A stretch of DNA of 64,000 nucleotides from Clostridiales bacterium (GTDB lineage: Bacteria; Bacillota; Clostridia; Lachnospirales; WQUN01), in assembly GCA_031270945.1 (NCBI GenBank), contig JAISWZ010000621.1:1-64000 (forward strand), written 5' to 3'. Below are positions 1 to 64,000 of the stretch, one piece after another. Under the pieces are notes generated by a model, which was given only the letters and a program-made list of their open reading frames with translations, was not told where the DNA came from and did no database searches. Both the position numbers and the translations under genes were made by a program. How positions within the stretch are numbered: the stretch's first letter is position 1; each line of letters starts with the position of its first letter.

Positions 1-60
1 GCAAGATTCTTGCGCGAGATTCAAAAATCTAATGGAGGGCGCGTTGGCGCGACCAGGCTT

Positions 61-394
61 ATGATAGGAACGTTTTCTTGCTAAATTTAAAAAAGGCGCT
101 GTTTTTGCAAAGGGAGAAGTGCGCCCATTTGCCGCGCCTAGCAAGAAAGCCTGTCCCAAAGCCTTCTCACGAAAACGCCAGCCGATACCCGGCAATCACT
201 GACTTCAAGCCCAGCGGGGCTTTGGGATCGTGATCTGCCTACGGCAGCCCCAAGGCGCAGCTGCGCCTGTTTTCCTTCGGAGGACAAAGACCCCAAGAGA
301 GGCTTTCTTGCGGTCTTTTTTAGTGCATATCCCTGAAATCAATTTCGGGATATGCTCTTATTACCCGCATGGCGGGCAAAATCCGGAGGACAAC
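61..394 (+). promoter_or_regulatory. Structured leader of the ABC-F gene, possible attenuator
   Basis: The 5' region of the ABC-F gene holds a seven-codon ORF (ATG at 61, TAA at 82-84), a long-range 10-bp inverted repeat (TCCCAAAGCC near 153, GGCTTTGGGA near 219), a perfect palindrome AGGCGCAGCTGCGCCT at 253-268 followed by GTTTTCC, and a short palindromic repeat at 321-360. ABC-F resistance genes are often controlled by ribosome-mediated attenuation through such leaders. That this leader works the same way is inference; I see no convincing promoter. Confidence 0.35.
321..360. repeat. Minimal copy of the CATATCCC palindromic element
   Basis: Only the two ends of the family remain, TTAGTGCATATCCC and GGGATATGCTCTTA, separated by a few bases. 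It keeps the TTA...TTA flanks typical of the family and lies in the ABC-F leader. Confidence 0.75.
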
Positions 395-1867
395 ATGTCT
401 ATAATACAAGTCTCAAACCTGACCTTCGCATACGAGGGAAGCCCAGAAGACGTCTTCACTAACGCCACCTTCAACTTGGACACTGACTGGAAGCTTGGCT
501 TCACTGGCAGAAACGGGAGAGGGAAGACCACTTTCCTGAACCTGCTCATGGGGAAGCACGAGTATTCAGGGACTATAACAGCAAGCGTCCAGTTCTGCCT
601 TTTCCCCTCGCCTATCCCTGACGAGACATTGACAGCGCTTGAAGTCTCAAGAGAAGCCTGCGGCAGGGATGACTGGGAGATAGTCCGGGAGGCCTCTCTC
701 ATGGACTTGCCGCCTGAGGCGCTTGACAGGCCGTTTTGCACCCTCTCTGGAGGGGAAAGGACAAAGGTTCTCCTGGCGTCCATGTTCCTGACAGAAGGGG
801 CCTTCCCTTTGATAGACGAGCCAACGAACCACCTGGATCTGCAGGGGAGAAAAGCTGTCTCCTTGTACATGCAAAAGAAGAAAGGCTTCATACTGGTTTC
901 CCATGACCGGGCCTTCCTGGATCAGACCGTAGACCACATTCTTTCAATCAACAAGCAGAACATCGAGATCCAGTCCGGCATCTTCTCAACCTTCATGGCG
1001 AACAAGACAGCCCAGGACAACTTGGAGGCCCAGCAAAACGAGTCCTTGAAAACCGAAATCCAAAGGCTCACCGCAACGGCCAGAAAAGTCTCGGAGTGGT
1101 CAGGCAAGGCTGAGAAAGGAAAGTTCAATACCGGCGACAGGGCAGACGTTGACAGGGGATATGTGGGGCATAAGGCCGCAAAGGTCATGAAGCGCTCCAA
1201 GTCCCTGCAGGATCGCAGCATGGATGCGATCAAGGAGAAGTCAAAGCTTCTCAAGAACATCGAAACAGCGGAAGACCTGGCGCTTCACCCGGCTGTGTAC
1301 CACTCCAGGCGGATCATGCACTTTTCCTTGGTTTCGGTCTCCTACGGAGATCACAAAGTGTTCTCCGATCTTGGCTTTGAGATCGCAAGAGGGGACAGAA
1401 TAGCGCTGACAGGGAAAAACGGATCAGGCAAGACCACAGCCCTGAAGCTTGCCCTTGGAGAGGACATCCCCTACGAGGGCCTTGTGGAGCGGCCAGCTGG
1501 CCTTATCGTGTCACACGTGCCGCAGGACTTCGGCTTCCTCAAGGGATCCTTGCTTGACTTTGCCAGGGAAAGCGGGATTGCCGAAACGCTCTTCCTTGCG
1601 ATTCTGAGAAAGCTGGATTTCTCCAGATCCCAATTTGACGCTCCCATGGAGGCTGCAAGCGACGGCCAAAAGAAGAAGATTCTTTTGGCCAAAAGCCTCT
1701 GCGAAAGCGCCCACCTGTACGTATGGGATGAGCCGCTGAACTTCGTTGACGTCTACTCAAGGATTCAGATCGAAGAGTTGCTGGTCAAGTTTAAGCCAAC
1801 GCTCCTGTTTGTGGAGCACGACGCCGCGTTCTGCGAGAAGGTGGCAACGAAGACGGTAAGCCTGTAA
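395..1867 (+). CDS. Lsa-type ABC-F ribosomal protection protein
   Basis: A 490-aa soluble twin-ATPase protein expected to bind the ribosomal E site and dislodge antibiotics such as lincosamides, streptogramin A or pleuromutilins. Visible features: Walker A GRNGRGKTT near residue 40, signature LSGGERTKVLL, Walker B FPLIDEPTNHLDL, a basic coiled linker around residues 190-270, a second Walker A GKNGSGKTT and a degenerate second signature ASDGQKKKILL followed by LYVWDEPLNFVDV. There are no membrane segments. Length and the motif WKLGFTGRNGRGKTT closely fit the Lsa group. The reading frame opens at 230, but the start at 395 has GGAGGA seven bases upstream and begins in the conserved way (MSIIQVSNLTFAY). 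It is monocistronic with its own terminator. The drug class cannot be deduced from sequence alone. Confidence 0.9.
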   Translation: MSIIQVSNLTFAYEGSPEDVFTNATFNLDTDWKLGFTGRNGRGKTTFLNLLMGKHEYSGTITASVQFCLFPSPIPDETLTALEVSREACGRDDWEIVREASLMDLPPEALDRPFCTLSGGERTKVLLASMFLTEGAFPLIDEPTNHLDLQGRKAVSLYMQKKKGFILVSHDRAFLDQTVDHILSINKQNIEIQSGIFSTFMANKTAQDNLEAQQNESLKTEIQRLTATARKVSEWSGKAEKGKFNTGDRADVDRGYVGHKAAKVMKRSKSLQDRSMDAIKEKSKLLKNIETAEDLALHPAVYHSRRIMHFSLVSVSYGDHKVFSDLGFEIARGDRIALTGKNGSGKTTALKLALGEDIPYEGLVERPAGLIVSHVPQDFGFLKGSLLDFARESGIAETLFLAILRKLDFSRSQFDAPMEAASDGQKKKILLAKSLCESAHLYVWDEPLNFVDVYSRIQIEELLVKFKPTLLFVEHDAAFCEKVATKTVSL

Positions 1868-1871
1868 AAGA

Positions 1872-1918
1872 GCGAACAAAGGGGAGGCTGATTGGCAGAC
1901 TCCCCTTTTCGCGTTTTT
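1872..1918 (+). terminator. Intrinsic terminator of the ABC-F gene
   Basis: Starts a few bases after the stop codon: GCGAA and AAGGGGAG pair with CTCCCCTT and TTCGC around a 13-base loop, followed by GTTTTT. Confidence 0.8.
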
Positions 1919-1968
1919 AGGCCAGCGGCATGGGGCAAAGCGCCAATGCAATCCGGGCGCGGGTTGAG

Positions 1969-2102
1969 TGTCGAAATATTGATATGTTTTGAAATAACCG
2001 CTGGTTTAGGCGGCGCGGGGTTCCGGATGATTGCCCCCTCACCTCAAAAGTCTCTCGGTCTGCCATTTTTCGTTTATTTCAAGTTTTATCAATATTTCGA
2101 CA
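1969..2102. mobile_element. 134-bp MITE-like element with TGTCGAAATATTGATA ends
   Basis: The left end reads TGTCGAAATATTGATA and continues with TTTTGAAATAA. The right end is its inverted copy (CTTGAAATAA on the opposite strand), giving near-perfect terminal inverted repeats of about 28 bp around a non-coding core. No ORF fits inside and no target duplication is obvious. Single ends of the same kind recur at about 2200, 26321, 28751, 48047, 49405 and 50049, so it is a family whose transposase is not in this window. Confidence 0.7.
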
Positions 2103-2106
2103 TTTA

Positions 2107-2134
2107 AAAAGCCCTGGCGAATGCCAGGGCTTTC
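2107..2134 (+). terminator. Terminator-like hairpin
   Basis: AAAGCCCTGGC and GCCAGGGCTTT form a perfect 11-bp stem with a GAAT loop, abutting the MITE. The following tract (CTTTGGG) is a poor U-run, so it may be a hairpin only. Confidence 0.5.
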
Positions 2135-2199
2135 TTTGGGACGTCCAGATAATTCCTTGAATTACGGGGTTTTTAAGCATTCTGATCTTCCACGCTAAG

Positions 2200-2227
2200 T
2201 ATTTCAAGTTATATCAATATTTCGACA
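2200..2227. repeat. Solo right end of the TGTCGAAATATTGATA family
   Basis: TATTTCAAGTTATATCAATA followed by TTTCGACA matches the right end of the element at 1969-2102, with no left partner nearby. It may be a decayed element or a shared binding site. Confidence 0.6.
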
Positions 2228-2672
2228 CTTGCAGAGGCCCAAGAGCAAGCGCCCGCTTTGCCAAAGAGAAGGCATGTTTGAGGTTTTTGAAACTTGGAAA
2301 ACATTAGATATACCGAAAGCGCTATGCGCGAAAGCCTATGCGCTCGAAGCGCTAAAAGTCAGCCTGTCTAAATTTTTAGTCAGAAACGGGTGAGAGCCGC
2401 ATAGTCTTATACAGGGACGCGCTTAAAAAAGCGCTGAAAAAAAGCGATTCGCTCGTCGATATTCAAGAAAAATTCAATTGGGCCAGTCTTTTCGCGAACC
2501 GCTTGCCCTTATTTAGATATGGTGGTATTATTATGCATAATGCAGCGCGCCTATGCCCTGCATTTTACGTATATGGTTATAGCGCACGCGAGCGGCTAAG
2601 ATCAGGAAGCGGGCCCGCCTGGCTTCAAGCGGGCAGGTGAAATCCATATTTGGGCGCTCGTCAGTTGTCGTC
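2228..2672. other. Gene-free spacer with a possible coding relic
   Basis: No ORF with a start and ribosome binding site is present. One plus-strand frame around 2419-2600 is open and of protein-like composition (DALKKALKKSDSLVDIQEKF) but lacks a plausible start and runs out of frame into the next gene. It could be a decayed gene fragment. Confidence 0.3.
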
Positions 2673-2684
2673 GTGGAGGACGCC

Positions 2685-3674
2685 ATGAGAATTTTTGTTG
2701 TCGGCATATTTGCCATTTTACTTTCCATTGCGGTTTGCGCCTTTAGCTTGGCCATGCCGCGTTCCGCTAGCGCGGGCGTATATCAAGTCGCCCCCAGCGC
2801 CACCCCAAGCCCTGCGCCTAGCCCGACGGTCGCTCCAGCTCCGTCATTCGCTCCAATGAAGCCCAGCGCGATTCTTACGCCGAATTCGCCGACCCCGACT
2901 CCCGCTCCAACTGCCGAGCCAGAGCCGGTCGAGCCTGAGCCCACGGTTACTCCAACGCCTACACCTGAGCCGAGAACGCTTAAGAAGTTTCTTCAAATAG
3001 CGTTGCAGCCGGTTGGAACCACAATGTACATATATGGCGGCGGATGGAACGAGGACGATACCGCTGCGGGCCCTGAGGCTTTGACTATCGGGCTTAGCCA
3101 GCGCTGGATTGATTTCGCCAAGAAGCAGGACTCAACATACAACCACAGGATCCATCGTTACGAGATACATAACGGGCTGGACTGCACTGGCTTTATAGGC
3201 TGGGCTATCTTCAACCTGATGCCCAACAGCACCGGATATGTCTTCTGGTCTGACGGGTGCGCCAAATCCCTCTCTGACTACGGCTTAGGCTCATTCACCA
3301 AAAGGGCGAACGTAAAAGTCCACCAGACTGGAGACATAATGAGCACGGAAGGGCACGCCTGGATCTCCCTGGGAGAAGCAAGCGACAAAAGCGTGGTCAT
3401 TCTTCACGCCTCGCCTCCTGGCACAGCGTTATGGGGCACCCAGACCGGAAGCAAGACAAGCGGGGCGGCAAAGCTGGCTGACGAGTACATGGCCAAGTAC
3501 TTCCCCTCCTGGCACGCCAAGTATCCGCAAGTCGCAAAGACAGACAGAAAGTATGTTACCTCTTATGACCAATTCAAATGGGATCCGTCGATCCTGCCTG
3601 ACCCGGATGGATACCGGGAAATGCCCGTGGAAGACATGCTGAAAGACCTGTTCGAGGGCATGGAGCCGAAATAA
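2685..3674 (+). CDS. Secreted Pro/Thr-rich protein with NlpC/P60-like domain
   Basis: 329 aa. The N-terminus is a signal peptide or anchor (MRIFVVGIFAILLSIAVCAF, then SASAG as a possible cleavage site). Residues ~35-100 form a low-complexity Pro/Thr/Glu linker typical of wall-spanning proteins. The C-terminal domain has Cys167 in LDCTGFIGWA and His224 in EGHAWISLG, the arrangement of an NlpC/P60 or CHAP-type cysteine amidase/endopeptidase. It probably acts on peptidoglycan outside the membrane. The frame opens at 2637, but GGAGGA just before 2685 and the hydrophobic segment fix the start. The catalytic assignment rests on two motifs only, and no cell-wall binding module is recognised. Confidence 0.65.
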   Translation: MRIFVVGIFAILLSIAVCAFSLAMPRSASAGVYQVAPSATPSPAPSPTVAPAPSFAPMKPSAILTPNSPTPTPAPTAEPEPVEPEPTVTPTPTPEPRTLKKFLQIALQPVGTTMYIYGGGWNEDDTAAGPEALTIGLSQRWIDFAKKQDSTYNHRIHRYEIHNGLDCTGFIGWAIFNLMPNSTGYVFWSDGCAKSLSDYGLGSFTKRANVKVHQTGDIMSTEGHAWISLGEASDKSVVILHASPPGTALWGTQTGSKTSGAAKLADEYMAKYFPSWHAKYPQVAKTDRKYVTSYDQFKWDPSILPDPDGYREMPVEDMLKDLFEGMEPK

Positions 3675-3682
3675 TAAGCCTT

Positions 3683-3758
3683 GGCATATCCCAAATTTGC
3701 ACTTGCGGCTTGGAAAAGCCTTTCTGGCTTTTCCAAGCCAATCTATTCGGGATATGTT
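3683..3758. repeat. Variant CATATCCC palindromic element
   Basis: GGCATATCCCAAATTT and ATTCGGGATATG ends enclose a perfect inner stem GGCTTGGAAAAGCC / GGCTTTTCCAAGCC. It lies just after the NlpC/P60-like gene and may also act as a 3' hairpin. Confidence 0.7.
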
Positions 3759-3813
3759 GCATATTCCGAATTTCATGCAGTGGCGCCGCGAAAGCCATTG
3801 CGATGCTTCTAAA

Positions 3814-3912
3814 AGCATATCCCAAAATTATATCCGAGGCGCCGGAAAAATCCGGCGTTGAAGCATTCGCCAGGATTTTTCCGGCACCATTTCGGAATTT
3901 TGGGATATGCTC
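3814..3912. repeat. Full-length CATATCCC palindromic element
   Basis: Type-A copy: AGCATATCCCAAAATTATAT at the left, inner arms GCCGGAAAAATCCGGCG and GGATTTTTCCGGCACC around TTGAAGCATT, right end AATTTTGGGATATGCTCT. The whole 99 bp can fold into one long hairpin. A lone right end follows at about 3944-3959. Confidence 0.85.
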
Positions 3913-3996
3913 TACGCGTGACTTTCGCAAGCCCTAAAATCAAAAATTTGGAATATGCTTTTGATTCAGCCAAATTACGAGTACAGGACAGATGAA

Positions 3997-4491
3997 ATGC
4001 TTAAATCAGCCAAAATAAAAACCTTATTGGCTCTTGTCACGCTTGCCGCCGCCATTCTGCTCTTGTCGCCACTTCGGCCCTTGATACTCACGGGACGGAT
4101 GAAAGCGCCAAGGGTATTGTATGGCACTATCAAGGAGGGGATGGTTTCAGCAAGCGCGATAGCCCGCGCGGACTATTTCAAGGACGGAACCTATTTCGGG
4201 TTCATGCCTTACGACAATGTCCATGACGTCTTGTTTTTCCCTGTGCAATGGGATGATCTTCGCTCGCGCGAGGTGGCGATAGCCACTTACAACTGGTATT
4301 ACCCCCGCTGGGGCGGGGCAAGCTTGGCTGCGGCCGCAGGCGCCGGCTTGGATCTGGAAGACCCGTCAATCATCAACGCTGGCGGATATGACATGATCAA
4401 GGACAACATAAAGTGCTCCATCGTAGGAGACGGAAAGTACTCAAACGGCTACAGGCTCTCTTACTACGTCCTCTACTTCTTCCCCAAGTAG
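3997..4491 (+). CDS. Hypothetical membrane-anchored protein
   Basis: 164 aa from the ATG at 3997. A basic N-terminus is followed by one hydrophobic segment (TLLALVTLAAAILLLSPL, about residues 8-25), so it is probably a type II membrane or secreted protein with a ~135-aa extracellular domain rich in Tyr and Trp (YNWYYPRWGG, YRLSYYVLYFFPK). No family is recognised. An alternative start at 3955 would lie inside a palindromic-repeat end and add 14 residues. The ribosome binding site is weak. It converges with the response regulator gene, leaving five bases between the stops. Confidence 0.55.
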   Translation: MLKSAKIKTLLALVTLAAAILLLSPLRPLILTGRMKAPRVLYGTIKEGMVSASAIARADYFKDGTYFGFMPYDNVHDVLFFPVQWDDLRSREVAIATYNWYYPRWGGASLAAAAGAGLDLEDPSIINAGGYDMIKDNIKCSIVGDGKYSNGYRLSYYVLYFFPK

Positions 4492-4496
4492 GCTTG

Positions 4497-5168
4497 CTAC
4501 CGGGACGAAAGCATGTATCCTACCTTTCTGGCCGTCTCAATGACGGCCTTTGAGCCTAGGTAAGAAAACTTTTTTCTCAGGAACGAGATGTGCGCTTCCA
4601 CGTTGTTGTCCTCTGCGAACGACTCGCTGCCCCATACCTTTGTTATGAGCGTTTCTTTGGGAGTGATCGCGTTCTGGTTTGATAAAAGGATCTTCATGAT
4701 CTCATATTCCTTGAAGCCAAGATGAACGCTCTTTTGCCCGCATGACAGGGCGCAGGTCGAAAGCTCCAGCGTCAGATCCGCAAAAGAGAGCTTGTCCAAT
4801 ACAACCTCCCCCTGTCTTCTCGTCAGCGCCCTTACCCTGGCGAGAAGCTCTTCGTTTGAGAAAGGCTTTGTCATATAGTCGTCAGCCCCGCAATCAAGGC
4901 CCTGCACCTTGTCTTGCACCTCATCCTTGGCCGTCAGCAAGAGCACTGGCGTTGCCACCTTCTTTTCCCTCATCCTTTGAACCACTTGGAATCCGTCAAG
5001 CTTCGGAAGCATGACATCCAGTATGACTAGATCGTACGCTCCCGCTATCGCGTAATCCAACCCGTCCTGTCCATTTCCAACAACGTCCGCCATGTACTTT
5101 TGGCTTTTCATGATTTGGCACAGCGCTTCAGCCAGCCTTTTCTCGTCCTCGACAATTAGGATGTTCAC
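4497..5168 (-). CDS. OmpR/PhoB-type response regulator (orphan)
   Basis: 223 aa. The N-terminal receiver domain has the acidic pair EDE at 7-9, phosphoacceptor Asp51 in VILDVMLPKLDG, LLTA and Lys101 in MTKPF. The C-terminal winged helix spans roughly residues 125-220 (LGFKEYEIMKILL, VEAHISFLRKK, VGYML). It is a DNA-binding regulator that would be switched by phosphorylation. The start is placed at a GTG with GAGGGG upstream; an ATG at 5186 has no ribosome binding site. No histidine kinase gene lies beside it, so its partner is elsewhere. The only kinase gene in the window (19-21 kb) has its own regulator. Confidence 0.88.
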   Translation of the reverse strand: MNILIVEDEKRLAEALCQIMKSQKYMADVVGNGQDGLDYAIAGAYDLVILDVMLPKLDGFQVVQRMREKKVATPVLLLTAKDEVQDKVQGLDCGADDYMTKPFSNEELLARVRALTRRQGEVVLDKLSFADLTLELSTCALSCGQKSVHLGFKEYEIMKILLSNQNAITPKETLITKVWGSESFAEDNNVEAHISFLRKKFSYLGSKAVIETARKVGYMLSSR

Positions 5169-5254
5169 ATTGTCCCCTCTATTCATGGCCAGGCGAAGCG
5201 CGGCTTCTCACTGGCTTTCTTTAGGCCATTATATCACAAGAGCGCGGGTGCGGC

Positions 5255-5360
5255 TTAGTGCATATCCCAAAATTAATCTTAGGGCTTGGAAAAGCCACGC
5301 GTTAAAGCATCGCATGCCTTTTCCGTCGCCACTTGCGGAATTTTGGGATATGCACTTAGT
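5255..5360. repeat. Full-length CATATCCC palindromic element
   Basis: Type-B copy, flanked by TTA on both sides (CTTA-GTGCATATCCC and GGGATATGCAC-TTA). It lies upstream of the response regulator gene. Confidence 0.85.
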
Positions 5361-5670
5361 GCCTTTTCATGCCTAAGGACAAAAAAATCGACGCTTTGCG
5401 CTTAAGCCAAAGGCCTCTCAAATGCATCACCAAAATTTAATCTGGATTTCACCTCTGCATGCATTATTTTTCAGCCTAATTTAAGCCAGCGAGCTTATAG
5501 TATAGCGCAAGGCTTGGGATCGCGCGAAATCCGTTTCCAAAAAGCCCCGCGATTCCAGACCTAAGAGCATAATACAATTCGCCATTATTCCCGTATATAT
5601 TAGCAGATGGTGAAATCAAGGCGTTGCTTTCGTAAACGTCGCGTCTTGCAGCAAAGTTTCGCTAAAAACC
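5361..5670. other. Spacer upstream of the glycosyltransferase
   Basis: No ORF is supported. It presumably carries the glycosyltransferase promoter, but no convincing -35/-10 pair stands out. Confidence 0.4.
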
Positions 5671-5683
5671 GAGAGGTGAACTT

Positions 5684-6364
5684 ATGAACCAGCAAATAGT
5701 CGCAATACCAGCCTACAATCCTGACGCTCGCCTCTTGCGCCTTGCAGAAGAGCTGCGGGACTCTTTTGACCCATTCATCCTGATAGTGGATGACGGAAGC
5801 GCAGAAGCCTCAAGCGGCGTTTTCGCCTCCCTTGAAGAAATGGGATGCACAGTGCTGAGGCACGACGTGAACAAGGGCAAAGGCGCCGCGCTAAAGCTTG
5901 CGGCATCATACGTTCTTGAGAACTTCCCTGGCAAAGGCTTCGCGACAGCTGACGCTGACGGCCAGCACAAGCCTGAGGACATTTTGGGCATCTGCATGGC
6001 GCAAGAGAGCGCTCCTGACAGCCTCATCCTTGGAGTCCGGGACTTTTCCGGCAAGGACATCCCTATAAAGAGCAAGCTCGGAAACCGCTTGGCGTCTTTT
6101 GCCTTCCTAGTTACGACAGGCCAGCGCGTAACGGACACCCAGACAGGATTGAGAGGGATCCCGGCTTCCTTTATGGAAGAGTTCTCCTGCATCCAAGGAG
6201 ACAGGTTTGAGTTTGAAATGAACGCGCTGTCAATTTCGGCCAAGAAGCTTGGCATAGTGCAGATCCCCATTCAGACAATATACGAGGACAACAACAAGGG
6301 CACACACTTCAGGGCCTTCGAAGATTCAGTTATGATTTGCAGATGCCTGTTCGCCAAGACATAG
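5684..6364 (+). CDS. Family 2 glycosyltransferase (polyprenyl-phosphate type)
   Basis: 226 aa, a compact GT-A fold without membrane segments. Motifs: IPAYNPD at the start, Asp36-Asp37 in VDDGS, NKGKGAALK, the metal-binding DADGQH (Asp90, Asp92) and DTQTGLRG, all typical of dolichol/undecaprenyl-phosphate mannose or glucose synthases. It probably transfers a sugar from a nucleotide donor to a lipid carrier or membrane glycan. GAGAGGTG precedes the start. The neighbours are acyltransferase-3 genes on the opposite strand, which could decorate the same glycan (inference). The last 16 codons are duplicated 1.7 kb downstream. Confidence 0.85.
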   Translation: MNQQIVAIPAYNPDARLLRLAEELRDSFDPFILIVDDGSAEASSGVFASLEEMGCTVLRHDVNKGKGAALKLAASYVLENFPGKGFATADADGQHKPEDILGICMAQESAPDSLILGVRDFSGKDIPIKSKLGNRLASFAFLVTTGQRVTDTQTGLRGIPASFMEEFSCIQGDRFEFEMNALSISAKKLGIVQIPIQTIYEDNNKGTHFRAFEDSVMICRCLFAKT

Positions 6365-6459
6365 GCGTTTATAGCTTGTTGTTTCGCAAGCGGCTTTCCT
6401 GCGAGCGGCATGCGGCTTAAGCGCATCGGATCTCGTTCAAAGCGGCCAGGCATTCTGGC

Positions 6460-6490
6460 ACGAGCGAAATCATATGTGTTTTCGCTCGTG
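6460..6490. repeat. GAGCGAAAA-type small palindrome
   Basis: ACGAGCGAAATCATATG and TTTTCGCTCGT form an imperfect palindrome. Related forms occur at about 8194-8222, 35141-35225 and 59361-59388. Confidence 0.55.
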
Positions 6491-6535
6491 ATACCATCAA
6501 CTTGAGTAAAAATCGCAGCTCTTTTTCTCACTGGC

Positions 6536-6577
6536 AAAAGCGCAAGCGAAAACCTTTGGTTTTCGCTTGCGCTTTTT
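6536..6577. terminator. Bidirectional terminator-like hairpin
   Basis: AAAAGCGCAAGCGAAAACC pairs perfectly with GGTTTTCGCTTGCGCTTTTT, giving a stem of about 18 bp with A/T tracts on both sides. It sits between convergent genes and can serve both. Confidence 0.75.
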
Positions 6578-6579
6578 AC

Positions 6580-6684
6580 TTAGTGCATATCCCAAAATTC
6601 CGAAATGGCACCGGAAAAATCCTGGCGAATGCTTCAACGCCGGATTTTTCCGGTGCCTCGGATATAATTTTGGGATATGCTCTT
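6580..6684. mobile_element. CATATCCC palindromic element with a known empty site
   Basis: Full type-A copy. The paralogous site in the second duplication (around 8346-8358) reads GCTTTTTACTTATCCAAAT without the element, whereas here the same sequence is split as ACTTA-element-TTATCC. This defines the ends GTGCATATCCC and GGGATATGCTC and a TTA (or CTTA) target duplication. Confidence 0.9.
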
Positions 6685-6697
6685 ATCCAAATTTTCG

Positions 6698-7825
6698 CTA
6701 CAGCTCTTGAGTATTGACACGAACATTTCTTTCCCTAGCCAACCATCTGGTGCCGCTTCCCAGGCCTTTTATGACAAAGTTGGCAATTGCGGCGCATATT
6801 AGTGAAATGACAAAGGCCAGCGAAATCTTTGCGGCCATTAGCAGCGCGAAGCCCCTGAAGAGTTCCTGCTGTTCAGGCCTGATGTTAATCGCCTTGATAA
6901 CCAGGCTATGCAAAACGTATGCAGTTGGAGTCAAGGCGGCTATGCGGTTTATGACGCGGCTTTTTATTTTCAGGCGACTAAAATACCTGAAAGTCAACAC
7001 AGCCGCAAGAATGACAAAGAAGTTGCTGTAAGGGGCGAATATGCCAATGTAAGACGAGAATGGATATGACACCTTAAAGCCTCTCAGTGGAGAAAGATAG
7101 ATGTATGGGCTTTTGTCTGAGCAATACAGGAAATTTATAAAGGCGCCGAACAATAGAATCAGTACCGGAAGCAATGGGCCTACTGCCTTCTCTGATGGAT
7201 GGATGCGCATGTACGCCCCTATGACGTACATGGTTATAAAGAGAGAAAGGTTTGACGAAAACCAGTCCGTGTTTATGAAAGTCACTCCCAGCATTATCTG
7301 AACTGTTACAATGCATGAATTGAACAGGAGCAAGACTGCGATAAGCCTTTTAAACATGGCTTTGTCCAACGCCTGGATCAGCAAGTTCAGAAATGGGGCT
7401 ACAAGAAGGAGCATCAGCAGCACTTGCACATACCAGATATGATAAAAGCCGCCATCTGATTTCAAGAACGATTTGACCATTGTCCAAAACGCCGTCAAAA
7501 GCCTTTCAGGCACGGGCTCGATGCTCTTGTTGGTCAAGACAATCCCGATATAGAAAAGAGGGGCGCATGCCGCCAGGGTTGCCAGAAGCTTTTTTGCCTG
7601 CCTGTATATCTTTTTCGCTTGGGACTTGCAGGTAAAGTAGCCTGTAATTATGACAAAGTTGCCTACGGCTATCCTTGAAAAGCTGTTGATCAGGTTTGCC
7701 AGCTGCCACTTGGGATCGTAGACGTCAAAGCTCAAGGAAAGGTAATAGCTGCTTGAATGGATTGAGCAAACCATCAGAAACATCAAAATGCGATCCAGCT
7801 CTATGCCTGTGTCTCTTTCAGGCAT
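6698..7825 (-). CDS. Acyltransferase 3 family membrane protein (copy 1)
   Basis: 375 aa with about ten hydrophobic helices, for example NFVIITGYFTC, VLLMLLLVAPFLNLLIQAL and SNLSLFITMYVIGAYM. An N-terminal Arg then His pair (ELDRILMFLMVCSIHSSSYY) matches the catalytic-site arrangement of acyl_transf_3 O-acyltransferases. These move acetyl or other acyl groups onto sugars of polysaccharides or peptidoglycan at the membrane. AGGAGG lies seven bases before the ATG. It converges on the glycosyltransferase. A near-identical paralogue lies immediately upstream (8363-9490). The acceptor substrate is unknown. Confidence 0.85.
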   Translation of the reverse strand: MPERDTGIELDRILMFLMVCSIHSSSYYLSLSFDVYDPKWQLANLINSFSRIAVGNFVIITGYFTCKSQAKKIYRQAKKLLATLAACAPLFYIGIVLTNKSIEPVPERLLTAFWTMVKSFLKSDGGFYHIWYVQVLLMLLLVAPFLNLLIQALDKAMFKRLIAVLLLFNSCIVTVQIMLGVTFINTDWFSSNLSLFITMYVIGAYMRIHPSEKAVGPLLPVLILLFGAFINFLYCSDKSPYIYLSPLRGFKVSYPFSSYIGIFAPYSNFFVILAAVLTFRYFSRLKIKSRVINRIAALTPTAYVLHSLVIKAINIRPEQQELFRGFALLMAAKISLAFVISLICAAIANFVIKGLGSGTRWLARERNVRVNTQEL

Positions 7826-8027
7826 TCAAACGCCTCCTAAGGCGGTGCTTTCCGCCCGGTTCTCTTTGGTTTAAAACTCCTGCGCTAAAAACAGGACGTT
7901 CAGGCCGCCGTTGTTTTGGCTAGCAGTCAGTGCCTAGATCTATTTTTCCATAAAATGAGTAAATTAGTCGTTTAGAGGATTAAATTTGTTTTGTTCACCA
8001 CCGCTAGCTTTGATGCGCCAAAAATCC

Positions 8028-8075
8028 TTCGAAGATTCTGTTATCATTTGCAGATGCCTGTTCGGCAAGGCATAG
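8028..8075 (+). pseudogene. 3' fragment of the glycosyltransferase gene
   Basis: Sixteen codons that read FEDSVIICRCLFGKA and a stop, matching the C-terminus FEDSVMICRCLFAKT of the gene at 5684-6364. It marks the left junction of the duplication and has no function of its own. Confidence 0.85.
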
Positions 8076-8270
8076 GCGTTTATAACTTGTTGTTTCGCGA
8101 GCGGATTTACTGTGATCGTTTGACAGGATTCACTGGCATGTGGCTTAACTCATCGTTTGTTCGATCTCGTCAAAGCGGCCAGGCATTCTGGCACTAGCGA
8201 AAACATATGTGCTTTCGCTCGTGAGCAGTCATCAACTTGAGTAAAAGTCGCAGCTCTTTTTCTCACTGGC

Positions 8271-8346
8271 AAAAGCGCAAGCGAAAACCTTTGGTTTTCG
8301 CTTGCGCTTTTAATTTAAGTTTTTTGGTTTTCGCTTGCGCTTTTTA
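8271..8346. terminator. Duplicated terminator-like hairpin
   Basis: Copy of the hairpin at 6536-6577 (8271-8311), followed by an extra direct repeat of its right arm, GGTTTTCGCTTGCGCTTTTT. Confidence 0.65.
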
Positions 8347-8362
8347 CTTATCCAAATTTTCG

Positions 8363-9490
8363 TTACAGCTCTTGAGTGTTAACACGAACATTTCTTTCCC
8401 TAACCAACCATCTGGCACCGCTTCCCAGGCCTTTTATGATGAAGTTGACAATGGCGGCGCATATTAGTGAAATGACAAAGGCCAGCGAAATCTTTGCGGC
8501 CATTAGCGGCGCGAAGCCCCTGAAGCGTTCCTGCTTGTCAGGGTGGATGTTAATCGCTTTGATGACCAGGCTATGCAGGACGTAAGCGGTTGGGGTCAAG
8601 GCGGCTATGCGGTTTATAGCGCGGCTTTTTATTTTCAAACTTCTAAAGTACCTGAAAGCCAACACTGCCGCAAGAATGACGAAGAAGTTGCTGTAAGGGG
8701 CGAATATGCCAACGTAAGACGAGAATGGATATGACACCTTAAAGCCTCTCAGTGGAGAAAGATAGATGTATGGACTTTTGTCTGAGCAATACAGGAAATT
8801 TATAAAGGTGCCGAACAATAGAACCAGTATCGGAGGCAATGGGCCTGCCGCCTTCTCTGATGGATGGATGCGCATGTACGCCCCTATGACGTACATGGTT
8901 ATAAAAAGCGAAAGGTTTGATGAAAACCAGTCCGTGTTTATGAAATTCACTCCCAGCATCATCTGAACCGTTGCAATGCATGAATTGAACAGGAGCAAGA
9001 CTGCTATAAGCCTTTTGAAGGCGGCTTTGTCCAGCGCCTGGATCAGCATGTTCAGAAATGGGGCGACAAGAAAGAGCATTAACAGCACTTGCACATACCA
9101 AATATGATAAAAGTCGCCGTTTGATTTCAAGAATGCTTTGACCATTGTCCAAAGCGCCGTCAAAAGCCTCTCAGGCACGGACTCGATGCGCTTGTTGGCC
9201 GAAATCGCCTCGATATAGAAAAGAGGGGCGCATGCCGCCAGGGTTGCCAGAAGCTTTTTTGCCTGCCCGTATATCTTTTTCGCTTGGGACTTGCAGGTAA
9301 AGTAGCCTGTAATTATGACAAAGCTGCCTACGGCTATCCTCGAAAAGCTGTTGATCAGGTTTGCCAGCTGCCACTTGGGATCGTAGACGTCAAAGCTCAA
9401 GGAAAGGTAGTAGCTGCTTGAATGGATTGAGCAAACCATTAGAAACATCAAAATGCGATCCAGCTCTATACCTGTGTCTCTTTCAGGCAT
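8363..9490 (-). CDS. Acyltransferase 3 family membrane protein (copy 2)
   Basis: 375 aa, the same length as its neighbour at 6698-7825 and nearly identical to it. The N-terminal 50 residues differ at one position (AVGNF/AVGSF). Differences cluster in the loop around residue 95 (IGIVLTNKSIEPVPER against IEAISANKRIESVPER) and near the C-terminus. The Arg/His pair and all helices are conserved and the frame is intact, so both copies may be active, possibly with different acceptors. The ribosome binding site AGGAGG is also duplicated. Confidence 0.85.
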   Translation of the reverse strand: MPERDTGIELDRILMFLMVCSIHSSSYYLSLSFDVYDPKWQLANLINSFSRIAVGSFVIITGYFTCKSQAKKIYGQAKKLLATLAACAPLFYIEAISANKRIESVPERLLTALWTMVKAFLKSNGDFYHIWYVQVLLMLFLVAPFLNMLIQALDKAAFKRLIAVLLLFNSCIATVQMMLGVNFINTDWFSSNLSLFITMYVIGAYMRIHPSEKAAGPLPPILVLLFGTFINFLYCSDKSPYIYLSPLRGFKVSYPFSSYVGIFAPYSNFFVILAAVLAFRYFRSLKIKSRAINRIAALTPTAYVLHSLVIKAINIHPDKQERFRGFAPLMAAKISLAFVISLICAAIVNFIIKGLGSGARWLVRERNVRVNTQEL

Positions 9491-9529
9491 TCAAACGCCT
9501 CCTAAGGCGGTGCTTTCCGCCCGGTTCTC

Positions 9530-9826
9530 TTATGTTTTGAAATAATTCTGCGTAACAACCACCGGGCAAATAGACGTAAATGGCTTAAACGCAAGATTTG
9601 TCCGTCACATCCGCCTTTAGAAAGCCTTGATTTTAGGGCCTTGATGGAGTTCTTACGGCAGAATCATTGAAATTCATATCCCAAATTTATTTACGTTTGC
9701 AAAAGTCCGGGGCAAGGGCATTACCAGGACTTTTGGGATATGCGCTCGCCATAATTATGGCATGAAGCCTTCACAATGTCAATGATTTAATGCCTTTGCT
9801 GCAGATTTCTGAAGTTTTAAGGGGAA
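9530..9826. repeat. Spacer with a degenerate CATATCCC element
   Basis: No gene is seen. Positions 9674-9747 hold a shortened palindromic element (TTCATATCCCAAATTT, a core with AAAAGTCC and GGACTTTT, TTTGGGATATGCGCTC). Confidence 0.65.
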
Positions 9827-9861
9827 ATAAAAAGGCAGGGCTTGAAAGCCGCTGCCTTTTA
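9827..9861 (-). terminator. Terminator of the Cys-rich protein operon
   Basis: On the minus strand AAAAGGCAGCGGCTTTC pairs with the following AAGCCCTGCCTTTT and runs into TATTT, about 20 bases after the stop of the gene at 9882. Confidence 0.75.
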
Positions 9862-9881
9862 TCACATAAAAACCCAAAGTT

Positions 9882-10175
9882 TCATGCATCCGAAGAATGC
9901 CTCCATTTTTTGAAGGCTATCATCATGGCTGATATCTCCGGAAACCTCTTGATTATAATGCCGTAATTCTCTTTCACGTGGGGATGCAGGCACATGCTGC
10001 AATCTTTCACGCCGCTTTTTGTATACCGGAAGTTGCCTCCGCACAGCTCGTCCAAAGCGTAGAGCGGGCAATAGCAGAACAGGCAGTTGAAAGTCTCGGG
10101 CGAATCGGTCTTATGGCAAGGAAAGTACTCGCATTTGGTGTTTTGAAAAAACGAGTAGTTTTTCTCTTCGCTCAT
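9882..10175 (-). CDS. Cysteine-rich small metal-binding domain protein
   Basis: 97 aa. The pattern CEYFPCHK, FNCLFCYCPLYALDELCGG, FRYTKSGVKDCSMCLHPH and a final I..RF matches the 'cysteine-rich small domain' family (Pfam PF04071), proposed to bind a metal or Fe-S centre. In other genomes the family is often found near cobalamin genes, but none is seen here. The start ATG overlaps the stop of the upstream membrane-protein gene (ATGA), so translation is probably coupled. Confidence 0.8.
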   Translation of the reverse strand: MSEEKNYSFFQNTKCEYFPCHKTDSPETFNCLFCYCPLYALDELCGGNFRYTKSGVKDCSMCLHPHVKENYGIIIKRFPEISAMMIAFKKWRHSSDA

Positions 10176-11398
10176 CTTAGCCCAGCCAGCCCTTCTGAAA
10201 TGTCAGCCGCCAGCTCTTGGGGCTTCAAGATGTCATTGCCTTGCGCATGGTACCAGTGAGGCCTTTCTATATAGGCCACTCCATGGTTCTTTGTCCACTG
10301 CTCGCCATATCCAAGCACCATGGCATAGGGAAGGACGGAGGTGAAGTACTCTGGATCCTCTTCCTCCAGCTCCTGGAGCTTGGCCTTGCTGGCGCTTTCG
10401 AGAAAAAGCTTGAACCCTAGAACATGCTCCCAATACCTGGCGCCAGCCTCGGTTCTTCTCTTGCAGATGAAAGCCAATATCAGCGCTGCAACAATGCAGA
10501 CGAAGCCGGTGGCAAGCCTCGGGAAGATTCCAATTCTGTAAGTCAGGCCAAACAGGAGTCCGGCAACAATGGCTAGAGGGATAAGAGCTATAGCCAAGCC
10601 GCCAGCCATCTTTTCTGGCGCATAGGTTTTGCCTAGGCCAATGAATATGGGGGTTCCCAGAATCAAGGCTATTCCTATCGAAATGCCTATTGAAGCCATG
10701 ACGCTTGTGAAAAGGGACTCAGTGAACCAGTAGTAAAAGACGAATGGATACAATGCGAGGGTAAGGCTAGCTATTCCAGGCAATGCCACTGTAGCTGATC
10801 TTAGGAAGCTTCGCTTGAAATGCCTTCTTTTGTATGTGTTGTAGCTTCTTTTCGCTTCCTTTGCGGCCTCTTCCAAGGAAAGCCTGAAAGTGCCGCTTTC
10901 AAGGTCTGATGTGAGCACTGTGTTTTCCTGCCCATATGTAAACATCTCGCGAAACATCTTCATTTCATGCTGCTTGGCTTCCATTCCCATGGTCTTCAGC
11001 TTCCTGAACATGAACCCCTTGACTGGGCCTTTGGCAGTCGCCATTTCCACCTCTGTCATGTCCATGTACCCCTTGGACGCCCAGTAAAAGACCATGCATA
11101 TCATGTCCCTAGGCAAGGCTTTTCCCTTTATGGCGACAGCCAAGTCAGCTGGCGTCATCCCCAATGGAGGATAGCTCTGAAACTCAGGGCACAGCTTCCG
11201 CCCTGTTAGCATCGGAGGAAGAACAAAGCAAAACGCTGTGATCAAAGGCATCAAGATCATGTGGAGCTCTGCATCCGCTCCGATTGCCGCCAAGCTTTCT
11301 CCTGGCAGCTTCTGAAGAACCCCGGCGAATGCTGGCTGAGAAATGGCCAGCACGAAGAATGCTAAAGCGGGTGCCATCTTTTTCAAGACCGAACCCAT
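10172..11398 (-). CDS. DUF2207-like predicted membrane protein, short form
   Basis: 408 aa. A signal-like N-terminus (ALAFFVLAISQPAFAG) is followed by a hydrophobic segment (~45-65), a cytoplasmic part with PPLGMTPADLAVAIKGKAL and FYWASKGYMDMTEVE, then several membrane helices (~205-310) and a C-terminal GFKLFLESASKAKLQELEEE with FTSVLPYAMVLGYGEQW. These are hallmarks of the C-terminal half of DUF2207 proteins. The large N-terminal extracellular domain normal for the family is missing. Function is unknown. GGGAGTGA precedes the start. It is co-transcribed and coupled with the small Cys-rich protein. Confidence 0.7.
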   Translation of the reverse strand: MGSVLKKMAPALAFFVLAISQPAFAGVLQKLPGESLAAIGADAELHMILMPLITAFCFVLPPMLTGRKLCPEFQSYPPLGMTPADLAVAIKGKALPRDMICMVFYWASKGYMDMTEVEMATAKGPVKGFMFRKLKTMGMEAKQHEMKMFREMFTYGQENTVLTSDLESGTFRLSLEEAAKEAKRSYNTYKRRHFKRSFLRSATVALPGIASLTLALYPFVFYYWFTESLFTSVMASIGISIGIALILGTPIFIGLGKTYAPEKMAGGLAIALIPLAIVAGLLFGLTYRIGIFPRLATGFVCIVAALILAFICKRRTEAGARYWEHVLGFKLFLESASKAKLQELEEEDPEYFTSVLPYAMVLGYGEQWTKNHGVAYIERPHWYHAQGNDILKPQELAADISEGLAGLR

Positions 11399-11470
11399 GA
11401 AATCACTCCCATCGTATTATTTAAAAGCAAGACCGATCCATGTCCGCTTGTGCGGCCGCTTTTAAACTTA

Positions 11471-11574
11471 GAAAATATCCCATATTTTGCAAAGGCTTGG
11501 ATCTGGACACGAACGCAGCAAAGCAGCGCCAGGACTTTCCCAAGCTTTCTTGGAATTTTGGGATATACACTAAG
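11471..11574. repeat. Diverged CATATCCC palindromic element
   Basis: Left end CTTAGAAAATATCCCATATT, right end GGAATTTTGGGATATACAC followed by TAAG. The inner stem is degenerate. It lies between the divergent DUF2207-like and carboxypeptidase genes. Confidence 0.7.
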
Positions 11575-11877
11575 TATAGCATAGCCCAAGAAATTTGGCT
11601 ATACCGACAAGAGCTTAAAGTAAAACTGATGCATCGTCATCCGTGCCTTTTTGCCAGCCCGAATGCAATTTGCGTTAATAATTTAACGATATAAAGTCGC
11701 ATTTTGGGTATTATTGTTATGTTCTTGTCAAAAAGAAACTTGCTTTTAAGTTGCTTGTCATTGCCCGCCTCAAGCTCAAGCCTCATATTGCTTTTCCATC
11801 TGCATGGCATTATAATATTTAAATGCCTGATCGAGAAGCGCAAACGCCTCAAGGCCACCAGCGAAAGGAGTTTAGGT

Positions 11878-12906
11878 ATGAAGCCACTTGTCAAGCCTCC
11901 GTCCCTCAAGCCTGGAGACACGGTAGCAACTGTGTCGCTCTCAGGGGGGTACGCTGGAGACAGCGCTATAACATGGCGGTATATGCAGGGGAAAGAGCAA
12001 CTCGAAAATTTGTTCGGCTTAAAGGTTGTTGAGATGCCTCACACTCTGTCTAATCCAGAATATGTTTACAACCACCCCGAAGCCCGCGCCCAGGATATGA
12101 TGGAAGCGTTCGCCGATCCAGAGATAAAGGGGATATTCACTGTGGTTGGCGGCAATGACACTATACGCTTGCTGCCGTTTATAGACTACTCGGTTATCCG
12201 GAACAACCCCAAGGCTTTCATTGGCTACTCAGACACCACAGTGAATCACTTCATGTGCTACAAGGCGGGAATATCAAGCTTCTATGGGCCTTCGATCCTG
12301 TCTGACCTCGCAGAGAACCTGGGCGTTCCAGAATACACAGCCAAATGGATTAAAAAAGCTTTGTTTGCGTCTTCTCCCATAGGAGAAATCAAGCAGTCAC
12401 CTACGTGGACGTCTGAGCACCTCAGCTGGGTCATAGAAAACAAAAACACAGCCAGGACGTTTAGCCCCAACAACGGCCACGAGACGCTTCAAGGCGGCGG
12501 CATAGCCAAAGGGCGCTTGATTGGCGGATGCATTGAAGTCTTTGATTGGCTCAGGGGCACTGAGCTCTTTCCTCCCATAGAAGACTTTGATGGCGCAATA
12601 ATGTTTTTTGAGACAAGCGAGGAGATGCTTCCTCCTTCGAACTTTGAGTACATTCTCAGAGCCCTTGGCGTTATGGGCGTTCTTGAGCGACTGAATGGGA
12701 TGGTTTTCTCAAAGCCCTGCAACAACAGGCATTATGACGAGTACAAGGCCAAGATCAGTAAAGTCCTTGCCGAGTACGGCAGGTCAAGCATGCCCGTCCT
12801 TTGCAACCTTAGCTTTGGGCACTGCGAGCCGAAGTTTATTATTCCCTATGGTGCCATAGGAGAGATTGATTGCGAGCGAAAGGCATTCGCGATATTGGAA
12901 GGCTGA
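11878..12906 (+). CDS. S66-family LD-carboxypeptidase / MccF-like peptidase
   Basis: 342 aa, cytoplasmic. Catalytic triad of family S66: Ser118 in FIGYSDTTVNHF, Glu220 in GGCIEVFDW and His315 in FGHCEPKF. VVGGNDTIRLLP and YGPSIL are also typical. The long form with LRGTELFPP resembles MccF (immunity to microcin C-like aminoacyl nucleotides) and other S66 proteins more than classical LdcA for murein tetrapeptides, so self-immunity and peptidoglycan recycling both remain open. The frame opens at 11704, but AAAGGAG before 11878 and the conserved start (LKPGDTVATVSLSGG) set the start. Confidence 0.85.
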   Translation: MKPLVKPPSLKPGDTVATVSLSGGYAGDSAITWRYMQGKEQLENLFGLKVVEMPHTLSNPEYVYNHPEARAQDMMEAFADPEIKGIFTVVGGNDTIRLLPFIDYSVIRNNPKAFIGYSDTTVNHFMCYKAGISSFYGPSILSDLAENLGVPEYTAKWIKKALFASSPIGEIKQSPTWTSEHLSWVIENKNTARTFSPNNGHETLQGGGIAKGRLIGGCIEVFDWLRGTELFPPIEDFDGAIMFFETSEEMLPPSNFEYILRALGVMGVLERLNGMVFSKPCNNRHYDEYKAKISKVLAEYGRSSMPVLCNLSFGHCEPKFIIPYGAIGEIDCERKAFAILEG

Positions 12907-12914
12907 GATTGCCA

Positions 12915-12972
12915 CTTAGTGCATAACCATACTTTTCCGGCACCTCGGATTTAGTTTTGGGATATGCACTAA
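12915..12972. repeat. Truncated CATATCCC element
   Basis: CTTAGTGCATAACC is joined directly to the right half ACTTTTCCGGCACCTCGG and TTTTGGGATATGCACTAA. The left stem arm is deleted, so it cannot form the full hairpin. It lies just upstream of the next gene's ribosome binding site. Confidence 0.75.
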
Positions 12973-12993
12973 ATTGGTTAGAGAGGATGAACC

Positions 12994-13986
12994 ATGGATA
13001 GATCTTACATACCCCTGACAGAATTTTTCGAGCACTGCCTTTCTGGTGCCAAGGCGCAAGGCTACAAATATGTGGTAAGCCTTCTGGCGCGGGATACTGG
13101 ATATGGAGCTTTGTACTCCACGCTGGAAAGGCAGTGGGTAGCGCTTGATGACGTTACTGCTAAAGATTTTTTGTTCATGTTCGTAGGTGACACAAAGGAT
13201 GCGGATAGGCGCCAGGATGCTTATAGGCGCCAGGATGCTTATGAGCACCTGTATGCTTACAGAACCGAAGTGCAAACCAAAAATTACGCTTACGTTTATA
13301 ACGACCAGGCTTATTTTTATGACAAAACCCCTTTGAAGTCAGAACTGAACTACGACTTTTCCAATATCAGATCGCGTGGGCGCTACACTTCAGATCTGCC
13401 AGCCCAGCAAACGCAAAGCATCTATGAGCTGCAGCGCTACTTTGGCTTTTCAAGGCGGGACATCCCCTGCTTGGTGTTTGTAAACCTGCAAACCGAAAGC
13501 AAAACGCGCGTATCCGTGACAGACGACAACTTGTATGACTTGTTGAACAACATCCTTATCGATCTTGAGGAGTTGTTCGAGAAAATTGATGCACTGAACA
13601 ACGATATTGATCGGTTTTCGTCTTTAGCGGCCCAGCTGACGGATAAGCCTTTTCACGCCAATGCTATCGATGCTATAAATATCCGCAAAGAGTTGCTTCG
13701 CGCGTCAGGGATGCTATTGCCAGAGCCCCGGGACGCTCTGCTTTACTGCATAAACAACCTTGTTCACGAAGAAGGCAAGGTCGATCCTTTCTTCCACGAG
13801 AAGTTGGACAAATATATCGGCATTTCCAAGTCTCTTCCCAAGAATTATGTGGAAGACATGGAGGCTCTTCTGGACAACGTTGAGCCAGCCCGCTCCAAAG
13901 CAGAGATAAATGCGCTTTATAAACGCTCAGACCATATCATCGAGTCGTACAATTATCCAAAAAACATGCACGGCAAAAATCTCTAA
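12994..13986 (+). CDS. Hypothetical protein with internal RRQDAY repeat
   Basis: 330 aa, acidic, with no signal peptide or membrane segment. I recognise no family. The N-terminal ~120 residues look like an alpha/beta domain (YKYVVSLLARDTGYGALYST, FLFMFVGDTKD). An 18-bp direct repeat at about 13203-13241 encodes DRRQDAY/YRRQDAY and is a likely recent expansion. The C-terminal half (~180-320) is predicted mainly helical (LYDLLNNILIDLEELFEKID). AGAGGA lies eight bases before the ATG. It is preceded by a truncated palindromic element and followed by a bidirectional terminator, so it stands alone. Confidence 0.6.
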   Translation: MDRSYIPLTEFFEHCLSGAKAQGYKYVVSLLARDTGYGALYSTLERQWVALDDVTAKDFLFMFVGDTKDADRRQDAYRRQDAYEHLYAYRTEVQTKNYAYVYNDQAYFYDKTPLKSELNYDFSNIRSRGRYTSDLPAQQTQSIYELQRYFGFSRRDIPCLVFVNLQTESKTRVSVTDDNLYDLLNNILIDLEELFEKIDALNNDIDRFSSLAAQLTDKPFHANAIDAINIRKELLRASGMLLPEPRDALLYCINNLVHEEGKVDPFFHEKLDKYIGISKSLPKNYVEDMEALLDNVEPARSKAEINALYKRSDHIIESYNYPKNMHGKNL

Positions 13987-14006
13987 TTCCCCAAGGATCA
14001 CCTAAA

Positions 14007-14045
14007 AAATGGCTTGGCGCTTTCGCGCCAAGCCATTTGCTTTAT
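14007..14045. terminator. Bidirectional intrinsic terminator
   Basis: AAATGGCTTGGCGC and GCGCCAAGCCATTT form a perfect 14-bp stem with a TTTC loop. The plus side continues TGCTTTATTTT; the minus side has a run of six T. It serves the 330-aa gene and the minus-strand operon ending at 14161. Confidence 0.85.
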
Positions 14046-14056
14046 TTTCTAGAAAA

Positions 14057-14155
14057 GGTTCTCGCTAGGCTCTCGCTAGGCTCTCGCTAGGTTCTCGCTA
14101 GGCTCTCGCTAGGCTCTCGCCAGGTTCTCGCCAGACTCTCGCCGAGCTCTCGCCA
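14057..14155. repeat. Nine tandem 11-bp units (GGCTCTCGCTA)
   Basis: Exactly nine contiguous 11-bp units. The first five are GG(C/T)TCTCGCTA and the last four drift to CGCCA/CGCCG ends. The array ends five bases before the stop codon of the fused kinase gene, so it lies in that transcript's 3' untranslated part. Confidence 0.95.
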
Positions 14156-14160
14156 GCGCG

Positions 14161-16167
14161 TCAATCCCGCTTTTCCCAATATCTTTCCACCATAGCCCCC
14201 ATCTCATCCCAATGCCTCTCCATGTCAGCCGCCAGCCCGAACTGCGACCTGCAGCGATCTAGATTGTGGGACTCGCGGTCTATGCGGTAATAGATGTCGC
14301 CTTCAAGGTAGTCCGCAAGAAACCTGACACCGTTTTCAAGCGTCATTGTGATGGCGCCGTACCTGAGGCTTTCCGCCTCGGCGCGATTTAGCATGCTTCC
14401 GCAAGCTTTTAAGAAGCCCTCAGTGCAAGCCTCAGCCATCTCCAGGGAAAGAGCGGCCTTAGATGAATCCGGCTCGTCTTCCGCCGCCGTATTCGCGCCA
14501 TAGCGTATGGCCTCCCCGTAGTCATGCGCCGCAAGCCCGGGCATCAAAGTGTCCAGATCTATGACGCACAGGGCGTCTCCTGTGCGTTCGTCAAACAAGA
14601 CATTTGTCAGCTTCGCGTCGTTATGGACAAGCCTCACAGGCAACTCCCCCGCGTCTCGCATCTTTGATAGCCTTATGGCCACTTCTTCCCTGGACAGGGC
14701 GAAGTCAAGCTCTTTGGCCACTTTGGACGCGCGGCCCATGGTGTCTTTCTTGACAACCTCTTTCAAGTGGTTAAAGTATCTGGGAGCATCATGAAAATTG
14801 GCGATTGTTGTCTCTATAAGCTCCAAGGGAATGCCATCAAGCGATCTCAGGAACTCGCCAAAGGCTTTGCCGCATGCTTTCATGTCGTTTGGGGTTCTTG
14901 GCTTTTGGAGGCAAACGCTATTAGGAACATAGTCATAGAGCCTCCACACCTGGCCGCTGGGATCAACGTCCCAAAGCTCGCCTGAAAGCGAAGGCACAAG
15001 CGTTAAGCCCGCGCCCTTGAGACGATCCAGGGCCAGAACTATGTTTTTCATCACAGCTATCGGCTTCTTGAAGACTCCGCTGTTTATCTTTTGCATCACG
15101 TACCTTTTGCCTGTCTTGTCTTCAACAAGGCTTGTGACGTTTATAAGCCCGCTTCCATGCATGGCGGCATGAACCGGCGCTCCTTGGAGCTTGAAGCGGC
15201 TCGCTTGCTCAAGCAGACTCAAGGGCTTTTCTTGCCAAAGCTCTTCGGGGTATTCGCCTGATTCTATCAGCTTTGACAGAGCCAATTTTACTGTCGGCAA
15301 GTCGCTTCTATAAGTTATTCCAAACCATTGGCTTGACTCGGCATTAGGGGTGCCATTCGCGCTGGACATGCGCTCCAGCACTTCTATCTCGATCTTCTTC
15401 TCATCAAGAAGCTGGGCTGACACCCAAGGCAGGAAGTATTCGGAGGTTAAAATATTGGTGCCTGACAGGCCGTCAAGAAAGACTGAAAGCCTCTCTTCCG
15501 CTTCCTTCATGAAGCTTGAGTCAAACCCCCACAGGTTCATGGACACGATTGTCTCTGAAGGCACAAAGATCAAGTCATCTCCGTCAGCATACGCCGCGCC
15601 TCCTGGCCTGGGCACAATATGCGTCCTTTCTGTGATCCCTGAGAGCATGCCTCTTTCATCCAGCTCGCATATTCCTCTGGCCACATGCCCATTGCCTGAA
15701 AGGGTGTCTCCAAGCTTATATCCAACCATAGCCCCCAAGCCTTCTTTGGCCCTGTTGGACAAGAACTCAAACATGGCCTTGTACGCGCTAGCGCCGTAAA
15801 AGTCGTCAGCGTTTATGACAGCGAAGGGGCCGCTCACTTCATGCCTTGCGGCAAGCAGGGCATGGGCTGTGCCCCATGGCTTTTTCCTTCCGGCAGGGAC
15901 GCTTCTCCCTGCCGGAAGGTCATCCAGCCTTTGAAAGCAGTAGCGCAAATCTACAAACCTGGAGATTCGGTCTCCTATCATTGCCCTGAAATCGGCTTCT
16001 ATCTCTTTGGTTATGACACAGATGACAGTCTCAAAACCAGCTCGCATTGCGTCGTAGATTGAATAGTCAATAATCAGCTGCCCTGCCCCGTCAACCGGCT
16101 CAATTTGCTTGAGCCCGCCAAAACGGCTTCCTATTCCTGCGGCAAGGACAACCAGAGATGGTTTCAT
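14161..16167 (-). CDS. Fused sugar nucleotidyltransferase and APH-type sugar kinase
   Basis: 668 aa, two enzymes in one chain. Residues 1 to ~300 are a nucleotidyltransferase: LAAGIGSRFGGLKQIEPVDG at the start, WGTAHALLAAR and INADDFYG. Residues ~325-668 are an aminoglycoside-phosphotransferase-like kinase with VHNDAKLTNVLF (catalytic Asp517) and CVIDLDTLMPGLAAHDYGEA, closest in pattern to N-acetylhexosamine 1-kinases. Together they could phosphorylate a free sugar at C1 and activate it to an NDP-sugar, as in cell-wall sugar salvage or the galacto-N-biose pathway. The start is preceded by AGGAGG. It is last in an operon with an oxidoreductase and a two-component system. The exact sugar is inference. 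Confidence 0.75.
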   Translation of the reverse strand: MKPSLVVLAAGIGSRFGGLKQIEPVDGAGQLIIDYSIYDAMRAGFETVICVITKEIEADFRAMIGDRISRFVDLRYCFQRLDDLPAGRSVPAGRKKPWGTAHALLAARHEVSGPFAVINADDFYGASAYKAMFEFLSNRAKEGLGAMVGYKLGDTLSGNGHVARGICELDERGMLSGITERTHIVPRPGGAAYADGDDLIFVPSETIVSMNLWGFDSSFMKEAEERLSVFLDGLSGTNILTSEYFLPWVSAQLLDEKKIEIEVLERMSSANGTPNAESSQWFGITYRSDLPTVKLALSKLIESGEYPEELWQEKPLSLLEQASRFKLQGAPVHAAMHGSGLINVTSLVEDKTGKRYVMQKINSGVFKKPIAVMKNIVLALDRLKGAGLTLVPSLSGELWDVDPSGQVWRLYDYVPNSVCLQKPRTPNDMKACGKAFGEFLRSLDGIPLELIETTIANFHDAPRYFNHLKEVVKKDTMGRASKVAKELDFALSREEVAIRLSKMRDAGELPVRLVHNDAKLTNVLFDERTGDALCVIDLDTLMPGLAAHDYGEAIRYGANTAAEDEPDSSKAALSLEMAEACTEGFLKACGSMLNRAEAESLRYGAITMTLENGVRFLADYLEGDIYYRIDRESHNLDRCRSQFGLAADMERHWDEMGAMVERYWEKRD

Positions 16168-16235
16168 TAAATGCCAACCTCCTGCTGAAGCTCTTATATG
16201 ATTTATTCTAGATTTCCAGCTTTTTCTTATATTGT

Positions 16236-17507
16236 TTACGCCTTGCCAACCTCAGCCCGGAATTCATCCAAGTTAACCGTCTTTCCTGAAACTCTTGACT
16301 TTTCCGCCGCCATGGCAATAAGGTGGCTTTCCACTGAAACCGCTGCTGACGTCTTCCCTTCCTCAAATCCTCGAAGTTGCCTGACAAACGCGCTCATCAT
16401 CGCGTCATCGCTTCCGAAGTGCCCAGAATCAAGGGTAGATTTGGACAGGCCGACAGATGTCCGCTCATCCGTGAGAAAATCATAGATCTCTATTGTCTGC
16501 TCTTCCATGTTCCCCAGGATCTGTCCCTTGGTTCCCATCACATTGATGTCGCGCCCGCCCTTTCCGGTAAACCCGCACATTGTGAATGAGGCGGCCAGAC
16601 CTTCTTCAAACTGAAGGTTTACAACCTGGCGGTCAACCACATTGTTGTCGCAAAAGAAGACGCATCTGCCGTAAGGGCCTTCTTCCACTGCCTTCTTTGC
16701 GGCATCCAGGCCTGTCTCTCCGCAGATTATGCGGCGAACCATGTCTCCAAAGCTGCCTTTGCTATCGAGGTAAATCTTCTTTGCGCTGTATGGGCATGAG
16801 CCTATGGCGGCGCAGCCGTCCAGGCATCTCTTTGTTGCGCCCTCAGGCGCGTTTTGCGGCTTGAAGTATGAGAGGCTTCCAAATGATGAAACGGAGACGC
16901 ACTTTTTCCCAGCCAGCCAGTTAATGATATCCATGTCATGGCAAGACTTCGCCAGTATCATGGGGCTGGTTTCGTCGCTGTTGCGCCAGTTTCCCCTGAC
17001 GAAGCTATGGGCTTGGTGCCAGTATCCCACGTTCTCGATATGCTGGATGCAGGCGATGTCGCCTATGGCGCCGCTGTCAATGATCTCTTTTACGTTTTTG
17101 AAAAACGGCGAATACCTGAGCACATGGCAAACCGACAGAATGCGTCCATGCTTCTCCGAAAGCCTTCCCATTTCCAGGCACTCCAGCGGATCCGGGGACA
17201 TCGGCTTCTCCACAAGCACATGGTAGCCTTTCTCTAAAGCTATTCTTGCTGGATGAAAATGTTCTTTGTCCTGGGTGCAGACAAAGGCGGCATCCGCCAT
17301 CTGATCCTTTGCCAAAAGGTCTTCCCAAGTCGTGAACACTTGGCTTGGGTCGATATCGTGAAGCCTGGCGGCTTCCTCTCGCCTTTGCGCTATCGGCTCA
17401 GCGACCGCGACCACTTTCATTTCCCCGGGATTTCTCAAAGCGTAATCTGCATACGCGTCAAGGCCTCTCTGGCCAGCTCCCATAATCGCAACAGTAACGG
17501 GTTTCAT
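16236..17507 (-). CDS. Gfo/Idh/MocA family oxidoreductase
   Basis: 423 aa. An N-terminal Rossmann domain has a dinucleotide-binding GAGQRG at residues 10-15 and the family hallmark VEKPMS near residue 97. The C-terminal domain carries LAKSCHDMDIINWL with the expected catalytic His/Asp, and a Cys-rich insertion (KRCLDGCAAIGSCPY) seen in some sugar dehydrogenases of this family. It would use NAD(P) to oxidise or epimerise a sugar or inositol derivative, probably the sugar handled by the fused kinase downstream. GGAGGA lies before the ATG. It follows the response regulator by 44 bases. Confidence 0.85.
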   Translation of the reverse strand: MKPVTVAIMGAGQRGLDAYADYALRNPGEMKVVAVAEPIAQRREEAARLHDIDPSQVFTTWEDLLAKDQMADAAFVCTQDKEHFHPARIALEKGYHVLVEKPMSPDPLECLEMGRLSEKHGRILSVCHVLRYSPFFKNVKEIIDSGAIGDIACIQHIENVGYWHQAHSFVRGNWRNSDETSPMILAKSCHDMDIINWLAGKKCVSVSSFGSLSYFKPQNAPEGATKRCLDGCAAIGSCPYSAKKIYLDSKGSFGDMVRRIICGETGLDAAKKAVEEGPYGRCVFFCDNNVVDRQVVNLQFEEGLAASFTMCGFTGKGGRDINVMGTKGQILGNMEEQTIEIYDFLTDERTSVGLSKSTLDSGHFGSDDAMMSAFVRQLRGFEEGKTSAAVSVESHLIAMAAEKSRVSGKTVNLDEFRAEVGKA

Positions 17508-17551
17508 TCAAGTTCCTCCGATGCCAGTGATTGGGCAAAGCAAAAAATATA

Positions 17552-19069
17552 TTATTTCGTTGCATGCGCCCTGTAGTCGCTCGGGCTGATCCCGCACACA
17601 TTCTTGAACAGCCGGCTGAAGTACTGCTGTTCCGGGTAGCCCATTGCTTCTGCCACTTCCCTTATGTTCAGCTCAGGGTTGAGATCCATCATGTTCTTGG
17701 CCCGCTCCATCCTTTTGCCTATGATGTATCCCTTTATGGACTTGCCGGTGCGCTGCTTGAACGCTCTTGACAAGTAGGAGGGGTTGTAGCCAAAAGCCGC
17801 AGCTACTGTTTCAACACTTTCTATGATGTGGCAGTTGCTGTCCACGTACTGGATTACGCTTTCCCAGACAGCGTTTTTGTCCAGGCTGGGCTGGGTTGAC
17901 ATCATTGCTTTGCAGCAGCTGAAGAAAAGAGAGTCCACATCTTCTATCTCCATGGCTTCGGTTATGCCGCGAGCCAGGCTTTTTCTGAGCTCCGCCGGAT
18001 TGGCGCCATGGTCATCCCGGGATATCTCAAGTATGTCAAGGGCTCTCCACAGAAGCTTCTCGTAGAGCTTTTGAGTGAACCCGCCCTTTCTAGCGGTTGA
18101 TAGAAGCTGTGACAGATCCCTATGCAAGGCGGTAAAGTCAGTCTCCCTGGCCGCTTGGCGAACAACGCACTCCAGCTGGTACTTGAGGGCGCTTTCCTCG
18201 TTCTCTATTGGGGCTAAAAACTTGACAGCATCCACGAGCGTTGGCTCGCACATCATTCTGCAGTCTCGAAGCGTCCGCTTGAGGTTTTGGATTCCGGCCC
18301 AAAGCTCGTCTTTCCTGAATGGGAAGCTGGAGTAGCAGACAGCTATGTTGGACAGAGGCCCTCCAAGTCCGCGCAAGCGCTCATGCACCTTATTTGCCAG
18401 GCTTTGGGCATCTGTCCCGCTTATGGCTGGAACAAGCAGGCATTTTTGCCCGCCTGACCATTCGTCAGCCAAAACCCATTCTTCCAGAGTTCCCTCAAGA
18501 ATGGCGCTCCAATCCACGTGGGCAAAGGGGCTGGCTTCTTCAGGCTCTTCTTCAAACCCATCAGGCTTAAGATTTTTGGCGCAGAGAAGAAAGACGCAGT
18601 ACTCCTTGGCAGCAAGCCTGGATATGTCCACTCCTTCAATAGAGCTCGGAAACAGCATCCCTCTTCTTCTATTTTGCACCCGGTCGCGTTTTGGGGCAAG
18701 AACGCCTTCAATCGCCTCTTTGAGCTTATCGTCGGTGACAGGCTTCAGGAGATAGTCAAAAACCCCCAGCCTGAGCGACTGCCTTGCGTACTCGAATTCT
18801 GAGTAGCCGCTGAGTATTACAACAGCGGTTCCAGCGTACTTGGCGTTTATGCTCTTGGCCAGCGACAGCCCGTCCATGCCAGGCATCCTGATGTCGGTCA
18901 AAACCAGGTCCGGACGCTTCTCCTCAATGATGCGAAGAGCTTCAAACCCGTCTGCGGCCTCTCCTACGACGACGCACTCAGGGCAAAGCCTGCAAAGCTT
19001 TCCAACTACATGAGAGCGAACCCTTCGCTCATCATCAGCGACAAGCACTGACAGTCTGCAATCGCTCAT
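17552..19069 (-). CDS. YesN-type response regulator with AraC output
   Basis: 505 aa. The receiver domain spans about 1-125, with Asp59 in LVLTDIRMPGMDG, the acidic ADDE at 11-14 and Lys in YLLKPVTDDKL. A variable middle region has no clear fold. The C-terminal AraC double helix-turn-helix spans ~405-505 (VAAAFGYNPSYLSRAFKQR, REVAEAMGYPEQQYFSRLFK). With the adjacent kinase it forms a YesM/YesN pair, the usual carbohydrate-sensing system of firmicutes. The ATG at 19069 lies one base after the kinase stop with GGAGG overlapping the end of that gene; a start at 19090 is less likely. Its targets probably include this operon (inference). Confidence 0.88.
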   Translation of the reverse strand: MSDCRLSVLVADDERRVRSHVVGKLCRLCPECVVVGEAADGFEALRIIEEKRPDLVLTDIRMPGMDGLSLAKSINAKYAGTAVVILSGYSEFEYARQSLRLGVFDYLLKPVTDDKLKEAIEGVLAPKRDRVQNRRRGMLFPSSIEGVDISRLAAKEYCVFLLCAKNLKPDGFEEEPEEASPFAHVDWSAILEGTLEEWVLADEWSGGQKCLLVPAISGTDAQSLANKVHERLRGLGGPLSNIAVCYSSFPFRKDELWAGIQNLKRTLRDCRMMCEPTLVDAVKFLAPIENEESALKYQLECVVRQAARETDFTALHRDLSQLLSTARKGGFTQKLYEKLLWRALDILEISRDDHGANPAELRKSLARGITEAMEIEDVDSLFFSCCKAMMSTQPSLDKNAVWESVIQYVDSNCHIIESVETVAAAFGYNPSYLSRAFKQRTGKSIKGYIIGKRMERAKNMMDLNPELNIREVAEAMGYPEQQYFSRLFKNVCGISPSDYRAHATK

Positions 19070-19070
19070 G

Positions 19071-20819
19071 CTATCCTCCAAGCTCGACACAAGCGCCTCC
19101 GTCCGTAAGGTTTGAAATCGAAAAGAATGCCCGTTCCTTGTTGTGCAAAAACAGGCGAGCGCGGATGTTCAGAAGCCCCAGCCCCTGGGCGCCTGGAAGC
19201 GGGCTGGCGTCTTTCTCCAAGGCTTGCTTGAGTTCCTCAAGCCGTTCCGGTCCAAATCCCTTCCCATTGTCACGGACGCTTATCCTCCAGCGCCCTTCTT
19301 GCATTTCCCCTTTTATCTTCACATGAATGTTGATCCTGTCGCCATGCTTGAAGCTATTCTCGACCAAAGGCTGAATCAAGAGCTTAGGCACCCGCAAAGA
19401 CAGCATTGCGAACGGGATGTCCACATCAAGCTTTATGTCGGGAAACCTTGTCCTCATAATTTCCATGTAGTCTTCCAAGTGGCTCAGCTCTTCAGCCAGA
19501 GAAACCCCTTCTGTGCTTTTGACTGAGATGTAGCTGAGCATTCCAGCAAGCCTCTTGCACATGTCTGCTACCTCAAAGCAGCAGCTGGCTTCGGATACCG
19601 CTTCCATGTTCATCAGTGTGTTTCGCAAAAAATGAGGCTGGGTTTGCGCTTGGAGAGCGAAAAGCTGGGACTGAAGCTCATAGCTTTCAAGATCCGCTAT
19701 TGTTTGAGCCGAAGCCACAAGCCTAGCCCGAAGGTCGCCTATCGTCTGCGCCAGCACATCAATCTCCGCAATATCCGTTTCTATTTTATCGATCTTATCG
19801 ACCATCCCGCTTTCCAGATCCATCTTCTGCAGCTGGGCGCTTATCGCTTCTATGGGCTTTGCGATTTTGCTGGAAATCCGGTATGCCAGGATCAAAAGCA
19901 CAAAGATCAAAACCGCCGCCGCAAGAGACAGAAGCGAGATGAAGCTGGCTATGCCCTTTGGCATGGTCTGAGGCGCGAATATGACAGCTTGCAGGGAACC
20001 ATCCATGAGGGTTTTGCTTGACAGAGCGTATCCATCCAAGCGGCCCTTGGCAATCGCAATCTTTGGATCATCAAGCGGCTTCTGCTCGTAGACCGGCTCC
20101 CACGCCTCGTTGTAGATGTTTATCAGCATCCCTGTAGGCGCTGGCGCCACTTCTCGCATATAGGAGTCAAAGTCCTTCATTGGCACCTGAACCTCAATGA
20201 GCGCTTGCCTAGAGTTCAGCTTCTGGTGAAGGTTGAAGCTTCTGGCTAGAACCACCACCTCTCCAAGATCGCCTGAGTAGGCCCTTCTGCCTGAGACGGG
20301 CATTGACTCAATCATTTCCCTCAAGTAAGGGTTCTCCGGAAGCCTCAGCACCGCCATTCTTCCGCTAGGGCTTCGCGACTCGTATATGTCCTTTGTCCCA
20401 GGGCTTGTTCGGCTTATATAAAAGTTGTGGCCAAGCCAGATGTAGTATCCGCTGTCAGCCTTGACTCCCACCAGGTAGCCGTTGCTGAACATCCGGTACG
20501 CAGCCAGGTAAAGCTGGGTGAACTGCTCCCCCATTGGCGCCTGGGCTTCGTAGGCGGCCGGAAGCTTTACTAGGGCGGTTTCGCGAAACGGTTTAGAATT
20601 GATAAGATCCAGCGAAAAGTCATTTATCCGAGAGAAATAGCTCACTACGCTTTGGGCTATGTTTGAGGAAAGCTGGTTCTGCGTTTTCAAAAGCTCGCCA
20701 TTCATAAAATGCAGCCAATACACCATGGCTGCGGAGGCCAGCAGCATCATGGAAACACAGACCAGGATAGCGTATGGCCTGAAGATTTTCCGAAGCATTG
20801 TTTCTGGAGGCCTTGCCAC
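19071..20819 (-). CDS. YesM-type sensor histidine kinase
   Basis: 582 aa. A membrane helix at ~14-34 and another near ~280-305 (SFISLLSLAAAVLIFVLLIL) frame an extracellular sensor domain, followed by a HAMP-like linker. The kinase core has LQAQTQPHFLRNTLMNMEAV with phosphoacceptor His396, then the ATPase motifs LLIQPLVENSFKHG and VRDNGKGFG with LGLLNIRARL. It is the sensor for the adjacent regulator. The frame starts at a GTG with GAGGG seven bases upstream; an ATG eight codons later is the alternative. The sensed ligand is unknown but likely an extracellular sugar or oligosaccharide. Confidence 0.85.
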   Translation of the reverse strand: MARPPETMLRKIFRPYAILVCVSMMLLASAAMVYWLHFMNGELLKTQNQLSSNIAQSVVSYFSRINDFSLDLINSKPFRETALVKLPAAYEAQAPMGEQFTQLYLAAYRMFSNGYLVGVKADSGYYIWLGHNFYISRTSPGTKDIYESRSPSGRMAVLRLPENPYLREMIESMPVSGRRAYSGDLGEVVVLARSFNLHQKLNSRQALIEVQVPMKDFDSYMREVAPAPTGMLINIYNEAWEPVYEQKPLDDPKIAIAKGRLDGYALSSKTLMDGSLQAVIFAPQTMPKGIASFISLLSLAAAVLIFVLLILAYRISSKIAKPIEAISAQLQKMDLESGMVDKIDKIETDIAEIDVLAQTIGDLRARLVASAQTIADLESYELQSQLFALQAQTQPHFLRNTLMNMEAVSEASCCFEVADMCKRLAGMLSYISVKSTEGVSLAEELSHLEDYMEIMRTRFPDIKLDVDIPFAMLSLRVPKLLIQPLVENSFKHGDRINIHVKIKGEMQEGRWRISVRDNGKGFGPERLEELKQALEKDASPLPGAQGLGLLNIRARLFLHNKERAFFSISNLTDGGACVELGG

Positions 20820-21647
20820 AAGAGAACCCTCCCTAGCGCTTAAATCTCGCGAGCGTTATTAAGAGCAAATGCTCCTCCCCAGGTCACCTTCAATCTTACA
20901 GGATCTGATACGGTTTGTCTATTGCCTTATTGCTTCCAAGGCGCGGATCGAGAGTAAGATGCGCGTTCGAGCTCAATGCTGACAAGCGCTCAAATAGGAA
21001 TTTTAAGAGCCAAAGTCGAGACGCGCCTATTCCAAGCAATATTGTACAGCATTTCAAGCGTTTTGGGTATGCAGATTTTCTACTTTTAGTTTGGACTTTT
21101 GCGACAGGTTTTTTGCGAATGTGACATTTGCCTTTATAAGCGGACATTTAAGTGTTTGCGTTATGCATAGTGCCCAAAACCGCTGTTTGAGGGTTACGCC
21201 CGAGGCGGGGGGGCTTTCGAATGCATAATTCGCCAATGCATACAGAGTTTTGGAATGGCTTGAAACCAAGCGCAGAGCCCGCTCCTCCTCTCTTGAGCGT
21301 TAGACTCCCAACCTGCGAAAGGGCGAATATGAAAAGATATGACAAGATAAAACAAGCGAATGCAAGTCCCTTCAATCAGACATCAAGCCAGCGCATTGAT
21401 ACGCCCAGGGATAGGTTAACGGAGTGTGCATACATTCGTCTTTTGTGTCGAAATTAATATAGATATTATTATAGAAGGAAAATTTTCGGGCCCCTCTGCT
21501 TTGAACAATAGAAGCGGCGAGATAAAAGGTCTCGAAAGAATGTCGATCAGAGCATATGCTGTCGACACGCGACTTCTCTGGCTGTTTGAAAATCATTTTC
21601 TGGCCTTGAGCGCCGGCAGGCGCTCAAGGCTGGCTTGCTTTGGGTCT
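20820..21647. other. Gene-free spacer
   Basis: No ORF with a ribosome binding site or recognisable product is seen on either strand. It includes a perfect 11-bp stem GCCTTGAGCGC / GCGCTCAAGGC at about 21603-21630 without a U-run, and presumably the promoter of the kinase operon close to 20830-20950. Confidence 0.5.
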
Positions 21648-21752
21648 AAGAGCATATCCCAAAATTATATCCGAGGTGCCGGAAAAATCCGGCGTTGAAG
21701 CATTCGCCAGGATTTTTCCGGCACCAATACGGAATTTTGGGATATGCACTAA
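21648..21752. repeat. Full-length CATATCCC palindromic element
   Basis: Type-A copy, flanked by TAA on both sides (CTAA-GAGCATATCCC and GGGATATGCAC-TAA). It is nearly identical to 55752-55858. Confidence 0.9.
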
Positions 21753-22073
21753 TGATTCAGCTCGCCGGGATATTTGCAAAGACTAAATTTCCCTTGTTCC
21801 TCGGAACTATCCGCAGTACCCAACGATTCGTTAATATTGCGTGCCATGGAAACTATTGCATTCTTAACAAACTGTCAAGGAAAAATGATATAATGGAGAG
21901 AGACCGCTTTATTTCGTCTCTTTTCAATTTTTTCCTGCACTTCTTTTCAATTGCCGACAATCATAGGCATTTTATACTCTAGAGCGACATGTTTTCGTTC
22001 TTGAGCATCCATCCAGCAAGTGAAAGCGCAGCCCTTTTCACTTGCCGAAATACAAAAAGGAGGACCCTCAAAT

Positions 22074-23504
22074 ATGAGGAAGGCCGTATTTCTTCTAGAA
22101 ACAGCGTTGACACTCTTCGCCCTGACTTCATGCGCCGCTCTGGCAGGCTTCACGCAAGTCAGCTCCCCTGATTCATCGCCAAAACCAAAGCCTGACATTC
22201 CGCTTGAAAGCTCGACCAATATCCTTGTGGAGCCGCCATTTCGCGGCTGGGTAACCGCAGACCGGACTTTGGACAATTACGGGCGCCTTCACCTGGATTG
22301 CCTGGTTCCCGACAGCAAGGGATACATATCATCTCCCAAAGACTTTGAAGTCCTTCTAGCCGAGGGAAGCGGCAGCTTCAAAGGGACAGTCTTTGTTCCA
22401 AGGGGAGAGGCCTCGAACGGAAACAGCATGTTTCGAGTTCGAGGAGACGGGGTGATCCTTTATACATCCCCGCAGTTCACAAAGACATCAAAACCTCTCA
22501 CGTTTGATATTGACATAAGCGGAGTCAGCGTTTTGTACATTGACGTAGAAATAGACAACCAAGTGGAGCTGATCTTTTCGGAATGCGTAATATCAGCCAC
22601 GCCAGCCTCAGCTCCCAACAGGACCCAAACAGCGTACCCTGACAAGCTCCTCAAGGAGCTGGAGGATGTATCTGGAGAGACCGACGCCAAATGGTCGGAG
22701 TATCCCGCCGGCTTTGACACCTATGGAACATTTCGCTACAACTGCCTGAAGCCCTGGACGAACGACTCCTGGAGCAGCCCGACAGGCGACATCGAAGTTC
22801 TGATCGGAGGAAAGTACAACAGCTTCAGAGGAACAGTCTTTGTCCCGGAAAACGCCAGAGGCGGAGGCTACTCAATGTTTAGGATCAGGGGAGACGGAAA
22901 GATTCTGTATACCTCGCCCCAGATAGACAGGCGCTCCCAGCCCATAAACTTTGAGATTGACGTGGCTGGGGTAACCGACTTCCGCATCGAGGTGGCGGAT
23001 GACAGCCAGGTTGACCTTGTCTTTTCTGACGCGGGATTCTGCGTCGCCCCAGCCAGCAGCCCAAATGGATCCCAGCCTGATTACCCGGATCTCCTTCTCA
23101 AGGACGCCACTGACATTAGCAACGAAAGCCTGAACAACAAATGGAGCGCTTCAACCAGCAGCACTGACAACTACGGCAAGTTCCATTACAGCTGCATATC
23201 CCCGTACTCAAGCGCCTCTTGGGGCACTGGAACCGGGGATATCGAAGTCCTGCTTGACTCCAAGTACAATCGCTTCAAGGGAGTGGTTTATGTAGCCCAA
23301 GGAGAGCACGGAGACGGCACTTTCAGGTTTGCGATAAAAGGGGATGGCCAAATCCTGTACGAGTCGCCTGAGATCAGGGCCGATTCTCACCCTCTCCAAA
23401 TCCCTGACATCATGATTGCTGGGATAAACACCTTCCGCATTGAAGTCTTGGACGATAACAAGCTCAAAAATGTCGTGTTCTCGGACTGCGGGTTTTATTA
23501 CTAA
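22074..23504 (+). CDS. Lipoprotein with three tandem NPCBM-like modules
   Basis: 476 aa. A lipoprotein signal (AVFLLETALTLFALTSC, lipobox LTSC) is followed by a Ser/Pro-rich linker and three repeats starting near residues 59, 207 and 357. Each runs W..........D.YG......C, then GDIEVLL or similar, FKGTVFVP, FRIRGDGKILYTSP, and a final GV...RIEV with VFSD. These are signatures of NPCBM carbohydrate-binding modules normally attached to glycosidases. No catalytic domain is present, so it is likely a surface glycan-binding lipoprotein. AAGGAGG precedes the ATG; the frame itself opens at 22020. A TATAAT box at 21889-21894 with a weak -35 may drive it. It is monocistronic. Confidence 0.75.
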   Translation: MRKAVFLLETALTLFALTSCAALAGFTQVSSPDSSPKPKPDIPLESSTNILVEPPFRGWVTADRTLDNYGRLHLDCLVPDSKGYISSPKDFEVLLAEGSGSFKGTVFVPRGEASNGNSMFRVRGDGVILYTSPQFTKTSKPLTFDIDISGVSVLYIDVEIDNQVELIFSECVISATPASAPNRTQTAYPDKLLKELEDVSGETDAKWSEYPAGFDTYGTFRYNCLKPWTNDSWSSPTGDIEVLIGGKYNSFRGTVFVPENARGGGYSMFRIRGDGKILYTSPQIDRRSQPINFEIDVAGVTDFRIEVADDSQVDLVFSDAGFCVAPASSPNGSQPDYPDLLLKDATDISNESLNNKWSASTSSTDNYGKFHYSCISPYSSASWGTGTGDIEVLLDSKYNRFKGVVYVAQGEHGDGTFRFAIKGDGQILYESPEIRADSHPLQIPDIMIAGINTFRIEVLDDNKLKNVVFSDCGFYY

Positions 23505-23527
23505 AAAGCCCGGGACAAACATAGCTT

Positions 23528-23606
23528 AAGGGCATATCCCAAATTTAATTCTATGGCGCATGCCTTTTTCCCGCGCCTTTTGTGAAATATTGGAATACGC
23601 ACTAAG
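23528..23606. repeat. Diverged CATATCCC element
   Basis: Left end GGCATATCCCAAATTTAATT, right end GAAATATTGGAATACGCAC followed by TAAG. The core is shortened. It lies just after the NPCBM lipoprotein gene. Confidence 0.65.
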
Positions 23607-23695
23607 CCTTCCAGCTTTGGCAATTTGCCCTTGAACATTGGTCAAGCCCTATCCGGCACCGTTTAATTTATCTCACTCTCCAATAAAAACGCATC

Positions 23696-23725
23696 AAAGG
23701 CGCATCGCGTAGGCGATGCGCCTTT
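23696..23725 (+). terminator. Strong hairpin, possible terminator
   Basis: AAAGGCGCATCGC and GCGATGCGCCTTT form a perfect 13-bp stem with a GTAG loop, followed by GGGCCTTCTG. The T-run is weak. Confidence 0.5.
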
Positions 23726-24009
23726 GGGCCTTCTGTATAATAAAAAACAAGAACATCACAATCTCTTGAAAATTGGGACTATAAGTGATACAATTGCATT
23801 ATGGCGAATCCATTGGCGGACGCTTGCGTCTTTCTTTTGCCCAAAAAAGGGCAGTCTTGTTGCATAGCCAAAAAAGCTCTGCAAAAGCTATCGCGAGGCT
23901 TTTGCAAGCAATGAAATTTATTGGATGATTCTACCGTAAGTGCCATCGTCCCAAGAAAACCAAAACGCCCTTTTGGGAGCTCTTGCTGTGGAATCATTGG
24001 ATATGCTTT
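23726..24009. other. Spacer, no gene recognised
   Basis: No credible ORF is present. It ends in a lone element end, GGATATGCTTTAA, immediately before the next full copy. Confidence 0.4.
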
Positions 24010-24114
24010 AAGAGCATATCCCAAAATTAATTCCATGGCTTGAAAAATTCCGGCGTTGAAGCATTCGCCAGGAATTTTTCTGCGCCTTAACGGAATTTTG
24101 GGATATGCACTAAG
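24010..24114. repeat. Full-length CATATCCC palindromic element
   Basis: Type-A copy with TAA on both flanks (TTTAA-GAGCATATCCC and GGGATATGCAC-TAAG). Confidence 0.88.
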
Positions 24115-24674
24115 TACTGCGGAGTCTTGCCCTCTTTGGAGCAGCTGGCGCTGCCTCGAAAGGAAAGCTTCTCCTCTCGAACGGCCCAAGCCTAATCAAA
24201 GCATCCTCCTTGACCGCCGCGTCTCAGAAGAAACCTTGAAAGGCAATAGGCCTAGCATTGCCAACCGCCTGCCATCGAGGGCTTAACCTCCGCCCTAAAG
24301 GGAAAGCCTTCATCCCGCCATTCAAGGACAAGCAAAAAGCGCCATGCTTGCGGGCTTGCTCATAACACCCCGCTTGTCCAGCAAAGACATGGCAGAACTT
24401 GATTGAGGCAGCCGATGCAGCTAGCCGTCTCGCCCAATTTCCAGCCTCCATCCTGTTTAGGTGGCTCTACATGTGCACCAGTCAGGGATTAGCGCTTGAC
24501 GAGCGCTTGATGAACCCGGCTCTTTTGCTCTCGAGCGAAAACATCTATCAAGTTAATTTATAGTTTTCACTTGCAGGCAAACGCCGTCCAGAGTGAAAAG
24601 AACAGTTCTTTTCAATCACCGGCATGCTGCCGGACTCTGCCTCAGCGTAAAAGAAGCTATCTTGTCGCTCTCGG
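24115..24674. other. Gene-free spacer
   Basis: Several short open stretches exist on both strands, but none has a ribosome binding site or protein-like conservation. Possibly decayed coding sequence. Confidence 0.35.
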
Positions 24675-24740
24675 AGCGTATCCCAAAATTTATCTTAGGG
24701 CGCTGAAAAGCCACGCGTTAAAGCATCGCATGCTTTTTAA
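24675..24740. repeat. Truncated type-B CATATCCC element
   Basis: GAGCGTATCCCAAAATTTAT and the core AAAAGCCACGCGTTAAAGCAT are present, but the right half is replaced by the next element, as if that one inserted into it. Confidence 0.75.
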
Positions 24741-24873
24741 GAGCATATCCCAAAATTATATCCGAGGTGCCAGAAAAGTCCGGGTGTTTGCTCGCAGAAG
24801 CCCGAGCAAACTAGTTGAAGCATTCGCCAGGACTTTTCCGGCACCAATACGGAATTTTGGGATATGCACTAAG
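24738..24873. repeat. CATATCCC element carrying an inner hairpin
   Basis: Type-A copy in which the stem tip after AAAAGTCCGG is replaced by an extra hairpin with arms GTTTGCTCG and CGAGCAAAC around CAGAAGCC. The copy at 34811-34942 has the same insert in the opposite orientation. Confidence 0.85.
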
Positions 24874-25030
24874 CGCTACTGCAAGAACTTTGGGACATGC
24901 ACTCATTGTAACCCAATCCCTCACCAGTGTCAAATTCATTTCCAATTTATCTGTTACATTTTCATTTCACTCCATGCCAGCAAAAAAATAGGCTTTTGTT
25001 ATGCTAGTGTTGGGATGTGTTGGGATGTGC

Positions 25031-25134
25031 TTTAGTGCATATCCCAAAATTCAAAAAAGGGCGCAGGAAAAGTCATGCGATGCTTTAACGCGTTACTTTT
25101 CCAAACCTTATAATAAATTTTGGGATATGCTCTT
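25031..25134. repeat. Full-length type-B CATATCCC element
   Basis: TTTAGTGCATATCCC to GGGATATGCTCTTG, core GGGCGCAGGAAAAGTCATGC / GCGTTACTTTTCC. Nearly identical to 43037-43138. Confidence 0.88.
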
Positions 25135-25286
25135 GGCAAGAATTCAAGCTCGCTTTTAGGACAGCCCAAATATCGCAAATGCTCTAAATTTTTCAGCCAA
25201 ATGATATCTTTTTGTTAAATCCGACAATACTAATAGTTAGAGCATGCGCTTGCAATTCACTTATTCAGCGTGAAAGGAGAAAATAT

Positions 25287-26261
25287 ATGGAATCAAAGAC
25301 CAAGGAAAAGATTGCGCTGTTTCGGTTTTCGATGATAGCTCCTGTCGTGAGCGGCACAATCAAAGCCTCAGCCGATGAGTATTTCAAAATGGCGGCCGAA
25401 TCGCCTCACCGGGATCTGGACGGAGAGATGACAAAGCCCACCTATGAAGAGCTCAAAGAATGGTTTGAGAGATATAGGAAAGATGGGCTTTCCGGCTTGT
25501 ACCCTTCCTACAAAGACAACACCGAGTCCACGGAGCTAAGCGCGGAAGTTGTCAATGCAATTCGCAAGATCAAGCTCCAGCATCCCCAAGCTACGGGAAC
25601 GCACATTTACGAAATGCTTTTGGAAAACGGGAACATAGACTCCAGCATTAAGTTAGGCGCTTTCTTGCGCTCTCTTAGGATTAACGACCTTAATGCCACA
25701 AGTCCGAACAAGGAACCGAAGGCTTTCGAGATGTCCAAGCCAAACGAATTGTGGCAGAGCGCGATCACTGCCGGCCCGAAGCTAGAAGACGATCAAATCG
25801 TTAGGCTGTACGCGATCCTTGATGACAACAGCAGAATGATAGTTGGAGCGAGGTACTTTTTGGGCTATGGCGATGACGCTGTCAAGCAGACGCTTCGAGA
25901 GGCCTTTCTCAACTGCGGCATCCCCCAATCGCTATCCTTGGGCAGCGACCCTGCCTGCGACAGCGAAGAGGTGGATGAGATCTGCGAAGCGCTTGACATA
26001 GAAGCCATTCACTGTTCCCGTATCGCTACCGGCAAAATAGGCAAGATCAAGCGGTTTTTCCGCACCCTCAACGACCGCTGGCTAACCAGCGTACCTACGC
26101 CTCCAGACTTGGACTCCTTGAACGCCGGGCTTGGCGAGTTCATCGAATTATACAACAACATAGTGCACAGCGGGACGAACATGACACCCAAGGCCCGCTG
26201 GACGAAATCGTCGCAGCGCATAAGGCGCTTGCCTCCGGAAAAAATTGAAAGCGCGTTTTAA
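25287..26261 (+). CDS. Transposase-like DDE integrase-core protein, catalytic residues replaced
   Basis: 324 aa. The architecture is that of Mu/IS481-like transposases: N-terminal helix-turn-helix region (EKIALFRFSMIAPVVSG, YEELKEWFERYRKDGLSGL), a second helical domain, then an RNase H-like core (PNELWQS, YAILDDNSRMIVGARY, GKIKRFFRTLNDRWL). In active relatives the triad lies in WQ(S/T)D, VDNG and GKIER. Here those positions read WQSA (Ala159), LGSD (Gly219) and GKIKR (Lys255), so all three appear lost although the frame is complete and AAAGGAG precedes the ATG. No terminal repeats flank it. It may be a domesticated DNA-binding protein; a recently decayed transposase is the alternative. Confidence 0.75.
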   Translation: MESKTKEKIALFRFSMIAPVVSGTIKASADEYFKMAAESPHRDLDGEMTKPTYEELKEWFERYRKDGLSGLYPSYKDNTESTELSAEVVNAIRKIKLQHPQATGTHIYEMLLENGNIDSSIKLGAFLRSLRINDLNATSPNKEPKAFEMSKPNELWQSAITAGPKLEDDQIVRLYAILDDNSRMIVGARYFLGYGDDAVKQTLREAFLNCGIPQSLSLGSDPACDSEEVDEICEALDIEAIHCSRIATGKIGKIKRFFRTLNDRWLTSVPTPPDLDSLNAGLGEFIELYNNIVHSGTNMTPKARWTKSSQRIRRLPPEKIESAF

Positions 26262-26320
26262 GCCAATTAAGAGGATATGTTAATTTAAAGGCTGAGCCCA
26301 AAAGGCTGTCGCGGCAACGC

Positions 26321-26345
26321 GTCGAAATATTGATATATTTAGAAT
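26321..26345. repeat. Solo left-type end of the TGTCGAAATATTGATA family
   Basis: CGTCGAAATATTGATATATT, matching the ends of the 134-bp MITE at 1969, with no partner nearby. It lies 60 bases after the transposase-like gene. Confidence 0.55.
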
Positions 26346-26354
26346 TCTATCACG

Positions 26355-26432
26355 CTTAATGCATATTCCAAAATTCAAAAAAGGCTTAGGTGCTTTTCCC
26401 TCGCCATAACATTAAATTGAAATATGCTCTTA
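26355..26432. repeat. Degenerate CATATCCC element
   Basis: TTAATGCATATTCCAAAATT to AAATTGAAATATGCTCTTA with a worn core. Confidence 0.6.
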
Positions 26433-26433
26433 T

Positions 26434-26460
26434 CTCAGCGCCCCCCAGGGGGGCGCTGAG
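26434..26460. other. Perfect GC palindrome
   Basis: CTCAGCGCCCCCC and GGGGGGCGCTGAG with a single central A, a 13-bp perfect inverted repeat. It could be a hairpin or a dimeric-protein site. Confidence 0.5.
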
Positions 26461-26669
26461 AGGCGCTGGCCCAAAAACCCCATACCCTGTTAAAATTCAA
26501 AGCCAGCGCCTAATTAAGGCTCATCAAAGACTGCGCATGCCTTTTTTGATCGCTTTTTGCGCATATTGTTAAACCTTGGCCATAAGTCAGTTCTAAAAAA
26601 ATATTATTCTGAAAATTTTTACCAATCCTAGGCCAGACACACTGTCATTTATCTCTGAAAATCCCTAAG

Positions 26670-26706
26670 AAAAGCGGGTTCGGACATGCCGAACCCGCTT
26701 TTTTCA
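26670..26706 (+). terminator. Intrinsic terminator
   Basis: AAAGCGGGTTCGG and CCGAACCCGCTTT with an ACATG loop region, followed by TTT and CATG. It is probably the end of the transcript from the transposase-like gene 400 bases upstream, or of an unseen small RNA. Confidence 0.75.
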
Positions 26707-27246
26707 TGCATTTGAGTAATGTAGTCATTTTGTCGATGAAATGTTAGACGGATCTTAGAGAATGAAAGCGAAATGTGCGCAACAGCACCCATAACATCAA
26801 GCACGTTTTAACTTGTATGACAGGCTTTTTGACGCTTTTCGCCGCCTTGTTTTTCCACTATTCGACCTTTTTGGCCATGCTGCATTATCTTTCGACAAAT
26901 ATCTTCGATATTCTCTTGACATATAGCAACTTTACTGTTAGAATTATAAATAGTTCCAGAAAGCCCTAACATATCTCTTTTCCTGCAACCAGAGCCAATC
27001 ATGGCGCGGATCTGCGCTAATGACGGCGGTTTGGGCAATGGTCTGCCAATCGCCCAAACTTGTTTCATACATAAAGCGCTGCCGACTTGAGTGAAAACGC
27101 TTTTTTTCTCCAGCCGGCGCGCGCCCTCGATGCATTTCGCCACGGTTCCCCCCACCATGGCTTGAAACGCTGCTGCGGCGGTTTCTTTGCCGCGCAATAG
27201 TTTTCCAGCCAGAACGCTATGGCGACTGGCCAAAAATTTTATGAAT
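26707..27246. other. Spacer upstream of the surface-protein gene
   Basis: No gene is supported on either strand. A minus-strand frame of 149 codons (26808-27257) has no ribosome binding site and no recognisable product. The region should contain the promoter of the gene at 27261. Confidence 0.4.
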
Positions 27247-27260
27247 GGAGGCATCAAACA

Positions 27261-28529
27261 ATGGGAAAGAAGAAACTGACTGCAGTCGCGGCTGCATTGG
27301 TTGTCCTCATTGTCGCTATCTCAGGCACATTCGCCTGGATAAGCTTCAACAACAAGAACACGACAGGCATTACGGGCCAAGATGAAACGCCTGGCGGCAG
27401 CACCCATGACGACTTCGCCGACCCGAACAAGGATGTTTATGTAGAGAACTGGGGCGATGTCCCGATTTATGTGCGCGTTAAGATCAGCGAGTACATGGAG
27501 GTAGGAAAGCTTGCTGGAACTACCGACGCGAACAAAGACGTCGTAAAGCTCAAACCCGATTCAGAATTTGAAGACGAGTCCACTTGGTACCCCTACAACG
27601 TAGCCGCAGTTGATACCCCTTTCCGCCAGTACTGGACATTGGTAGGCGGCGGGCAAAAGTACTACAAGCCAGTGGCCGCTGAAAACCAGGTCGCTGGATA
27701 TGTCGCCAAAGACCCAACTCCTTACAACGGCTCAGAGGCGGGCGTAAAGCTCACCCTGCCCGCCCAGGTTCTCGACATGAAGACATGGGTTCTTTCTGGA
27801 ATGACAATCGGCGAATACTGGGTTGGCGACACTGACGGATGGTTCTATTGGGCTGCCCCGCTTGAACCAGGACAGGCCACAGGCCTTCTCTTGGACAGAA
27901 TTGACAAGGCCCAGAAAGTTCCGGGCGGCACGTACTACTACGGAATTCATACCGATACGCAAATGGCCACACGCACGGGCGATCTTTCAGCTCCTGAAGA
28001 CTACACATCCTTTGGGACAAGCGAGCTTGGCGGCTGGACATTTGACGGCGCAGCGCTTATGAAGCGCATTACCGGCAATGACTACGCCTATTCTCCAGTT
28101 GATGATCCCGCGCAGACTCCTGAAACCCCTGAAGAGTCAAAAGACGCTGACTCTGACGTGAAAGAGGATTCCGAAGACGCTGACACTGACGTGAAAGAGG
28201 ATTCTGAAGGCGCTGAAACAGAAGAAGATTCCGAAGGCGCTGATGTAGAAGAAGATTCCGAAAGCGCTGATGTAGAAGAAGATTCTGAAGGCGCTGACCC
28301 AGAAGAAGATTCCGAAGGCGCTGACACAGAAGAAGATTCTGAAGACGCTGACACAGAAGAAGATTCAGCTGCTGACCCAGACGTTCCCGGCGCTGTAGAG
28401 CCAGATTCAGAAGATTCAGATTCAGAAGATTCAGACGCTGGCACCGACGATCTCACGACCGAGACAGATGTTGAAATCGTCGACAAGCCTATCGAAATCG
28501 TCGACAAGCCTATCAAAATCGTTGACTAG
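27261..28529 (+). CDS. BsaA/TasA-like SipW-dependent surface protein with acidic repeats
   Basis: 422 aa. The signal peptide has the form of SipW-processed matrix proteins (LTAVAAALVVLIVAISGTFA). The body fits the BsaA-type biofilm matrix family: KDVYVENWGDVPIYVRVKIS, YWTLVGGGQKYY, YWVGDTDGWFYWAAPLEPGQ, ATGLLLDRID. From about residue 285 the chain becomes very acidic, with several decapeptide-like EEDSEGAD units and SEDSDSEDSD, then two or three copies of EIVDKPI. GGAGG lies before the ATG. No SipW gene is in the window. The reading frame ends at a TAG inside the last repeat series; the same frame stays open for 15 more codons. Confidence 0.72.
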   Translation: MGKKKLTAVAAALVVLIVAISGTFAWISFNNKNTTGITGQDETPGGSTHDDFADPNKDVYVENWGDVPIYVRVKISEYMEVGKLAGTTDANKDVVKLKPDSEFEDESTWYPYNVAAVDTPFRQYWTLVGGGQKYYKPVAAENQVAGYVAKDPTPYNGSEAGVKLTLPAQVLDMKTWVLSGMTIGEYWVGDTDGWFYWAAPLEPGQATGLLLDRIDKAQKVPGGTYYYGIHTDTQMATRTGDLSAPEDYTSFGTSELGGWTFDGAALMKRITGNDYAYSPVDDPAQTPETPEESKDADSDVKEDSEDADTDVKEDSEGAETEEDSEGADVEEDSESADVEEDSEGADPEEDSEGADTEEDSEDADTEEDSAADPDVPGAVEPDSEDSDSEDSDAGTDDLTTETDVEIVDKPIEIVDKPIKIVD

Positions 28530-28577
28530 CCTATCGAAATCGTCGATGATCCAGACGCTGACGCTATGGGCTTCTAA
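28530..28577 (+). pseudogene. In-frame extension beyond the TAG of the surface protein
   Basis: After the TAG (28527-28529) the same frame continues the repeat: PIEIVDDPDADAMGF, then TAA. In the preceding repeats the codon at the TAG position is AAG (DKPIEIVD), so one A-to-T change explains the stop. The longer protein was probably the ancestral form. Confidence 0.7.
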
Positions 28578-28601
28578 AAGCATATCCCAAATATAAAAAC
28601 G

Positions 28602-28640
28602 GGGAGTTGGCTGAACAGCCAACTCCTTTTTTGGTTTTTT
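28602..28640 (+). terminator. Terminator of the surface-protein gene
   Basis: GGAGTTGGCT and AGCCAACTCC with a GAAC loop, followed by TTTTTTGGTTTTTTGGGTTTTTT. Half of a CATATCCC element (28578-28595) precedes it, and a lone TGTCGAAACATTGATA end follows at 28751. Confidence 0.88.
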
Positions 28641-28780
28641 GGGTTTTTTCTTGCCCGAGGCGCGTTTCGTCCTGAGGTTTTATAGCGCTTGCTCGCTACA
28701 GCCCGAGACGCATTCTAGCGCTTGTTCGGAATTTCTTCTTGCCCTTTAAATGTCGAAACATTGATAAACTTTGCAAAAAC

Positions 28781-29611
28781 CTACTCCTTGACCCCTCCAA
28801 GGGCCACTCCAGCTATGATGTAGCGGGAAAGCAGGAAGTACACCACGAAAAGCGGAAGAGAAGTCATGGCCAATCCCAGGTATATTGACCCAAACTCGGT
28901 TCTGTAGATGTCGCCGCGAAGAAGGTTGACCATGATAGGCATGGTATAGCGATCCTTCGAGGTAAGGAGAATCATGGGGGTGAACAGGGAGTTCCAGCTT
29001 CCAACGAAGGCGAATATGGCCTGGGTTGCTATCGCTGGGGCCATGAGGGGCAAAATTATCCTGTTGAACGTGGCGAATTCCCCGGATCCGTCTATGCGGG
29101 CGGCCTCAACCATCTCTATTGAAAGAGTTGAGAGCAGGTACTGCCTCATGAAGAATACCATGGCTGGCGCTGCTATGGATGGGAGGATTAGAGGCCAGAT
29201 GCTGTTGACCCAGTGAAGCTGGTACATGAACTGGTAGAAGCCTATTGCTGACACTTGGGCTGGTATCATCAAGACGCACATGATAAAGGTGAAAAAGGCT
29301 TGCCTGGCTTTGAAGTGGTAAGCCACCAAGGCATAGGCCGTAAGGGATGAAAAGTAGACTCCGCAGAGCGTAGCCCCAGCCGCTATGGCAAATGAGTTCA
29401 CGAAGCCTACCATGGGGTTGAAGCCCTTGTTGAGCAGAATGCTCAGGTTGCTCATGAAGTGCGATGATGGCAGGAGCGAGATGCCTCCTTGGATCTCAAC
29501 CGTTGATCTGGTGGAGTTGACGAACATGATCCAGAAGGGCATTATGGACAGCACGGCAAGGAGGATGCAGACCACATATATGACAACCTTGGTTGGAGAC
29601 ATCTTTGTCAT
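28781..29611 (-). CDS. Sugar ABC transporter permease, MalG type
   Basis: 276 aa with six membrane helices. The conserved EAA loop reads EMVEAARIDGSGEFATFNRI followed by ILPLMAPA, which contacts the ATPase. The short, periplasm-free N-terminus is typical of MalG-type subunits. Its ATG overlaps the stop of the MalF-type gene (ATGA), so the two are translationally coupled. It forms the membrane channel of an oligosaccharide importer with the binding protein at 30853-32190. No ATPase gene is present; firmicutes often share an MsmX-type ATPase among such importers. Confidence 0.9.
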   Translation of the reverse strand: MTKMSPTKVVIYVVCILLAVLSIMPFWIMFVNSTRSTVEIQGGISLLPSSHFMSNLSILLNKGFNPMVGFVNSFAIAAGATLCGVYFSSLTAYALVAYHFKARQAFFTFIMCVLMIPAQVSAIGFYQFMYQLHWVNSIWPLILPSIAAPAMVFFMRQYLLSTLSIEMVEAARIDGSGEFATFNRIILPLMAPAIATQAIFAFVGSWNSLFTPMILLTSKDRYTMPIMVNLLRGDIYRTEFGSIYLGLAMTSLPLFVVYFLLSRYIIAGVALGGVKE

Positions 29612-30576
29612 GCCTGAGCGCCTCCATTCAGGGCAGCCGCTTTCTCCAGGAGCTTGCGCTGCTTTTTGGCCTTTTGCGCGTCCTTGTCTCGCATGAGATA
29701 GAACAGCGCGCCAGAGAATATGGCTGTGATCACAAACATGAGCATGCTGGCGGCAGCGGCTCTATTGTACTGGTAGCTTCCAGTGAAAGCCTGGTTGAAG
29801 ATGTACACAGACGCGGTTTGTGTCGCGTTGTCAGGCCCGCCGTTGGTGAACAGCTTGGGTATGTCAAACATCTGCAGACCGCCGATAAGGGATGTTATCA
29901 GCGTATACAGCATTATCTGGCGCAGGCTTGGAAGCGTCACATACAGAAATGTCTTAAGGGAGTTCGCCCCGTCTATGGCGGCGGCGTCAAAAATGGCAGG
30001 GCTTATTCCCAAGACGCCAGCAATCAGCACTATCATTGTGTTGCCGTACCACATCCAGAACTGGATAAACGCTATCAAGCCTCTGGCAACGCTTGCGTCC
30101 CTTAGGAATTCATAGGGGCGATCAGTCAATCCCAGCATGGTTACAAGGCTGTTGACAGGCCCTATGGGATATGAAAACAGGGAGTAAAACAAGACCGCTA
30201 TGGTTCCTGAAGTGATGATGTTGGGCATATAGAGCAGAACCTTGAAAGCGCCTTGCCCTCTGACTCTGAGCCTTTCATTCGTGAACCACGCGGTCAGCAG
30301 AAGCGCCAGCGCCATCTGGGGAATGAAGTTCAGTATCCAGATGATGCCAGTCGTGGCCAGGGATTTCTGGAACAGCTCGTTTTTGGCTATGTTGATGAAG
30401 TTCTGGAACGGGTTGGCCAGAATGCTGAAGCTGGCAGTGCCTACACCCTTGAGATCCGACATGCTGATAACCAGGGTGTAAATGATGGGGTAAAGCGAGA
30501 AGAACAGGAACGCGGCAACAAAAGGGACCAAGAAGATGTAGCCGTACTTCGCGTAGCTAACGCTCTTGTGACGCAT
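29608..30576 (-). CDS. Sugar ABC transporter permease, MalF type
   Basis: 322 aa with six to seven helices. The N-terminal helix is YIFLVPFVAAFLFFSLYPII and the EAA loop is IFDAAAIDGANSLKTFLYVT followed by LPSLRQI. The C-terminus is basic and cytoplasmic. The frame opens at a TTG (30615), but the ATG at 30576 has AAGGTGG six bases upstream. It is the second gene of the importer operon, separated from the binding-protein gene by two palindromic elements. Confidence 0.9.
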   Translation of the reverse strand: MRHKSVSYAKYGYIFLVPFVAAFLFFSLYPIIYTLVISMSDLKGVGTASFSILANPFQNFINIAKNELFQKSLATTGIIWILNFIPQMALALLLTAWFTNERLRVRGQGAFKVLLYMPNIITSGTIAVLFYSLFSYPIGPVNSLVTMLGLTDRPYEFLRDASVARGLIAFIQFWMWYGNTMIVLIAGVLGISPAIFDAAAIDGANSLKTFLYVTLPSLRQIMLYTLITSLIGGLQMFDIPKLFTNGGPDNATQTASVYIFNQAFTGSYQYNRAAAASMLMFVITAIFSGALFYLMRDKDAQKAKKQRKLLEKAAALNGGAQA

Positions 30577-30619
30577 ATATAACCACCTTCGCCATCCCGC
30601 CAAAGAGCGGGCCAAGTTA

Positions 30620-30698
30620 AGAGAGCATATCCAAATTTAGTTTCAGGGCTTACGAAAGTCACGCGTAGAAGCATTGCGATGACTTTCACTGCACCACT
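30620..30698. repeat. Partial type-B CATATCCC element
   Basis: AGAGCATATCCAAATTTAG and a core with GAAAGTCACGCG / GACTTTC. Its right end is replaced by the next copy. Confidence 0.75.
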
Positions 30699-30804
30699 TA
30701 GTGCATATCCCAAAATTCCGTATTGGTGCCGGAAAAGTCCTGGCGAATGCTTCAACGCCGGACTTTTCCGGCACCTCGGATATAATTTTGGGATATGCAC
30801 TTAA
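30698..30804. repeat. Full-length type-A CATATCCC element
   Basis: TTA on both flanks (CTTA-GTGCATATCCC and GGGATATGCAC-TTAAG), followed by a spare right end (TTTTGGGATATGCTC) to 30825. It lies in the gap between the solute-binding protein and permease genes of one operon. Confidence 0.9.
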
Positions 30805-30852
30805 GGACTTTTGGGATATGCTCTAAGGGGCGGCTTGCGCCGCCCCCCAGGA

Positions 30853-32190
30853 TCAGGAATCCAAGTCGACGATGTTCGCTACCCCCATCTGGAAGTCAGC
30901 GACTGCCTGCTCTTTGTCTTTGTTGCCGCTTGCGTACTCTCTCACTTGATCACGGAAAAGCGAGTTTATATTTTCGTCAAACGGGCCCAAGGTGTGCCCG
31001 TCAGCCTTTTCGTTAGCTGGCACAAAGACCTCGAAAGCATCCTGGTTGCCAATGAACTCCCAATGTCCGTCAGTTTTCTCCATGACGACAGAGGAGGCCA
31101 CAGTGTCTCCCAAAGCCCAGCTGGCTTGAAGCCCGGTGTCTGAAGAGTCCAGTGTTATCCAGCGAATCAAGTCAGCGACTTCAGCTTTCGCGGTTGTGTT
31201 GGCGTTTGCCAGCACCCATGTTCCGCCCCAATAGAAGCCGGTTGTGGGGACGCATACTCCCCAGTCTCCATACGTGCCCTCTCCGGGAGCGGTTCCGCCA
31301 GAGTTGCCCTTCATGACGTAATTGATAAGCCAAGCTGGGCCAAAGAAGCCAAACACGGGCTTGACGCCAGTGCCAGCCATGTCGGCGTACCATGCTTCAG
31401 TCCAGTCAGTAGTTTCGTTGGAAAGACCCTCCTGCTTGAGGATCTTGGAAAATTCAAAAAACTGCATCACGTTGTCATCCAAGACAAGCTTGTTGTCCTC
31501 TATCCATTTGCCTTTTCGGCTATTCTCCATTGGATGCCAAAGATCTCCGTCTCCAGAAACCATAGCGTATCCAGCCGCTTTCATCTTCCTGGCTGTATCA
31601 AAGAATGAGTCCCAATCCTTGATTGCCTCTTGCACAGCGTTGGGTTCGTCAGATCCCAAAACCTCTTTGGCCAGGCTTCTTCTGTAGATGAAAGCGCCTC
31701 CAGTAGCTTGGTATCCAAGCCCTTTGACTTCTCCGTTATAGCTTCCCACGTCCATTGTATACTGGGCGATGCCTGCCGCCTTGGCTTCCGCGTCCACGTC
31801 TATTCCCAAGGACTTGTATGTCGCCGTGAATGGCCCCTCTACATACTTCTTGATAAAAGCCGCTTCAGCGCAGAAAATGTCTGGAGCTTCCGCTCCGCCC
31901 GCCGCAAGGGCGGCGTCAAGCGCGATCTGGTACCCGCCATCTGATGTAGCAATGATTGTGGTCTTGAAGTCATAAGGCAGATCTGGATGCAGTTTTTTGT
32001 AGTCCTCTACCATTCCCGGAACCTCGTCCGTAAATGACCAGAGGTTGATTGTCTTGACGCCTGGGTTAGCCTGCACATTTGCCGCCTCGCCCCCACTCTC
32101 AGTCCCAGACGGCGCAGCGCCGGATCCGCAAGCTGAGAGAGCAAGCATGGCTGCCATGACAAGCGCCAGCGCCCGCAACAACTTCTTCAT
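30853..32190 (-). CDS. Sugar ABC transporter solute-binding lipoprotein
   Basis: 445 aa. Lipoprotein signal LLRALALVMAAMLALSAC (lipobox LSAC), then a family 1-type extracellular binding protein: TINLWSFTDEVPGMVEDYKK, ALDAALAAGGAEAPDIFCAE, and the C-terminal LIRWITLDSS. It captures a sugar or oligosaccharide outside the membrane and delivers it to the permeases encoded downstream. The frame opens at 32250, but GGGAGG just before the ATG at 32190 fixes the start. It is the first gene of the operon. Ligand unknown. Confidence 0.9.
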   Translation of the reverse strand: MKKLLRALALVMAAMLALSACGSGAAPSGTESGGEAANVQANPGVKTINLWSFTDEVPGMVEDYKKLHPDLPYDFKTTIIATSDGGYQIALDAALAAGGAEAPDIFCAEAAFIKKYVEGPFTATYKSLGIDVDAEAKAAGIAQYTMDVGSYNGEVKGLGYQATGGAFIYRRSLAKEVLGSDEPNAVQEAIKDWDSFFDTARKMKAAGYAMVSGDGDLWHPMENSRKGKWIEDNKLVLDDNVMQFFEFSKILKQEGLSNETTDWTEAWYADMAGTGVKPVFGFFGPAWLINYVMKGNSGGTAPGEGTYGDWGVCVPTTGFYWGGTWVLANANTTAKAEVADLIRWITLDSSDTGLQASWALGDTVASSVVMEKTDGHWEFIGNQDAFEVFVPANEKADGHTLGPFDENINSLFRDQVREYASGNKDKEQAVADFQMGVANIVDLDS

Positions 32191-32382
32191 GATAATTTCC
32201 TCCCTTGTTTTCTCTAACGAGGCTTTAGCCTGCTCTCGGCGTACTTGCAAGCGAAAATATCCCTCCCTTGCAAAATCCTAGTTTCAAGCCTTGCCTCGCT
32301 GAGCTGTAAGCGCGAATGTTTTCTGCCAACCGCTTCCCCTGATTGGCACACCCATGCATCGCGCTATTTTTTTCGCGGATCA

Positions 32383-32481
32383 TTTAATGCATATCCCAAA
32401 ATTCCGCGAAGGCGCAGAAAAAGTCATCGCGATGCTTTAACGCGTTACTTTTTCAAGCCATAAAATTGGGATATGCTTTTA
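32383..32481. repeat. Full-length type-B CATATCCC element
   Basis: TTTA-ATGCATATCCCAAAATT to ATTGGGATATGCTT-TTA, core GGCGCAGAAAAAGTCATCGC / GCGTTACTTTTTCAAGCC. It lies upstream of the binding-protein operon. Confidence 0.85.
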
Positions 32482-33719
32482 GCTCTTAACTAACGCTCTT
32501 TTTCTCGCTAGCATTACAGCCTTGTGTCCGCTTGCATAAATTCTCATTGGGCACTTCTAGTATAACCCCCCTTGAAGATAAATTTCAATGGTTTTTATCA
32601 GGCTCAAACTGGGAACGATGGCAGAATTATTGAAGGATTTTTTACATTTCCTGACATTTAAATTTTACGTTAGACATGCTTTTCTTGCGTTTTGTAATAA
32701 AATATACCATCAAACGGCGCTGAATTTACGGTTATTCGACCCCCTTAACATCCATGCCGTTTTTACTGTAGAACTGGGGTCAAAAATCCGGCCTCGCTAA
32801 CGCCTATTTGATGCATCTCTTATATGTCTTGCCTTCAAACAGAAGTTTGGAAGTCACAAGGCACAAAAAATAATCTTTGTTTCCTGAAGTTCATGCGCAT
32901 TTTCACCAAACCAGAAGCGTCTTTGAGGTTGGTTTTCTGATAAAACCGATCCGTCTATTGAGGCCTTTTGTTTCACCCGCTTCGCCCGAAATCAAGAGTT
33001 TTCATCCCATTTTCGATGAAACTCCGTTGCAGTTGCTATCGATTTAAGAAATATTCACGTTTTTAACGTCTTGGGGGATCATTTTCCATGTCCGCCTGGC
33101 GTCCCAGCCCAGACCTGCAAAGCGCGCGTTGTTTCATGACCAGATATCTCGAGCAAATCCTGATTTTTAGGTATTTAAGTTGCTGGCGTCGTGGTAGCCG
33201 GCCATTTTTGCCATGGTATTCTTTAGCGCTAAACGATAATGCGGATTTGCCTTGGTTGCAATGATTATCGAAGTAATTTCGTTTACACGCGTGTCAGTTA
33301 AATTATTTGCGGCTTCCTGATTGTCATGTTTTGCCATGTGAATACGACCTTTGCTTTTGCCTCCCCTCTTTGGATTGTGCATGTTGACCAGTAGCCGCAC
33401 GTCTGCGCATGGTTCCGCTATGAATACTAACCCCCTCCCCTCTGATCGTCTATTGTGCAATATATGCAGGCGTCAACGCCTCGCCATCCCGTCCAGCCCG
33501 CAGCGCCCTTCGAAATGCATATCCTGCATAGCTCAGACAGCCTTTGCCTTCGACGTCCCCTAGAGCATCGCTGGCGGGCTGATTTCATGCAGTCAGAAGA
33601 GCTCGCGGTCTGCCCGCTCATCGTTGAAAAAGCTAAACGCGGGAATGATGCGCTGTTTCGTTGACGCCTGCTTGCGCCAAGCGGGCCGCGCCAGCCTTGT
33701 TTCTAGGCTGTGCGCCGTG
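32482..33719. other. AT-richer gene-free spacer
   Basis: The stretch around 32560-33060 is richer in A/T than its surroundings. On the minus strand it has short protein-like pieces (RFWFGENAHELQET, FDPSSTVKTAWML) interrupted by stops, suggesting a decayed foreign gene, possibly a transposase. I cannot name it. The rest shows nothing except the small ORF listed separately. Confidence 0.35.
33167..33337 (-). CDS. Possible 56-aa protein
   Basis: A minus-strand ORF beginning MAKHDNQEAANNLTDTRVNE and rich in Ala, Asn and Thr, of protein-like composition. AAAGG lies about ten bases upstream, a weak ribosome binding site. No family is recognised. It may be a small real protein or the end of a decayed gene. 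Confidence 0.25.
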   Translation of the reverse strand: MAKHDNQEAANNLTDTRVNEITSIIIATKANPHYRLALKNTMAKMAGYHDASNLNT

Positions 33720-33747
33720 TTGACTTTCCCGCTTGGCTGACTATAAT
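33720..33747 (+). promoter_or_regulatory. Sigma-A-type promoter of the AraC gene
   Basis: TTGACT at 33720-33725, a 16-base spacer and TATAAT at 33742-33747, about 120 bases before the regulator's start codon. Confidence 0.7.
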
Positions 33748-33864
33748 AATAATTGAATGCAACCTCAGGATCTATCAAAATCCTATCGGTTTTTATAACA
33801 ATCGTGCAAACCTGTGCCCACGAACCTGCGATCATTCGTCGGCAAATGCAAAAAGGAGACTGAC

Positions 33865-34776
33865 ATGCTGCACGAACTGGATTTGTCAAACGGAGGCTCA
33901 GAGAGAGTCAAGTACAATGATCCTGATTTCCCCATATACACTTGGCACGGGAAGCTTTCCTACTTCAGGGACATGGCGGCCGTTAGCCATTGGCATGACG
34001 ATTTCGAGTTTATGCATATGCTGGCAGGGTGCATGTCGTATAACGTAAATGGGGAGATCTTCGAGGTTGAAGAAGGCGACGGCTTGTTTGTGGGTTCCAA
34101 GGCCATCCATCACGGGTTCAGCTTAAACGGCAGCGACTGCGACTTTATCTGCGTCCTGATTAACCCCTCATTGCTGCGCCTTAGCCCTTACATCGAGAAT
34201 AGTGTTGTCATCCCTCTGCTGAAAAGCAGCGCCTATCATGTCCTGCGCAAGGGCATCGAATGGGAGCGCTCAATCCTAGATGAGCTGATGAAGCTGCATA
34301 AACTGCGAATCGCAAACAACGCAAAAACCGCCCTATTGGAGCTAAGCTCAGTCTTTCGCATCTCGCACTCCCTTTTTGAGCACCTGCCTGATGAGTCTTC
34401 GGTGAATCCCGCAAGCAAGGCCAGGCTGGGGCTGCTTCACAAAATGGTTGGCTTTATCCAGCAAAACTTCGCGGATCACATCAAGCTCAGCGACATCGCT
34501 GGGGCAGCCAATGTATCTCAAAGCAGCTGCTGCTCCATCTTCAAGGAATATCTGCGCCAATCCCCTATTCGCTATCTGACCGAGTACCGCTTGGACAAAA
34601 GCGTCGCCATGCTCAGGGAGCAGGAGCTAAACATAACCGAGATCGCCAGCGCTTGCGGGTTTGGAAGCTCAAGCTACTATTCTGAGACTTTTAGAAAGCT
34701 GTATGGGCATACGCCCACTGAGCATAGAAAGGCGCTGTCTAGCGTTGGGCTTGGGCAGGAGCGTTCAAAGGGCTGA
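33865..34776 (+). CDS. AraC-family regulator with N-terminal cupin
   Basis: 303 aa. The N-terminal half is a cupin-like sensor domain (FRDMAAVSHWHDDFEFMHML, VEEGDGLFVGSKAIHHGFSL). The C-terminal ~100 residues are the AraC double helix-turn-helix (LSDIAGAANVSQSSCCSIFK, ITEIASACGFGSSSYYSETF, LYGHTPTEHRK). AAAAGGAG precedes the ATG; the frame opens at 33814. It is transcribed away from the solute-binding protein operon, whose start is 1.7 kb upstream, and is the likely regulator of that importer (inference from position). Confidence 0.88.
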   Translation: MLHELDLSNGGSERVKYNDPDFPIYTWHGKLSYFRDMAAVSHWHDDFEFMHMLAGCMSYNVNGEIFEVEEGDGLFVGSKAIHHGFSLNGSDCDFICVLINPSLLRLSPYIENSVVIPLLKSSAYHVLRKGIEWERSILDELMKLHKLRIANNAKTALLELSSVFRISHSLFEHLPDESSVNPASKARLGLLHKMVGFIQQNFADHIKLSDIAGAANVSQSSCCSIFKEYLRQSPIRYLTEYRLDKSVAMLREQELNITEIASACGFGSSSYYSETFRKLYGHTPTEHRKALSSVGLGQERSKG

Positions 34777-34810
34777 CATGTTTTTCTTAGATAAAGCGAT
34801 AAAGCCTCTA

Positions 34811-34942
34811 TGTGCATATCCCAAAATTCCGAAATGGCGCCGAAAAAATCCTGGCGACTGCTTAAACTAGTTTGCTCGGGCTTCTGCGAGCAAACATCCG
34901 GATTTTTTCGGCGCCTCGGATATAATTTTGGGATATGCTTTA
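34811..34942. repeat. CATATCCC element carrying an inner hairpin
   Basis: Type-A copy with the extra GTTTGCTCG / CGAGCAAAC hairpin at its tip, in reverse orientation to 24738-24873. Flanked by TAT on both sides (CTCTAT-GTGCAT and ATGCTT-TAT), so the target duplication is not always TTA. Confidence 0.88.
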
Positions 34943-35140
34943 TGTACGACACTCCTGACTTGCTCCCTATCCAAGTAAACTTTTTTACCTCCCGCGTACC
35001 GCTTTCGCCCCTCGCAAGCGCCCTTCGAAAATGCCAAAACCCGAAAGCAGGACTTGCGTTATAAAATCTCCTGCGTTATAATAAGGCGAGATCGCAATGC
35101 GCCACACTGGTGTGCCCTCGCGTCGGCCGGTCGAGATGTC

Positions 35141-35225
35141 GAGCGAAAAGAACTGCACTTTGGGCTTGACTCAGTGTTATCCAACGTGCGATAACAACAA
35201 ATTTTATCATTATATGTTTTCGCTC
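35141..35225. promoter_or_regulatory. Nested inverted repeats upstream of lacI
   Basis: Outer arms GAGCGAAAA (35141) and TTTTCGCTC (35217-35225). An inner pair TGTTATC / GATAACA lies at about 35175-35197. Just downstream two TTAGTAAAC-like half-sites (35230-35251) resemble the LacI operator seen at 36429. It may be the autoregulated lacI promoter region. Confidence 0.4.
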
Positions 35226-35308
35226 GTAATCTAGTAAACACTTAGTAAACCGCCGCATTGCGAATAGAGAAAGATAAAATCGGGTTAAGCCCTTGGGAGG
35301 CGAGAGAA

Positions 35309-36274
35309 GTGAAGGTTGGAATCAAAGATATCGCCAAGGCTGCGGGCGTTTCAAAGTCCACAGTCTCAAATGTGCTAAACGGAAAGTCCAACGTCAGCGC
35401 CGCAACCAAGGAGCGCATTTTCGAGCTCTGCCAAAGCTATAACTACTTCCCAAACGCTTCAGGCCGAAGCCTGAAGACGAGCCAGAGCAAAGCCATCCTT
35501 TTCAACTTCAGCGACTTTGACAGAAGCTTCTACTTAAAGATTGTGGAGGGCATAAACGACTACGCCGAGTCAAACGGGTACGACCTGATAGTCTGCACCT
35601 CCAAATCTTGCGAGAAATACATGAGAAACAGCATGACTGACGGTAGCATAATCCTTGATCTTAGAATGACAAATGACATCCTGGCTAGAGTCGCTTGCGA
35701 GGGCTACCCTATAGTGGTTCTGGATCGGGTTTTGGACAACCCTTACATCAAGAGCATCGTCGTGGACAACTACGAGCCCATGACGGCGCTTATGAGAATG
35801 CTTGTTGACAAGGGCTACAAGAGCTACGCGTTTCTTGGCGGCCCTGAATCCACCGAGGACAACCAGGAGAGGTACAAGGCCTTTGTAGACGTGCTGGCGG
35901 AGCGCCAGATCCCTTTTAGCAAACAAAACTACTTCTCTGGAGACTACAGGGAAAAGAGCGGCTACAAGGCGGCGAAAATCATTATGCTCTCATCCGAGAA
36001 GCCGGACGTCCTGGTATGCGCTAACGACAACATGGCGCTTGGCGCCATGCGGGTCTTCAGGGAAGCTGGGGTTCGCGTCCCTGAAGACATTGCCGTGACC
36101 GGCTTTGACGACTGCGAGCTGGCCCGCCCAATGGGGCTTACGACAGTGGCGATCCCAAATTTCGAGCGCGGCTATCTAGCCGCCAGGCACCTGATAGAAA
36201 ACATCGAAGGAACCACAAACGCTGAGGCCTTGAAGATTAAGGCTGAAGTGAAAATTCGGAAGACGGTTCGGTAA
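35309..36274 (+). CDS. LacI-family transcriptional repressor
   Basis: 321 aa. The N-terminal LacI helix-turn-helix is VKVGIKDIAKAAGVSKSTVS followed by the hinge helix region. A periplasmic-binding-protein-like effector domain follows (VVLDRVLDNPYIKSIVVDNY, DVLVCANDNMALGAMRVFRE, IAVTGFDDCELARPMGLTTV). The start is a GTG with GGGAGG eight bases before it; a TTG at 35258 is unlikely. It sits directly upstream of a sugar-uptake and phosphorylase operon and should repress it through GTAAAnCGGTTTAC-like sites. The effector is probably the transported disaccharide or a sugar phosphate (inference). Confidence 0.9.
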   Translation: MKVGIKDIAKAAGVSKSTVSNVLNGKSNVSAATKERIFELCQSYNYFPNASGRSLKTSQSKAILFNFSDFDRSFYLKIVEGINDYAESNGYDLIVCTSKSCEKYMRNSMTDGSIILDLRMTNDILARVACEGYPIVVLDRVLDNPYIKSIVVDNYEPMTALMRMLVDKGYKSYAFLGGPESTEDNQERYKAFVDVLAERQIPFSKQNYFSGDYREKSGYKAAKIIMLSSEKPDVLVCANDNMALGAMRVFREAGVRVPEDIAVTGFDDCELARPMGLTTVAIPNFERGYLAARHLIENIEGTTNAEALKIKAEVKIRKTVR

Positions 36275-36290
36275 ACCAAGGCCGGTTTAC
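36271..36290. promoter_or_regulatory. LacI-type operator-like inverted repeat
   Basis: GTAAACC and GGTTTAC separated by six bases, overlapping the lacI stop codon. Two further GTTTACTAAA half-sites follow (36284-36310). Confidence 0.5.
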
Positions 36291-36396
36291 TAAAATAGTT
36301 TACTAAAACTTGTGCAATTAGCAATAAACCGGGGGCGCTAGGCTAGGCTCAAGTTGTTGCCTTTGCACAAACTTTTGCAAATTTTCATTTTGGTTA

Positions 36397-36425
36397 TTGA
36401 CGTAATCCTCTCCATTTGATAAACT
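36397..36425 (+). promoter_or_regulatory. Promoter of the phosphorylase operon
   Basis: TTGACG at 36397-36402, a 17-base spacer and TAAACT at 36420-36425. Confidence 0.7.
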
Positions 36426-36428
36426 GTT

Positions 36429-36442
36429 TGTAAATCGGTTTA
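36429..36442. promoter_or_regulatory. LacI operator overlapping the transcription start
   Basis: GTAAATCGGTTTAC, a near-perfect 14-bp palindrome with the central CG usual for LacI-family sites. It lies three bases after the -10 box, where bound repressor would block transcription. Confidence 0.75.
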
Positions 36443-36612
36443 CTGAGTACGCAATCCAAAAACTTAAAGATGCGCCGGATTTGGATGCCCTGTTTACTAA
36501 GCCAAGTCCTAGCATTAATAAATTTTTGGTTGCGCACAGCGCACCCTGCTGCGTTGCCCTTAAGGGCTTTCACTGCGGCAAGCGCCAAACTGATTGCAGG
36601 CAACAAGTTTGT

Positions 36613-36674
36613 CATAAGGCGCGAAACGCGCCTATAAGGCGCAAAACGCGCCATAAGGCGCAAAAGGCGCCATA
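36613..36674 (+). repeat. Three tandem GGCGC-AAAA-GCGCC hairpins
   Basis: Three ~19-base units, each a small palindrome (GGCGCGAAACGCGCC, GGCGCAAAACGCGCC, GGCGCAAAAGGCGCC) joined by ATAA. The last ends directly at the AGGAGG ribosome binding site of the binding-protein gene, so RNA folding may influence translation or stability. Confidence 0.85.
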
Positions 36675-36687
36675 GGAGGGGACCAAG

Positions 36688-37917
36688 TTGATCAAGACAA
36701 GAAAGCTATTGTGCATCCTTTCAAGCATCACTCTCGCGCTTGCGTTGACGGCGTGCGGAGGATCGGCTCAAGCCGGCAAAGCGGCTGCGCCAAAGATCGT
36801 AATATTCCAATCCAAGGTTGAGATCATTGACCAGCTAGAAGCGGCCGCTAAGGCTTACACCCAGGAAACTGGAGTTGAGGTTGAGACCAGGGGCACCACT
36901 GGAGACGACTACTTCCAGCAGCTCAAGACCGGCCTTGCCAACAACCAGGGCCCTACGATCTACTCTGTTGGGCCTGGCGCTGAAGTTGAGCAATTGGCCA
37001 ATTACTTAGCCGATCTCTCTGATCTGCCTTTCATAAGCAAAATCGGAAAAGGCATGGCGGCAGAGGTTAACGGCAAGACAGTGGGCATTCCATATACAGT
37101 CGAAGGCTTTGGCCTGGTTTACAACAAGAGCCTCATAAACCCCGCTGACGTGAAGGACTATGACTCTTTCGTGAAGATGCTGCAAGACCAGAAGAGCGCT
37201 GGGCTAAACGGATTTGGATTGTCCCAGGAATCCTACTTCCTGATCGGGCACATATTGAACCACCCATTCGCAGTCATGCCTGACTATGTTGACTACATGG
37301 GCAAGCTCGCCAAGGGCGAGGTAAAAATGGCTGAAACAAAAGAGTTCCAGGAATTCGCCAAGTTCTACTCAGCTATCCGAGAGTACTCCTACAATCCATT
37401 GGAGGTCAACTACGACAAGGAATGCGGAGATTTCGCAACCGGCAAGACAGCGTCAATACATCAAGGCAACTGGGCTTACGGAATGTTCGCGGACTATGAC
37501 CTGAACTTCGAAATGGGCCTCATGCCATTCCCGATAGCCGGAAACGACAAGCTTGCAGTCAGCGTTCCAACAGTCTGGGGCGTAAACAGCCAAGCGCCTG
37601 AAGCTGACATCAAAGCCGCCAAGGACTTTCTAACATGGCTTTACACAAGCGAGACAGGCCAGAAGTACATTGTTGAAGAGTTCGGCTTCATTCCTGTGGT
37701 AGAGGGCACATCAAGCGAAAGCCTTGATCCGCTTTCAGCAGAAGTATCCCGCTACGTTATTGAAGGCAAGACGCTTCCCTGGGCAACCAACCTTTATCCG
37801 GCTGGCATAGTTGACATACATCTGGTGCCTGTGGCTGAAAAGTTCTTCTCAAGCGCCATGACAGAAGAGGAGCTTCTGGCTGCGCTTGACGAGGCTTGGG
37901 CCAACGCCGTGAAATAA
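36688..37917 (+). CDS. Sugar ABC transporter solute-binding lipoprotein
   Basis: 409 aa from a TTG start with AGGAGG eight bases upstream. Lipoprotein signal LLCILSSITLALALTAC (lipobox LTAC), then a family 1 binding-protein fold (KIVIFQSKVEIIDQLEAAAK, YTVEGFGLVYNKSL, KTASIHQGNWAYGMFADYD, FLTWLYTSETGQ). It is the extracellular receptor of the importer whose permeases follow. Given the phosphorylase and phosphoglucomutase genes in the same operon, its ligand is probably a glucose-containing disaccharide such as maltose, trehalose, kojibiose or nigerose. Confidence 0.9.
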   Translation: MIKTRKLLCILSSITLALALTACGGSAQAGKAAAPKIVIFQSKVEIIDQLEAAAKAYTQETGVEVETRGTTGDDYFQQLKTGLANNQGPTIYSVGPGAEVEQLANYLADLSDLPFISKIGKGMAAEVNGKTVGIPYTVEGFGLVYNKSLINPADVKDYDSFVKMLQDQKSAGLNGFGLSQESYFLIGHILNHPFAVMPDYVDYMGKLAKGEVKMAETKEFQEFAKFYSAIREYSYNPLEVNYDKECGDFATGKTASIHQGNWAYGMFADYDLNFEMGLMPFPIAGNDKLAVSVPTVWGVNSQAPEADIKAAKDFLTWLYTSETGQKYIVEEFGFIPVVEGTSSESLDPLSAEVSRYVIEGKTLPWATNLYPAGIVDIHLVPVAEKFFSSAMTEEELLAALDEAWANAVK

Positions 37918-37978
37918 GTTTGAAAAGGTTCTTCAGGAACAATAACGGTGGCCCCCTGCTCGCGCAGGGGGGCCTTTG

Positions 37979-38073
37979 GAGCATATCCCAAAATTAAATC
38001 CAGGCATGAAAAAGTCACGCTTGAAAGCAGTGCTGTGACCTTATGAAGCCTATCGTAATTTTGGGATAGCTCT
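37979..38073. repeat. CATATCCC element inside the ABC operon
   Basis: GGAGCATATCCCAAAATTAA to GTAATTTTGGGATAGCTC, type-B core. It sits between the binding-protein and first permease genes, the same position as the elements in the other ABC operon. Confidence 0.8.
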
Positions 38074-38102
38074 TGTGCTTGCAAAGCATGCGAGGTGCTT
38101 AT

Positions 38103-38978
38103 ATGAAGCGGTTAACAAGCCCCAGCTGGTACGCGCTATTCACGGCGCCGCTCCTGTCTGTTTTCGCCTTGGTCGTCCTTGTCCCATTCTTCATGGGCAT
38201 CGGATACTCATTTGTCACTTGGGACGGCCTTCCCTTGAATCCCATGGAATTCGCCGGGTTTGGCAACTATGCCGCCCTTTTTTCAGACGGGCGCTTCTTG
38301 GATTCAGCCAAGCACACAATGCTGTTCACAGCCTTGGCGATAGCCTTGATAAACGCCCTTGCGCTGGCTTTCGCATTGGTTGCCACAAGCAAGCTGAAAA
38401 CAAGGAACATCGCAAGAACCATGCTTTTCATGCCCTATCTTATAGGCGGACTAATCCTGGGCTACATATGGAAGTTCATTCTGGGCGACGCTTTCAAGGC
38501 TATAGGGGAAGCTACTGGCCTGACATCGATCTTCTTCAACTGGCTCCTGGATCCCACGTTTGCCTTGCTTGCCACTGTGGCAGTCACCACCTGGCAGATG
38601 GCGGGATACATCATGATCATCTACATCACCGGAATACAGTCCATCCCAGAAGAAGTGCTTGAAGCCGCCCAGGTGGACGGGGCGGGCTTTTGGCGGACGC
38701 TTTTCCAGATCAAGTTTCCGCTTATCATGCAGTCATTCACCATATGCCTTTTCCTCACTCTCTCGAACTGCTTCAAGATCTTTGACGTGAACCTTTCTCT
38801 CACGGCTGGCGGGCCATACCTGGCTACTGAGATGTTCGCCATGAATATTTACAACGAGATTTTCTCTTTGTCAAACTTCGGGTACGGCCAGGCTAAGGCG
38901 GTCTTTTTCTTTATAATCGTAGCCGGGTTCACTCTGGCGCAGGTCGCCGCAACAAAGAAGAGGGAGGTTGAAGCTTGA
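38103..38978 (+). CDS. Sugar ABC transporter permease, MalF type
   Basis: 291 aa with six helices. The N-terminal helix is LLSVFALVVLVPFFMGIGYS and the EAA loop is EEVLEAAQVDGAGFWRTLFQ. The end (FIIVAGFTLAQVAATKKRE) is basic and cytoplasmic. GAGGTG lies before the ATG at 38103; the frame opens 30 bases earlier without a ribosome binding site. It pairs with the MalG-type subunit to form the channel. No ATPase is encoded. Confidence 0.9.
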   Translation: MKRLTSPSWYALFTAPLLSVFALVVLVPFFMGIGYSFVTWDGLPLNPMEFAGFGNYAALFSDGRFLDSAKHTMLFTALAIALINALALAFALVATSKLKTRNIARTMLFMPYLIGGLILGYIWKFILGDAFKAIGEATGLTSIFFNWLLDPTFALLATVAVTTWQMAGYIMIIYITGIQSIPEEVLEAAQVDGAGFWRTLFQIKFPLIMQSFTICLFLTLSNCFKIFDVNLSLTAGGPYLATEMFAMNIYNEIFSLSNFGYGQAKAVFFFIIVAGFTLAQVAATKKREVEA

Positions 38979-39814
38979 TGAAAAAGGGATGGAAAATCGC
39001 TCTTAACTCTGCGCTCCTTGCGTTTTGCCTCCTCTACCTGTTTCCCATATACATCATAGTAGTCAACTCCTTCAAGAACCGGGCCGAGCTATATGAGAGC
39101 ATTCTGGCCCTGCCAAGCAAGTGGGGGTTTGAGTACTACCAGACCGCGCTTGAAAAGATGGATTTCTTGAACGCGCTGAAGAACTCTCTTGTTATAACCG
39201 TAGCTTCGATAGGGCTTATCGTCCTGTTTTCCTCAATGACGGCCTGGATGCTTGTCAGATCGGCAAACCGGCTCAGCAATGCCATTTTCATGGTTCTTGT
39301 CGCGACAATGCTAATACCCTTCCAAACGATAATGATGCCGCTCATGCAGGAAATGAGCTGGATCAAAAACAGCCTTGGCATTCCCATGGTCAACACCCAT
39401 GGCGGGCTGATCTTCATGTATGTTGGCTTTGGCGCCAGCATGGCCGTCTTTCTCTACCACGGCTTCGTGAAGACCGTGCCTAGATCTTTGGAGGAATCAG
39501 CCACCATAGACGGGTGCACCACTTTCGGAGTCTTCTGGCGCATAGTGTTTCCAATTCTCAAGCCTGTGACTGTCACAGTCATAATCCTTGATGTCATCTG
39601 GATCTGGAACGATTACCTTCTGCCCTCGCTTACCTTGGCAAGCAAGGCGAACAGAACAATTCCCCTGTCAACAGCCGCCTTCTTCGGGCAGTTCACGATA
39701 CAATGGAACCTGGCCATGGCTGGCCTCACTCTTACCATCATTCCTGTCATAGCGTTCTATCTGGCCGCGCAGAAGCACATCATCAAAGGCGTCGCGGCTG
39801 GCGCGGTGAAATAG
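38975..39814 (+). CDS. Sugar ABC transporter permease, MalG type
   Basis: 279 aa with six helices. The EAA loop is RSLEESATIDGCTTFGVFWR followed by IVFPILKP, and the C-terminus is QKHIIKGVAAGAVK, the usual MalG ending. The ATG overlaps the stop of the MalF-type gene (ATGA); a second ATG follows at once. GGGAGG lies at the end of the previous gene. Confidence 0.9.
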   Translation: MMKKGWKIALNSALLAFCLLYLFPIYIIVVNSFKNRAELYESILALPSKWGFEYYQTALEKMDFLNALKNSLVITVASIGLIVLFSSMTAWMLVRSANRLSNAIFMVLVATMLIPFQTIMMPLMQEMSWIKNSLGIPMVNTHGGLIFMYVGFGASMAVFLYHGFVKTVPRSLEESATIDGCTTFGVFWRIVFPILKPVTVTVIILDVIWIWNDYLLPSLTLASKANRTIPLSTAAFFGQFTIQWNLAMAGLTLTIIPVIAFYLAAQKHIIKGVAAGAVK

Positions 39815-39826
39815 GATGACCCCTAG

Positions 39827-39921
39827 GGCATATCCCAAAACTTAGTGCATATCCCTTTTCCGGCGCCTCGGAATAATTCTAGGCTGCCTTTTCCAAAAGC
39901 GCAGTTTTGGGATGCGCCCTA
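39827..39921. repeat. Rearranged CATATCCC element
   Basis: GGGCATATCCCAAAA, then a second left end CTTAGTGCATATCCC, the GGCGCCTCGG part and a right end GTTTTGGGATGCGCC. It looks like one copy inserted into or recombined with another, flanked by CTAG on both sides. Confidence 0.7.
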
Positions 39922-40005
39922 GCAAATAGCTTTAAATTGCTTTATGGCGCGGGAAATCCGCGCTTTCTAGAATTCGCGCTTGCGCATATTTGAATGGAGA
40001 ATCGC

Positions 40006-42288
40006 ATGAACCCGCTTGTATACGCGATGGATGGCTTTAACCCAGACAACAGGGCTCTTATGACCCAAGAGACCATCTTCCACAACGCCAACGGCCTCAT
40101 AGGGATCCGCTCCTGCTTTGAAGAGGGATACCCGGAGGGGATGGCATCAATACGCGGAACATACATCAATGGAGTTTATGGCATATCGGAGATGAAACAA
40201 GCCGAAAAGCTCTATGGATTCGCCGAGGAAAAAGAAACAATAGTTAATGTCGCAGACGTGCAATCAATAGAAGTCTGGTTTGGAGGCGAGCGCTTTACGC
40301 TTTTCGAGGGAAGCGTCCTGAATTTATCCAGGGTTCTGGATATGGAGGCTGGCATCACTGCGCGAAAAGCGCACTGGAGATCTCCCGAGGGGAAAGAGGT
40401 AAAAGTAGCCGTTACGCGAATGGCTTCATTTGAAAGACCCGAGGTTTTTCTGTTAGAATACGCTTTGGAGGCTGTGAACTTCTCAGGGCCTATCCGCATC
40501 GTATCCAAGCATATAGGAGACGTTGTCAACTACTCAAACCCCGATGACCCGCGCGTTGCCTCTGAGAGCGTCAAGCACTTGAGTCCAGGGGTGCCTGAGC
40601 TTCTTGGCGGGGCCTCATATATAAAGACCTTGATCCCCAGATCTGGCATAAGCTTTTGCTCTGGGGTGAAAAACGTCTTTTCCAAGCCTGGGGATGAAAC
40701 GATAGAAGTGAGCGGGACTAGCGCGGTTCACACTTTCTCGTGCGAGCTGTCTGAAGGCGAAACCGTAGTTCTGCGAAAGTACTGCGTTTTCACTGATGAC
40801 CGCAGGCATGAGGACATAGAGAAGAGCGCCATAGCCATTCTTTCTGAAGCCGTTGACGCTGGCGCGGAGGCTTTGCTTCTTGAGCAGCGTACGTATCTCG
40901 ACAGCTTCTGGGACAGATCCATGCTTAAGATCGAAGGGGACGACAGCCTCTCCAGCTCCATATGCTTCAACCTGTACCAGCTCATGGCTTCCGCAGGGCG
41001 GGATCAGATTTCAAGCATCGCCGCGAAGGGTCTCAGCGGAGAAGGGTATGAAGGGCATTACTTCTGGGATGCCGAGATGTACATTCAGCCATTTTTCATT
41101 CTGACAAACCCGGAGATCGCAAAAAGCCTGATCTCCTACCGCTACAGCTGCCTTGGCAAGGCCAGGAAGAACGCCAGGATCATGGGGCACAAGTCAGGGG
41201 CTCTTTACCCTTGGCGCACCATAACAGGAAGCGAATGCTCTGGCTACTATCCTTCAGGCTCGGCTCAATACCATATAAACGGGGACATAGCTTACGCCGT
41301 CACTTCATATTACTTAGCAACCAAGGATCTGGAAACGCTGGCAAACATGGGCGCTGAGATCCTCTATGAGACAGCCAGGCTCTGGCTGGACGCGGGGACT
41401 TGGAACGGATCCCGCTTCGAGCTTCATGACATGACAGGCCCAGACGAGTACACCTGCATAGTCAACAACAATTACTACACTAACCTTGCAGCTAAGCACA
41501 ACCTGCTTTGGGCGGAAAAGGCGCATAAGATCCTGAAAGAGGCGGGCATGGGCTTCGCAGCCGAAAAGATCGGGCTTAGCGATTCCGAAGCTCAGGATTT
41601 CAAGACTGCGGGCTTGGCCATGTATCTTCCTTACGACGAAAAGCTTGGCATCAACCCGCAGGACGACTCTTTTCTAACGAAAAAGGTCTGGGACTTCGAA
41701 GGCACACCCAAAGATCATTACCCGCTTCTTCTCCATTACCACCCGCTCCATCTTTACAGGCACCAGGTCAGCAAGCAGGCGGATACGGTTTTGGCGCACT
41801 TCATATTTCAAGACGCCCAGAGCCTGGATGTCATAAGGCGCTCATTCGATTACTACGAAAAGATAACTACGCATGACTCCTCCCTCTCCTCCTGCATCTT
41901 CAGCATAGTGGCATCCACTCTGGGTCTAAGGGACAAAGCCTTCAAGTACTTTGGCAAGTCGGCCTATTACGACCTGTTTGACACCGCTGGAAACACCCAA
42001 GACGGCATTCACACGGCCAACATGGGCGGGGTTTACATGGCGGCTGTCTACGGCTTCGCGGGCTTCAGGCTGAAGGAAGACGGAGTGCATTTCGCCCCGT
42101 ACCTGCCAGAAGGCTGGACTAGGTACAGCTTCAAGATCCAGCATGAGGGGTGCAGGATATCAGTTGTTGTTGAGAAGGATGCAAGCGTCTTTACAGCCCT
42201 GGGAAAAAGCAAAAATATAAAAGTGAACGGCGCCGAATACGCTCTTGAAGCCGGCAAGCCCGTTTCAATACCAAACCTGAGCAACTGA
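40006..42288 (+). CDS. Glycoside hydrolase family 65 disaccharide phosphorylase
   Basis: 760 aa, the usual GH65 length. An N-terminal beta-sandwich (~1-260) precedes the (alpha/alpha)6 barrel with YEGHYFWDAEMYIQPFF, GHKSGALYPWRTITGSEC and the catalytic acid Glu481 in HDMTGPDEYT. A small C-terminal beta domain follows. With phosphate it should split an alpha-linked glucose disaccharide, releasing beta-glucose 1-phosphate. The beta-phosphoglucomutase encoded next supports this. The substrate (maltose, trehalose, kojibiose, nigerose) cannot be told from sequence alone. GGAG lies six bases before the ATG at 40006; an ATG four codons earlier lacks one. Confidence 0.88.
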   Translation: MNPLVYAMDGFNPDNRALMTQETIFHNANGLIGIRSCFEEGYPEGMASIRGTYINGVYGISEMKQAEKLYGFAEEKETIVNVADVQSIEVWFGGERFTLFEGSVLNLSRVLDMEAGITARKAHWRSPEGKEVKVAVTRMASFERPEVFLLEYALEAVNFSGPIRIVSKHIGDVVNYSNPDDPRVASESVKHLSPGVPELLGGASYIKTLIPRSGISFCSGVKNVFSKPGDETIEVSGTSAVHTFSCELSEGETVVLRKYCVFTDDRRHEDIEKSAIAILSEAVDAGAEALLLEQRTYLDSFWDRSMLKIEGDDSLSSSICFNLYQLMASAGRDQISSIAAKGLSGEGYEGHYFWDAEMYIQPFFILTNPEIAKSLISYRYSCLGKARKNARIMGHKSGALYPWRTITGSECSGYYPSGSAQYHINGDIAYAVTSYYLATKDLETLANMGAEILYETARLWLDAGTWNGSRFELHDMTGPDEYTCIVNNNYYTNLAAKHNLLWAEKAHKILKEAGMGFAAEKIGLSDSEAQDFKTAGLAMYLPYDEKLGINPQDDSFLTKKVWDFEGTPKDHYPLLLHYHPLHLYRHQVSKQADTVLAHFIFQDAQSLDVIRRSFDYYEKITTHDSSLSSCIFSIVASTLGLRDKAFKYFGKSAYYDLFDTAGNTQDGIHTANMGGVYMAAVYGFAGFRLKEDGVHFAPYLPEGWTRYSFKIQHEGCRISVVVEKDASVFTALGKSKNIKVNGAEYALEAGKPVSIPNLSN

Positions 42289-42377
42289 TGACGAACGGCA
42301 GAGCAGGCCAAAATAAGATCAAGCATCAAGCTGAACACAAGACGCAATCTTCGATCACTGAAACCCGGAGGTTTGAC

Positions 42378-43037
42378 ATGTTTGACCTATCACCCTATGA
42401 CGCCATCGTCTTCGACCTGGACGGAGTCATAGTTTCAACTGACGAGCAACATTACCTGGCGTGGAAGATGATAGCCGACGATGAGGGAATCCCTTACAGC
42501 CGCGAGATCAACAACCGCCAGAGAGGCGTAAGCCGGATGGAAAGCCTGGACGTTCTCCTCGAAGCCGCGCCAAAAGCTTACTCCCAAGCGGAAAAGAATG
42601 AGATGGCCTTCCGCAAGAACGAAGAGTACAAGAGAGGCATTTCCTTCTTGAAGCCAGGAGACATGCTAGAAGGGATGCCAGAGATACTTGCCCTTTTGAA
42701 AGAGAAAGGCTTGAAGTCAGCCATAGCGTCTTCATCCAAGAACACCAACACGATCTTGGAGCGCCTTGAGCTTTCCAACTGGTTTGACGCTGTTGTATCC
42801 GGCTCGGACATCAAAGCCAGCAAGCCAGATCCAGAGGTATTCTCCCTTGCGGCCCAATGGCTAGGCTTGGATCCAGCCAAATGCCTTTGTGTTGAAGACG
42901 CCAAGGCAGGAATCGAGTCCGGCAGGGGCGCAGGCATGAAGACCCTTGGAATAGGCCCGTCAACCAGGGGAATATCGGACTTTCATTTTGAGGAAACAAG
43001 GGACTTTGCGTTGGCGTTGGGGATTTCGTTGAGTTAA
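42378..43037 (+). CDS. pgmB: Beta-phosphoglucomutase
   Basis: 219 aa, HAD superfamily with an alpha-helical cap. Nucleophile Asp13 and acid/base Asp15 are in VFDLDGVI. NNRQRGVSRMESLDVLL is the substrate-specificity cap motif of beta-phosphoglucomutases. SSSKNTN and SKPDPEVF, with VEDAKAGIESGRGAGM, complete motifs II-IV. It converts beta-glucose 1-phosphate to glucose 6-phosphate, directly downstream of the phosphorylase that makes it. GGAGG lies before the ATG; the frame opens at 42288, overlapping the GH65 stop. Confidence 0.9.
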   Translation: MFDLSPYDAIVFDLDGVIVSTDEQHYLAWKMIADDEGIPYSREINNRQRGVSRMESLDVLLEAAPKAYSQAEKNEMAFRKNEEYKRGISFLKPGDMLEGMPEILALLKEKGLKSAIASSSKNTNTILERLELSNWFDAVVSGSDIKASKPDPEVFSLAAQWLGLDPAKCLCVEDAKAGIESGRGAGMKTLGIGPSTRGISDFHFEETRDFALALGISLS

Positions 43038-43138
43038 GAGCATATCCCAAAATTCAAAATAGGGCGCAGGAAAAGTCATGCGATGTTTCAACGCGTTACT
43101 TTTCCAAGCCTTATAATAAATTTTGGGATATGCTTTAA
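43037..43138. repeat. Full-length type-B CATATCCC element
   Basis: Begins at the pgmB stop codon: TTAA-GAGCATATCCC to GGGATATGCTT-TAAGG. Nearly identical to 25031-25134, suggesting recent spread. Confidence 0.9.
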
Positions 43139-43148
43139 GGTTTTGCAA

Positions 43149-43183
43149 GGCGCGACCGCCAGACTGGCGGTCGCGCTTTTTTT
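43149..43183 (+). terminator. Terminator of the phosphorylase operon
   Basis: GCGCGACCGCC and GGCGGTCGCGC with an AGACT loop, followed by seven T. Confidence 0.92.
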
Positions 43184-43228
43184 GCGCTCTTATAAAGCGG
43201 GAATGTTCCGTTTTTTTAATTTCATGTA

Positions 43229-43257
43229 TTGTATATTTATGGATTTCATGGTATACT
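43229..43257 (+). promoter_or_regulatory. Promoter upstream of gene A1
   Basis: TTGTAT at 43229-43234, a 17-base spacer and TATACT at 43252-43257, about 195 bases before the A1 start codon. Confidence 0.65.
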
Positions 43258-43453
43258 TTACTTGTGAGCTGAAATAACATCTCTTTTCACTTGAGTTGGC
43301 GGCTGCTCGCGAGCGGAACCATGTTTTTGCTCTCAAATATATTGCAGCTCGATAATATTTCTGCGAGCAAACACCCGGCAAACGGCTCCTGCATTTGCCT
43401 TTTGCCAAACCAGTTATTACTGGAGAATCAATGCATAGGATATGGGGGCGTTT

Positions 43454-45097
43454 ATGAATTACCAAGTTCTTGGCGAGATAGCGGGAATAAGCATGGCTCC
43501 AACCTACCCAGGACTGGATTATGCCAAGTTGTTTAATGACGATAGCAAAGAGTGTGTCAACAAGGTTTTTGAAGAATTGGAAGGTTGCGACAAAGAGCTT
43601 GTGGATGAATACGCTTTGTCAATCGGCAAGCCGAGAGTGGGTGACCTGAACAAAATACTTGCCAGGTGGGGTCAGCCTAAGATCACCAGCTCGCCTAATG
43701 ATCAGCCCGAATTGCCTCATGTATATCAATTGCTTGAAAACATGAGAACGCGGCTTCTGTTTCCTCACGGAACCCTGTTGCCAGAGATCGCAGACCTTGC
43801 TGTTGAAAGAAGGCTAAATGCCAGCTTAAGCAAACAAACTGAGCCTCAGCCAAACCCGAGGTCAAAGAAGATTTGCCGCGAGGACAGAATTTTTGAGCTG
43901 AAGTTAATGTTTGAGCATTATCTCAAACGTCAATGGGACTACCTGAGCGAGAAAAGAATTGCGCTTCAAGAGATGACTTATTTGGGATATGATGAAGTAT
44001 GCTTTAACAACGGGCTTTTTTGCGAGCCTAAGGATGTTGAAGAATTTTACAGCTTAAAAGTTTTCTCGGCACTGATGATGCTCACAGTGGGTTACGCCCC
44101 TGACTTTCCTCGATACTATCAGGAGAGCAATGCAGCTTTTGTGCTGATAATATTCCAAATATTCTCGCAGGAATTGGATTGCAGCATAAGTATTCTACCC
44201 CTCGACTACTATGCATTCGGACAAGTCAACAATGTGCCCCACCATCTGATTTTTCGCGAGTTGCAGAGCCTTGCCGAGGGTGTGAGCATTGACTTCGATG
44301 CGTTTTTGGAAAACCTGAAACGCGCAGGCTACTATTCGTCGAACTCAAAAATAATATTAAACCACAAAGGAGGTTGGCACGAGTTTTATTCTACTAGTAA
44401 CCATATTTGCAAACCAGTTACAGAGGCCATCCTTTCAATCCTGTGCGCGTTGGGAATGGTAAATCTCGAATGGACTGAGCGGCTTTACGTCGGTGACCTG
44501 GAAACCATCAAATCACTGGAGGTCACGAAGCTTGGGCGCTTCATCTTGTCCGAACCGGCAGACAGCTTCAAAATGATTAATCGTGGACAAACGCCGATTG
44601 ATTACGAAGAGTTTGAGGCTAGAAGTAGCATGTGGGATTACAAAGAGCTTGCGCCTAAAGGCGCACTTTATATAGCGCCCGACTTCACTGTGACGGTTCA
44701 AGGAGCAGTGCTCCCAATCCCCGGCTACAATGTCTTTTTGAAAAGCTTGCTCTCAAAAAACAGTTCGGGCGATTTGGTTCTTGACTTTGACGCCTTTGCC
44801 AGGTTCATGGAGCTGGGAATGACTACAGACAAGTTTTTGGATGTGATCCGAAGCTCTTTCGCAGAGGTTCCCAAAAACGTCATGGCAAAGTTGAGAAAAT
44901 GGATCAAGTTGTCAAGGAGACCGAAAATTCGAACCGCTTACCTATTGGAAACTGATGACGCCTTTCTTTTGGCTGAGCTCAAAACTCTGCTTGGCCCAAT
45001 GGCTTCCAATGTGGACGGGATTGAGATCGACCCTAGCGAAACGGAAAATCTGGAGAAATGCGCTTTGCGCGCTGGCAACTATGTAAAGTTCAACTGA
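43454..45097 (+). CDS. Protein A1 of a repeated A/B gene pair, Helicase_C_3-like
   Basis: 547 aa, soluble. I do not recognise it as a characterised protein. Residues ~130-330 are mainly helical (KKICREDRIFELKLMFEHYL). The C-terminal part, from ~395, has ALYIAPDFTVTVQG, a helical stretch (LDFDAFARFMELGMTTDKFL), PKNVMAKLRKWIK and ending AYLLETDDAFLLAELKTLLG. This order resembles the Helicase_C_3/XPB N-terminal DNA-binding domain. A2 and A3 share it, especially REDRIFEL and AYVIETDD. No helicase motor, nuclease or Walker motif is present. GGGGG precedes the ATG at 43454. B1 follows after 46 bases. Confidence 0.6.
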   Translation: MNYQVLGEIAGISMAPTYPGLDYAKLFNDDSKECVNKVFEELEGCDKELVDEYALSIGKPRVGDLNKILARWGQPKITSSPNDQPELPHVYQLLENMRTRLLFPHGTLLPEIADLAVERRLNASLSKQTEPQPNPRSKKICREDRIFELKLMFEHYLKRQWDYLSEKRIALQEMTYLGYDEVCFNNGLFCEPKDVEEFYSLKVFSALMMLTVGYAPDFPRYYQESNAAFVLIIFQIFSQELDCSISILPLDYYAFGQVNNVPHHLIFRELQSLAEGVSIDFDAFLENLKRAGYYSSNSKIILNHKGGWHEFYSTSNHICKPVTEAILSILCALGMVNLEWTERLYVGDLETIKSLEVTKLGRFILSEPADSFKMINRGQTPIDYEEFEARSSMWDYKELAPKGALYIAPDFTVTVQGAVLPIPGYNVFLKSLLSKNSSGDLVLDFDAFARFMELGMTTDKFLDVIRSSFAEVPKNVMAKLRKWIKLSRRPKIRTAYLLETDDAFLLAELKTLLGPMASNVDGIEIDPSETENLEKCALRAGNYVKFN

Positions 45098-45143
45098 ACG
45101 GCGTAGTGACCTATTGATATGGTTCTTAGAACGAGGTGAACGG

Positions 45144-46859
45144 TTGAATAAATATGAAACTAAGGAACTTGCTTTCGCGATCAATTATCTCACGCCAAAA
45201 GCGCTTCTCGACCTGTGCGTTGCTGGGCGGTTGACTGGCTGTCGCAATGACGCTGAGCGAAAAGAGGGGCTACTTGGCCTCTTGGGCAGCATCGAAGGAA
45301 TACGGGGCCTTTACGCAAACCTGACTGAGGCGGAACGCAAATTGATAGATCTTCACGTTTTGTCCCTTGGAAACCCTGACCCCGAACTGATAATCGAGAT
45401 CGCTTCGCAATACAATCTCCTAAACGCTAGAAGCTGGGATAGCGACTGCGTTTTCTATTATGTGCGCGATACAGATCCCATGAACATTTTCTTCTTCGGC
45501 CACAGCGAGATGCCTAAATGCATAATGGAATGCCTTGGCAAAATCATAAGAAACCCCTTGCTCGACGCCATTGCGCCTATTGACAATCTTACGGTCATCT
45601 CCAGGGCTAACCGGGTTTCAGACTTTGCCTCTCTGGTTTTTCACTTCGCCAACGTCAATGCTGAGGGCTATAGAGGGCTTGCGGCAAGATCGGCTCTGAG
45701 CAAAGCTCTTGAATTCGGCGGCTGGGATGATGTGGCCGAATCTGATGATGGTACGATGTGCTCTGTGATAGATGTCAAAAAAGCCCGAAATCTCAAGATC
45801 ACATCAGCCATGTACATTGTGGCCAAGAATGCTGAGCTTTTTGCTGTCGGCAAGGAAAACGCCGCCATCCTTTCCTCGCCTGACAATGTTTTGGCGGAAT
45901 ATCTGCTCGACACCTATGTCAAGCGCAATTTGTTCAATGAAGCCTGTCTTTGCCCCGGGTTTGCTCCTGTTAGGCATTTCTTTGAATGGGACAACGCGAG
46001 GCGATTTGTTGTTGATCTTCTCAAGGACATGCCCCCAGGAGAATTCGTGGATTCCAAACGCTTCATGCACTACGCCAGGCTCAGGCGCTACACCTTCATG
46101 CATGAATCCAGGGGCGCAATCTACATGGTTTCTGCCCGCGAACAGGTAAGCTATAACTGGTGCAACTATGAAGAGCGCTATCTCGAAATCTTCCTCCGTT
46201 GCCTATGCGCGATAGGCATTGTTGACTTGGCGTTTTGCGAACGCTCAACTGAAGGCCGGCAAGGAAACAGCGCTGAAGTAGGAATCAAGGCCATTAGGCT
46301 CAACAGTTTAGGCACCTATCTTCTGGGGCTGGATTCAGACTATGTCCCTAAAGAAACCCAAAAGCGAGAATCAGGTTTTGTGGTAACCCCTGACTTCACT
46401 GTGCATGTTTTCGGGAAGGATAAGATTCTTGAGCACGGCCCGTATTTGGCCTCCTTTTTCACTAAAAGCGAAGGCAGCGATGATTCGATCTCCTTCAAGC
46501 TTGATCTGCTAGGGCTTTTCAAGGCGCTTGAATCAGGGACAAGCGGAGAGACGATTATGAAGTTCCTGAAATCCGCTAGCTCCAAGCCCATACCTGAGAA
46601 CGTTTTGCTCACATGGGATAACTGGATAAAGAAATCCAAAAAAGTACGGATACGCAAGGTATCGCTATTGGAGCTTGAAGACAATGCCATGAACAAGGGC
46701 ATGCTTTCAAAATGGGGCGAATGCGCAAGAGATGACGGCCTTCTCTTTGCCCACATCGGCCCTAACGCAGTGGAGATAAAGGCCGACAACATCAGAAAAG
46801 CCAAGAACCTGATTAAGAAGAATGGCTGGTATGTGAAAGTTCAAGAAAACATCTTTTAA
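45144..46859 (+). CDS. Protein B1 of a repeated A/B gene pair, SAP and Helicase_C_3-like
   Basis: 571 aa from a TTG start with GAGGTG five bases upstream. The N-terminus is SAP-like (LTPKALLDLCVAGRL), then a winged-helix-like region (NLTEAERKLIDLHVLSLGNP). The central signature shared by all three B proteins is RVSDFASLVFHFA and W194-DDVAESDDG, then FVVDLLKDMPPGEFVDSKRF and LRCLCAIGIVDLAF. The C-terminal module VVTPDFTVHVFG (Pro416), DLLGLFKALESGTSGETIMK, PENVLLTWDNWIKK and RIRKVSLLELED fits Helicase_C_3. It probably binds DNA and may pair with protein A1. Function unknown. A terminator follows. Confidence 0.6.
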   Translation: MNKYETKELAFAINYLTPKALLDLCVAGRLTGCRNDAERKEGLLGLLGSIEGIRGLYANLTEAERKLIDLHVLSLGNPDPELIIEIASQYNLLNARSWDSDCVFYYVRDTDPMNIFFFGHSEMPKCIMECLGKIIRNPLLDAIAPIDNLTVISRANRVSDFASLVFHFANVNAEGYRGLAARSALSKALEFGGWDDVAESDDGTMCSVIDVKKARNLKITSAMYIVAKNAELFAVGKENAAILSSPDNVLAEYLLDTYVKRNLFNEACLCPGFAPVRHFFEWDNARRFVVDLLKDMPPGEFVDSKRFMHYARLRRYTFMHESRGAIYMVSAREQVSYNWCNYEERYLEIFLRCLCAIGIVDLAFCERSTEGRQGNSAEVGIKAIRLNSLGTYLLGLDSDYVPKETQKRESGFVVTPDFTVHVFGKDKILEHGPYLASFFTKSEGSDDSISFKLDLLGLFKALESGTSGETIMKFLKSASSKPIPENVLLTWDNWIKKSKKVRIRKVSLLELEDNAMNKGMLSKWGECARDDGLLFAHIGPNAVEIKADNIRKAKNLIKKNGWYVKVQENIF

Positions 46860-46872
46860 CGCAAAATGGTTT

Positions 46873-46909
46873 TGGCCCGTCAAGCGAAGCTCGACGGGCT
46901 TTGGTTTGT
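46873..46909 (+). terminator. Terminator after B1
   Basis: GCCCGTCAAGC and GCTCGACGGGC (one mismatch) with a GAA loop, followed by TTTGGTTTGTT. Confidence 0.7.
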
Positions 46910-47280
46910 TGCGCGCAAGTTCGAAACTATAACACGTGCGCTGGACATAGGCGGCGATAGCGAACCGCAAAATGAACCCCTCGAACTTCGTTCCCGCCAA
47001 GAGCAGCGCTTGATTTTAATCTCTGTGTACTTAACAATCTATGTTTTATTAAACAAAACACAGCCCGAATGGTTATGAGAGTTATCCGAAGAATCCGTGA
47101 GCCTGTCTCGCGCTTAGGGATGGCGGTGAGACCTTCGCAAAAGCGGCGCTCGATTTAAGTCTCTGTATGCTTAACATTTCATGTAATCGATGCATGAAAT
47201 CAGTTTTGCAATTTCTACGCATTGGCACCGCTCGGCAAACGGCTCAGTGTATACTCTGCCACAGTACAGGCCAGGTTCCT
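46910..47280. other. Lead-in to the repeat array
   Basis: No gene is seen. Two diverged copies of a ~144-bp unit can be seen through the motif GCGCT(T/C)GATTTNA with TCTCTGT near 47007 and 47151, suggesting older array units. Confidence 0.4.
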
Positions 47281-48010
47281 GGCTCCTTCCTCGCCTAGCA
47301 TTCAACTTTGAGAGCCTTAAGCACCCTGAGTTCGGTCGCACCGCTGCGCACTGGAAGAATTTCACTTCCAGCTTTAAAGTGCACAAAAAGCACAGAAAGA
47401 GCTTTGCCACCCCCACGCGATGAGATTTCTTGCTCCTTCATTGACTAGCATTCAATTAGGGAGCCTTAAGCACCCTGAGTTCGGCCGCACCGCTGCGCAC
47501 TGGAAGAATTTCACTTCCAGCTTCAAGTGCAAAAAAGCACAGAAAGAGCTTTGCCTCCCACACACGATGAGGTTTCTTGCTCCTTCCTCGCCTAGCGTTC
47601 TACTAAGAAAACCTTAAGTGCCCTGTTTTGCCCGCACCGCTGCGCACTGGAAGAATTTCACTTCCAGCTTTAAAGCGCAAAAAAGCACAGAAAGAGCTTA
47701 GCCGCCCCACGCGATGAGGTTTCTTGCTCCTTCCTCGCCTAGCTTTCAACTTAGAGAGCCTTAATCACCCTGAGTTCGGCCGCACCGTTGCGCACTGGAA
47801 GAATTTCACTTCCAGCTTTAAGTGAAAAAAAGCGCAGAAAGAGCTTTGCCGCCCACACGCGATGAGATTTCTGACTCGTTCCTTGACTAGCATTCAACTT
47901 AAAGAGCCTTAAGCACACTGAGTTCGGCCGCACCGCTGCGCACTGGAAGAAATTCACTTCCAGCTTTAAGTGCAAAAAAGCACAGAAAAAGCTTAGCCGC
48001 CCCACGCGAT
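47281..48010. repeat. Type I tandem array, five units of ~148 bp
   Basis: Units start with GCTCCTTCCTCGCCTAGC. The motif GCGCACTGGAAGAA recurs at 47346, 47494, 47642, 47790 and 47938, exactly 148 bases apart. Each unit has a hairpin with arms CTGGAAG and CTTCCAG, then GTGCAAAAAAGCAC. Substitutions and one-base indels between units destroy any common reading frame, so it is non-coding. Confidence 0.95.
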
Positions 48011-48225
48011 TGACGCCCGACAAGCCAATGTGTCACCTGGATCTAATTTCAAGATAAATCAATATTTCGACACTCAACATGCGCCCAGATTCTGCTGATC
48101 CTTTGGCTTCTCTGGCGCAAAACCGCATTCATCGAACTTCTTGAATCCCCATAATGCGCGGATGGGTCTTTCAATAGTCGGCATTGTTCAGCGAGACGGC
48201 CTTGGTGGTTGGCTCTTTGAGTAAC
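48011..48225. repeat. Interspersed segment S, copy 1
   Basis: Starts TTGACGCCCGACAAGCC, contains ATAAATCAATATTTCGACA (the end motif of the 134-bp MITE) and ends TTGTTCAGCGAGACGGCC before passing into type II units. Copies 2 and 3 are nearly identical. Confidence 0.9.
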
Positions 48226-49361
48226 GTCAAACCCAGCAAGCCTAAACCGCCGAAGTTTTCATCGGATCTTCCTCCGTGTGCCCGCACCGTTTTGGCAAGA
48301 ACAGTTGTATTTCTAGCTTGAGTATTCAGCGGTAGCCTTTGTAGTTCGCTCTTATGGCAACAGTAAACCTATCAAGCCTAAACCTCCTTAAGCTTTCATA
48401 GTATCTTCCTCAGTCCACCCGCACCGCTTTGGACAAGAACAATTGTATTCCCAACTTCAGAACGCGCGGCAACAACCTCCGTTTTGGCTCTTGGAGTAAC
48501 GTCAAGCCCAGCAATCCCAAACCGCTAACACTTTCATGGCATCTTCTTCTCCATCCCGCCCGCACCGCTTTGGACAAGAATAATTCTCTTCCCAACTTTA
48601 GAGTGCACAGCAACAGCCGTTGTAGTTGGCTCTTGGGGCAACGTCAGACTTATGCAAGCCAAACCGCTCAAGTTTTCACTGTAGCATTCTCAGCTCATCC
48701 GCACCGCTTTGGACAAGAATAATATCGTTCCAATTCTCCAAGCGTTGAAAAATGGCTCTTTCAATTTTCAGCGAGACGGCCTCGGTGGTTGGCTCTTTGA
48801 GTAACGTCAAACCCAACAAGCCTAAACCTCTTTAAGCTTTCATAGCATCTTCCTCAGTCCCACCCTCACCGCTTTGGACAAGAAAATTGTCTTTCCAACT
48901 TTAGAACGCGCGGCCAGCCTCTGCTTTGGCTATTGGCGCAACTTCAAATCCAGCAAGCCTAACTGCCTAAGAGTTCATGTCATCTTCCTCAGATTACCCT
49001 TACTGCTTTGGACAAGAACAGTTGGCTTCCCAACTTTAGAACGCACTAAAACCTTATGGGTTGGCTCTTGGAGTAACGTCAAACCCCAGCAAGCCAAACC
49101 CGCTTATGTTTTCATCGCATCTTTATCAGCTCGTCTGCACCGCTTTGGACAAAAACAGTTGTCATTGCAATTTTAGAATTCACAGCTAAGGCCTTCATGG
49201 TTGGCACTTGGGGCAACCTCAAACCCGGCAAGCCTAACTGCCCAATTATTCATGTCAACTTCCTCAGCCGCCCGCACCACTTTGGACAAGAATAATATCG
49301 TCCCAATTCTGCATGCGTTGAAAAATGGCTCTTTCAATTTTAGCATCGCAAAAAGCCTGTG

Positions 49362-49570
49362 ACATCCGACAAGCCAACCTGCCATCTGGATCTAATTTCA
49401 AGATAAATCAATATTTCGACACTCAACATGCGCCCAGATTCTGCTGATTCTTTGGCTTCTCTGGCGCAAGACCGCATTCATCGAACTTCTTGAATCCCCA
49501 TAATGCGCGGATGGGTCTTTCAATAGTCGGCTTTGTTCAGCGAGACGGCCTTGGTGGTTAGCTCTTGGAG
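49362..49570. repeat. Interspersed segment S, copy 2
   Basis: Same as 48011-48225, including the TATTTCGACA motif. Preceded by AAAAATGGCTCTTTCAATTT and GCATCGCAAAAAGCC, which also precede copy 3. Confidence 0.9.
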
Positions 49571-50000
49571 TAACGTCAAACCCAGCAGCACCAAACCGCG
49601 TATATTTTCACGACATCTTCATCTCCAGCCAGCCCGCCCGCATCGCTTTGACAAGAATAATATCGTGCCAATTTTATTTTGTTCAGCGAGACGGCCTTGG
49701 TGGTTGGCTCTTAGAGTAACGTCAAACCCAGCAAGCCTAAACTCTTTAAGCTTTCAAAGCATCTTACTCAGTCCACCCGCACCGCTTTGGACAAGAAAAT
49801 TGTCTTTCCAACTTTAGAACGCGCGGCGACAGCCTCTGCTTTGGCTATTGGCGAAACTTTAAACCCAGCAAGCCCAACTGCCTAATTGTTCATGGCATCT
49901 TCCTCAGCCCGCCCGCACCGCTTTGGACAAGAATAACATCGTTCCAATTCTCCACGCGTTGAAAAATGGCTCTTTCAATTTTAGCATCGCAAAAAGCCTG

Positions 50001-50210
50001 TGACGCCCGACAAGCCAATCTATCACCTGGATCTAATTTCAAGATAAATCAATATTTCGACATTCAACATGCGCCCAGATTCTGCTGATCCTTTGGCTTC
50101 TCTGGCGCAAAACCTCATTCATCGAACTTCTTGAATCCCCATAATGCGCGGATGGGTCTTTCAATAGTCGGCATTGTTCAGCGAGACGGCCTTTGTGGTT
50201 GGCTCTTGGA
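50001..50210. repeat. Interspersed segment S, copy 3
   Basis: Same as the other two copies. Copies 2 and 3 with their shared lead-in mark a ~640-bp higher-order repeat. Confidence 0.9.
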
Positions 50211-52605
50211 GTAACGTCAAACCCAGCAAGCCTAACACGCGCATGTTTTCATGGCATCTTCCTCAGCCCACCCGCACCGCTTTGGACAAGAAACATAGTC
50301 TTCCCAACTTTAGAATGTTCAGCTAGCCTTTGTAGTTGGCTCTTGGGCAGAGGCAAACCCAGGTCTTTGTGAAACCTCAAATCCAGCAAGCCTAAACCGC
50401 GTATATTTTCAAGGCATCTTCATCTCCAGCCCTCCCGCACCGCTTTGGACAAGAATTATTCTCTTCCCAACTTTAGAGTGCACAGCAATAGCCTTTGTAG
50501 TTGGCTCTTGGGGCAACAGCAAATCCAGCAAGCTTAAACCGTTCATGTTTTCGTGGCTTCTTCCTCAGTACGCCCGCACCTCTTTGGACAAGAAAATTGT
50601 CTTTCCAGCTTTAGAACGCGCGGCGACATCCTCTGCTTTGGCTCTTGGGGCAACGTCAGACTTATGCAAGCCAAACCGCCCAAGTTTTCACTGTAGCATT
50701 CACAGCTCACCCGCACCGCTTTGGATAAAGAATGGTTGGCATTCCGTAAGTAACCGCAACTCCAGCAAGCTTAAACCGTTCATGGTTTCATTGCATCTTC
50801 CTGAGCTCATCCGCACTGCTTTGGACAAGATAATTGTCTTTCCAACCTTAGAACGCGCGGCGACATCCTCTGCTTTGGCTTTTGGAGTAACGTCAAACCC
50901 AGCAAGCCTAACTGCCTAAGTGTTCATTGCATCTTCCTCAGCTCACCGCCCTCACCGCTTTGGACATGAAAAATAGTCTTCCCAACTTTAGAATGATCAG
51001 CTACAGCCTTTGAAGTTGCTCTTGGGGCAGCGGCAAACCCAGGTCTTTGTGAAACCTCAATCCAGCAACCTCAAACCTCGTATATATTCATAGCATCTTC
51101 ATCTCCAGCTCGCCCGCACCGCTTTGGACAAGAATAATTGTCTGGCCAATTTAGAGCGCGTTGCGAGAGTCTCTGTTTGGCTCTTGAGGCAACGTCAAAG
51201 CCAGCAAGCCCAAACTTCCTAAATGTTCATCGCATCTTCCTCAGCCCGCCCGCACCGCTTTGGACAAGAATAGTTGTATTTCCCGCTTTAGTGGTCAGCG
51301 GTAGCCTTTGTGATTGGCTCTTGGGGCAACGTCAAAGCCAGCAAGCCCAAACCCCTTAAATGTTCATCGCATCTTCCTCAGCCCGCCCATACCGCCTTGG
51401 ACAAGAAAATTTGTCTTTCCAACTTCAGAACGCGCGGTGACAGCCTCTTCTTTGGCTAGTGGCGCAACTTCAAACCCAGCAAGCCTAACTGCCTAAGTGT
51501 TCATGTCATCTTCCTCAGATTACCCTTACTGCTTTGGACAAGAACAGTTGTCTTCCCAACTTTAGACCGCACTAAAGCCTTTTTAGTTGGCTCTTGAGGC
51601 AACGTCAAAGTCTGCAAGCCCAACTGCCTAATTGTTCATGGCATCTTCCTCAGCACGCCCGCACCGCTTTGGACAAGAAAAATTGTCTTTCCAATTTTAA
51701 AGTGCATAGCAACATCCTCTGCTTTGGCTCTTGGAGTAACGTCAAACCCAGCAAGCCTAACTGCCTAATGTTCATTGCATCTTCCTCAGCCCGCCCGCAC
51801 CGCTTTGGAGAAGAACAATTGTCTTTCCAACTTCAGAACGCGCGGTGACAGCCTCTTCTTTGGCTATCGGGGCAACCTCAAACCCAGCAAGCCTAAACCT
51901 CTTTAAGCTTTCATAGTATCTCCCTCAGCCCGCCCGCACCGCTTTGGACATGAAAATTTGACTTCCCAACTTTAGAAAGTTCAACGACGGCCTTGGTGGT
52001 CGGCACTTGAGGCAACCTCAAACCCAGCCAACACAAGCGCGTATAGTTTCACGGCATCTTCATCTCCAGCCCGCCCGCACCGCTTTGGACAAGAACAATT
52101 GTCTTCCAATTTTAGAAATCGCGACAACAACCTCTCTTTTGGCTATTGGGGCAACCTCATACCCAGCAAGCCTTAACCGCGTATATTTTCTAGGCATCTT
52201 CGTCTCCAGCCCGCACAGCTTTGGACAAGAACAGTTGTCCTCCCAACTTTAGAACGCACTAAATCCTTCATGGTTGGCTATTGAGGCAACGTCAAAGCCT
52301 ACAAGCCTAAACTTCCTAAATGTTCATCGCATCTTCCTCAGCCCGCCCGCACCGCTTTGGACAAGAGCAATAGTTTTTCCAATCTTAGAACGCGCGGCGG
52401 CATCCTCTGCTTTGGCTCTTTTAGTAACGTCAAACCCAGCAAGTCCAAACAGCCTAAGTGTTCATAGTATCTTCCTCAGTCTGCCCGCGCCGCTATCCAT
52501 ACACCTTTGAGATTTTATTCTTAACTTCTACATCGATCCAAGCTTCCGAAAATATGTTCGGATTTTGCATCATATTACATGTTCATGTCATCTCTGAGAA
52601 TCGTA

Positions 52606-52635
52606 TTGACACAGATGCTATTGAACCTCTATAAT
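52606..52635 (+). promoter_or_regulatory. Consensus-box sigma-A promoter at the array end
   Basis: TTGACA at 52606-52611, an 18-base spacer and TATAAT at 52630-52635. Both boxes match consensus exactly. It lies 110 bases after the last array unit. Confidence 0.88.
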
Positions 52636-52641
52636 AAACTT

Positions 52642-52745
52642 GTTCAGGTACACCCTCTGGCGCGGTTGCGCCAAGGGAGTGCGCTGGAAATGTGAATGAA
52701 TGAAATCAGCCTTGGACGCTTGTCCAAGGCGTTTTGTCACCTCTT
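52642..52745 (+). ncRNA. Candidate ~100-nt RNA or leader with terminator
   Basis: From the expected start at about 52642 the sequence has a hairpin (CTCTGGCGC / GCGCCAAGGGAG), a loose middle, and a perfect 8-bp stem CCTTGGAC / GTCCAAGG followed by CGTTTTGTC (52710-52738), a plausible intrinsic terminator. There is no ORF with a ribosome binding site. CTTGTCCAAGGCG (52719-52731) is complementary, allowing one G-U pair, to CGCTTTGGACAAG, the conserved motif of the type II units. It may be a small RNA, or an attenuating leader of the gene at 52963. Confidence 0.45.
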
Positions 52746-52962
52746 TCTTCCAACAGCATCTAGTTCGTCAGGTTTGCCTCCATCAAAAAAACTTGCTTAA
52801 CAGAAAGGTGGGATGTAAATTGATTGATTTTTTCGCTTTTCGTACAGACACATAAGCTAAAGGAAATCTTGGCTAGAGCATTCGTGCTCAGATTTCCGAA
52901 AGCTGAGCATAGTGCAGCCTCGCTTTCCTAAATCATCTTTGACCCTATTAAGGAGGGATACA

Positions 52963-54153
52963 ATGATAGATTTAAGAGCGAAAGGCGATACATCTGACAT
53001 GACGCTAATATTAACGAATTTGGTTAAAGGCTCCGTAGAGCGCATAACTCAAGTCATCAACTCGTATGATTTCGATTGCGACCCAATCGAGACAACCTAT
53101 TCCGCTGTAATCAGCAACGTTTCGCCAACCTGCAGCGACAAGATCAAGCTGCAGATTTTTGAGGCTAACCACCTTGAAGGCGACTTCAGAAGCGTCAGCG
53201 ACAAGGAATACAAGCAGCACCTCCTTAAGTCGCTGAAAGAAAGCGGGTACACCACCGGCTCTTCCACCAAGCTTAGCCAGGTTGCAAGCAATTGCATAAC
53301 ACAGGGCTCTGTCAAACGCAATACCTTTTTGAGCATTTGCCCATCAATCAAAATGCCTCTTGAAAAAGCGCGGGGCGCTTTGATGTACACGCGGGGCGAG
53401 AGAGACTTCGACGCTTCTGACATTCAAGAGTCCTGCTTTTACTACTCCTTGAAAGAGCAACTCAGCAACAAGGAAACAGTGCGCCTGCTTCAGGAAGGCA
53501 AAAACGCCCCAATCCTGTTCGGCGAACCATTTCCAAACTGCTTCGAGGCGAAAAAGTCCCTTATCAATATTGGTGATGAGTCTGCCCTTATAAGGCACTG
53601 CGGTCGGCTCAAGGCATCGCATATTGAAGATCCCAGCTGCAAAGAGATTGTCAGGTTAATCGGCCTTGCCAAGAAGAAAGTCTCTAAGCGAGAAAAGGTC
53701 GAAGTCGAATCTGTTACCGATACCCTCCTGGAAAATCAACTGTGCGCAGGAAAACACGGAGGAAGCCAAGGCAACATCATCAAGACTTCAGCTTCATGCT
53801 TTTCTGGCGTTCTCGGCACTGGAGACTTGAGTCGGCAAAGGCTAGGCGCACTCAAAACTGGAACGTGCGCTCCCACGCGCGATGAAATCGTAAAGCTTAA
53901 CTTCTTTTTATACGAAGACGAATCATGCCCGGAAGGCTGCGACTCCTGCACACATAAAGACTGCGAGTTAGCTGAAGTCAGAGCAGAAAACCTTATCCTG
54001 AACACAAACAGCTGCCTTAGGATATGCAACATGGGCATATTGTGCGCCGACTGTGCTTTGGACTTCTTCATCCTGCTGTGCGCACACTTCGAATGTCCTT
54101 GGGAGACATACTTCGAGGTTATGAGCTGGTCCTATACCTTGAAAAACGCATAA
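52963..54153 (+). CDS. Unknown Cys-rich protein, possible HTH-like modules
   Basis: 396 aa, soluble, with no recognised family. AAGGAGGG precedes the ATG; the frame opens at 52912. Two halves look distantly alike: ~75-200 (STKLSQVASNCITQGSVKRN, then ARGALMYTRGERDFD) and ~250-396 (SCFSGVLGTGDLSRQRLGAL, PTRDEIVKLNFFLY). The second resembles atypical Xre-like helix-turn-helix proteins in which R..LG....P.RD precedes a helix. At least ten Cys lie in the last 90 residues (CPEGCDSCTHKDC, CLRICNMGILCADC), a possible metal site. It lies between the array and the A2/B2 pair and could be the regulator of the region (inference). Confidence 0.55.
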   Translation: MIDLRAKGDTSDMTLILTNLVKGSVERITQVINSYDFDCDPIETTYSAVISNVSPTCSDKIKLQIFEANHLEGDFRSVSDKEYKQHLLKSLKESGYTTGSSTKLSQVASNCITQGSVKRNTFLSICPSIKMPLEKARGALMYTRGERDFDASDIQESCFYYSLKEQLSNKETVRLLQEGKNAPILFGEPFPNCFEAKKSLINIGDESALIRHCGRLKASHIEDPSCKEIVRLIGLAKKKVSKREKVEVESVTDTLLENQLCAGKHGGSQGNIIKTSASCFSGVLGTGDLSRQRLGALKTGTCAPTRDEIVKLNFFLYEDESCPEGCDSCTHKDCELAEVRAENLILNTNSCLRICNMGILCADCALDFFILLCAHFECPWETYFEVMSWSYTLKNA

Positions 54154-54179
54154 TCATTTGGGTCTTGAGCCGTTGCCTC

Positions 54180-54269
54180 GGCCAGAGCGGAAAGAGCTCC
54201 ACTTTTCGCTCTGGCCTGTGGGTGCTCACTCTTACAGGTCTTGCTTGGTTTTTTTCGAGCAAGACCTGG
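54180..54269 (+). terminator. Two consecutive strong hairpins after the Cys-rich gene
   Basis: GGCCAGAGCG / CGCTCTGGCC (54180-54216) and CAGGTCTTGCT / AGCAAGACCTG (54235-54269), the second with a seven-T loop. Either could end the transcript. Confidence 0.6.
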
Positions 54270-54670
54270 AGACCCAGCCTTTCAGTTGTTTTAGTGAAAA
54301 GAACTGCGAGCCGGACTTACCGGTCAAGCCAAGCCTTGATGAATGCAGTTTTTGTTGCTTCGCGTATCCACTCATACCTTTGCTCTTCTGCGTTTGCCTG
54401 GATTTTTCTTTTGCCGTCTGATAATCGCTTGCGGTTAGTCCTGTTCTTTGGCTTTCTTTTTATTTTTCATGCGAGCAAACAAATATGTATTTTAATGATA
54501 AAGCCGCTTCGCAAACCCAAAATTTGACCGCTACTCATTCCCCCCGTCTTTCAGCTCTGACAGCCTCGGTTCCACTGCTGTCTGCCGCAACCAACTCTGA
54601 GTTGTGTTTACCCTTACCACTCCCCTTAAGCCATGAAGCAGCTTTACGGCTCTTTTGTTTGAGACAGCAA
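54270..54670. other. Gene-free spacer
   Basis: A plus-strand frame to 54527 overlaps the end of the preceding gene and lacks a start signal, so I do not call it. Nothing else is recognisable. Confidence 0.4.
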
Positions 54671-55285
54671 TTCAAATGCATCAGCTCCTTTTGCTTGAAA
54701 CCACAATAACTGCTCCGCTATCCACTCCTTTCAATTCTCACTTCCAGCAACTTCAAGACTCCAATGCACCGGTTCCTTTTGCTTGAAGCCATTTTAACAG
54801 CTCCACTATCCACCCCCTGTAATTCTCACTTCCAGCAGCTTTAGACTCCAGTGCGTTAGTTCCTTTTGCCTGAAGCCATTATAACCCCTCCTCCATCCAC
54901 CCCCTTCAATTCTCGCTTCCAGCAACTTTAAGACTCCAATGCGCCGGTTCCTTTTGCTTGAAGCCATTATACCAGCGCTGCTATCCACCCCCTTCAATTG
55001 TAACTTCCAGCAGCTTTAAGGCTCCAATGCATCAGCTCCTTTTGCTTGAAACCATAATAACTGCTCCGCTATCCACTCCCTCCAGTTCTCACTTCCAATA
55101 GCTTTAAGACTCCAATGCGTCGGTTCCCTTTGCTTAAAGCCATTATAGCAACTCCTCCATCCGCCCCTGTAATGTTCTTTTCCATCTTTAAACTCCAGTG
55201 CGTTAGTTCCTTTTGCCTGAAACCATTATAACCCCTCCTCCACCAACCCCCTGTAATTTTCTTTTCCATCGACCGCTCCGCTTTC
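54671..55285. repeat. Type III tandem array, seven units of ~87 bp
   Basis: The motif CCA(A/G)TGC(A/G) recurs at about 54676, 54763, 54849, 54937, 55025, 55114 and 55197. Units read TCCACCCCCTTCAATTCT, CACTTCCAGCAGCTTTAAG, ACTCCAATGCGCC, GGTTCCTTTTGCTTGAAGCC and ATTATAAC. The last units shorten. CACTTCCAGC(AG)CTTTAA also occurs in type I units, so the arrays are probably related. Confidence 0.92.
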
Positions 55286-55593
55286 CCCCATCCCCCAACC
55301 AATTAATTCCTGTCTTGGCTTTAATGTTTGTCATGCTAACAATTCCGCCTTTTAGCGCTCGTCTAGATAAGCATTTTTAATTGCAATTTCTTCTTCAGCG
55401 TGATATACTTAAAAGAATATGAGTGCTTGCGACAATGCTCCAAGGCGAATATTGCCGCATTTTAAACATAAAACTGAAGGGCTGTCCCAAAAATCGGATT
55501 GCTTTTGCATTAGGCTTGGCGCAAGCCGTACGACGGCTAACGCCAGCCATTTGCATGCCGTCGGTTCAGCGTTGGGACAAGCCCAGGAAGCAA
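55286..55593. other. Gene-free spacer with a large imperfect palindrome
   Basis: Around 55513-55586, CTTGGCGC, ACGACGGC and GCCGTCG, GCGTTGGGACAAG form an interrupted inverted repeat. No gene is supported. Confidence 0.4.
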
Positions 55594-55719
55594 TAAGAGC
55601 ATATGCCAAAATTTTTGATGCTTTCGAAAAGCGCTTGCCTTTCAGGCCAGTCTTGCGAAGGCTTCAACAAGCGCTTGCAAGCTTTTCCAACCCATAAAAA
55701 ATTTTGTCATACGCTTTAA
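55594..55719. repeat. Degenerate CATATCCC element
   Basis: AAGAGCATATGCCAAAATTT to AAATTTTGTCATACGCTTTA with a long core whose arms are AGCGCTTGCC / GCGCTTGCAAGC. Confidence 0.6.
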
Positions 55720-55751
55720 CACCGGACCGCAAAAAGCAGTCCGCAAAAAAC

Positions 55752-55858
55752 TAAGAGCATATCCCAAAATTATATCCGAGGCAGCGGAAAAATCCGGCGT
55801 TGAAGCGTTCGCCAGGATTTTTCCGCCGCCATTTCGGAATTTTGGGATATGCACTAAG
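55752..55858. repeat. Full-length CATATCCC element before gene A2
   Basis: Type-A copy with TAA on both flanks (CTAA-GAGCATATCCC and GGGATATGCAC-TAAG). It ends 18 bases before the A2 start codon, so it lies in the translation-initiation region. Confidence 0.92.
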
Positions 55859-55876
55859 CATGGTGGTCAGCAGCTT

Positions 55877-57457
55877 ATGAGTGAAGGGTATTACGGCAGC
55901 CTGATGGGGCTCACGAACCAGCAGCTCCTTGAGCTTAGCGTCTTAGCTGGGTTAAAGGTGTCATACGCCGAAAAAGGGAAGAAGCCTTACGTTGACGCCT
56001 TGGAGGATTACTGCGCCAAGCGGTGCAAAACCATTTGGAAGCGCCTTGATGGCTTCGAAAAGGAACTGGTGGGCATATGCGCGTTGAGTGACGGGCTTCC
56101 AGACAAGGACGCGCTCAACAAGCTCCTGAAGAAGTGGGAGTTTGATGAGTTCCAGACCGAGCGCATCCCGCATCTCTGGACGTACCTCCGCAAAGATTCA
56201 AAAGTTCGCCTTATGCTCCCCAATGGCAAGCTTCCAACTGAGCTTTGCGATATCGTAAAGATGGATCTTTTCTTTGAAAAAGCCAATGTGCCAGAACCTC
56301 TTCAGCCTAATCCGGCTGAGAAGGCGGTCAGCAGGGAAGACAGGATCTTTGAGCTTAGGCTTTTGCTAGATGCCATCTCAAATAGCTCTCCCCATTCGTT
56401 TTCCCCGGTTAACTACGCTTTAATGCTGATGCAAAAGGTTGGCTTGGAAGACGTAGTGTTCAAAAACGGGCTTCTTTGCGATCCAAAATGGGCTGAATCT
56501 TTATGCGACATGAAGGTTGCAGGAGCGCTCCTGCTTGCCATCAACGGCTACAGCAGCACCATGAACTTCTTAAAGGACGAGGATCTTGCCAAGCAGCTTT
56601 TTTCCAGGTACCTAAGCACGTACAGCGGAGAAGACCGGCTTTGCAGGTTCACTCTGAAATCCGATCACAACCTGAACGTCGCCAGGCACATTCTTGTATC
56701 CGCGCTGAAAAAGCTGCCGGTTGGGCAAAAGATTGACTTTGCCCCGCTCTTGGAAGTGTGCGTCAAACACGGGTTTCTGCGCGGCACAGACCCTGCAGTT
56801 ATTTCACAAAACGAAATGACGGTTTTCGAAACCTGGAAAACTGTCCAGGAAACCTATGCCTGCATCATGCTTTCCTGCCTATGCGCGCTTGGGATGGTCG
56901 ATCTGGTTTGGAGCGAGAAGCTAACAGTCGGGGGCAGGGAGACTGTCAAAAGCCTTGCTGTGACAGAGCTTGGACAATACATAATGGAAGTTCAAACAAA
57001 GCCATACGTCCCAAAAGATCCTCCTGGCAAAGTGATCGTGTCGCCTGACTTCACTGTAACGATCCAGCCTCCGGTTAGGCCGATTCTGGGAAAGTACCCG
57101 CATGACACGCTTTTGACAAACATTGGCGACGGAAAATATGCGCTGGATTTCAACGCTTTTGTAAAGATGCTTTCTTACGGGGTTCCGCAAGCCGAGATCA
57201 AGTCGCTTTTCAAGAGCAGCCCGCTGCCCGAGAACGTCTCGGAGACGATAGACAGGTGGATTTCCAAGATAGCCACGGCCAAAACCAGGCAAGCCTACGT
57301 CATTGAAACTGACGACGTTTACCTTTTGGCTGAGATACTAAACCGGCTTGGCGACATGGCCGAGCCTATGGATGAATACGAAATAGACCCAGACCAGATC
57401 AAGGAGCTGGAAACGTCAGCCCGGCACATGGAAAGCTTGATTCGGATAAACAACTAG
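55877..57457 (+). CDS. Protein A2 of a repeated A/B gene pair, Helicase_C_3-like
   Basis: 526 aa, paralogue of A1 and A3. The N-terminus is SAP-like (LTNQQLLELSVLAGLKVSYA) and is followed by a winged-helix-like stretch (DGFEKELVGICALSDGLPDK). SREDRIFELRLLLDA marks the middle domain shared with A1. SCLCALGMVDLVWSEKLTVG is common to all A proteins. The C-terminal module has VIVSPDFTVTIQPP, LDFNAFVKMLSYGVPQAEIK, PENVSETIDRWISK and AYVIETDDVYLLAEILNRLG. A DNA-binding role is likely by analogy with Helicase_C_3 proteins; no enzymatic motif is seen. The ribosome binding site GGTGG is modest and sits just after a palindromic element. Confidence 0.6.
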   Translation: MSEGYYGSLMGLTNQQLLELSVLAGLKVSYAEKGKKPYVDALEDYCAKRCKTIWKRLDGFEKELVGICALSDGLPDKDALNKLLKKWEFDEFQTERIPHLWTYLRKDSKVRLMLPNGKLPTELCDIVKMDLFFEKANVPEPLQPNPAEKAVSREDRIFELRLLLDAISNSSPHSFSPVNYALMLMQKVGLEDVVFKNGLLCDPKWAESLCDMKVAGALLLAINGYSSTMNFLKDEDLAKQLFSRYLSTYSGEDRLCRFTLKSDHNLNVARHILVSALKKLPVGQKIDFAPLLEVCVKHGFLRGTDPAVISQNEMTVFETWKTVQETYACIMLSCLCALGMVDLVWSEKLTVGGRETVKSLAVTELGQYIMEVQTKPYVPKDPPGKVIVSPDFTVTIQPPVRPILGKYPHDTLLTNIGDGKYALDFNAFVKMLSYGVPQAEIKSLFKSSPLPENVSETIDRWISKIATAKTRQAYVIETDDVYLLAEILNRLGDMAEPMDEYEIDPDQIKELETSARHMESLIRINN

Positions 57458-57463
57458 GCAAAT

Positions 57464-57590
57464 TTTAGCTAAAATATTTTTTGTTTTATTTTTTGATTTT
57501 TTTGTTTTATTTTTATTTTTTGTTTTATTTTATTTTTTGATTTTTTTATTATTTTTTATTTTATTTTTTATTTTCTTATTTTTTAGAGGT
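57464..57590 (+). other. Low-complexity T-rich tract between A2 and B2
   Basis: About 125 bases made almost only of T with A and G spacers, organised as near-repeats of TTTTTTGTTTTATTTTTTGA. Only one C lies between the first bases and the ribosome binding site. In RNA it is a long U-rich linker directly before the B2 ribosome binding site. Confidence 0.9.
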
Positions 57591-57597
57591 GAGCGAT

Positions 57598-59268
57598 TTG
57601 ATCGATTTGCCCGCTCTGCTCTTAGGGCTTACCGTCCCCAAGCTTCGGGAGCTTTGCCAGGCTGGCAGCCTGACGCCAAGCTCCCGAACCGCCGAGAGGC
57701 AAGCCGCCTTAACGCGCGCCCTGAGCCCCGAAGGCATAGTGCATACTTACAACAATCTCTCTAATGGCGAAAAAGCGTTGATCTACATTTACGTGCTTTC
57801 TGATCGCCACCCCGATGAAATCCTTGTCAGCGACCTCGCGAAAAAGTACCACATTGCCTCAGCCAGGCGCGATTCGGGCGTTTACGCTTACGTAGCCAAG
57901 ACATCTGCCATGAATGTGTTCTTTCTCTACAACGCCCAGATGCACGACACAGTCTTTCAAAGGCTTAAGGCGGTGCTTCCCAGCCCTCTCAAGAGCGCCG
58001 TAGTGACACCTCCCGAAGGTTGCCCCATGCTATGCAGGTCTGATCGGATATCCGATTTCTCATCCATGGCGCTTTACTTCGCCAGCAACAAGGTTGCCAC
58101 GGACGCCAAGGGAATGGCAACCAAGGCAGCTCTGGCAAAGATGCGCGAATACGGAAACTGGGATGACATCGCCCAGAGCCCGGATGGCGATTTATGCTCT
58201 TGCAAAGAGGCGAAGAAATCCCGGGATATGATGATCTCTCCGGCCATGTTCCTGATTTCAACTTGCGCGGGCTACCTGGATGAAGAGAGGGACAACACAA
58301 GCATACTGTCGGCATCTGACGAGGAGCTGGCTAGCCACGCGTACAATTGCTACCTGGATTACGACGAGGTTACTGAAATCGTCTTTTTCCCCAGCTTGCG
58401 CCCTAACGCCTACAGCCCTAACTGGCTTAAGCCCCGCAAATTTGTGGACGGGCTTTTGCGCGATCTTCCAATAGGGAAGTTCGTGGACTTTGAGTCATTC
58501 CAATATTACGCAAGGCTGAAGAACTACAGGTTCGCGACGGATTCAATAGGAGACGTCGTAAGGCCCAATTTGTACCAAGACCTGTATTATTCTTGGGCTG
58601 CTTACGAGCGCCGCTTGCTTGACGCGATTCTTCGCTGCTACTGCGCCTTGGGCATAGTAGATCTGACGTTTACCCAAAAGGACGTGGTCTACGATGAAAA
58701 GTCCAAATCCATCGAGATCCATGCGATAAGGTTCACCAGCTTTGGCGCTCACCTGATGGGAATGAAGTCAGACTATGTTCCAAAGCCAAAAAGAGAGACT
58801 GAATCAGGGCTTGTTGTCACGCCTGACTTCTACATCCATATCGTAGGCAAAAAAGCCATCCTGGAAAACATCCCGTACTTTAGCCAGTTCTTCACCCAGA
58901 ATCGCGGAAGCGACGAATCCGTTTCCTTCAAGATAGAGCTCTCCGGCTTGTTCAAGGCTCTTGACTTGAACATCACAGGCGAAGAAGTCCTGCATGAGCT
59001 TGAATCTGCAAGCTCCAAGCCATTGCCTGAAAACGTGGTTCGCACGTGGGAAGGCTGGGTTGAAAAGTCAAGCAAGATCAGCATCAGGAAAGTGACGCTT
59101 ATTGACATGGATGATCGGGAAACGCTTTCCGAATGGAGCAAGCAGTCCCAAAGCGAAAAACTTTTGTTTGACCCTATCGGTTTGCACTCGGCTGAGATAC
59201 AATATGAGGACATCAAAAAGATCAAGCGCATGCTTGAGAAAGATGGGAAATACGTAAATTTAGAATAA
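57598..59268 (+). CDS. Protein B2 of a repeated A/B gene pair, SAP and Helicase_C_3-like
   Basis: 556 aa from a TTG with AGAGGTG five bases upstream, the same arrangement as B1; a GTG three codons earlier is the alternative. N-terminal SAP-like LTVPKLRELCQAGSLTPSS and NLSNGEKALIYIYVLS. The B signature is RISDFSSMALYFA and W188-DDIAQSPDG, then RKFVDGLLRDLPIGKFVDFE and LRCYCALGIVDLTF. The C-terminal module has VVTPDFYIHIVG, SGLFKALDLNITGEEVLHEL, PLPENVVRTWEGWVEK and ISIRKVTLIDMDD. The order of domains is identical to B1 and B3. Confidence 0.6.
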   Translation: MIDLPALLLGLTVPKLRELCQAGSLTPSSRTAERQAALTRALSPEGIVHTYNNLSNGEKALIYIYVLSDRHPDEILVSDLAKKYHIASARRDSGVYAYVAKTSAMNVFFLYNAQMHDTVFQRLKAVLPSPLKSAVVTPPEGCPMLCRSDRISDFSSMALYFASNKVATDAKGMATKAALAKMREYGNWDDIAQSPDGDLCSCKEAKKSRDMMISPAMFLISTCAGYLDEERDNTSILSASDEELASHAYNCYLDYDEVTEIVFFPSLRPNAYSPNWLKPRKFVDGLLRDLPIGKFVDFESFQYYARLKNYRFATDSIGDVVRPNLYQDLYYSWAAYERRLLDAILRCYCALGIVDLTFTQKDVVYDEKSKSIEIHAIRFTSFGAHLMGMKSDYVPKPKRETESGLVVTPDFYIHIVGKKAILENIPYFSQFFTQNRGSDESVSFKIELSGLFKALDLNITGEEVLHELESASSKPLPENVVRTWEGWVEKSSKISIRKVTLIDMDDRETLSEWSKQSQSEKLLFDPIGLHSAEIQYEDIKKIKRMLEKDGKYVNLE

Positions 59269-59275
59269 AATGGCA

Positions 59276-59340
59276 ACATAAGATAAGGGCATAGGATAAG
59301 GGCATAAGATAAGGGCATAAGATAAGGGCGCAATATAAGA
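59276..59340. repeat. Tandem ~13-bp repeat (ATAAGGGCATAAG)
   Basis: Four to five units of GATAAGGGCATAA directly after the B2 stop, the last ones drifting to GCGCAATATAAG. Confidence 0.88.
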
Positions 59341-59360
59341 GCGCAATTAGCGTTTTATGG

Positions 59361-59388
59361 CGAGCGGAAACGCATGTTTTCGCTCGCC
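59361..59388. repeat. GAGCGAAAA-type small palindrome
   Basis: GCGAGCGGAAACGCATG and TTTTCGCTCGC arms, same family as 6460-6490. Confidence 0.55.
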
Positions 59389-59399
59389 CTCTTTTGACT

Positions 59400-59483
59400 C
59401 AAAGCATATCCCAAAATTAATTTTATGGCTTGTGAAAGTCACGCGTAGTAGCGTGCCACTGCCGGAATTTTGGGATATGCTCT
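59400..59483. repeat. CATATCCC element before gene A3
   Basis: AAAGCATATCCCAAAATTAA to GGAATTTTGGGATATGCTCTC with a shortened type-B core. It ends 24 bases before the A3 start. Confidence 0.85.
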
Positions 59484-59507
59484 CACCAGAGTAACGGAGG
59501 CCAGCGC

Positions 59508-61154
59508 ATGGGCAAAACAGACTTTGCAAGCTACTCCTCCACATTGGATCGCATCAAAAGCGAGCGCATCCAGGAACTCTTGCGCCTGGCCAATCTGAGA
59601 GTGGAGAAGAACCGAAAGAAGGTTGAATACGTCCGCCAACTGGGGCGCTATGTTATCGATGGCGGATGGCGCGAGATATTTGAGAGCCTTAACGCAAACG
59701 AAAAGGAATTGGTCTTGTCTTGCGCAAGAGCTGGAGGAACCATTGCCCAGGAAGAGCTTAAGCGGATCGCGAAAAACATGCAGACAAAGCTTCACGGCCG
59801 CTCAAACAATCTGCCTTTTCATATTCTTAAGCCGACGTCAAAAGCCCACATTTTCTTCCCTGGCGGAACGATGCCCGAGGATCTATGCGAACTGATCGTG
59901 GAATCCCAGGGCGAGCTCTTTGTGATAGCGGAGAAGCGAAAGGCTCTAAGCTTTCCCAGGTCAAATCAAGCTTCGAAGCGGATCTCAAGGGAAAGCCGAC
60001 TGTTCCAGCTTTGCTATGTCGTGGAGTATGTTCACCGCTTCAGCGTTTGCAAAGAGTCCCCGCAAGCCGACATCAAAGAGTTCCTTGCCTTTTTCGCCAT
60101 GGAGGACGTCTGCTTCCGAGATGGCCAGCTATGCCAAAACAATTCGCCGCGCTTTGGAAAAGTGGCCGCAGCGCTTCACTACCTTGACCATTGCATGAGT
60201 TATATTGAGAAGGCCTTTGCCCCCGGGTTTGACTTTGCTCTTCGCGCTTTTGCGAGCTGCAAGAATCAGGCTGGCATCGAGACCGGCCTCACGACCTTCC
60301 ACTACAGCGATGCGTTAAACGCCGACACCTACCGGCCTGTCTTGTTCGATATCCTGAAATCCCTGCCTTTAGGCCAGGACACAAGCTTCGAGTCCATTCT
60401 TGCCCTTTTGGAGGAAAAAAGGTTCCTGTCGGACAAGAAGCGCGTTATTGGAGAGGTGAAAGGAGTTCCCGTCTCCATTCCCATAAGGCAGGCTAGATCT
60501 GAGTATGCCCAGGCAATTCTCCAGATTTTGTGCGCCATAGGAATGGTTGATCTCGTATGGATCGAGAGCCCGATCCTAAACGGCATCGAAACGATATCCC
60601 AAGTTTCTGTGACAAGGCTTGGAAGCGTTATCCTAAGCGGTTCAGGCGAGCCATACGAGGAGATTGAGCCGACAGGGCGGACATTCTTTAACGACGACTT
60701 GACAATCACAATCATCGATCCTGTCCGCCCCCTGCAAGACGGCTTCTTCCTGAAGGAGCTCACAAGGCCAAATGGCTTGGGCAGCTACGTGTTTGACTTT
60801 CAATCCTTCACAGATCTCAAGAAGCTTGATTTTCCTGTAGAAGACTTCAAGTCTAGACTTCAGGAAATCTGCGAGGTTCCGCAAAGCTTTCTTGACTCCT
60901 TGGACAAGTGGGAGGCTGACTCTTGCTCCGCAGAAGCGCGGAATGTTTTTGTGATAGAGACCGATGACATTTACCTAATGGCAGAGATACTAAACATGCT
61001 TGGAGGCCTGGCCACCCCTGCGGAAGGCGCAGAAGTGGATGAGAGCCAGATTGAGCTGCATGAGCAGGCCGCCAATGACGCCGAAATGTATGTGGATCTC
61101 TATCAGCCTATGGACATTTCCAGGCTCCAAGCCGAAATTAAAAATGGCAGGTGA
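59508..61154 (+). CDS. Protein A3 of a repeated A/B gene pair, Helicase_C_3-like
   Basis: 548 aa, paralogue of A1 and A2. N-terminus SERIQELLRLANLRVEKNRK, then SLNANEKELVLSCARAGGTI. The middle signature is SRESRLFQLCYVVEY, and LQILCAIGMVDLVWIESPIL matches the other A proteins. In the C-terminal module the usual PDF is changed (FFNDDLTITIID). FDFQSFTDLKKLDFPVEDFK and VFVIETDDIYLMAEILNMLG are retained. GGAGG lies eight bases before the ATG. Its stop overlaps the region of the B3 start, so A3 and B3 are tightly coupled. Confidence 0.6.
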   Translation: MGKTDFASYSSTLDRIKSERIQELLRLANLRVEKNRKKVEYVRQLGRYVIDGGWREIFESLNANEKELVLSCARAGGTIAQEELKRIAKNMQTKLHGRSNNLPFHILKPTSKAHIFFPGGTMPEDLCELIVESQGELFVIAEKRKALSFPRSNQASKRISRESRLFQLCYVVEYVHRFSVCKESPQADIKEFLAFFAMEDVCFRDGQLCQNNSPRFGKVAAALHYLDHCMSYIEKAFAPGFDFALRAFASCKNQAGIETGLTTFHYSDALNADTYRPVLFDILKSLPLGQDTSFESILALLEEKRFLSDKKRVIGEVKGVPVSIPIRQARSEYAQAILQILCAIGMVDLVWIESPILNGIETISQVSVTRLGSVILSGSGEPYEEIEPTGRTFFNDDLTITIIDPVRPLQDGFFLKELTRPNGLGSYVFDFQSFTDLKKLDFPVEDFKSRLQEICEVPQSFLDSLDKWEADSCSAEARNVFVIETDDIYLMAEILNMLGGLATPAEGAEVDESQIELHEQAANDAEMYVDLYQPMDISRLQAEIKNGR

Positions 61155-61156
61155 CT

Positions 61157-62851
61157 ATGCAATCCCTTACCGACAAGATCATGAGCTTGTCCTCGCAAAA
61201 ACTCAAGGAGCTTTGTGATGCCGGGCAATATTCGCTGGAGTCATCCAAGATCGGCGACAGGCGGCAGGCCTTGATAAGCGCCCTGAGCTCTGGCGATGAG
61301 ATCAAGCGCAAATATTTAGCCCTTTCAAGGGCCCAGAGAATGATTGTGGACGCGGATGTCATGGCAAACGGCCATCTCCGCTCAATAGTTGTTTCCTCAA
61401 TCTGTGAGGAGTTTGGCCTATTCTCGCGCAAGAGCGGGATGCCTGGCAGCTTTGCCCCCTACCTGCCATATGGATCTCAGGCAAACCTGTTCTTCTTGTT
61501 CGAGGATCACATCCCCGATTTTCACTTGGAATACCTTACATGTCTAGTCCTGAACCGCGTCGCGTTCGACGGGTGGCAACCTCCGCCAGGTAGCGCGATC
61601 ATCTGCCGATCAGGGAGGGTCTCCGACTTTGCGACTTTGTCCCTTTACAGCGCCACAAACTCCATAGCGTCCACAAGCTCAGGGATGCCAACAAAAGTCG
61701 CTCTCGCGAAGATGCAGGCAAACGTTGGATGGGAAGACGTGGCTGGCACCGATGACGGCAGCCTCTGCACCATAAAAGAAGCCAAAAAGCCAGCAGACAT
61801 CAAGATAGGCCCAGCCCTGCACTTTGTGGCCGAAAACGCCGATCTTCTAGCAAAAGACCGCATGCATGCTGAGATCCTGTCCTCAACTGAAGACAAGCTG
61901 GGCGCGTTTATCCTGGACAGTTACCTGAAGTCGAACAACGTGCATGAAACCAGGTTCCGCACGGACATGCGAGCGCCCGATAACCAAGTCTGGACGTCGC
62001 CCAGAAAGTATGTTGCTGGGATTCTCAAAGAACTGCCTGTTGACGCGTGGGTTGACTTCGCTTACTTCAATCTTCGCGCAAGACTGAAGGATGTTGAGTT
62101 TCTCTCTCCAGTAGGGCATCTGTCAAAAAGGTCCAGCTACCGCATCGGCTATACATGGAACACAGCCCAGCGCAGCTTTCTTGAGATAATGCTCAGGTGC
62201 TTCTGCGCCATAGGCGTGGTGGATCTGGCGTTCAACACGAATCCGACCCCCTTTGGCGCAACCAAGCAAACCTTTGAGATCGTCGGGTTGCGGCTAAACG
62301 CCTTCGGCGCGCACCTCCTTGGCAACAGCTCCTCTTATGTCCCCAAAGAAGAAAGGCAGGCAGAATCCGGGATCATCGTCAACCCCGACTTTTGCATCCT
62401 GGTTCAAGGCAAGAAAGCCATACTTGAAAGCAGCCCCTTCTTAAGCACCTACTTCACGGCCGTTCGCGGAAGCGATGAAACCATGTCTTTCAAGCTCGAG
62501 ATTTCCGGCCTCTTCAAGGCGCTTGACAAAGGAACAAGCGGAAAAGAGCTGATGGATCGCCTCTCCAAGCTCTGCTCTTTACCCATACCCGACAACGTCA
62601 TGCGCACTTGGGAAGGCTGGATTGAAAAGTCAAAGAAGATCCGCATCCGAAAGCTCACCATGCTTGATATCACAGCGGACGATCCTGAGATCAGGAAAAG
62701 CAAGCTTGCCCAACTGGGAAATCTCGCCAAGTCCTCCGGATTGGCGTTTTCGCCCCTCGATGGCCACGCCGCAATAATAAATGAATCGGACATCAAAAAG
62801 GTCAAGCGCATTCTAGAAAAAGACGGCAAGTATGTCTCTCTGAAGACCTGA
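61157..62851 (+). CDS. Protein B3 of a repeated A/B gene pair, SAP and Helicase_C_3-like
   Basis: 564 aa. The ATG at 61157 aligns exactly with the B2 start (16 residues to the KL of SQKLKELC). A GTG at 61151 overlapping the A3 stop is possible; either start has a poor ribosome binding site, consistent with translational coupling. Signatures: RVSDFATLSLYSA, W192-EDVAGTDDG, RKYVAGILKELPVDAWVDFA, LRCFCAIGVVDLAF, then IVNPDFCILVQG, SGLFKALDKGTSGKELMDRL, IPDNVMRTWEGWIEK and RIRKLTMLDITADD. It ends with KRILEKDGKYVSL, as in B2. No catalytic motif is seen. Confidence 0.6.
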   Translation: MQSLTDKIMSLSSQKLKELCDAGQYSLESSKIGDRRQALISALSSGDEIKRKYLALSRAQRMIVDADVMANGHLRSIVVSSICEEFGLFSRKSGMPGSFAPYLPYGSQANLFFLFEDHIPDFHLEYLTCLVLNRVAFDGWQPPPGSAIICRSGRVSDFATLSLYSATNSIASTSSGMPTKVALAKMQANVGWEDVAGTDDGSLCTIKEAKKPADIKIGPALHFVAENADLLAKDRMHAEILSSTEDKLGAFILDSYLKSNNVHETRFRTDMRAPDNQVWTSPRKYVAGILKELPVDAWVDFAYFNLRARLKDVEFLSPVGHLSKRSSYRIGYTWNTAQRSFLEIMLRCFCAIGVVDLAFNTNPTPFGATKQTFEIVGLRLNAFGAHLLGNSSSYVPKEERQAESGIIVNPDFCILVQGKKAILESSPFLSTYFTAVRGSDETMSFKLEISGLFKALDKGTSGKELMDRLSKLCSLPIPDNVMRTWEGWIEKSKKIRIRKLTMLDITADDPEIRKSKLAQLGNLAKSSGLAFSPLDGHAAIINESDIKKVKRILEKDGKYVSLKT

Positions 62852-62865
62852 AAGGCAGAAAGTCT

Positions 62866-62972
62866 TGACTTTGGGATATGCTCTCGATCAATTATAGCAA
62901 TTGCAAAAAGCCTGTGCGCTGAATTTCAGCGCCAGGCTTTTTTTCTAGCATTATTTTGGGATATGCTTTAAA
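62866..62972. repeat. Two right ends of the CATATCCC element
   Basis: ACTTTGGGATATGCTC at 62866-62885 and TTATTTTGGGATATGCTTTA at 62953-62972, in the same orientation with a terminator between them. Confidence 0.6.
62905..62945 (+). terminator. Terminator of the A2-B3 gene group
   Basis: AAAAAGCCTG, GCGCTGAA and TTTCAGCGC, CAGGCTTTTTTT form a long stem with one bulge. Confidence 0.88.
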
Positions 62973-62986
62973 TTCATAAATTTAAA

Positions 62987-63013
62987 AAGCGCAAGGCCAG
63001 CGGCCTTGCGCTT
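62987..63013 (-). terminator. Terminator of the UvrC-like gene
   Basis: AAGCGCAAGGCC and GGCCTTGCGCTT with a three-base loop. Read on the minus strand it ends in TTTTTAAA, and it overlaps the gene's stop codon. Confidence 0.8.
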
Positions 63014-64000
63014 AAACAATCAATTCCCTGCAAACCGATAGCGCAGCCTTCCTGTCATCCTCAACAGAAGCCTCTCCTAGAAACGCAAAGCTCTTCCTGG
63101 CGTAAATGTCAAGGAGTGCCCTGGCTATGCTCCGACTGTCAGGCAAAGCCTCCCTGCTTTCTTGAATCTCTGCACAAAAGCGCTCCGCCGCCTTTTCCAA
63201 ATCAGCGACAACAAAGTCGACCCTATGCCCAACCTGTCCGCCAGAAAAGAAAAAGATGGAGCATTCCTCCGACTTGTGCGGCCTTATTGCAAGCAAAGCC
63301 CGCTTCGCGCTAAGCATGCCTTCCAGCCTTCCTCGCTTTTTAAGGCCCTCAAGCCTTCTCAAGGCTATGCTGTGCCTTTGGGCCAGCTCATACTCCTGGG
63401 AGGCTGAGAAAGCTTCCATCTGAGCTTTCAGGTTTTCCACCCCTTGGGTGTCCTCGCCTCTTAGATGCCGGATCGCCTCTTCCGCTTCTTTTCTTCCAGC
63501 GCTGCAGTCAAGGCATGGGCCAAAGCATCGTTTCATGTGGTAGTTCAGGCATGGAGTTGCTTGATTTGACAACACCTTCCCGCACAGCGGGGTCATCCAG
63601 GCAACGTTAAGCGCTCCCAGCGCTTCAGCGATCTCATACTTCCCGTCAAAGGGCCCAAAGTAAAAGGCGCCGTCCTCCATGCGCTCGCGGGATAGCGAAA
63701 ACGATGGCGGATCTGAGCTGGCTCTCAGCCAAACGGGATCCTGCTCGTCCATAAGCTGGGAGTTGAACTTGGGCTTATGCTCTTTCACAAGTGAATGCTC
63801 CAATATCAAAGCGTCCAGCTCTGACGGGGCAAGCCTGACCTCAATGTCCCTTATTGCCATGGCAAGCCTTGCAAGCTTGTCCGACTCAGGATGCTTCTTG
63901 AAATATTGCCTTACCCTGCTATGGAGGTTCTTTGACTTGCCTACATAAACTACTTGTCCAGCTTCGTTTCTGTATATGTAGCAGCCAGGGGCTTTGGGGG
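63012..64000 (-). CDS. Short UvrC/Cho-like GIY-YIG endonuclease (5' end outside window)
   Basis: At least 329 aa; the open frame reaches the window edge. It starts PGCYIYRNEAGQVVYVGKSK, the GIY-YIG nuclease motif with its Lys, then LHSRVRQYF. A UvrC-type Cys cluster follows (LCGKVLSNQATPCLNYHMKR, then CFGPCLDC), and an UVR-like helix (LKAQMEAFSASQEYELAQRH). The chain ends about 60-70 residues after a divergent strand region, so the RNase H-like second nuclease domain of full UvrC is missing. It would make the 3' incision in nucleotide excision repair like Cho, or act as a stand-alone nuclease. Confidence 0.78.
   Translation of the reverse strand, partial: PKAPGCYIYRNEAGQVVYVGKSKNLHSRVRQYFKKHPESDKLARLAMAIRDIEVRLAPSELDALILEHSLVKEHKPKFNSQLMDEQDPVWLRASSDPPSFSLSRERMEDGAFYFGPFDGKYEIAEALGALNVAWMTPLCGKVLSNQATPCLNYHMKRCFGPCLDCSAGRKEAEEAIRHLRGEDTQGVENLKAQMEAFSASQEYELAQRHSIALRRLEGLKKRGRLEGMLSAKRALLAIRPHKSEECSIFFFSGGQVGHRVDFVVADLEKAAERFCAEIQESREALPDSRSIARALLDIYARKSFAFLGEASVEDDRKAALSVCRELIV

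Follow-up and report, generated by a model that had tools for sequence, protein, structure and literature searches.

The insertion and its uninterrupted counterpart

The window, meaning the whole 64,000-nucleotide stretch analysed here (contig C590:1-64000), belongs to an assembly of 8.82 Mb in 725 contigs that is 76% complete. Beside the index copy of a short palindromic element lies an acyltransferase gene that is duplicated (6682-7876 vs 8347-9542, 92.7% identical), and the features that matter at this locus are the following (strand is given where one was assigned).

6583..6682, + strand: index MITE copy, 100 bp, GTGCATATCCC...GGGATATGCTC
6580..6582: TTA target-site duplication, left
6683..6685: TTA target-site duplication, right
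8339..8353, + strand: target site without insertion, second duplication copy, GCTTTTTACTTATCC

An earlier note on this DNA had held that comparison of the two copies gives exact ends and a TTA duplication, and both were borne out, as the GTGCATATCCC and GGGATATGCTC ends stand directly between the two TTA triplets. The uninterrupted site that it placed in copy 2 is also real and adjoins the second acyltransferase gene, with exactness limited to the 15 bases over the junction. The full flank does not align simply one to one, as copy 2 repeats part of the nearby terminator-like hairpin once more immediately before the empty site. Four other copies match the index element at every one of its 100 bp.

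Copies within the window

The sequence GCATATCCC occurred 40 times in the window compared to 0.30 expected from shuffling, and a search with a profile built from 116 copies returned 21 copies, about a dozen of them close to full length, in agreement with the more than 20 copies per 64 kb claimed earlier. Most are intergenic. The flank duplications listed in the earlier note (TTA, TAA or TAT, according to the copy) hold for all seven of its copies, as entered below.

3813..3912, - strand: full-length MITE copy
5258..5355, - strand: MITE copy, TTA/TTA
11475..11570: decayed MITE copy (profile search)
21650..21749, - strand: MITE copy, TAA/TAA
24012..24110, - strand: MITE copy, TAA/TAA
24741..24869: 129-bp MITE copy with additional inner hairpin, nested in copy 24674-24738
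25035..25132, + strand: MITE copy
30701..30800, + strand: MITE copy, TTA/TTA, nested in copy 30623-30698 that continues to 30821
32387..32478: shortened MITE copy
34812..34940: 129-bp MITE copy with additional inner hairpin, TAT/TAT
37979..38068: decayed MITE copy (profile search)
43038..43135, + strand: MITE copy, TAA/TAA
55755..55854, - strand: MITE copy, TAA/TAA
59402..59482: shortened MITE copy

No transposase with matching ends was found in the 64-kb window, as the earlier note had also observed. The single transposase-like gene there (25212-26261) matches IS481 below the family threshold (112.8 bits against a cut-off of 224); its final catalytic Glu, inspected by eye, is apparently Lys, and its product is possibly inactive or domesticated.

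Target site and duplication

Duplications were analysed in 188 well-formed copies, 101 of which carried the same three bases on both flanks. The flank pairs TTA/TTA (46) and TAA/TAA (45) greatly outnumbered TTA/TAA (5) and TAA/TTA (1), that is, 91 matched vs 6 mixed (Fisher p = 9e-21), and the first 99 copies alone gave the same picture. The exact duplication was missing in 87 of the 188 copies, most likely through decay. The target has the symmetric form Y-TWA-R, C and G being the preferred outer bases (C-TWA-G). A longer PIF-like target, CWCTTAGWG, was rejected, as dropping the flanks that contain other copies leaves information in C-TWA-G only. The terminal inverted repeat GWGCATATCCCAAAATT is present at both ends; in most elements the two ends are GT and GA, and the orientation of the duplication's middle base follows theirs 40 to 16 (p = 0.002 in a post hoc comparison).

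The 3-bp TNA/TWA duplication expected of an IS5-derived element is therefore what is present here. The earlier note had also considered a TA-targeting Tc1/mariner or IS630-like enzyme, from which a 2-bp TA duplication is expected, and every target does contain TA. A TA duplication would not, however, produce TTA/TTA and TAA/TAA flanks that match so strictly, and it is removal of the element together with 3 bp that reproduces the uninterrupted sites. This alternative fails because the duplicated unit is TWA and 3 bp long, and we consider it very improbable. A RAYT-type (IS200/IS605-like) Y1 enzyme acting on a REP/REPIN-like element is still more improbable. The elements do resemble REPINs in being short, high-copy palindromes that lie mostly outside genes, but REP/REPIN-like elements are not known to create target-site duplications, and the strict 3-bp duplication of the present family separates the two as well as setting it apart from IS200/IS605 elements.

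Uninterrupted target sites elsewhere in the genome

For each copy with a duplication the two flanks were joined, and gapless matches across the junction were sought in a sample of about 1.59 Mb of the assembly, drawn partly from contigs already known to contain matches. Uninterrupted targets outside the family were recovered for eight elements, comprising the index element and those listed here.

L026 19462: in a coding repeat that has three intact paralogues
L036 8675: in an unrelated dispersed repeat of which five copies are intact
L063 2240
L152 8718
L152 9062
L162 9782
L189 9756: shorter matches

Five further elements were inserted inside other family copies; two of these, at 24741 and 30701, belong to the window. 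The evidence from uninterrupted or polymorphic sites thus consists of paralogous sites within one genome. Precise loss could account for one empty site but not for the whole set.

Copy number, placement and host range

The genome-wide search for the ends that the earlier note had suggested gave 764 exact matches to GTGCATATCCC in the assembly vs 2 for the reversed control, and 1,640 to the 15-mer GCATATCCCAAAATT vs 0 for its control. In the 1.59-Mb sample the profile produced 306 merged matches covering 1.8% of bases, which scales directly to approximately 1,700 copies genome-wide; because the sample is moderately end-rich (334 15-mers vs 295 by share), this figure was lowered, and the 8.8-Mb genome holds about 1,500 copies, decayed ones included and amounting to about 1.8% of its DNA, as an estimate rather than a census. 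Copy lengths peak at 98-100 and 129 bp with no transposase gene inside, and nine copies in the sample have an identical 96-bp core. Only 19 of 188 copies lay in predicted genes vs 136 expected at random, using a crude longest-ORF gene call.

Outside this genome the family was nearly absent. A same-genus genome had no match to the 15-mer GCATATCCCAAAATT. Among 59 further relatives and roughly 390 genomes from the class there were isolated 15-mer matches only, unpaired where inspected, and the plasmid and phage collections had none. Matches in other genomes and in viral contigs were single and unpaired and were set aside. A single syntenic stretch was compared, and there the same-genus genome was without the MITE copies, although its intergenic DNA is too diverged for base-by-base empty sites. 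Taken together, the strict 3-bp duplication, the 12 further uninterrupted targets, the near-absence elsewhere and the identical copies at different sites support the mobility of the hairpin element that the earlier note had proposed, as far as comparison of sequences can indicate it.

An end of a copy was found within 200 bases of 23 of the 230 contig ends examined. Mostly these were the longer forms, and longer copies therefore probably help to fragment the assembly. Such longer variants (L037, L054, L060 and L070, at contig ends and in inner parts) bear additional short hairpins, GTTTGCTCG...CGAGCAAAC and GCGTTTGCCC...GGGCAAATCGC, within the loop or the arms.

Hairpin structure and changes in the stem arms

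Folding of the element gives -62 to -63 kcal/mol on either strand, with a z of about -12. Among 50 distinct group I copies, 51 cells had changed on both sides vs 10.5 in shuffles, a count that is inflated by the relatedness of the copies; the two-sided changes fell on six pairs (3.9 in shuffles), each of them part of the inner stem, and the terminal repeats were nearly invariant. Paired arm changes also occurred in a second subfamily (GCG/CGC, GTG/CAC and GCA/TGC). Single-arm intermediates were G.U at 15 pairs (29 cells) and A.C at 13 (14 cells). Selection on one RNA strand was considered and rejected, as these wobble intermediates are not clearly strand-biased. The joint arm changes may come from between-arm copying during replication or from a requirement for a DNA hairpin, and because relatedness inflates the counts they are suggestive only. 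The coordinated change nevertheless constitutes a natural data set on how palindromes stay symmetric.

These structural features bear on the possibility that the palindromes are host-made terminators or RNA hairpins spread by recombination, with the empty site arising by precise loss or gene conversion. The strong hairpin, the mostly intergenic placement and the joint change of the stem arms would all fit such an origin, but the direct TWA duplications, the copies lying within each other and within unrelated repeats that have intact counterparts, the wobble intermediates without clear strand bias and an Rfam search of the window that gave no match argue against it, and we judge it highly improbable. 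It is also doubtful, although less so, that spread itself depends on the near-full-length hairpin, in an element that has DDE-type target duplications and would move via cruciform extrusion or folding of a single strand. If true, this would explain both the joint arm changes without clear strand bias and the inner hairpins of the longer variants.

Assignment of the family and the candidate transposases

By its size, ends, duplication and uninterrupted sites the element is classed from sequence as a MITE, and the family is a new one of this known kind. Very probably it is a gene-less MITE moved in trans by a transposase that recognises GWGCATATCCCAAAATT and inserts at C-TWA-G with a 3-bp duplication. 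Such an enzyme would bind the GWGCATATCCCAAAATT ends and make a 3-bp staggered cut at C-TWA-G, leaving TTA or TAA on both sides of the inserted element; it would be a DDE transposase of IS5 type, a relative of PIF/Harbinger, with an autonomous source that may be absent from the incomplete assembly or lost. Membership in the IS5-derived group is likely, its proof depending on the partner.

TNA/TWA targets are known for subgroups of IS5 elements. A TWA duplication is characteristic of PIF/Harbinger and C|TNA|G is the preference of NuwaII, both in the PHIS superfamily, which has bacterial IS5 elements as relatives (PMC4482050). The eukaryotic PIF/Harbinger and NuwaII MITEs accordingly share the 3-bp TWA duplication with the present family, but they have eukaryotic hosts and other ends, whereas this MITE resides in a bacterium. 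The bacterial MITEs Correia, Chunjie and ERIC are likewise short, gene-less and mostly intergenic, with inverted ends and many copies, but their end sequences are different. With an estimated 1,500 copies the family exceeds the prokaryotic examples of a review that is not a full survey, in which Correia is quoted at >120 copies and ERIC at 711 in Photorhabdus luminescens (PMC10969869). It offers a clear example of a very small element without genes that occupies about 1.8% of the genome of its bacterial host inside a single lineage, and it supplies its own before-and-after sites.

One intact IS5-type transposase was found in the genome (NF033580, 198 bits, contig C166). It belongs to an IS of 1,384 bp with a 263-aa transposase, GAGCCTGTTTAAAATC ends and a TTA/TTA duplication, and therefore the same target chemistry exists in this genome. 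That this enzyme moves the elements despite its differing ends is unlikely, even though no other intact IS5-type gene was found and the enzyme's IS resides in the same genome and shares with the MITE a TWA duplication and the first four end bases, GAGC. Past GAGC the ends diverge (GAGCCTGTTTAAAATC vs GWGCATATCCCAAAATT), and the C166 IS already has three internally deleted derivatives of 857-966 bp with TAA/TAA flanks and its own type of ends. The MITE is in addition unlike it in length and in having no transposase of its own.

The earlier note had also suggested searching for an IS with the same terminal repeats, and none was found: neither a gene between GWGCATATCCC ends nor an IS5-type gene with such ends turned up in this assembly (76% complete) or among the relatives covered by the search, and the genome gave no PIF-type (PF13359) transposase. 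An autonomous partner is common for MITEs yet is often lost, so that a missing partner does not exclude membership. Multi-copy IS are also frequently missing from such assemblies, and with this degree of completeness and with copies near contig ends the absence of the partner is weak evidence.

Several other candidates were rejected. For an OrfA fragment on contig C309, the right ends found nearby are those of separate short copies, and its outside relative (L133) has ends like those of the C166 IS. The other PF01609 transposases of the genome had no matching ends. A 767-bp element in L099 with MITE ends on both sides is a copy split by a 666-bp piece and has no transposase ORF; this piece (L099 1214-1879) is without a clear gene, single-copy in the sample and without an Rfam match, and a group II intron lies near it at 3617-3762.

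Other repeats in the window

Another family of dispersed repeats, roughly 130 bp long and with inverted ends assigned by eye as GATTCTGCCGTAA / TTACGGCAGAATC, is represented at 9545-9667 of the window and elsewhere at L037 11618-11745, L040 12089-12217 and L022 6351-6607; its copy in L036 carries a MITE insertion. Long intergenic tandem arrays occupy 47273-52494 and 54675-55258 of the window, their units measuring about 137-148 bp and 88 bp, and six genes of approximately 530-580 aa between 43442 and 62851 resemble alternating paralogues of two types.

Follow-up and report, generated by a model that had tools for sequence, protein, structure and literature searches.

An intact transposase-derived gene without its catalytic triad in a Clostridiales genome, probably retained as a DNA-binding protein

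The window, that is, the whole stretch of DNA analysed here, comprises 64,000 nucleotides (positions 1 to 64,000 of contig JAISWZ010000621.1) of the Clostridiales bacterium assembly GCA_031270945.1, which we refer to as G000. At 25287..26261 of its forward strand lies a transposase-derived gene whose 324-aa product, P0001, is predicted to be catalytically dead. The open reading frame starts with an ATG at 25287, runs to a stop codon ending at 26261 without any internal stop, and is preceded by the ribosome binding site AAAGGAG, which ends 7 nt before the ATG; the intact frame and good ribosome binding site that an earlier note had claimed for the gene are both there. P0001 is present as a single copy in its genome. 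It matches the IS481 transposase model NF033577 with an E value of 1.7e-32 and 113.1 bits, short of the curated cut-off of 224 bits, and gives three Pfam matches, all below the curated cut-offs: HTH_32 over residues 58-115 (E 5.3e-5), rve (PF00665) over residues 150-244 (E 2.8e-6), and rve_3 over residues 252-291 (E 0.0033). We distinguish an HTH part, residues 1-140 (25287..25706, +), presumed to bind DNA from the HTH_32 match, the conserved positions it keeps and a moderately confident model, and an RNase H-like (rve) core (25734..26018, +), delimited by the rve match, whose triad is gone and whose third catalytic position falls just past the end of that match. The single-sequence AlphaFold2 model of P0001 has a mean pLDDT of 42, with moderate confidence in the N-terminal HTH part only, and a phmmer search against solved structures returned nothing meaningful, the best E value (0.021) being to a proteasome subunit. 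The earlier note had also described a full-length alignment with Mu/IS481-type transposases. The IS481/rve homology holds, but P0001 stops at 'ESAF', ahead of the Mu-type C-terminal domain that is present in active relatives and in P0002, a protein encoded elsewhere in G000 (32% identity to P0001; C-terminal domain E 3.3e-7), and no remnant of this domain was detectable 3′ of the gene. Scans for promoters and terminators around P0001 gave values near those of shuffled controls, and none of its neighbours points to a regulated pathway. A nearby NPCBM protein (22020-23504) has no match in G001, a genome of the same genus, and on the other side of P0001 the window encodes a secreted-looking protein (27219-28529, +) that has no Pfam match and whose C terminus bears an acidic repeat built of 'EEDSEGAD' units.

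All three catalytic positions of P0001 are changed: codon 159 reads Ala (GCG, 25761..25763, +) at the first catalytic Asp, codon 219 reads Gly (GGC, 25941..25943, +) at the second, and codon 255 reads Lys (AAG, 26049..26051, +) at the catalytic Glu. These replacements (D159A, D219G, E255K) were proposed in the earlier note, and an alignment with relatives from whole genomes confirms them, as A159, G219 and K255 occupy the D, D and E columns of the MAFFT alignment with no gap there. The same columns hold D, D and E in every one of the 28 rows of more than 350 aa that come from outside the genus, as well as in P0003, an intact relative from G000 itself. P0002 has H, S and D, so all three acids are changed there too, and the first core of a locus in G001 (L034) has D, R and R. 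At that place in G001 (contig C268; 2037-3914 of locus L073) a single 625-aa ORF carries two tandem transposase cores, 48% identical to each other, both without the second and third catalytic acids.

Identical copies compared within two genomes show that elements of the P0001 family measure about 3.0 kb and have ends starting with TGT, the terminal repeats being TGT...ACA. Of five copies inspected by eye, four are flanked by 6-bp target duplications and one, L103, is not. We surveyed the neighbours of the transposase at 49 loci, 44 of them outside the genus of the window and several being identical copies within one genome. Outside the genus, an AAA ATPase match lies next to the transposase at 43/44 loci and a DUF6431-like gene at 26/44. 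Around P0001 and P0002, neither kind of match turned up within 1.5 kb, and a short motif search found no TGT...ACA end motif of the family at 24801-25290 or 26261-26800. Homology to the DUF6431-transposase-ATPase element extends over the HTH part and rve core of P0001. What is left at the locus is a combination that marks an exapted transposase, in that the frame is intact while the catalytic residues, the partner genes and the ends of the element are all missing. The element on Geobacillus plasmid pGeo12a is annotated as DUF6431, IS481 transposase and AAA ATPase, with the gene order of the relatives' elements, and its transposase is a homologue about 30% identical to P0001 across residues 1-287; unlike it, P0001 lacks the triad, the partner genes, the C-terminal domain and the element ends. 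Because the loci of the relatives and the Geobacillus plasmid annotation carry this trio, P0001 can be traced to a three-gene transposon of a type already known. Transposases on staphylococcal plasmids, which we take to be of the Tn552 type, resemble P0001 in overall type (by tblastn, about 24% identity across 94% of P0001) and are annotated 'Mu transposase C-terminal domain-containing protein', but they are far more distant from it. A composite locus on contig C18 of G000 (L071, 659-6718) contains a DUF6431-like gene, an intact-triad transposase, two degenerate rve ORFs and an AAA ATPase, and also encodes a protein with a Mu-transpos_C_2 domain.

Matches to P0001 occur in 3/61 nearby genomes, its own included (E ≤ 1e-10), in 17/392 genomes of the order (E ≤ 1e-8) and in 16/391 of the class (E ≤ 1e-20). 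The closest relative outside G000 is 37% identical, the matches in G001 reach 25-33% only, and no orthologue was found among the nearby, family, order and class genomes searched; viral contigs contributed no relatives fit for an alignment. A profile built from P0001 and P0002 matched four of 38 family genomes, namely G000, G001, G004, where the match is an intact element, and G008, where it is a fragment with two stops. G000 itself (8.8 Mb, 76% complete) has three places with rve matches: P0001, P0002 and the C18 element. In a tree of 30 rows P0001 and P0002 are sisters with moderate, not full, support (bootstrap 96, SH-aLRT 72), and they join the intact P0003 in a clade at 95/93. A smaller tree left their rows unresolved, with a warning of long branches meeting, and a grouping of P0001, P0002 and L034 was not rejected (p-AU 0.19). 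The terminal branch of P0001, at 1.72, is only about 1.3 times as long as the 1.32 of the intact P0003. P0002 looks like a second protein of the same kind, and the two may share a dead ancestor. Because their dead residues differ, it is also possible, as far as the sequences tell, that each lost catalysis independently.

The presence of an intact relative in the same genome bears on one alternative, in which P0001 is an inhibitor of transposition: a truncated, dead protein that binds related ends, ATPase or transposase and is kept for limiting damage. Inhibitory partial transposases often lack the C-terminal domain, as P0001 does; its HTH part is well preserved, and contig C18 carries an intact-triad relative together with its ATPase. 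However, P0001 and the C18 transposase are just 31-32% identical, which makes recognition of common ends doubtful, and one such element found in 8.8 Mb leaves little to inhibit. We therefore regard this role as unlikely, if worth keeping in view.

The absence of an orthologue, the long terminal branch and the missing C-terminal domain would also suit a decaying transposon relic whose frame is open by luck, as would further truncated or broken copies known from the genus and family, such as the G008 fragment and an N-terminal fragment on contig C217 of G001. To compare catalytic with other columns, we counted as conserved those shared by 85% or more of the 29 rows with an intact triad, namely P0003 plus the 28 outside the genus. 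P0001 retains 0/3 catalytic vs 30/39 other conserved columns (13/16 in residues 1-140 and 17/23 in the remainder), and P0002 retains 0/3 vs 33/39. One-sided Fisher tests, which rest on three catalytic columns, give p values of 0.019 for P0001 and 0.007 for P0002, with ranges of 0.013-0.035 and 0.0055-0.024, respectively, over eight choices (four thresholds and two row sets, by thinning). When N220 and G221, picked post hoc, were added to the triad, the two-sided values were 0.0009 and 0.00015. L034 has diverged generally (p 0.36-0.72), and because it shows no selectivity for the triad we do not count it as support. When neutral evolution was simulated up to the loss of the three acids, 8, 7 and 12 genes per 4000 were still free of stops at kappa 1, 2 and 4, that is, an open frame survived in just 0.2-0.3% of runs; the simulation used substitutions only, and indels would push this share lower still. 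Among five broken relatives from outside the genus, L059, L081 and L093 keep all three acids, while L057 and L090 keep the first two, the third lying past the break. Broken relatives therefore show the reverse order, in which the frame breaks first and the triad residues they cover are still there. P0002, moreover, is a second intact protein without the triad. Identity between P0001 and P0002 at the three codon positions is 0.51/0.56/0.41, and GC3 of the gene is as in five neighbouring genes. A relic is thus a rather improbable account of P0001. Because the acids are gone and other positions kept, because neutral decay rarely gives this outcome, and because P0002 is likewise triad-less, the comparisons support a loss of catalysis under selective retention of the frame.

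P0001 sits between two copies of a dispersed repeat of about 100 bp that is unrelated to its family: an inverted-repeat copy upstream (25032..25135, no strand assigned) and a diverged, shorter copy downstream (about 26354..26432, no strand assigned). The earlier note had reported no terminal repeats, which is correct for the TGT...ACA ends of the family, but these copies flank the gene. The dispersed element is MITE-like, about 75-125 bp long, with inverted repeats and the ends GCATATCCCAAAATT; exact ends number 829 forward and 811 reverse in the 8.8 Mb of G000, while the reversed control gave 0. Copies in the window lie at 3815, 5260, 6585, 9674, 21652, 24014, 24743, 25037, 30703, 32389, 34814, 43040, 55757 and 59404. 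Paired ends were found in 1/38 family genomes, with none in G001, and no mobilising enzyme for the repeat was found. P0001 could be imagined to act with this repeat, as REP-associated transposases do with REPINs, since copies flank it and positions 23500-26500 hold 10 of the 44 ends in the window vs 2.1 expected, the densest 3 kb, with at most 7 ends per 3 kb elsewhere. Nevertheless, the repeat ends are unlike the TGT...ACA ends of rve elements, G001 holds dead homologues but no repeat copies, the contig stretch around P0002 is sparse in the repeat (4 end matches per 14 kb), and P0001 lacks the catalytic activity that mobilising a repeat would require. We rejected the link, proximity being all that speaks for it, and consider such a partnership very improbable. 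TnpAREP/RAYT proteins, like P0001, are transposase relatives without flanking element ends that lie among dispersed palindromic repeats; unlike P0001 they are catalytically competent and are not DDE enzymes. They have been termed the first domesticated transposase of prokaryotes (PMC8266576).

The least credible alternative, that the triad changes are alignment artefacts and P0001 is enzymatically active by means of other acids such as Asp179 or Asp221, is already refuted at the level of sequence, since the three columns are ungapped, Asp179 (in the conserved DD of 'DDNSR') is conserved beside the triad in active relatives and so is extra to it, no acidic residue lies within 3 residues of position 159 or within 5 of position 255, and Asp221, which the earlier note had named as a possible catalytic acid, falls on the glycine of the family 'DNG' and is for that reason no substitute. 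Sequencing error is unlikely too, because it would require three separate missense codons inside an intact frame.

We favour the view that P0001 is a retained, non-catalytic, transposase-derived DNA-binding protein, and think this probable, with binding and function being the parts that we infer. Its ancestor was the DDE transposase of an element with a DUF6431-like gene, an IS481/Mu-like transposase and an AAA ATPase. Within the limits of the comparison, P0001 has lost all three acids together with the Mu-type C-terminal domain, and its partner genes and the ends of the element are gone as well, while selection, on the statistical evidence above, seems to have preserved the frame, the HTH half and most structural positions. 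Because the HTH half is kept, and the core is kept but acid-free, sequence-specific binding without cutting is suggested: P0001 would most likely bind a site resembling the ancestral transposon end, or one evolved from it, and would act by occupying that site, whether in host regulation or in lasting competition with related transposases. Of the domestication claimed in the earlier note, then, selective retention is supported, while a DNA-binding or regulatory role is the best reading of it. It is conceivable, though on balance doubtful, that P0001 and P0002 are the progeny of one dead ancestor and the first known representatives of a genus-specific family of protein-guided, DNA-binding regulators derived from DDE transposases, a DDE counterpart of TldR, the nuclease-dead TnpB repressors.

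In eukaryotes, dead DDE transposases retained as regulators are well known. Among prokaryotes, our literature search, at the level of the results returned, found domestication of TnpAREP and TnpB and no dead DDE transposase of the P0001 element type. TldR proteins are nuclease-dead, TnpB-derived transcription factors (PMC13418256). They parallel the role proposed for P0001, having arisen from a bacterial transposon nuclease whose active site was lost and which persisted as a regulator that binds DNA. They differ in being RNA-guided and derived from TnpB, whereas P0001 is of the DDE type, and its own HTH domains would direct it to its sites. Should P0001 and P0002 prove functional, they would offer a tractable bacterial case, with intact relatives at hand for comparison, for testing whether bacterial transposon end-recognition domains turn into regulators, as in plants and animals.

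Finally, other observations concern G001 and the size of these genomes. On its contig C217 (L074, 4058-4522) there is a 154-aa N-terminal fragment of a transposase of the P0001 family, which shares 47% identity with the intact L078 across 153 residues. We considered it as a stand-alone HTH protein and rejected the idea, because the frame appears broken past the ORF and the remainder of the gene is absent, as in a relic. An IS3-like transposase frame on contig C64 (L113) reads 'NSGQGSQ', by eye, at the motif of the second catalytic Asp. G000 and G001, at 8.8 and 7.7 Mb, are large vs the 1.7-3.7 Mb of the other 36 family members searched.
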